DNA of 20,376 nt from a virus, in the IMG/VR virus record IMGVR_UViG_3300044675_002002, positions 1 to 20,376 of that record; one strand, 5' to 3'. Shown in pieces: positions 1 through 20,376 of this stretch. The notes below the pieces were generated by a model. It saw nothing but the letters and a program-made list of their open reading frames with translations, did not search any database and was not told the origin of the DNA. The position numbers and the translations under genes are program-made. The number at the start of each line of letters is the position of its first letter. The stretch's first letter is position 1.

Positions 1-464
1 GACTTTACAGTTGCTGATGGAAATTGTTTTACTTCACCTTCCGGCTTATCTTGTTTTTCTTTTTGGGCCTTTTCAATTTCATCTTTACTTGGTGCAACGT
101 GGGTTTCAGGATTTGGTTTTTTAACCGTGTATATGTTACCCGACTTTTTGTTTTTTACCCAACTATCCTCATCAAGGTTTTTTTCTTTGTTATGTAACTT
201 ATCTTTTTCAAGTTGAGTCATCATTCCCATCATGTCGTCTTCAAGTTCTTTTTCGGCAGGAGCTTCTTCTTTTTTAGAATCAGTTGGACTACCACCTTCT
301 AAAATAGCCAATGCTATTTCTTTAGCTTGCTTTTCATCAAATTCTTCTAATAAAATTGAATATAACCCAGCAATTGACCTTTCGCTCAACGGATTGCTGT
401 AAAGTTCGTATCCGACTTCATTCCACCATTTTTTTGAAATACGTTCAATGAGGAGTTTTTTCAT
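1..464 (-). CDS. Unknown charged protein, N-terminal 154 residues (3' end outside window)
   Basis: An open frame runs from ATG at 464 to the window edge without a stop. It begins MKKLLIERISKKWWNEVGYE. Residues 1-55 look folded, with a tryptophan pair at 13-14 and alternating hydrophobic residues. From about residue 58 the chain is rich in Lys, Glu and Asp, with a short Met-rich patch (DDMMGMM), and looks extended or disordered. I do not recognise a family. It starts 12 nt after the stop of the polymerase-like gene and has no Shine-Dalgarno sequence, so it is probably the next gene of the same unit. A structural or scaffold role is possible for such a charged protein, but nothing seen proves it. 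The start is the only early ATG in frame. Confidence 0.75.
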   Translation of the reverse strand, partial: MKKLLIERISKKWWNEVGYELYSNPLSERSIAGLYSILLEEFDEKQAKEIALAILEGGSPTDSKKEEAPAEKELEDDMMGMMTQLEKDKLHNKEKNLDEDSWVKNKKSGNIYTVKKPNPETHVAPSKDEIEKAQKEKQDKPEGEVKQFPSATVK

Positions 465-476
465 AAATATAAATAG

Positions 477-1706
477 TTAAATTACAAGCTTTACCATATT
501 GCCATAATTGTCACCAACCTCCACTTCGGTGGGAAACCCATCCGACTCCATAACTGCCTTTATCTTTTTGATATAGTCAATACCATCATCTTCATGGACA
601 TCAAATAAAATTGAGTCATAAGTATAAAGAATTGGTAACGAGTTTTGAGTCAATTTTAGTTGAAACAATTTTTCTAATATAAGTATGTTTCTTTCAGTCT
701 CAACGGATTGAAGAATGTAGTTAAATAACTTGTTTTTGTTTAAATCTTGGTTAAAAACGAGAGTTCTTTGTAAAATTGGGGTGTTTACGGACTTTTGCAT
801 TAAAAACATACTCCATAACGAGTCAATATACTCCGATGTTTTACTAAAAAATGGGATGTGTTTGTAATCATCTTGAACACCCCCATATAATTGTCTAAAT
901 GTTATTGCTTTTGCATCTTTGATGTCCGCGCCATATTGATTAGCTAACCATTGGTGTGCTTTAATGTTTAATGGTATGTCTATACCAATTAGTTTACCAA
1001 TCAACCGAATGTGGTATCCATCAAAGTCGAGTTGATATAACTTACCATTTTTAAATCTTGATATAAATCGGTTACGAACCTCACCATCTTTTGGAAGTGC
1101 TGCATAGTTTACACCACCAAAAGTGTTTGATGGTCTTGATGTAGTAGTCAACATATTATATTGAGTGTATTCTATACCCGCTTGGGTGTAAAGTCCACTC
1201 TTTTCTATCCAATTATACCCCTTTGGGTATAGTTGACTAAACTTATTGGAAATCACATTTTGTGATGTCCATTTATCTTTCCAATCTTGGAATTGTTCAT
1301 AGTGTTTCCATATTGGAATAAGGTCATTTCCTCTTGGAGCTTTTCTCCTGCGGAACACTGTATAAATTGGTCGCTCATTAACCTCAAAATCTGACGCCTG
1401 ATGGAATAATCCCATCTCAAGGTCATACATATTAGGTAGGAAGTCATAGTGGTGTAAGAACTCTTTTAAACCCACTACCCACACCTCTTTGAATGACCCA
1501 AACTCTATCTTATCCGTTACACCGCTTGCGTCTATATTATGGTAGTTTACAAATAAATCCAATTTACCATCTGAAATTATAATAGATGATATACGAGACA
1601 TTCGTGGGTGTTTTTCTAAACTTGATAGAATAGGAAACACCACAACTTTTTCGGAAAGTTGGGAGAGATGTTTATGTAATTCTCCTTGCGTGTCTACTAT
1701 TTTCAC
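477..1706 (-). CDS. Compact divergent family-A DNA-polymerase-like protein
   Basis: The 409-residue product (GTG start, no Shine-Dalgarno) carries the palm and finger motifs of family-A DNA polymerases in its C-terminal half. Motif A aligns as D227-FDGYHI-R234 to the usual DYSQIELR, keeping the metal-binding Asp and the Arg but with His at the steric-gate Glu position. Motif B is K266-AIT-F270-RQL-Y274-G, matching K...F...YG, although the usual Arg four residues before Lys is absent. Motif C is LYTYDSILFDV, with Asp364 followed by Ser instead of Glu. A helix-Q-like N329/Q333 lies between B and C. Residues 1-150 are unassigned and too short for a normal 3'-5' exonuclease plus thumb. It follows the RNA-repair genes by 12 nt. 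Family A is known to include replication and repair enzymes; whether this one replicates, repairs or is inactive is open. Confidence 0.7.
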   Translation of the reverse strand: MKIVDTQGELHKHLSQLSEKVVVFPILSSLEKHPRMSRISSIIISDGKLDLFVNYHNIDASGVTDKIEFGSFKEVWVVGLKEFLHHYDFLPNMYDLEMGLFHQASDFEVNERPIYTVFRRRKAPRGNDLIPIWKHYEQFQDWKDKWTSQNVISNKFSQLYPKGYNWIEKSGLYTQAGIEYTQYNMLTTTSRPSNTFGGVNYAALPKDGEVRNRFISRFKNGKLYQLDFDGYHIRLIGKLIGIDIPLNIKAHQWLANQYGADIKDAKAITFRQLYGGVQDDYKHIPFFSKTSEYIDSLWSMFLMQKSVNTPILQRTLVFNQDLNKNKLFNYILQSVETERNILILEKLFQLKLTQNSLPILYTYDSILFDVHEDDGIDYIKKIKAVMESDGFPTEVEVGDNYGNMVKLVI

Positions 1707-1718
1707 AAATTTTTATAC

Positions 1719-2138
1719 TTATATAAGTTTTACTTCAAAACGATTACGCATTTGTTCTAACTTATCTGATGGAACACCATGCTGATTTACTCCACCATGT
1801 CGGTTTTCTACTACAATAGTGAATACCATATATCCATACTTCTCTGCTAATTTAAAATACTCTTCCATTTCCCACTCTTGGGTAAATGTATTGGATACCA
1901 CAATTTCAGGATAAAATTGTGGATTTACTTCATTATCCTTCATACGGGTTTCCACCTCATCTCTACACCACTTATGAGCTTCCCTTAATTTACTTGCATC
2001 AAAGTTATAATTTCCTTCCGAATCATAAAAAAACTTATCAGCTTCACATACAGCATACTCATTCCAAATAAAATTTGAAAATGTTGATTTACCACTTCCT
2101 GGCAATCCTCTTACTAACGTTAATATTTTTGGTATCAT
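1719..2138 (-). CDS. P-loop kinase, polynucleotide-kinase/N4BP2-like
   Basis: A 139-residue P-loop NTPase. Walker A is GLPGSGKS at 11-18. A conserved ADKFF follows at 33-37, where D34 matches the general-base Asp of T4 Pnkp-type 5' kinases, then FDASKLREAH at 46-55. Later come VVSNTFTQEWEMEEY and a C-terminal HGVP...MRNRFE segment whose arginines could form the lid. This layout fits the N4BP2/AAA_33 group related to polynucleotide 5'-kinase. The expected reaction is ATP-dependent phosphorylation of a 5'-OH end. The gene starts 4 nt after the phosphoesterase stop and sits two genes from an Rnl1-like ligase, which supports a nucleic-acid end-healing role. No Shine-Dalgarno; an A-rich leader (ATAAAATT) precedes the ATG. 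Substrate specificity cannot be read from sequence. Confidence 0.75.
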   Translation of the reverse strand: MIPKILTLVRGLPGSGKSTFSNFIWNEYAVCEADKFFYDSEGNYNFDASKLREAHKWCRDEVETRMKDNEVNPQFYPEIVVSNTFTQEWEMEEYFKLAEKYGYMVFTIVVENRHGGVNQHGVPSDKLEQMRNRFEVKLI

Positions 2139-2142
2139 AATT

Positions 2143-2799
2143 TTATATTCTTTTTTCGTGATGGTCTTTAGGTAAAGATAGTTTCCTTACATCTCGACCT
2201 TTCATTATATTTAATACTTCATCCAATGAGATTGGTTTTAATTCGTTACCATCTACACCCACATCCATTGCTTTACCTTCGGCAACTCTAAGGTGTGGTG
2301 GTAAGTGAACGTGTCCATGTAAGTGAACTACCCTATCAGCCATCCCATCCCAACTTGCAATTGGATAGTGCATACAAACAAATGTGAATTTATCCATCAT
2401 ACCTTTACCAATTGTAGATGGTCTACGAACATCCAAATGTAGATAATCGTGAGTAGAACTGAATAGGTCTTGAATCCCTTCTTTGTTGTTTCGAATGTGG
2501 TGGTCATGGTTTCCAAACGTAAGGTGAATGTTTTTACAAACCAAGCGTGAACGGAATTCTTCAATCTTTTCAAATCCACCAAAAGACCAATCACCCAAGT
2601 GAATCAATACATCATCCTCACCAACTACCTCGTTGATGTTGTTAACCAACGTTGCGTTCATATGGTCTAAGGAGTTAAACTTACGAGTTAGATTCTCAGC
2701 ACCCTTCCATTGAGTTGTAGCGGAACAAATGTTCGCGTGTGAGTAATGGGTATCACTCGTAAAATATAACCTTTGACCTTTTTCTAAAACAAGTTTCAT
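2143..2799 (-). CDS. Calcineurin-like metallophosphoesterase
   Basis: The 218-residue product contains the full binuclear metallophosphoesterase signature in order: SDTHYSHAN (D16, H18), LGDW (D70), GNHDHH (N97, H98), CMHYP (H144) and HGHVH (161-165), then a conserved DVGVDGN near 179-185. Length is normal for small phage enzymes of this family. An in-frame TTG lies seven codons upstream (2820), but I prefer ATG at 2799: TTG 2820 overlaps the likely promoter -7 region, and GAGGA lies just before the ATG, though very close to it. Between the ligase and kinase genes, a 3'-phosphate or 2',3'-cyclic-phosphate end-healing role is a reasonable inference. General phosphodiesterase activity is the alternative. 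Confidence 0.85.
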   Translation of the reverse strand: MKLVLEKGQRLYFTSDTHYSHANICSATTQWKGAENLTRKFNSLDHMNATLVNNINEVVGEDDVLIHLGDWSFGGFEKIEEFRSRLVCKNIHLTFGNHDHHIRNNKEGIQDLFSSTHDYLHLDVRRPSTIGKGMMDKFTFVCMHYPIASWDGMADRVVHLHGHVHLPPHLRVAEGKAMDVGVDGNELKPISLDEVLNIMKGRDVRKLSLPKDHHEKRI

Positions 2800-2817
2800 A
2801 TCCTCAACTTTATATAA

Positions 2818-2849
2818 CAAATATACTAATTCTATTTGAGATAGCCAAA
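2818..2849 (-). promoter_or_regulatory. Bacteroidota-type promoter, TTTG-N20-TATATTTG
   Basis: On the minus strand TTTG lies at 2849-2846, then exactly 20 nt, then TATATTTG at 2825-2818. This matches the established Bacteroidota housekeeping promoter (TTTG, 19-21 nt, TAnnTTTG). It sits in the 56-nt gap behind the RNA ligase gene and 18 nt before the phosphoesterase ATG, so it could give the phosphoesterase, kinase and polymerase-like genes a transcript of their own. It has the same element and spacing as the promoter at 5146-5177. Confidence 0.65.
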
Positions 2850-2855
2850 TTTTAT

Positions 2856-3935
2856 TTACAATTTTTCAAATTTAGGTTTGATTAGTTTCCAAATAGTTGG
2901 TAAAATAGGCTTCCCATTATACATAGAAAATAAAACAGAGTTGTATTTGTGCGATTTAACTTCTTCCGCGTATTCTTTTTTTTGTAGATGCTTCAATTCA
3001 TTAAATCTATTGATACAAACAGTTTCAATTTTATTGTAGTTTGTTTTTAGCTCGGTTTCGTATTCTTTGATTTTATCGTAGAACTCGTCTGGAACATCCT
3101 TTAACAAATCTTCCATATCATTACCATTGGAAAGTATTTCCCAAATTGATTTGGTAGATACTTCGGTCATAATTTTGTGCAACCTGACATACTCTTCAAA
3201 CTTAATTTTCATTCTAAAGTTGCCAGGAAAATATCTTAAAACAAAACCCTCTTTGTTAACTTCATTCTTTTCTTTTAATGAATTGTAAAGGTCATCTGAA
3301 AAATTAAAATGTTGTTCGGTTTTAACAATATCAGATTTGTTGATTCCGTTTGCTGAGAAAATAGAACAAGCCGTTGTCCAATGAAGTTCAGTTTCATCAG
3401 TTGGTTTCCAACCTGAAAATCCTTCGTTTAAAACCACAGATAAAAAAGTGATTTTTTCTTCACCATAGTTCACAACAATACGATTTTCAGGATAAATAAT
3501 TTCTACAAGATAAGCATATTCTTTCATCCAAACTTTATCAAAGACTGAATAATTTCTTTTAAGAATTTCCATACCTTTGATTGATTGGTCTGAAGTAAAT
3601 GAACCACGAGTCGCCATAATCCACTCACCTTCGTAGTTGAATAGAATACCCAATGACCCATCCATTTTTTCTTGGATGTAGACATAATCGCCTTTGGTTG
3701 GTATCATACCTTTACCTGCGACCTCTTCATAGTTAAAGAATTTTGGGAATGGTCGAACCAATATCTTACCGGTATTATTATCGGTGATAAGTCCTCTACA
3801 CATCATCGTAATCTCATCCCACTTACTTTCGTATTGAGTAGTTTGGGAGTAGTTCCAAATAGTCAAAGGTAAGGTTGGGTGGGTTTGTTTAATCAACCAA
3901 CCATCTTCGTAGTATTTGTTTAAGATTTCTAACAT
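2856..3935 (-). CDS. T4 Rnl1-type RNA ligase
   Basis: A 359-residue ATP-dependent RNA ligase close in length to T4 RNA ligase 1 (374). The nucleotidyltransferase motifs appear in order: motif I K90-MDGS (K90 is the predicted AMP-bound lysine), an ATRGSF element at 108-113, motif III around YLVEIIYPENRIVVNYGE (E145), motif IV EGFVLR at 229-234, and motif V MKIKFEEYVRLHK with K243 and K245. RGLI at 47-50 is the N-terminal element typical of Rnl1-like enzymes. The C-terminal 110 residues are helical and charged, like the Rnl1 C-domain. The known family seals 5'-phosphate to 3'-OH RNA ends, in T4 to repair cleaved tRNA. It starts 1 nt after the upstream stop and is followed by end-healing enzymes. 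Confidence 0.88.
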   Translation of the reverse strand: MLEILNKYYEDGWLIKQTHPTLPLTIWNYSQTTQYESKWDEITMMCRGLITDNNTGKILVRPFPKFFNYEEVAGKGMIPTKGDYVYIQEKMDGSLGILFNYEGEWIMATRGSFTSDQSIKGMEILKRNYSVFDKVWMKEYAYLVEIIYPENRIVVNYGEEKITFLSVVLNEGFSGWKPTDETELHWTTACSIFSANGINKSDIVKTEQHFNFSDDLYNSLKEKNEVNKEGFVLRYFPGNFRMKIKFEEYVRLHKIMTEVSTKSIWEILSNGNDMEDLLKDVPDEFYDKIKEYETELKTNYNKIETVCINRFNELKHLQKKEYAEEVKSHKYNSVLFSMYNGKPILPTIWKLIKPKFEKL

Positions 3936-3936
3936 T

Positions 3937-4551
3937 TTAATTTAAGCTATTTGGGTAGTATAAAAGGGTTGGGTTTTTCTTTTGGATATCAGGCAATTCA
4001 CCTTCTACTGACATAAGCCGATTAAACTCCATTACATCAAAACGACTGGTGATTAAGTGGTAACCATTTTTAGTTGGGATAATCGCCTCAATCTTATTAC
4101 CCTTCGGTTTACAACATTCATTAATTACTGTTTTAGTTTTAAGGAGATATAATCCACCACGTGTATCAACATCCACAATCCAACGTTTCTCATAGGTTTT
4201 CAACTGACCAACAACCGAATCAAATAAGTTCTTTTGGTTATGTTGACCATTACGAATCTTTTCAGCCAAAGTAACCATCATTTCCAACGAAACATCTTTA
4301 TGGTTTTGTTTCTGAATGTGGATATAAGCTCTTGCTTTAAACGTTTCACATAACTTCTGAATCTCATCCATTCGGTTTTCCAAATACTGAATACTATCAA
4401 CACAATAGGTTTTGATAGTTCGGACCGATTGGTGGTTATCTCGTTCACCTTCCGGCTGGTCTTTCTTTCGTTTGAAGATGTAAAGCATATAGAAGTCACC
4501 TTCATTGTCAAAGTTTAAAAGTGGTTTGATGGGGTCTAAATTGTTAATCAT
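3937..4551 (-). CDS. Unknown 204-residue protein, possibly primase-polymerase (AEP)-like
   Basis: I do not firmly recognise this protein. The C-terminal half has KRWIVDVDT (122-130), then IPTKNGYHLITSRFD (158-172) and finally KKNPTLLYYP. The DxD pair (D127, D129) followed by a G/S-x-H element (GYH) resembles archaeo-eukaryotic primase motifs I and II, but a clear third Asp motif is not obvious and the protein is short. The N-terminal half carries RAYIHIQKQNHKDVSLEMM, giving a conserved enzyme look. Its ATG is preceded by AAAAGTT, not a Shine-Dalgarno, as in the small gene upstream. It lies directly before the RNA ligase with a 1-nt gap, suggesting translational coupling and a nucleic-acid context. 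AEP assignment is inference only. Confidence 0.6.
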   Translation of the reverse strand: MINNLDPIKPLLNFDNEGDFYMLYIFKRKKDQPEGERDNHQSVRTIKTYCVDSIQYLENRMDEIQKLCETFKARAYIHIQKQNHKDVSLEMMVTLAEKIRNGQHNQKNLFDSVVGQLKTYEKRWIVDVDTRGGLYLLKTKTVINECCKPKGNKIEAIIPTKNGYHLITSRFDVMEFNRLMSVEGELPDIQKKNPTLLYYPNSLN

Positions 4552-4556
4552 AACTT

Positions 4557-4724
4557 TTATTTATAATACATTTTAATAGTTTCCTCAATTTCTTCAGGTG
4601 TTAAACTATCACCTATTTCTTCAAGCATTTCTATGGTTGATGTACTAGTTTCTCCATAAGTGTCGATTTCACGATTAGCTCTTTCTTGCAACTCAATAAA
4701 TCTTTTAACTTTTTGAATATTCAT
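4557..4724 (-). CDS. Small acidic hypothetical protein, 55 residues
   Basis: An open frame from ATG 4724 to TAA 4557 encodes a 55-residue protein starting MNIQKVKRFIELQERANREI and ending with an acidic helix (LTPEEIEETIKMYYK). It fills the otherwise empty gap between its neighbours, 24 nt after one and 5 nt before the next. Its leader, TAAAAGTTATG, is the same as that of the following gene. No domain is recognised; the composition suggests two short helices. I call it real because of packing, shared leader and protein-like composition. Confidence 0.65.
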   Translation of the reverse strand: MNIQKVKRFIELQERANREIDTYGETSTSTIEMLEEIGDSLTPEEIEETIKMYYK

Positions 4725-4748
4725 AACTTTTATTTTTATAGTTTATAA

Positions 4749-5138
4749 TTAGATACCTTGCTCTCTGCGCAAATCATATTCTTCTTTCTCAAACTCCGAA
4801 TATTCAACCACCTTTAAATAAGGGTCAAACTTTGTTTCGTAATAACCATTCAGATTAGCCATACGAATCATTGAATCAATGAATGATTTACGAACAAACG
4901 TCATATCAGATGAACCAAACCCTTGGTCTTCCGGCCAGTCTTGGTAATCTTCAGCCACATCGTTAAGGGCTTCGTAAACTGCATCAGCGTAAGTAATCAC
5001 GCGTTTTGTGTATTTTCCTTCCACCGGAAATGTGTTTCGGATTACATCAAATCCTTCGATTAACGAAGAAGAGGCAAGAACTGAATTAAGGTTAAATGGT
5101 AAGCTCATAGTATAAAGGGGTTTAAGTGTCTCAATCAT
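4749..5138 (-). CDS. Hypothetical acidic protein, up to 129 residues
   Basis: Unrecognised protein, first gene of the non-virion block. The C-terminal half is rich in acidic and aromatic residues (DYQDWPEDQGFGSSDMTFVRK, YYETKFDPYLKVVEYSEFEKEEYDLR) and looks globular and soluble. Two starts are possible. ATG 5138 lies only 7 nt from the TATATTTG promoter element at 5146-5153, so the transcript would start at or inside that codon. The in-frame ATG at 5108 (MSLPFNLNSVLASSS, residue 11) would have a leader of about 30 nt and fits the promoter better. Neither has a Shine-Dalgarno. Function cannot be proposed. Confidence 0.65.
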   Translation of the reverse strand: MIETLKPLYTMSLPFNLNSVLASSSLIEGFDVIRNTFPVEGKYTKRVITYADAVYEALNDVAEDYQDWPEDQGFGSSDMTFVRKSFIDSMIRMANLNGYYETKFDPYLKVVEYSEFEKEEYDLRREQGI

Positions 5139-5145
5139 TACTATA

Positions 5146-5177
5146 CAAATATAACAAAAAAGTTTGGATTGCCCAAA
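5146..5177 (-). promoter_or_regulatory. Bacteroidota-type promoter, TTTG-N20-TATATTTG
   Basis: On the minus strand TTTG at 5177-5174 is followed by 20 nt and TATATTTG at 5153-5146, an exact match to the Bacteroidota consensus with the same spacing as at 2818-2849. The TTTG lies inside the terminator hairpin of the preceding virion operon, so termination of late transcripts and the start of the next unit share DNA. It would drive the block running from 5138 downward, and supports use of host sigma factor for these genes. Confidence 0.68.
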
Positions 5178-5181
5178 CTTT
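5156..5181 (-). terminator. Rho-independent terminator ending the baseplate operon
   Basis: Minus-strand hairpin with a perfect 9-bp stem AAAGTTTGG / CCAAACTTT, a 5-nt loop (GCAAT) and a run of six T ending at 5156. It lies 26 nt after the last virion stop codon (5208). The upstream arm contains the TTTG box of the next promoter. Confidence 0.85.
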
Positions 5182-5207
5182 CAATGTTAAATTTATGTTA
5201 AATAATA

Positions 5208-5780
5208 TTATTGTGACACTCTTGCATACTCAATGTAATCCGTAACATAGTTACGAATACCCTCCATATTTGCTTCTGCAAGAAGAACTAATCGCCGATT
5301 TGTATCAAATATACCGGTATCCATGCCAGAGTCATTTAATTTACCAGTTAGCTTCCATGGTAGTGTTAATTTTAAGTAAAAAATTTCATTTGCTTTTTCA
5401 AATGAATCCGAGTCCACCTCTGTAATGATTGATTGAAAATGTCTTTTTAAAAAAAACCTATTGTAAAACCCGTTTGTGTAATCATTTTCAGTTGGTATTG
5501 GTTTACCATAATTTATAAAATTAATTTTTACTACTTCCGATTGTTTAATCAAATCGTATTCAAATTTTTTATTTACAACATCCAAATTAAGGTCTAAATA
5601 TGGAATAAGTTTTTTAGACAATCCTAAAATGTATGATGAAAGTGTAAACACCTCATTTGTGATGTATCTATGGTAGTCACCAATATATTCGGTGCCATCT
5701 TCCAACATCCACTCTTTACCTTCGGTATAAAGCCCTCGTTGAATTTCGCCTTCAGGATAATATATTTTTTTTCTAGCCAT
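5208..5780 (-). CDS. Probable virion/baseplate structural protein, 190 residues
   Basis: Last gene of the late operon. The start overlaps the hub stop codon as TAATG, so it is translationally coupled. The N-terminus (YYPEGEIQRGLYTEGKEWML, then EYIGDYHRYITNEVFTLSSY) resembles a recurring pattern in structural proteins of marine T4-like phages that I recall only as 'virion structural protein'. A FYNRFFLKRHF segment is near residue 105. Mixed beta-rich composition, no signal peptide or membrane segment. Position directly after hub and LysM-like wedge genes argues for a baseplate component. Exact role not known. Confidence 0.6.
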   Translation of the reverse strand: MARKKIYYPEGEIQRGLYTEGKEWMLEDGTEYIGDYHRYITNEVFTLSSYILGLSKKLIPYLDLNLDVVNKKFEYDLIKQSEVVKINFINYGKPIPTENDYTNGFYNRFFLKRHFQSIITEVDSDSFEKANEIFYLKLTLPWKLTGKLNDSGMDTGIFDTNRRLVLLAEANMEGIRNYVTDYIEYARVSQ

Positions 5781-7483
5781 TATGTCGTTACCATCATATA
5801 TCCAACAACAGTAGTTTCGAATATTGCGCCATCTACTTTATGTTCAATTTCACCCACTACAAAAGTTATGTTACCAGTTCCAACGGAGGCCGGTATTGGG
5901 TCAACTGAAAATGATTGTCCAAATTTTGGATTAAATCCATCTACAGTTACACTTAAATCAATATTATATCTAATAGATATTTTTTTACCAGGTAATTTTG
6001 AATTTATATATTCGCGAAGTATTTTTTTAAAATCAGTAGAAGTTGAGGTATCATATTTATTACCCATTTCTATAATTTTTTGTTTTAATTTTTCTTCAGA
6101 TTCACTACTATCTATCGGAACTTTTGGAGAACACCCCCCAAATACATTAGATGCCATATTGTTTGGATATTTGCCACTTCCACCTGAAAATGCAATAGCT
6201 GCCATATCAGGATCCATATTAGATGACATATTAACTGATTTTACAGGACTATTAGGGCTTCTTAATGAAAGTATTGAGTTTCCGCTATATGCTATGTCGT
6301 ATTTTTTATTTACAATTTGAAATATATTTTTATTGTCAGGATCCGTTGTTATAACTAACTCAACAACTCCACCACTTAAATTTGAAATTTCTCCAAATAA
6401 TTTTGATAGATAGGTGTTTACTGAATATTCACCTTTTTTATCTTTATTAGATTGTTTATTTAATAAATCATCTTCTATTTTTTTTAAAAATTGTGTAGAT
6501 ATCCATAAATCATTAGCGTCACCCATGGTACCTGCTAAGTCTGAAAAATTATTTTTATTTTCTCCGGCAGCGACATAAGCTCCGCCAGACGATGGAAAAC
6601 ATACCATAAGTGGGTCTGCTGACTTTAAAAATGGGAAGCTATGATATTTACCAGATAAAAATTGATATTGTTTTCCATTAGCAGATTTTGCTATTGCCGT
6701 ATTGATTTCTGAAATTACTCTACGTAGTTTAACCACAGTTGCGTAATTTGAAGTATCACTAAAAAATCCGGATTCTACAAACGCATTAATAATTCCAAAA
6801 TCACCCTTTGCTTTAGCTGAACCATCTTTTGATGGAATTCCTGCGCCAACTAATTCACCATCTTCGTTACGACTAACCCCTAATTCAGATTGGGCTTTAA
6901 TATCTAATGCAGCAAACAAACTATATCCATTTTTTTCACCAACAGAATCTTTTACAGAACTACCACCATCTCCCGTTGGTAAAGTAATACCCCCAGCCGT
7001 TCCAGCAGCACTACCTATTGCTTTTCCTGTGCAACTCCAAGACCCATCCTCCACATTGTAATTCCAACTAAAATCAAATATTGCAGCTTCAGATATACTA
7101 ACAGAGTTTCCTGTATTATATCCAAAATTTACATTTATTAACGCGCCAGGTATCATAAACGAAGTTGCGCAAGCATCAAGTGTTGCTTTATCATAAACAT
7201 TGTATTGAAATTCAATTTCCCACAATGCAGCTTCTGACAAATCACCACCACCATGGTTTTTAGTAGTAATGGATGTTAAATATGGGCCTGGAGCATACCT
7301 GCCACCACGTTTTACATCAGGCGGAGCTCCATTAAAAAAACTTAATGTTTGACTACCAGCGCACGTAAATTGGTTATTGCCTACAGCAGTTACAGTTCCA
7401 TAGGCTCGTCTTTTGTAGTTTGTTTGTTTACTACTAGCGGGCCCACTTGGCCAAGATACAAGTCCAGCGTCAAAAATTCCCAT
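5780..7483 (-). CDS. Baseplate hub protein (gp27/gpD-like)
   Basis: A 567-residue, Gly/Ser/Asn-rich protein. The segment EYSVNTYLSKLFGEISNLSGGVVELVITTDPDN (about 352-384) fits the hub-domain pattern of T4 gp27-like proteins, in which a helix leads into a Gly-Gly turn and beta strand. The C-terminal strand set (NITFVVGEIEHKVDGAIFET, about 538-557) matches the last barrel of such hubs. The first 150 residues include EIEFQYNVYDKATLDACATSF and a beta-rich FGYNTG region, and residues 155-180 form a Gly/Ser linker. Genes on either side are baseplate types. The hub forms the central trimer joining tail tube to spike. A lysozyme insertion as in T4 gp5 is not seen. The start is 3 nt after the wedge stop, coupled, without a clear Shine-Dalgarno. 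Confidence 0.6.
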   Translation of the reverse strand: MGIFDAGLVSWPSGPASSKQTNYKRRAYGTVTAVGNNQFTCAGSQTLSFFNGAPPDVKRGGRYAPGPYLTSITTKNHGGGDLSEAALWEIEFQYNVYDKATLDACATSFMIPGALINVNFGYNTGNSVSISEAAIFDFSWNYNVEDGSWSCTGKAIGSAAGTAGGITLPTGDGGSSVKDSVGEKNGYSLFAALDIKAQSELGVSRNEDGELVGAGIPSKDGSAKAKGDFGIINAFVESGFFSDTSNYATVVKLRRVISEINTAIAKSANGKQYQFLSGKYHSFPFLKSADPLMVCFPSSGGAYVAAGENKNNFSDLAGTMGDANDLWISTQFLKKIEDDLLNKQSNKDKKGEYSVNTYLSKLFGEISNLSGGVVELVITTDPDNKNIFQIVNKKYDIAYSGNSILSLRSPNSPVKSVNMSSNMDPDMAAIAFSGGSGKYPNNMASNVFGGCSPKVPIDSSESEEKLKQKIIEMGNKYDTSTSTDFKKILREYINSKLPGKKISIRYNIDLSVTVDGFNPKFGQSFSVDPIPASVGTGNITFVVGEIEHKVDGAIFETTVVGYMMVTT

Positions 7484-7486
7484 AAT

Positions 7487-7792
7487 TTATTTTGTATTTA
7501 AATTTAAGTATTCTGTCTCAATTTCATTAATAGAATCAGGATTTGGAATTCTTATTTGTATACCCAATGGAACTACAAAATCACCATATCCGATATTATT
7601 AGCTCTAGCAATTACCCACCAATAAGTAGAATTGCCGTAATACTTAAATGCAAGATTATCCAACCTATCACCAACTTGACCTGTAATATAAATGTCATTA
7701 ATTGTTGGTTCAATTATAGGAAAAACAGTTGTAGATAAAAACTTTCTACCACTATTATCTTTTAAAACTTGTATGTTTTTATATCTTTCCAT
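7487..7792 (-). CDS. LysM-like baseplate wedge protein (gp53-type)
   Basis: A 101-residue protein with one LysM-like module: GDRLDNLAFKYYGNSTYWWVIARANNI (41-67), then VPLGIQIRIP (74-83), the usual pattern of GDtLd.lA..yYg....wW.IA.aN......p.G..i.iP. In phage tails this fold is used by T4 gp53 and by tail-X/LysM baseplate proteins, joining wedges or holding the hub rather than cutting cell wall. T4 gp53 is about twice as long, so this is a minimal form. It starts 6 nt after the preceding stop and ends 3 nt before the hub gene. Confidence 0.75.
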   Translation of the reverse strand: MERYKNIQVLKDNSGRKFLSTTVFPIIEPTINDIYITGQVGDRLDNLAFKYYGNSTYWWVIARANNIGYGDFVVPLGIQIRIPNPDSINEIETEYLNLNTK

Positions 7793-7798
7793 ATTCTA

Positions 7799-10564
7799 TT
7801 ATGCAAATTTTGGTAATGATTCAAATGAATATATACTATCACTACTTTTGTAGTAATCTTCGGTTGGTAGTATTGTTAATGATACAGCAATATCCATTCC
7901 CATCGCTAATTCTGCAAGTTCCCCATCTTGATTTAACTCCCATGACATATCATCTGGAATTGTATAGGTTAACGATGTAATAAGAGTTGGAATGCCAGCG
8001 GTGCCATTTCCCCAAAGTTGACCAAGCCTAAAATAACAAATGTGACCTGTGTAAGTATCACTACCATATGTAGGTAATGTTAATTTTGCAAGAGTTGCAA
8101 TTTTTTGCCACATTGTTTTCATTTCAGAACGTGATTGAGCATAAGCTTTAAAATTAAATGAAAGGGTTCTTTCAAATTCCTCATACATATAAGACTTATC
8201 TGCTCTTCCAGGATATTTGATACCATTCCATGAAGGTGAAAATGTTTCAGTAATACCATTTACAGTTCCTCTGAATTGTATAATTCTATTTAGGTCTGGA
8301 GTTCCATTACCTCTATCATACGTAAAAAACAAATGAACAAAATCTTGTCCAAGTGTATTATTATATAAACTTGAGTTTATAGGGTCGGCGTTTCCAAGTG
8401 TATTATCATATTTTGTAGAATCTGCCCCAAATAATCTTTTTAATGTTTTTTCACTACGAGGTAGTGGTTTTGGCAATTTATATTTAGATTCTCTCGATTG
8501 TTTAGAATACTCATAGTCCGAGCCTCCAAGTATATTTTGTTTAAATGCATCTCCATCATCCAATTCGTCATACATTTCTCTAAAGTCAGTAGCACTTCTT
8601 CTTATAAGTTTGGCGTTTTCAGAAATTAATCCATATGAGATTGCTTGATAATCTGCAATATCAGGCTGACCTGCAATTAAACCTTCCGATTTTAATAGAT
8701 TTTTTTTACGTTCCAAACTTGATGGAGCTACACCAAAGGTTGGCTCTCCGTTATTTGCGTTATCAATTGGGATTGGGGATTGTTCAATAGTTTGGTTAAC
8801 CACACCAAATTTATTAGCTTCATCTACATTTACTGGTAAATCATCTTTATAAGTATTAAATTGAGATGGACTGCCGGGTAAACCAGGCGACACGCTTAAA
8901 GGTTCATATTTTTGTGAAAATAAAGCCTTTTGATGTGCTAATGTTTTTTCATTGCTTTCAAATGTATTTGAAAATCTTGTTGTGTTTGTTAATCCAATTC
9001 CGTATAATGAATCAAACCCACCAGTTCGGGTTTGGGTAGCAAAAGGTAAGCCTGTAATTGTTGCCGTTGCGCTAAAAATATGATTACTATATAAGCCTAA
9101 TAATTTATCATCATAACCACTATCTAGCACGTTTTTATAAACACCGGTTGGGTCGCCTGGAAATAATCCATGCCGCGATGGTCTAAATCCAATATGCTGT
9201 CCTAATGTAGTCGCAAGTAAATTTACAGGTGTCCAAAGTGTTCCGTATTTATTTGTTCTTTGAGAACCAAATTGTCTAACAGCCCACAATAAACCTTTTA
9301 CTGATAAAAAGAATGCACCAAGTCTAAGTGTATCAGCTACTGCACGAACAGTTGATGCTACAATACCACCTCTAATAAAACCATCGTCAATTCCAAGTCC
9401 AAAATCCCAAAATTCTGGTTCACCTTTGGTTATTTTTTTTCGTTGTATACCTCTTAAAATATACGGAGCTCTTATAATATTTAAAAAATTTGGGGAATCA
9501 TCTTTTAAATTATATTTTGCATACATTTTATCTAAAAATGATGGAGAGCTTCGTTGCTCCATTAATTTAGAAATACTCGTATAAGATTCTTCGTATTTAT
9601 TACCATCTGGAGTATATCTTTGGGTATTTCCAGTTTCTTTGCCTAGCTTAAATTCTTTATAACCAGGTCTAAATGATAATCCTTCAAAATTACCATTAAA
9701 GTTTCCATATAATGAATTTTTGTTGTCAAATTGAGTTTGTGTAGAATTTACACCAACAAACGAAGATGTTGATTTGTGTTTCAAAAATGGAGAAAACCCA
9801 ACTGCATTGCTATTTTCTATAAAATCAACATATTTTAGTTCTTTTGCTTGAAAAACTAAGCCAGGATTAAAAGAAAATTTTACTGGAGTAGTTTGACCAA
9901 CAAATTGTGGAGATGCGTCAAATTTTACTGGAGTAGTTTCACCTAAAAATTGTGTAGATGAATCAAATTTTAATGGACTTGTTTCACCCAAAAATTGTGT
10001 AGATGAATCAAATTTTAATGGACTCGTTTCACCTAAAAATTGCGGAGATAACGATGCCTGTAATTGTGTTGTTTCACCTAAAAATTGTTGCACAAACTTA
10101 AATTTTTCAGGAGTAGTTTGACCTTTAAATTTTTCTACGTTTGAGTAATCTTGAGGGGAGGTTTGACCTTTAAACCTATCACCTTGAACAACATCAGCTG
10201 GTGTAGTTTCACCTTTAAATTTATCTCCTTGTTGAACTACATTTGGAGTGGTTTCTCCTAAGAATCGTTCTAATAAAGAAATTTTGTTTGGAGTAGTTTG
10301 ACCTAAATAATTTGAAGAGTTATCAAATTTTACTGGAGATGTTTCTCCTAAAAATTTTGATGAATTATCAAATTTGTTTGGGTTAACACCTTGTTTAGGA
10401 GTTGTAAGATTTGACTTTGGGGCAGAGGGGGTTGAGTCCACAAATTGTGATAGTGGAGTTTGATTGGTTGATGTTGGAATTTGCACTCGCTTTTTGTCAA
10501 CAAGTGGATTTTCCACTGGTTTTCTAAATTTAGACAAATCCGATTTTAAATCTTTTAACGCCAT
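7799..10564 (-). CDS. Large baseplate protein, N-terminal 15-residue repeats and C-terminal tube-initiator-like domain
   Basis: A 921-residue protein in three parts. Residues 1-62 are polar and Pro/Thr rich. Residues 63-227 are eleven contiguous 15-residue repeats of the type xKFDxSxxFLGETTP. Residues 228-760 are an unassigned middle with a helical, hydrophobic stretch near 395-435. The C-terminal region (about 770-890) contains ETFSPSWNGIKYPGRADKSY, a strand FERTLSFNFKAYAQS, RSEMKTMWQKIATLAKLTLP and a beta ending with SLTYTIPDDMSWEL. I recall this SPSW...GR.D...Y pattern from T4-like tube-initiator/baseplate proteins (gp48/gp54 type). It would cap the hub and start tube growth. Shine-Dalgarno GAGGT/AGGT precedes the ATG. 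The repeat arm is unusual and probably flexible. Confidence 0.65.
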   Translation of the reverse strand: MALKDLKSDLSKFRKPVENPLVDKKRVQIPTSTNQTPLSQFVDSTPSAPKSNLTTPKQGVNPNKFDNSSKFLGETSPVKFDNSSNYLGQTTPNKISLLERFLGETTPNVVQQGDKFKGETTPADVVQGDRFKGQTSPQDYSNVEKFKGQTTPEKFKFVQQFLGETTQLQASLSPQFLGETSPLKFDSSTQFLGETSPLKFDSSTQFLGETTPVKFDASPQFVGQTTPVKFSFNPGLVFQAKELKYVDFIENSNAVGFSPFLKHKSTSSFVGVNSTQTQFDNKNSLYGNFNGNFEGLSFRPGYKEFKLGKETGNTQRYTPDGNKYEESYTSISKLMEQRSSPSFLDKMYAKYNLKDDSPNFLNIIRAPYILRGIQRKKITKGEPEFWDFGLGIDDGFIRGGIVASTVRAVADTLRLGAFFLSVKGLLWAVRQFGSQRTNKYGTLWTPVNLLATTLGQHIGFRPSRHGLFPGDPTGVYKNVLDSGYDDKLLGLYSNHIFSATATITGLPFATQTRTGGFDSLYGIGLTNTTRFSNTFESNEKTLAHQKALFSQKYEPLSVSPGLPGSPSQFNTYKDDLPVNVDEANKFGVVNQTIEQSPIPIDNANNGEPTFGVAPSSLERKKNLLKSEGLIAGQPDIADYQAISYGLISENAKLIRRSATDFREMYDELDDGDAFKQNILGGSDYEYSKQSRESKYKLPKPLPRSEKTLKRLFGADSTKYDNTLGNADPINSSLYNNTLGQDFVHLFFTYDRGNGTPDLNRIIQFRGTVNGITETFSPSWNGIKYPGRADKSYMYEEFERTLSFNFKAYAQSRSEMKTMWQKIATLAKLTLPTYGSDTYTGHICYFRLGQLWGNGTAGIPTLITSLTYTIPDDMSWELNQDGELAELAMGMDIAVSLTILPTEDYYKSSDSIYSFESLPKFA
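9884..10378 (-). repeat. Eleven in-frame 45-bp tandem repeats
   Basis: Eleven head-to-tail units of exactly 45 bp (495 bp) encode 15-residue units such as NKFDNSSKFLGETSP, LKFDSSTQFLGETTP and NVVQQGDKFKGETTP. The F-x-G-[EQ]-T-[ST]-P end is nearly invariant while the first eight positions vary. Units 9 and 10 are almost identical in DNA as well as protein, which suggests recent duplication. A twelfth, decayed unit may follow (VKFSFNPGLVFQAKE). Confidence 0.93.
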
Positions 10565-10573
10565 GTATTACCT

Positions 10574-12730
10574 TTACCTCATTTGGTCTCTATAACCCTG
10601 CATACGAGAATTTTTCTTATTCATTGTTGATATAACTTTATCATCAATAACTATCTGAACTGGTTGATTTTGAATATCAGAACGTAATCCTTTAATTTCT
10701 TGTAATAATGCGTCAGATGAACTACCTTCAGGTGAATCAACACTACTTTTATCACCACCATCACCACCCATTCCAAGTGCGCTTGTAATTAAAGGTAACA
10801 TCATACCAAGAACCAAAAGAGTTGGTAAAAACAATGTTACCGCTGCGAGTCCAACTGACATTGCAAGTAACCCTACCCCTAATAACCCAAAAATACCTGC
10901 GAGAGCTATAAGACCTGGTGCAATTAATACCAAAGCGGTTAATTGTGTGGTTAATTCACCCATCATTCCAAATCCGGTAGCAATTTCTTGAATCGCTTTA
11001 CCAAGAACAAATAATGCGGATGCGATTACTAACATAGCAGCGGCACCAGCAATAATAGCTACTGCGCCTACACCTGACATCATAATAGTTCCAACTAATG
11101 CAAGAGCACCAACAAGGGCCAACATAGATACAACTGCCATACCAACGGCTTCCCAAGAAACACTCATAAATTCTTGAACTGCTTTACCAAATACAAATAC
11201 CGAAGCCGCTACTAATACAAGAGCAGCGCCACCTGCAATTAGTTTTTTGGCATCAATTTTTTCAATAGCATCGGTCATACCGCTAAACATACTACCGCCA
11301 CCAGCAGCGCCACCAGCACCACCACCAGCAGCACCAACACTTTTTGATAAATTTTTCATCATAAAATATTGACCTATCATTTGAGCTAAAAGTGGTAAAG
11401 ATGACATAGCACCTTGTTTGATAGTATTAAACATTGCTTTTTGAGCTGCTTCTTGTTCTTGAATAGCAATGGCTTGTTCCGTGGTCGTAACACCAGTTTC
11501 TTTCATTATTTTATCTAAAGCTTCTTGTTTAGTAACCATTTCAGTAAGTTGGTCTGATGTCATACCATATGATTCCGCTAAAAATCCAATTTGTTTAACA
11601 CCCATGTTTCCAAGTTGTTCGGAAGTTAGTCCAGCCTCTTTCATTGCCTCTGCCATTTGCTCCATACCTTGAGCTCTATCACCATATTGGATTTCCATGG
11701 CAGCGTTTCTCATCTTTTCAGTATCACCTAACATTTCGCCTAAACCAAATTGTCTGGCTTTCATTTGGGCTCTTAAAGATGATTCGACATCTAACATATT
11801 TGATGACATATCCTCCATTAAACCCATTGACATACCTTGTTTTTGTAATTGTGCTGTTTTTTGAGCAAGATATTTTAATTCTTCTTTTGATTTACCCACC
11901 ATAGCAGTCATATTTGAAGACATATCTTTCAAAACCGCAGAAGCATTAACTCCCGCATCTTGAGCAATTGCTTGGATTTCAGCAGTTAATTCAGAAGCAT
12001 TGCCTGATGCTGATTGGAATATGGAATTCATTTGGGCAGCACCCTCGACTCCCATAGCGCTTAATTTTGTAATATTTTTTTGCATATCAGCTGTAATTAC
12101 AGCCGTGCTTCCATAATATTCGGAAGCATCTTTTGCAGCATTTGCTAAGGCTTCACCACCATACAACAACCCCTCCATGGAAAGCATAGCAGACATGGTT
12201 TGTGCTCCCAATCTTGCAGATTCTGCGGCAGTAGCACCAGTTTGGGTATAAAGTTCTTTTGCAAGACCAACAGTAGATTCAAATGCTGAAGTAATCATTT
12301 CCGATGCTTTTTTAGCAAGAACCATACCGGCCCCAAACGCAGTTCCAGCCTTCAACATATCACCAAGAGTTCCCAATGACCCTAATAGATTATCTTTAAA
12401 GTCTTTGGTGAGGTCTTTTATTTCTTCTTCTTTATCTTTTTGTTGTTTTTTTAATTCAAGGATTTCCTTCATCCTATCTAACTGTTCAATATAAGTTTGG
12501 TTTACAGTATCACCACGTTGAATTTGTTCTAATAACAAATCATCAATAGCTTTTTGGATACTTTCAATTTGATTTCCAAGCTCTTTTTCTTCTTGTAATT
12601 TATCTAACAGCTGTGTTTTAACATCACGACCTTTTTCAGATAAAAAAAGATGCGTCTTTACACTATCTACAAGAGCGTTTTGAAGATTTATCTCACTTTG
12701 AAGTTGTTCTTTTCTATCACTAACAGCCAT
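10574..12730 (-). CDS. Tail tape measure protein
   Basis: A 718-residue protein with tape-measure architecture. Residues 1-110 are a Lys/Glu/Gln-rich coiled coil. Residues 115-430 are Ala/Met/Ser-rich helices (GATAAESARLGAQTMSAMLS and similar). A Gly/Ala linker follows at 466-480, then a block of strongly hydrophobic helices (498-650). The last part (690-702) is a short beta element, VQIVIDDKVIS. Within the hydrophobic block a module is duplicated: LVLVAASVFVFGKAVQEF (503-521) and MLVIASALFVLGKAIQEI (566-583). In the known family, length sets tail length and hydrophobic parts may enter the host membrane. At about 0.15 nm per residue, 718 residues would suggest a tail near 100 nm, a rough inference. 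Shine-Dalgarno AAGGA precedes the ATG. Confidence 0.8.
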   Translation of the reverse strand: MAVSDRKEQLQSEINLQNALVDSVKTHLFLSEKGRDVKTQLLDKLQEEKELGNQIESIQKAIDDLLLEQIQRGDTVNQTYIEQLDRMKEILELKKQQKDKEEEIKDLTKDFKDNLLGSLGTLGDMLKAGTAFGAGMVLAKKASEMITSAFESTVGLAKELYTQTGATAAESARLGAQTMSAMLSMEGLLYGGEALANAAKDASEYYGSTAVITADMQKNITKLSAMGVEGAAQMNSIFQSASGNASELTAEIQAIAQDAGVNASAVLKDMSSNMTAMVGKSKEELKYLAQKTAQLQKQGMSMGLMEDMSSNMLDVESSLRAQMKARQFGLGEMLGDTEKMRNAAMEIQYGDRAQGMEQMAEAMKEAGLTSEQLGNMGVKQIGFLAESYGMTSDQLTEMVTKQEALDKIMKETGVTTTEQAIAIQEQEAAQKAMFNTIKQGAMSSLPLLAQMIGQYFMMKNLSKSVGAAGGGAGGAAGGGSMFSGMTDAIEKIDAKKLIAGGAALVLVAASVFVFGKAVQEFMSVSWEAVGMAVVSMLALVGALALVGTIMMSGVGAVAIIAGAAAMLVIASALFVLGKAIQEIATGFGMMGELTTQLTALVLIAPGLIALAGIFGLLGVGLLAMSVGLAAVTLFLPTLLVLGMMLPLITSALGMGGDGGDKSSVDSPEGSSSDALLQEIKGLRSDIQNQPVQIVIDDKVISTMNKKNSRMQGYRDQMR

Positions 12731-12748
12731 CAGAAATCCTTAAATGGG

Positions 12749-12988
12749 TTATTTACCTAAATTATAAGCTTTATCAAAAGCATTTGCTAATTTACGAAGT
12801 TTATCTTTTTCATCTTGCGTAGGGGCGCTATTAATGGTGTCTTCGATTTTATTTTTAATATTATCAAGGTCTTGTTGGAGTCGTTGTTTTAATTTTGTTT
12901 TTTTACTAACAAACAAATCAAAGATTCCCTCCGATAGCCCGGCGGATTTAAATACTTCTTTAAGTTTTGATTTTTTAATTGTATTCAT
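12749..12988 (-). CDS. Small basic helical protein, 79 residues, before the tape measure
   Basis: I choose ATG 12988 (MNTIKKSKLKEVFKSAGLSE) because AAGGA lies 7 nt before it. A longer frame from 13036 would start inside the terminator hairpin and overlap the late promoter element. The product is highly charged and helical (KQRLQQDLDNIKNKIEDTIN, then DEKDKLRKLANAFDKAYNLGK). No domain is recognised. It is the first gene of the tape-measure/baseplate unit, 18 nt ahead of the tape measure. A tape-measure partner or minor tail factor is possible, but only by position. Confidence 0.7.
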   Translation of the reverse strand: MNTIKKSKLKEVFKSAGLSEGIFDLFVSKKTKLKQRLQQDLDNIKNKIEDTINSAPTQDEKDKLRKLANAFDKAYNLGK

Positions 12989-13012
12989 AATACATTCCTT
13001 TACATCATATAG

Positions 13013-13020
13013 TATAAATA
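13013..13020 (-). promoter_or_regulatory. Putative late promoter element TATTTATA
   Basis: Minus-strand TATTTATA sits 24 nt before ATG 12988 and just 3 nt past the end of the preceding terminator hairpin. One of six such elements heading virion units in this window; the terminator-then-element order favours a promoter. Confidence 0.55.
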
Positions 13021-13023
13021 TAG

Positions 13024-13050
13024 AAATACCCAACAAAGTGTTGGGTATTT
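13024..13050 (-). terminator. Hairpin terminator after the chaperone-like gene
   Basis: Perfect 11-bp stem AAATACCCAAC / GTTGGGTATTT with loop ACTTT. It begins 1 nt after the stop codon of the +1-frame extension (13052), not after the zero-frame stop (13248), which itself argues that the intervening 200 bases are coding. The T tract after it is weak (ATTTCTATATTTA), and because the stem is symmetrical it could act in both directions. Confidence 0.75.
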
Positions 13051-13051
13051 A

Positions 13052-13261
13052 CTATTTTCTTGTTTTTGAACGAATTTTGGCAGCTTCTGTGTCATGAGCC
13101 TTCTTTTCATCCGTTTTGAATTCTATAATTTTGTTAATATAAAACTTTCTAACCCATATTGGAAAGTTGTATACATCGGAAAAGGTAAATCCACCATTTC
13201 CATGATATATTAAATCAAAAATATGTGAGTGGAGATGCTTTCTGTAACTAGGACTTAGGCC
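13052..13261 (-). CDS. +1-frame C-terminal extension of the gp26-like gene (no start codon of its own)
   Basis: A 69-codon open frame ending TAG at 13054-13052, in the +1 frame of the gp26-like gene. It has no ATG, GTG or TTG codon at all; the frame is closed by TGA just upstream of the T7 run. The peptide is clearly protein-like: SYRKHLHSHIFDLIYHGNGG, then FTFSDVYNFPIWVRKFYINK and a charged tail ending KIRSKTRK. The pattern IF.L.YHG.GGF...DVY..PIW.R.FY resembles what I recall downstream of gp26-type genes in T4-like phages (gp51-like position). Expression would need frameshifting from the upstream gene, giving a fusion of about 355 residues. Confidence 0.72.
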   Translation of the reverse strand, partial: GLSPSYRKHLHSHIFDLIYHGNGGFTFSDVYNFPIWVRKFYINKIIEFKTDEKKAHDTEAAKIRSKTRK

Positions 13262-13268
13262 AAAAAAA
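13248..13268 (-). other. Candidate programmed +1 (or -2) frameshift site
   Basis: Reading the minus strand in codons: ACC TTT TTT TGG CCT AAG TCC TAG. Seven T (13268-13262) would let Phe-tRNA move from TTT to the overlapping TTT, after which GGC CTA AGT CCT AGT TAC continues open. A slip at TCC TAG would lead to the same frame. The -1 frame closes at once (TTG GCC TAA), so +1 or -2 is required. An internal AGGAGG lies 27 nt upstream, near 13295-13303. Confidence 0.6.
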
Positions 13269-14120
13269 GGTCACATCCATAGGCAGTAGCATTTCCCTCC
13301 TTTCCCCAGTTTCCTCTGATACAAATTCCCATGTAAGGTCAATATCAGGAATAACTTCATTAATATATCCACGAAGAGCTTTAGAATCAACTGCGAATAA
13401 TTCATTATCAACAAAATGATTAATAGTTCGTTGTTCATGGTCACCATCTACCGAAAGAATCATCGCCTTTAAACGTGTTGTAAGTTCTCGTGAGGTTTCG
13501 TCTTTTAACTTACGATTTGCCTTTTTTATCTCCTCAACCTCATGTTTAACTTTTCTATCTTTAGATTCAGTCATAGCCATGAATGTAATTTTACGATTTG
13601 ATGTAGGTAATGTAAATTCAAATTCATTTTTATGAAGTTCTACTTGAGCAGACCCATCATATTCTTTATTTTCAAATTGAGTTAAATCAATAATATCTTT
13701 TTGTTTATTATTTGAAAATGGGTCTTGAATTTCTACTTCATAGTCTTTACCATATCCGAGAATACGAGCTGCAATCATAATTGCGTTTTTATCACCACTT
13801 ACTAAATCAACATATTTGATTGGTTGACCTTCGCCATTAGAGATGATAAGCGATTGAAACAATCGGTCAAGAACTGACCCATCTTTGATATATGATTGCG
13901 TTGTAAGAATATCTTCTTCTTTTGCAGTCATATATTTCATTTCAATTTTACCTGTCGAAAGGGGATTGTCTTTTGAGTAAACAAGCCCTTTCGATGGTAA
14001 GTCAATAATTTCAGTTGGAAATTTATAATCACGAACTTGTTGAACTTCGTGTTCATTTCTCAACTGAGAAACGATGTCTTTATTTGACATCCCTTTATAG
14101 TCATCTTGTAAATCTACCAT
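13248..14120 (-). CDS. gp26-family baseplate/tail assembly chaperone-like protein, short form
   Basis: A 290-residue protein. FPTEIIDLPSKGLVYSKDNP (34-53) and KIEMKYMTAKEEDILTTQSY (58-77) match the LPSKG...Y....GEI.iKymTa.EEDiLt pattern of the T4 baseplate protein family (PF12322, gp26-type), followed by RLFQSLII. The C-terminus ends DVTFFWPKS. Position between tail tube and tape measure is where tail assembly chaperones with frameshifted long forms lie in many phages. T4 gp26 itself is described as a baseplate hub assembly factor. The zero-frame stop lies four codons past a T7 run, and the +1 frame continues for 69 codons. ATG 14120 follows the leader AAAAAGTT without Shine-Dalgarno, 16 nt after the 84-residue gene. 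Confidence 0.75.
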   Translation of the reverse strand: MVDLQDDYKGMSNKDIVSQLRNEHEVQQVRDYKFPTEIIDLPSKGLVYSKDNPLSTGKIEMKYMTAKEEDILTTQSYIKDGSVLDRLFQSLIISNGEGQPIKYVDLVSGDKNAIMIAARILGYGKDYEVEIQDPFSNNKQKDIIDLTQFENKEYDGSAQVELHKNEFEFTLPTSNRKITFMAMTESKDRKVKHEVEEIKKANRKLKDETSRELTTRLKAMILSVDGDHEQRTINHFVDNELFAVDSKALRGYINEVIPDIDLTWEFVSEETGERREMLLPMDVTFFWPKS

Positions 14121-14136
14121 AACTTTTTGATTTTAA

Positions 14137-14391
14137 TTAAGATAATTCAATTGAATAATTACCATCAGAGCCTACTAATTTAGATACTCCTGGTTGAAAT
14201 CCTTCAGGCATTTCAATTTCTAATGAAATACAATCCATGTATGAAGTGTCCCAACCGCTAAGTGGCAATTGCCATTCTGTGGTGGCTACATCGATTGTTT
14301 TAAAGCCGGTGTCAGCTGCATCTACAAATGAACCCACTCCGTTTACATACTCAACGACATTGGTTTCTTTTCTTCTTACAAAATTTGTCAT
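14137..14391 (-). CDS. Hypothetical small protein, 84 residues, late unit
   Basis: No family recognised. It starts MTNFVRRKETNVVEYVNGVG and is beta-rich with several aromatic residues (TEWQLPLSGWDTSYMDCISLEIEMPEGF). The end, SKLVGSDGNYSIELS, also suggests strands. AAGGA is 7 nt before the ATG, and TATTTATA is 29 nt before it. As the first gene of a two-gene unit with the chaperone-like gene and directly behind tail tube, a minor tail or assembly role is likely by position only. Confidence 0.7.
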   Translation of the reverse strand: MTNFVRRKETNVVEYVNGVGSFVDAADTGFKTIDVATTEWQLPLSGWDTSYMDCISLEIEMPEGFQPGVSKLVGSDGNYSIELS

Positions 14392-14420
14392 TATTTTTCC
14401 TTATTATTTGTTAACTTATA

Positions 14421-14428
14421 TATAAATA
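14421..14428 (-). promoter_or_regulatory. Putative late promoter element TATTTATA
   Basis: Minus-strand TATTTATA 29 nt before ATG 14391, directly downstream (22 nt) of the tail-tube terminator. The surrounding TACATATTTATA is the same as at 17742-17749. Confidence 0.58.
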
Positions 14429-14450
14429 TGTAAATAAAACTTTTTAATAC

Positions 14451-14476
14451 AAAAAAACCCCACCGAAGTGGGGTTT
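14451..14476 (-). terminator. Rho-independent terminator after the tail tube gene
   Basis: Strong minus-strand hairpin: stem AAACCCCAC / GTGGGGTTT with a stable TTCG tetraloop, followed by a total of seven T. It lies 19 nt after the tube stop at 14496. It would isolate the highly expressed tube gene from the genes downstream. Confidence 0.93.
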
Positions 14477-14495
14477 ATCATTTTTTAATCTAAAA

Positions 14496-14984
14496 TTAGT
14501 ATTGTAAGATAGCGTAATCGTAAGTCAATGTTAATTCAACGGTTGCAAGGTCTTCACCTGCATAATCCATATCAGAAAATTTAGCTGTCTGAATAAATGC
14601 GCCTTTTAATGTCCATTCTTCTACTTTATCACCAACAGGACCCAAACTATTAAATGTGATATCTTTTTTATAGAAATCAGAATATCCATCACGGCCAGTT
14701 ACCGATTCGTGGTGTAAACGAACCCACTCCATAACAGCTTGTGCAGCTGAAGGAACTACGGCATCGTAAAGGGTTATTGCAACATCCGACCATTCAGAAC
14801 GACCCTTAACATATCTACGAGTGTTAATGTGGTCAATGGTAACTTTACCATTAACTATTTCGGGTCTAGCTGCTGTTTTTATCAAGTATGCGGGAATACC
14901 TTCAATATACATAATGAACCTATTGGACATTTTAGGTTCAAAATTGGTGAACATGATTTCATTTGGGTCAAGTAATTGTGCCAT
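14496..14984 (-). CDS. 19: Tail tube protein (gp19)
   Basis: 162 residues, the same length class as T4 gp19 (163). It has the tube-protein pattern NRFIMYIEGIPAYLIKTAAR (21-40), then RRYVKGRSEWSDVAITLYD (56-74), and a C-terminal strand set FIQTAKFSDMDYAGEDLATV leading to ELTLTYDYAILQY. It follows the sheath gene, as in T4 (18 then 19), with AGGAG before ATG 14984 and its own late element and terminator, so it can be expressed as a single-gene unit. It forms the hexameric rings of the inner tail tube. Confidence 0.92.
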   Translation of the reverse strand: MAQLLDPNEIMFTNFEPKMSNRFIMYIEGIPAYLIKTAARPEIVNGKVTIDHINTRRYVKGRSEWSDVAITLYDAVVPSAAQAVMEWVRLHHESVTGRDGYSDFYKKDITFNSLGPVGDKVEEWTLKGAFIQTAKFSDMDYAGEDLATVELTLTYDYAILQY

Positions 14985-15008
14985 TTATATTTCTCCTATT
15001 ATCTTTTT

Positions 15009-15016
15009 AATAAATA
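15009..15016 (-). promoter_or_regulatory. Putative late promoter element TATTTATT
   Basis: Minus-strand TATTTATT 24 nt before the tail tube ATG (14984), in the short gap behind the sheath stop. It is preceded by AC (ACTATTTAT), as at 20320-20327. Confidence 0.5.
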
Positions 15017-15030
15017 GTCGTTTATTTAAT

Positions 15031-17364
15031 TTATGCTCCAGGGAACGTTGCGCCCGTTGGAAGAATGTTAAAGTCAAGAACAATGAATTCTGCTGTCTTT
15101 GATGGTTGTAGGAAAATTTCACCTACCATAGTGTTTCTATCAATTACATCAGGAGTGTTATTAGTATCATCCATTACAACACGGAAAGCAAATAAACCAT
15201 TTCTTTGTTGGATTGATTCCAAGTATGGGTTTACAATTGACAAGAATCGGTTTCTTGTTGCAGCCGTATTATTTTCAAATACCAAATATCTTGTAGAAGA
15301 TGCAATAAACTTCTTAACAGCAATTAACAATCTACGAACATTGATTCTATCCAATGCGGATGGTCTAGCTTGTAAGGTTTTTTGACCGAATACAGTAGCA
15401 CCTTGGCCAGGGAATGTAGCGATTGGGTTTACACGGCCTTCGTAAAGTGTGTCTCTCTCAGCGTGAGTCAAACGAGATTTAACTTCAATAACATTTGTTA
15501 ATCCACCTCTATTCAAACCTGCGGGAGCAAACCATTCAGCAGCAACCGAATCATTGAAAGCAATCACGCCAGGTAAAACAACACTTGGCGGAACCCATAC
15601 TGGCTTGTTCTTATCAGTATCAAGGATTTTAACCCATGGGTGGTAAGTAGCAACATAGTTAGAGTCAAACGAAGTTAATGCGTTTACAACCGTAGTGTTT
15701 GAATCTTGATATGCGCCTGCATCCATTACAAAGAAACAATCTTGTCTATCTTCACACATATCTTTAGCGTATATAGTTACTGAAGAGTGTAGTCTATGTA
15801 AAACGCCTGGAAGAACAACCATATTAATATCAAACTCATCAGGATTTGAAACTGCGTTGATAGCTTTTCTTAAAGCGATAGTACCAGTAGCCGTAGCAGA
15901 TGAACAATCCAACCCTTGAGTGTTTCCAGCAACAATACTTGTTCCTGTAAGGATTACCCGATTTGGCTCCCAACCATCAAAACCACCTTGAAGTGGAACC
16001 ATAAATTTCTTAGCATCTACATTAGATGTTAATGTAATTGGAGAACCATTTGAGTGACAAGTAGCCAAATCAAAGTCAGAACCAACAATTTCCGTGTTAG
16101 CGTCTGGAGTTGGCATTAAGAAGTTTAGGTTATCAGTTGAACTGAAATCATAATCATATCCTAAGAATACTCGTGTGTTTACCACACCACCTAATGATTG
16201 AGATACAACATAGGTTGGAGTTGGTAAATTATAACCACTATGAAGTGGTGATGTTAGAGCAGCAAATCCAAAAGGAACTAATGATGAGTCAATAGCACCA
16301 TTTGTTACATCACTTGTCATTTCAACACGAATGTGAGCCGAATTGTTGGGATAGTCTCCCTCAAATACTAATTTACCATTTTCATCTACATTAACATATC
16401 TATCACCAATAACTCTTGCGATATAATTTGGAGAATTTGGGTCAAGGTTAAGACCTGTAAACTCTTCAACAATATTTGGTCGTGTGTCTGCGTCTTGAAT
16501 ACTTGTTCCAAAGATTGAGTTTGGAATTTTTGCAGTATCTACTCTACGAACTTGTAAAGTAAATGTTCCGTATTCTGAACCAGGAACTTCAGATGCTGGT
16601 TTAACATCACGAATACCAATCTTAAATTCATAGTTTGTAGCGGTGCCATGTGAAAGAGTATAAACTTTAAATAAGTTTGTAGCTACACCACCAACTTTTT
16701 GTGAAAGGATATATGGAGTTGATGCTTCAGAATATGCTTTAGTATAGTCGGTATCAATTTTAGATAGTGATACCTTAACATTCTCACCTGTAGCAAATGA
16801 TGCTGATTGGAATGTTGAAAAGTTCAACATAGTATATGCAACCTTTGAAGATTTAGGAGCATATCCATAAATTTTAGTAAAGTAATTTTGTGAACTTGGA
16901 TTCATAGAAGCCGAAGTTGCAGTTGAACTTACTGAACTACCAGTTAAGGTCAATAAGAACAAAGAAGCACTTGCTGCTGTATCTACTATTGAATCATCAA
17001 AATCACCACCAAAAGTAGCAGTAGTTGGGTGTAATAAAGCACCTACTCGTTCACCTGCAGATGATGAAATTACTAAAGCAACTGGCTTTGCTGTATATCC
17101 ATCATTACCCAATACTCTAACGATTGTAGCAGTGCCAGCATCTTCTAAATAAGCTTGTGCTGTATATGGAAGGTATGAGTCTTCGGTTAAACCTCCGAAG
17201 CGTTGTGTAAATTCATTAAAAGATTCTACTTGTGTTGGAACAAAAGCAGGACCTTTGATAGTTTGCCCAATAAGAGCGGCACCAATTTCAGCAATACCAG
17301 CAGGTAAAAACGAAAGGTCTTTTTCTCGTGTAAATACGCCTGGACTAACAATTCTTTCAGCCAT
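15031..17364 (-). CDS. 18: Tail sheath protein (gp18)
   Basis: 777 residues, longer than T4 gp18 (659). The N-terminus AERIVSPGVFTREKDLSFLP carries the SPGV motif of sheath proteins, followed by ALIGQTIKGPAFVPTQVESF and NEFTQRFGG. The C-terminal domain has ALDRINVRRLLIAVKKFIAS, STRYLVFENNTAATRNRFLS and ends with MVGEIFLQPSKTAEFIVLDF, the conserved sheath core. The extra length is in the middle (about 90-470), which is Ser/Thr/Asn-rich and would form surface domains. AGGAG lies before ATG 17364 and a late element 37 nt before it. The protein forms the contractile sleeve around the tube. Confidence 0.95.
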   Translation of the reverse strand: MAERIVSPGVFTREKDLSFLPAGIAEIGAALIGQTIKGPAFVPTQVESFNEFTQRFGGLTEDSYLPYTAQAYLEDAGTATIVRVLGNDGYTAKPVALVISSSAGERVGALLHPTTATFGGDFDDSIVDTAASASLFLLTLTGSSVSSTATSASMNPSSQNYFTKIYGYAPKSSKVAYTMLNFSTFQSASFATGENVKVSLSKIDTDYTKAYSEASTPYILSQKVGGVATNLFKVYTLSHGTATNYEFKIGIRDVKPASEVPGSEYGTFTLQVRRVDTAKIPNSIFGTSIQDADTRPNIVEEFTGLNLDPNSPNYIARVIGDRYVNVDENGKLVFEGDYPNNSAHIRVEMTSDVTNGAIDSSLVPFGFAALTSPLHSGYNLPTPTYVVSQSLGGVVNTRVFLGYDYDFSSTDNLNFLMPTPDANTEIVGSDFDLATCHSNGSPITLTSNVDAKKFMVPLQGGFDGWEPNRVILTGTSIVAGNTQGLDCSSATATGTIALRKAINAVSNPDEFDINMVVLPGVLHRLHSSVTIYAKDMCEDRQDCFFVMDAGAYQDSNTTVVNALTSFDSNYVATYHPWVKILDTDKNKPVWVPPSVVLPGVIAFNDSVAAEWFAPAGLNRGGLTNVIEVKSRLTHAERDTLYEGRVNPIATFPGQGATVFGQKTLQARPSALDRINVRRLLIAVKKFIASSTRYLVFENNTAATRNRFLSIVNPYLESIQQRNGLFAFRVVMDDTNNTPDVIDRNTMVGEIFLQPSKTAEFIVLDFNILPTGATFPGA

Positions 17365-17401
17365 TATTTTTCTCCTAAATTCAAAATTTGGTTTTTCTTA
17401 T

Positions 17402-17409
17402 AATAAATA
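17402..17409 (-). promoter_or_regulatory. Putative late promoter element TATTTATT
   Basis: Minus-strand TATTTATT 37 nt before the sheath ATG, in the 70-nt gap behind the coiled-coil gene. The longest element-to-start distance of the six. Confidence 0.5.
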
Positions 17410-17434
17410 GACCATAAATTAAGGAAACGAATAC

Positions 17435-17716
17435 TTATTTGTTGGGAGTGAATGTATTTGTAGAAATATCATACTCACCATCTCCGTATTTTTCCCTTAA
17501 TCGCTTGCCTAATTGTAATTCCTGAACTTTAACATCATTATATGAGTTTATCAATGTGACTTTTTCACTTTTTAACTCTTGAAATGCGTTTTCTAACTCC
17601 TGAATATTTAATTCTACTTCTCCAATACGAGAAATGGTTATTAAAATTTTTTGTTGAAGTTCTTTAATCTCAATAACTTCTTCTTCGGTAAATTGTTTTA
17701 CTAATTTTTCTTCCAT
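17435..17716 (-). CDS. Small coiled-coil protein, 93 residues
   Basis: Nearly the whole of residues 8-75 is a heptad-patterned helix (EEVIEIKELQQKILITISRI, GEVELNIQELENAFQELKSE). A short tail REKYGDGEYDISTNTFTPNK ends in what looks like a beta turn. I recall similar coiled-coil plus YGDG tail proteins in other phages, without known function. ATG 17716 has no Shine-Dalgarno, but TATTTATA lies 25 nt before it. It sits between gp15-like and sheath genes where T4 carries the terminase genes 16 and 17. Possible role in tail assembly by position only. Confidence 0.75.
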   Translation of the reverse strand: MEEKLVKQFTEEEVIEIKELQQKILITISRIGEVELNIQELENAFQELKSEKVTLINSYNDVKVQELQLGKRLREKYGDGEYDISTNTFTPNK

Positions 17717-17741
17717 AACAATTATATTAGTTTGTTTACAG

Positions 17742-17749
17742 TATAAATA
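17742..17749 (-). promoter_or_regulatory. Putative late promoter element TATTTATA
   Basis: Minus-strand TATTTATA 25 nt before ATG 17716, in the 41-nt gap after the gp15-like gene. Context TACATATTTATACTG. Confidence 0.53.
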
Positions 17750-17757
17750 TGTAAAAT

Positions 17758-18597
17758 TTATTCATTACCACTTTTAATTGGAGCATCAGTATTATTTAAT
17801 TTTGGAGAATTACCCCATGAAACTTTTCCAACTGAAAATCTGCGTTTAGTATTATTTACCATACCAGCATATTCGGGCACAATGTATGCTTTTGCTGTTA
17901 AGGTTATATTTGCTCTTGTAATTCGGTCTTCGGTTACTGATGTTACTGTTTCAAATGAATATGAATCGGCTTTAATTACAAATTTATACCTATCACCAAA
18001 AGAACGACCTTGAAAATATATAATTTGTTCTACAATTTTGTTTACTTGTTCCATGTATTCACACCAAATAGCAACTTCATATTCTAAATTAACATAATCA
18101 GGTCTTTCAACCGACATAAATTCTCTAACTGGCTGTTGGTCGGTTAAAATTGAAAATTGGTCGTATCTATTTGCGCTTGTATATTTTCTTTCAAACATCT
18201 GATGCGCATCTTCATTTTCAGCAACTTTTAATTTGGATAATTCTGTATTAATTGAAAGGTTGTTTCTTTTAAATGAAATAACGGGCGTTAATAACATATC
18301 ATTGTCATCAACCATGTAACCTCTTTGTTGTGCAGATACCCATTTTTCGGCAGATGCATAAATAACAGGTACAGGATAAAATCTCCCATCGCTTTCAATG
18401 GTAGGCTTTACATTATTTTCTAAAAAATTTTTAAATGCAGAATCAACATCGTAAATACCAACCGAAATATTTTTTACATTATCTTGGTCTCTACGAACTT
18501 GCTTTGCTTTATTCAATTTTACATCTTCACTTGTTGAAGATTGTGTTTGAGTAAGATTTGGTTTTATGGTGTCGGTATTTCTATATTTAGTTGCCAT
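17758..18597 (-). CDS. 15: Tail completion / sheath stabiliser protein (gp15-like)
   Basis: 279 residues, close to T4 gp15 (272). Central features are a PVPVIYASAEKWVSAQQRGY segment (76-95), LTPVISFKRNNLSIN, and a later EYEVAIWCEYMEQVNKIVEQ helix followed by IIYFQGRSFGD. Together these fit the gp15/gp3 tail-terminator fold, where a hexamer closes the tail tube and holds the sheath top. The order gp13-like, gp14-like, gp15-like is that of T4. The start overlaps the gp14-like stop as TAATG, so it is coupled. Residues 1-45 are polar and probably flexible. The assignment rests mainly on order, length and recalled pattern. Confidence 0.68.
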   Translation of the reverse strand: MATKYRNTDTIKPNLTQTQSSTSEDVKLNKAKQVRRDQDNVKNISVGIYDVDSAFKNFLENNVKPTIESDGRFYPVPVIYASAEKWVSAQQRGYMVDDNDMLLTPVISFKRNNLSINTELSKLKVAENEDAHQMFERKYTSANRYDQFSILTDQQPVREFMSVERPDYVNLEYEVAIWCEYMEQVNKIVEQIIYFQGRSFGDRYKFVIKADSYSFETVTSVTEDRITRANITLTAKAYIVPEYAGMVNNTKRRFSVGKVSWGNSPKLNNTDAPIKSGNE

Positions 18598-19124
18598 TAT
18601 AATCCCATTGGTATAATATTATTGTTTTGATTTGAATTACCAAATCGAGTATCTACTAAATTAAGTGAAGTCCATCTTGTTGCGTGAGTGTCACAAATTA
18701 TAGAAACAGAATATCCTTGTGTGTTTCCACCATCCCATGTTTTTGGATTTTTTCCAACAAAGAATTGGTTTTCGTATTTTGCATCTACCAAAAAGTAAGT
18801 ATCATTATATTGAATAACATCACCAACTTGAGGAAAAACATCTTTTTCAACTAAAGTATCTCTTAAAAAATTAAATTTAACTTCACGAACATACGATTGT
18901 CCAAAATCATCTGAAATTTGGGCGGATTGAGCATATTCAAATGTTGCAGGAACTTTAACGGGCTGTTTATATATTTTATCTTTACCTTCACCATATAAAT
19001 TGGATTTAGTGTCTTCAACAGATAGCATATAATAATATATTTCCGTATCAATAATATCATTGATTAATTCTTTATTTAAAGTTCTAAATAAAGACATATC
19101 ACGCTGTCCGCCAAATAATGCCAT
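18597..19124 (-). CDS. 14: Neck protein (gp14-like)
   Basis: 175 residues, shorter than T4 gp14 (256). It contains FRTLNKELINDIIDTEIYYY (12-31), then MLSVEDTKSNLYGEGKDKIY (33-52), a pattern typical of gp14-type neck proteins, followed by a beta-rich core (VKFNFLRDTLVEKDVFPQVG, DVIQYNDTYFLVDAKYENQF) of the connector type. The head-completion neck joins the filled head to the tail. It starts 4 nt after the gp13-like stop with AGGA before the ATG, and overlaps the gp15-like start by 1 nt. The reduced length is probably loss of an outer domain. Confidence 0.7.
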   Translation of the reverse strand: MALFGGQRDMSLFRTLNKELINDIIDTEIYYYMLSVEDTKSNLYGEGKDKIYKQPVKVPATFEYAQSAQISDDFGQSYVREVKFNFLRDTLVEKDVFPQVGDVIQYNDTYFLVDAKYENQFFVGKNPKTWDGGNTQGYSVSIICDTHATRWTSLNLVDTRFGNSNQNNNIIPMGL

Positions 19125-19128
19125 TATA

Positions 19129-20292
19129 TTATCCTATGTAAATTGGTCTTGGAACTCTAGCAAGAGTTAATTCAATAAATTCAGCTTCATCTTTTTTAGC
19201 TTCCATTTGTGCTCTACGAGATGTTGCTTCTAACATTTCTTTTAATTCAGTCAATAAAATTTCTCTTTCAGCAGCAGCTTCACTACGAAGGTCAGCCCCA
19301 TCCAAAGTTACATCAGAGCCTGGAATCGGGATTGATGAAAATTTTGAACGAACCGCCCCTAGCATTTCTTTAGCTAATGCTAATGAATATCTAGCAATCC
19401 ATTGTCTTCCAGCAGAATTAATTGCAGTATATCTTAATCGGTTAAACGGCACATTTGAAAAGTCGCTTACTACATTTAGTTTTGCGATTGGTGAGTTTGT
19501 TTCACTTTCCAATGTGTAGTCAAAGTAAACTTTTGTGCCTTCATCAGATAGTGCCGGAATTGGAAATAATCTTACACGAGTTCCATCGATATGGAATCCA
19601 TATGATGATTTACGAATAAGGTCATTAAATTCAATTGCCTGTAAACGAAGTAGGTCATCAAACATTGGTTGCATCATAAATGATACGCCAGGTGAATATG
19701 CTCCCCAACCAAATGTATTTAACATTTGTTGTGAACCCATACCTGTTCCTACAAATGGGTCAAAGTATCTAATGACAGCCGGTGGTTGAAAATGATAAAA
19801 TCTACGAATCGTAACACCATCTAAAACCGAACCACTTTCTAAAGTCACAACACTACCATCAGCAAGGTCATAAATTTGTTTACCACTAACCATTTCAAAT
19901 GAGCCGGTGTAAACCGTCACACGACCACCACTTAATGCTTCAGTTCCATAATCTTTAGCAATGTTAACAACGCCTGATAAATTAGCGTTAAGTTGTGTAT
20001 CTCTTAAATCCAAGTTTAAATCGGAACCTTGAAGAGATAACATATTTTCTTTTGCTCTATATTGATTTACTTGTGATGAATACTCATTTGCTGATTCTTC
20101 AAAACAAGTAAAAAAATTGATATCTTGTAATTCAATATCTACAATTGGATATCCCAATCGTTTAGCGCACCAATCCGCAACTTTTGGAGCATCCGACCTG
20201 AATTGTGAATCAGAATCAAAAAATCCGAAAGGTGTTGATGAACCACTTGTAAATGAACCTGACCCCGGCCATATTGGAATATTAATTGCCAT
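19129..20292 (-). CDS. 13: Neck/head completion protein (gp13-like)
   Basis: 387 residues (T4 gp13 is 309). After a Gly/Ser-rich start, residues 32-80 (APKVADWCAKRLGYPIVDIE, LQDINFFTCFEESANEYSSQ) match a pattern seen in neck proteins of marine T4-like phages: a helix, a GYP turn, then an acidic helix ending EYS. A later region (VRLFPIPALSDEGTKVYFDYT) is beta, and a C-terminal helical part (SEAAAEREILLTELKEMLEA, TSRRAQMEAKKDEAEFIELT) may be a coiled coil. Place at the head of a 13-14-15-like series supports the call. GGAG lies before ATG 20292. Alternative: another head-tail connector. Confidence 0.6.
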   Translation of the reverse strand: MAINIPIWPGSGSFTSGSSTPFGFFDSDSQFRSDAPKVADWCAKRLGYPIVDIELQDINFFTCFEESANEYSSQVNQYRAKENMLSLQGSDLNLDLRDTQLNANLSGVVNIAKDYGTEALSGGRVTVYTGSFEMVSGKQIYDLADGSVVTLESGSVLDGVTIRRFYHFQPPAVIRYFDPFVGTGMGSQQMLNTFGWGAYSPGVSFMMQPMFDDLLRLQAIEFNDLIRKSSYGFHIDGTRVRLFPIPALSDEGTKVYFDYTLESETNSPIAKLNVVSDFSNVPFNRLRYTAINSAGRQWIARYSLALAKEMLGAVRSKFSSIPIPGSDVTLDGADLRSEAAAEREILLTELKEMLEATSRRAQMEAKKDEAEFIELTLARVPRPIYIG

Positions 20293-20319
20293 TTAAGCTC
20301 CTGTATTATTATCTCACTA

Positions 20320-20327
20320 TATAAATA
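20320..20327 (-). promoter_or_regulatory. Putative late promoter element TATTTATA
   Basis: Minus-strand TATTTATA 27 nt before the gp13-like ATG and 9 nt after the likely upstream stop. Context TACTATTTATATAG. Confidence 0.55.
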
Positions 20328-20336
20328 GTATAACGT

Positions 20337-20376
20337 TTATCTTTCCAAGTTTTTCATGAAAGACACAATAATATAT
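20337..20376 (-). CDS. Possible C-terminal end of an upstream gene
   Basis: From the window edge one frame reads YIIVSFMKNLER and ends with TAA at 20339-20337, just before the late promoter element. It is likely the tail of the preceding gene, but a second frame is also open to about 20318, so 12 codons cannot settle it. Confidence 0.3.
   Translation of the reverse strand, partial: YIIVSFMKNLER

Follow-up and report, generated by a model that had tools for sequence, protein, structure and literature searches.

A putative gp26-like tail-assembly chaperone gene of an uncultivated virus is very probably expressed through programmed +1 ribosomal frameshifting

Here, we describe a gp26-like gene of an uncultivated virus that very probably encodes a tail-assembly chaperone and is expressed via programmed +1 ribosomal frameshifting, judging from the comparison of its sequence with those of its relatives. 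This comparison revealed a shared shift site, an extension that is coding, and a preference for +1 over -2 at sister sites, which together support a programmed +1 shift. The expression of the fusion, the ratio of its long to its short form and the chaperone function are what we infer from it. Frameshifted tail chaperones are classical, and a large T4-like group very probably makes use of such a shift, in the +1 direction. The window, i.e., the whole stretch of DNA that was analysed, comprises the 20,376 nt of IMG/VR record IMGVR_UViG_3300044675_002002, a record of about 20 kb.

Judging from ORF order and from comparison with Microcystis phage Mel-JY01 and Flavobacterium phage immuto, the minus strand of the window carries an apparent T4-type tail module. 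A large sheath-sized gene, a tube-sized gene, a small ORF, the gp26-like gene and another small ORF at about 12.9 kb are followed by a presumed tape measure gene and then by baseplate-like genes, all on the minus strand. Three of these genes concern us here:

14496..14984, minus strand: presumed tail-tube (gp19-like) gene, a 162-aa ORF upstream of the gp26-like gene
13248..14120, minus strand: gp26-like gene, predicted short form of the tail-assembly chaperone (TAC-N), 290 aa, stop TAG included
10574..12730, minus strand: presumed tape-measure protein of 718 aa, the putative client of the chaperone, assigned by position and composition

The tube candidate was matched by size and order alone to the annotated tail tube gene of Mel-JY01. 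The 718-aa protein found no credible family match in Pfam or PHROG; the immuto gene at the corresponding position is annotated as tail tape measure protein. The location of the gp26-like gene between tail tube and tape measure, as proposed in the original prediction, thus agrees in order and size with the annotated Mel-JY01 and immuto.

The gp26-like protein matches phrog_150, a baseplate hub family that holds T4 gp26 and gp51, with an E-value of 3.7e-7, and PF12322 with 20.9 bits (E 3.2e-4), which is below the curated cut-off of 24.5. T4 gp26 and T4 gp51 both match PF12322 and phrog_150, and the C-terminal part of gp51 also matches phrog_634. In an AlphaFold model of the gp26-like protein (pLDDT 87.5), the top Foldseek row was the HK97 tail assembly chaperone 2ob9 at E 2.2. 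A second structural comparison again gave 2ob9 as the best match, with Z 4.7 (which this tool classes as "possibly a common arrangement") and an rmsd of 3.2 over 77 residues, the next row having Z 2.2. The modelled resemblance to the HK97 chaperone is weak and suggestive only. A PDB sequence search with a gp26 profile returned three rows with E 0.6-0.8, which we regard as chance.

At its 3′ end, the gp26-like ORF reads ...ACC TTT TTT TGG CCT AAG TCC TAG on the minus strand, and the elements around the shift are the following:

13262..13268, minus strand: T7 shift site, read ACC TTT TTT TGG, with T7 and GGCC exact in relatives
13055..13261, minus strand: +1-frame extension (putative TAC-C) of 69 codons, GLSPSYRKHLHSHIFDLIYHGNGGF..., opening at GGC 13261
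13052..13054, minus strand: TAG stop of the predicted long form, read from the sequence
13024..13050, minus strand: perfect 12-bp hairpin with a 3-nt loop, starting 1 nt past the long-form TAG

Several claims of the original prediction can be read off directly here: the gene stops four codons past T7 (TGG CCT AAG TCC, then TAG at 13250-13248), 69 codons of open +1 frame extend from GGC 13261 to the TAG at 13054-13052, and this extension has no ATG, GTG or TTG codon. A TGA in the +1 frame ends 2 nt upstream of T7, and TTTTTTTGGCC occurs once in the window as compared to 0.05 times expected. The perfect hairpin 1 nt after the TAG also exists as predicted, but its arms measure 12 bp instead of 11, and since it lacks a U-run, the label "terminator" is not supported.

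An IMG/VR scan with the gp26-like protein gave, as the best 80 relatives among the matches listed, proteins of 72-100% identity; that of L001 is 100% identical to the protein of the window, and L001 may be the same virus. The T run and the open +1 extension are kept in all 80 of these relatives, one of which (L022) is on a contig that ends inside the extension. T7 and GGCC with a +1 extension are also found in the isolate Mel-JY01 and in MAG contig L273, which was the single relative in a scan of sequenced prokaryote genomes. A tblastn search of 50,697 phage records with the extension of the window found only Mel-JY01, four immuto records and LR756508 besides chance-level rows. The 81 loci of this group represent 62 distinct sequences, and most of them are related metagenome contigs, so that the counts given here are not independent events.

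Among 59 distinct loci (Mel-JY01 included, duplicates and L022 removed), the extension has a pN/pS of 0.26 in the +1 frame, similar to the 0.29 of the final 100 gp26 codons, whereas the other two frames of the extension give 1.20 and 1.30 and contain 189 and 509 stops. This bears out the claim that the extension peptide looks strongly coding. The site itself is invariant, with codons TTT TTT in 59/59 distinct loci; TTC does occur at other invariant Phe codons, for instance in 28/59 loci at extension codon 25. A sequencing or assembly error in the T run, with the true gene in one frame or the extension a relic, would be conceivable in that homopolymers are error-prone and the loci mostly metagenomic. 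Against this, no length variant of the T run appears across the 80 contigs among the matches listed, isolates carry sites that are not homopolymers, and the extension is under purifying selection. Judged by these sequences, an error counts as refuted by the relatives, and we give it a negligible chance.

Where ribosomes would leave the gene had originally been left to two junctions, FFGLSPSYR and WPKSSYR. The latter is disfavoured, because in 48/81 loci, from the nearest +1 stop to the 0-frame stop, no codons other than the two UUU of T7 are able to re-pair at +1 in a cognate manner (cognate by our own definition, looking back at most 60 nt); in the remaining 33/81, a GGG codon can do so as well. 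In 28/80 window-group loci, the nearest +1 stop keeps the +1 frame closed until 2 nt before T7, and no upstream start in the +1 frame can therefore reach the extension there.

Searched by itself, the extension gave no Pfam match and no PHROG hit with an E-value below 0.18. Its predicted model has helices at 4-20, 27-31 and 35-67 (pLDDT 85.7), and a Foldseek search of the PDB found nothing below E 8. Among viral models, the best match was a 57-aa uncharacterised protein of Pseudomonas phage pf16 (prob 1.00, E 0.18); on the basis of this modelled similarity, the protein (BFVD A0A1S5R638) may be the TAC-C of that phage. The proposed HMM comparison suggests a link to gp51 that is indirect: profile comparison of the window-clade extension with cyanophage gp51 gave 83.6%, and cyanophage gp51 in turn gave 88% with the C-terminus of T4 gp51 (65% with the whole protein). 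Direct comparison of the extension with T4 gp51 failed to give this link (1.55% for the C-terminus, 0.48% for the whole). The extension probably is the C-terminal domain of a tail-assembly chaperone, and with the family matches, the gp26 model and the profile links taken together, the likely reading is that the short form is TAC-N and the long form TAC-NC.

The direction of the shift was judged at more distant relatives, which were collected in further scans seeded with immuto, the huge phage LR756508 and Bacillus phage SP-15, as well as with Streptococcus phage GXN1, locus L183 and cyanophage S-SSM7. The extension is in the +1 frame in 77/77 evaluable loci of the immuto group (80 loci) and in 15/17 of the LR756508 group (20 loci). 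The sites in these two groups are TTT-CTT-TGG, TTT-TTT-TGG, TTT-CTA-TGG (4 loci) and TTC-TTT-TGG (14 loci), and single phages have TTC-TTT-CGT (GXN1, 1 locus), TTT-TTT-CAC (SP-15) and TTT-TTT-AGT (LIS04). UUU followed by U or C is present within the last 14 codons in 188/188 +1 loci, although UUU-Y would partly be favoured by chance through the high UUU usage of AT-rich genes. One rule fits all +1 sites, namely a UUU in the P site followed by U or C, of which the T7 of the window is the UUU-U version.

The original prediction left open a -2 shift, which it cited for phage Mu. At T7, the P-site tRNA-Phe could indeed re-pair two bases back, and the resulting frame would be identical, with one extra Phe in the product. 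At TTC-TTT-TGG, TTT-CTA-TGG and TTC-TTT-CGT, however, the extension is in the same frame, yet -2 re-pairing fails, whereas +1 is fully cognate (UUU to UUU/UUC). While -2 is not strictly forbidden by the sequence at TTT-CTT-TGG or at T7 itself, we consider it very unlikely. A further way to reach the same frame would be transcriptional slippage on T7, producing mRNAs with 6 or 9 U from which the fusion is made by normal translation, and the exact conservation of the seven-T run within the clade would suit it. But sister clades have the extension in this frame too, and their T runs are 3 or 4 long, none of the three sites just named having a run above four, and in the window group the bases flanking T7 are conserved as well (C or G before, GGCC after), such that slippage is extremely improbable. 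Since the sister sites are cognate for +1, three of them exclude -2, and these three as well as TTT-CTT-TGG have no long T run, they point to +1 ribosomal frameshifting; the +1 half of the proposed +1/-2 shift that joins the gp26-like protein to its extension is thus supported, and the -2 half is disfavoured by homologous sites without a T run.

Under +1 frameshifting, the majority of ribosomes would terminate at the TAG at 13250-13248 and yield the short form (TAC-N). In a minority, the peptidyl-tRNA-Phe on a UUU of ACC-UUU-UUU-UGG would slip one base forward onto UUU, or onto UUC at sister sites, whereupon GGC would enter the A site and the 69-residue C-terminal domain (TAC-C) would be appended. 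The predicted junction of the long form is ...TFF-GLSPSYR.... By analogy to lambda gpG/gpGT, the short form would coat the tape measure protein, and the few long forms would recruit tail-tube subunits.

The same protein family also appears to use the opposite direction. In a cyanophage-like group (80 loci), the extension lies in the -1 frame via T TTT TTC in 78/78 evaluable loci (five rows flagged by their site pattern also have TTTTTTC further along). Further -1 cases are L274, a relative of GXN1, and the isolates Cr30, avDM12, S13, D481 and Syn2. The base before UUU nearly always separates the two directions: in the 188 +1 loci, it is C in 124, G in 54, A in 10 and never T, whereas it is T in 80/80 -1 loci and also in the five isolates, which lie outside these 80. 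The rule is a correlation among related sequences, but it is mechanically sensible, because a T before UUU completes the -1 heptamer. It is contradicted by cyanophage S-SCSM1 (L091, near 3685), in which T_TTT_TTC is intact, yet the extension is in the +1 frame with its own ATG; this is either a real exception or a sequence error. S-SCSM1 was left out of the tally for its contradictory frame. Also dropped were rows that are cut (L114, L151, L153, L224, L243) and L190-L192, which are cut or partial (L190 looks +1 and is untallied), duplicates (L172, the same phage as L085, and L284-L287, contigs already counted), and L086, K445 and VAP7, where the extension is a separate gene by TAATG; L022, while out of the pN/pS set, was kept in the site counts.

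A second feature accompanies the shift site:

13295..13307, minus strand: Shine-Dalgarno (SD)-like purine tract GGGGAAAGGAGGG within the gp26-like gene, roughly 26 nt 5′ of T7

Tracts up to a perfect GAGGAGGT/GGGGAGGT, under synonymous selection, are found at the homologous place in most of L002-L080, L173-L187 and L275-L283. In relatives of the window group, synonymous choice before the shift strongly favours Arg AGG (70/97, against 39/636 in the gene body) and Gly GGG (69/87, against 70/716). To locate the tract, the pairing energy with the 16S anti-SD was compared with that of shuffles preserving protein and codon usage, in 9-base windows whose distance is that between their end and the first T of the slip UUU. 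In the window group, pairing peaks at 23-27 nt (52 sequences; -9.9 versus shuffled -3.6 kcal at 26), in the immuto group at 21-26 nt (55 sequences; -8.6 versus -6.2 kcal at 24), and in the -1 cyanophage group at 7-11 nt (75 sequences; -8.3 versus -5.7 kcal at 7). The best site of single sequences falls at 22-26 nt in 40/47 distinct sequences of the window group (six are at 41-42, one at 2). It falls at 22-25 nt in 34/48 immuto sequences (three others lie at 37, and eleven lack a site <= -7 kcal) and at 7-8 nt in 50/74 cyanophage sequences (four elsewhere, twenty without a site <= -7 kcal). In the LR756508 group, the tract is exactly 24 nt away in 15/16, in L183 relatives 22-25 nt in 8/9, in MAG L273 25 and in Mel-JY01 31; it is weak in SP-15, and GXN1, LIS04, L189 and L279 have no strong one there. 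The relatedness of the sequences inflates the z-scores of the tract, such that its recurrence in several diverged groups is the stronger argument.

A review puts SD stimulators 3 nt upstream of +1 sites and 9-14 nt upstream of -1 sites (PMC5009743). The -1 loci thus come close to the classical spacing, and the +1 loci do not: the classical stimulator 3 nt upstream is absent from the +1 loci, whose tract mostly lies at 22-26 nt. In a search for a stimulatory structure 3′ of the site, RNAalifold found none near it that is conserved: across 57 loci, the energy was 0 kcal for +7..+70, and +7..+110 yielded a short stem well downstream (-2.9 kcal, z -2.2); pairing between purine tract and T run had z -1.55, and the window has no Rfam match at gathering thresholds. 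The same review mentions that 30S subunits may be retained for re-initiation by SD sequences close to the ends of genes (PMC5009743). In most window-group loci, the tract does lie ahead of an in-frame ATG (55/59), but initiation there was rejected as an explanation of the tract, because in L022, L023, L055 and L065 the ATG is ATA or ATC and the tract is retained, and because the immuto group mostly has Val at this position (49/61, of which 43 are GTT, GTC or GTA). The tract may act as a stimulator or a pause site for the shift. One can speculate, at somewhat less than even chances, that this is an undescribed +1 architecture, in which a near-perfect anti-SD complement about 25 nt 5′ of UUU-Y, a spacing that falls into neither of the two classes of the review, acts on the translating ribosome, and the base before UUU together with the spacing sets -1 or +1.

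The tract ahead of an ATG would also suit a situation in which the extension is a separate gene, translated by internal or re-initiation, with no fusion being made. This is likely the case in some relatives. L183 and L188 encode the extension separately (after position 2217), starting it from an ATG of its own and with an N-terminus added, a finding that the original prediction had named as evidence against itself. However, UUU-Y, which all 188 +1 loci possess, is gone in these two, where the site reads TTC TTG TAT and TTC CTT TGG (the latter, in L188, retains a prfB-like CTT-T), while it is retained in their neighbours L275 and L276. A third arrangement, a TAATG stop-start overlap between the gp26-like gene and the extension, is found in L086 and in the Vibrio phages K445 (L290) and VAP7 (L292). 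Within the window group, 35/81 loci have early TTG Leu codons in the extension, or GTG (L074), that might serve as starts. The other 46/81 have no ATG, GTG or TTG before the conserved GGF, the extension of the window itself has none at all, and the loci lacking the in-frame ATG and those with the +1 frame closed up to T7 argue in the same direction, such that we hold a separate gene in the window to be highly improbable and retain frameshifting as its explanation.

In a gp26 tree of 84 sequences, L183 and L188 are nested in the +1 clade (with L275, support 100/92), and thus present a natural escape from frameshifting within this clade. Five changes are needed on the tree among +1, -1 and separate gene, with several long branches being unsure. 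Relatives that seemingly switched direction or dropped the shift offer a direct test of how the ribosome is steered forward or back.

The original prediction knew of no established case for a gp26-type gene, but a 2022 paper on T4-like tail-assembly chaperones exists. In it, Vladimirov et al. reportedly proposed frameshifting for T4-like gp26 genes, conserved in several T4-like groups, while T4 itself is said to have separate genes 26 and 51. Later papers cite this work for T4-like chaperones encoded by a short and a long gene (PMC10274946) and for -1 signals made of poly-T in T4-like TAC-N genes (PMC12846349). A +1 tail-chaperone shift is called very likely in the haloarchaeal myovirus HSTV-2 in the review cited above (PMC5009743). 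Our literature search found no +1 case in a T4-like gp26 gene, a weak negative given that most subscription papers were outside it. As far as searched, three things are new: the use of +1, the one-base rule and an SD-like tract in a distal position. Within a single protein family, +1 and -1 users can thus be told apart by a simple sequence rule, with one known exception, and an SD-like element at an unexplained distance is flagged. The result also bears on annotation, since public annotations of Mel-JY01 and immuto miss the fusion. The Mel-JY01 annotation lists the extension as a hypothetical gene by itself (L082 4845-5081), and in immuto (L083 4839-4949), the region has only a small hypothetical gene of 111 nt.

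How does this gene compare to known systems? As in lambda gpG/gpGT and similar cases, one gene just upstream of the tape measure would give a short and a long chaperone by a shift near its 3′ end (PMC5009743), but the direction here is +1 instead of -1, a single tRNA would slip on a P-site UUU-Y instead of two on a tandem heptamer, and the protein family is that of T4 gp26/gp51. Vandenendeviridae likewise have a poly-T site at the end of TAC-N in a myovirus, and their extension is likewise mis-annotated as a separate gene or intergenic, whereas their shift is -1 with GTTTTT (PMC12846349). With bacterial prfB, whose +1 site is CUU-U and in a minority UUU-U (PMC5009743), the site shares a single P-site tRNA that would slip +1 onto UUU, as suggested by the sequences of the 188 loci. 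Unlike in prfB, there is no stop codon in the A site (the codon after UUU being TTT, TGG, CTT, CTA or CGT), and the SD-like tract is about 25 nt away instead of 3 nt.

Closest in protein family are T4 and the cyanophages. T4 gp26 and gp51 share the N-terminal family (PF12322/phrog_150), with gp51 consisting of the N part plus a C-terminal domain. T4 encodes its short and long forms in two divergently oriented genes, and the same review singles it out as not following the rule that tail chaperones are made by frameshifting (PMC5009743); here, one gene with a frameshift would take their place. The cyanophage gp26/gp51 (Kyanoviridae) belong to the same family and have an extension that is open through the junction in all evaluable loci, often with its own ATG just past the stop as well, but they differ from the gene described here by the -1 frame, the T TTT TTC site and an SD-like tract that lies 7-11 nt upstream.
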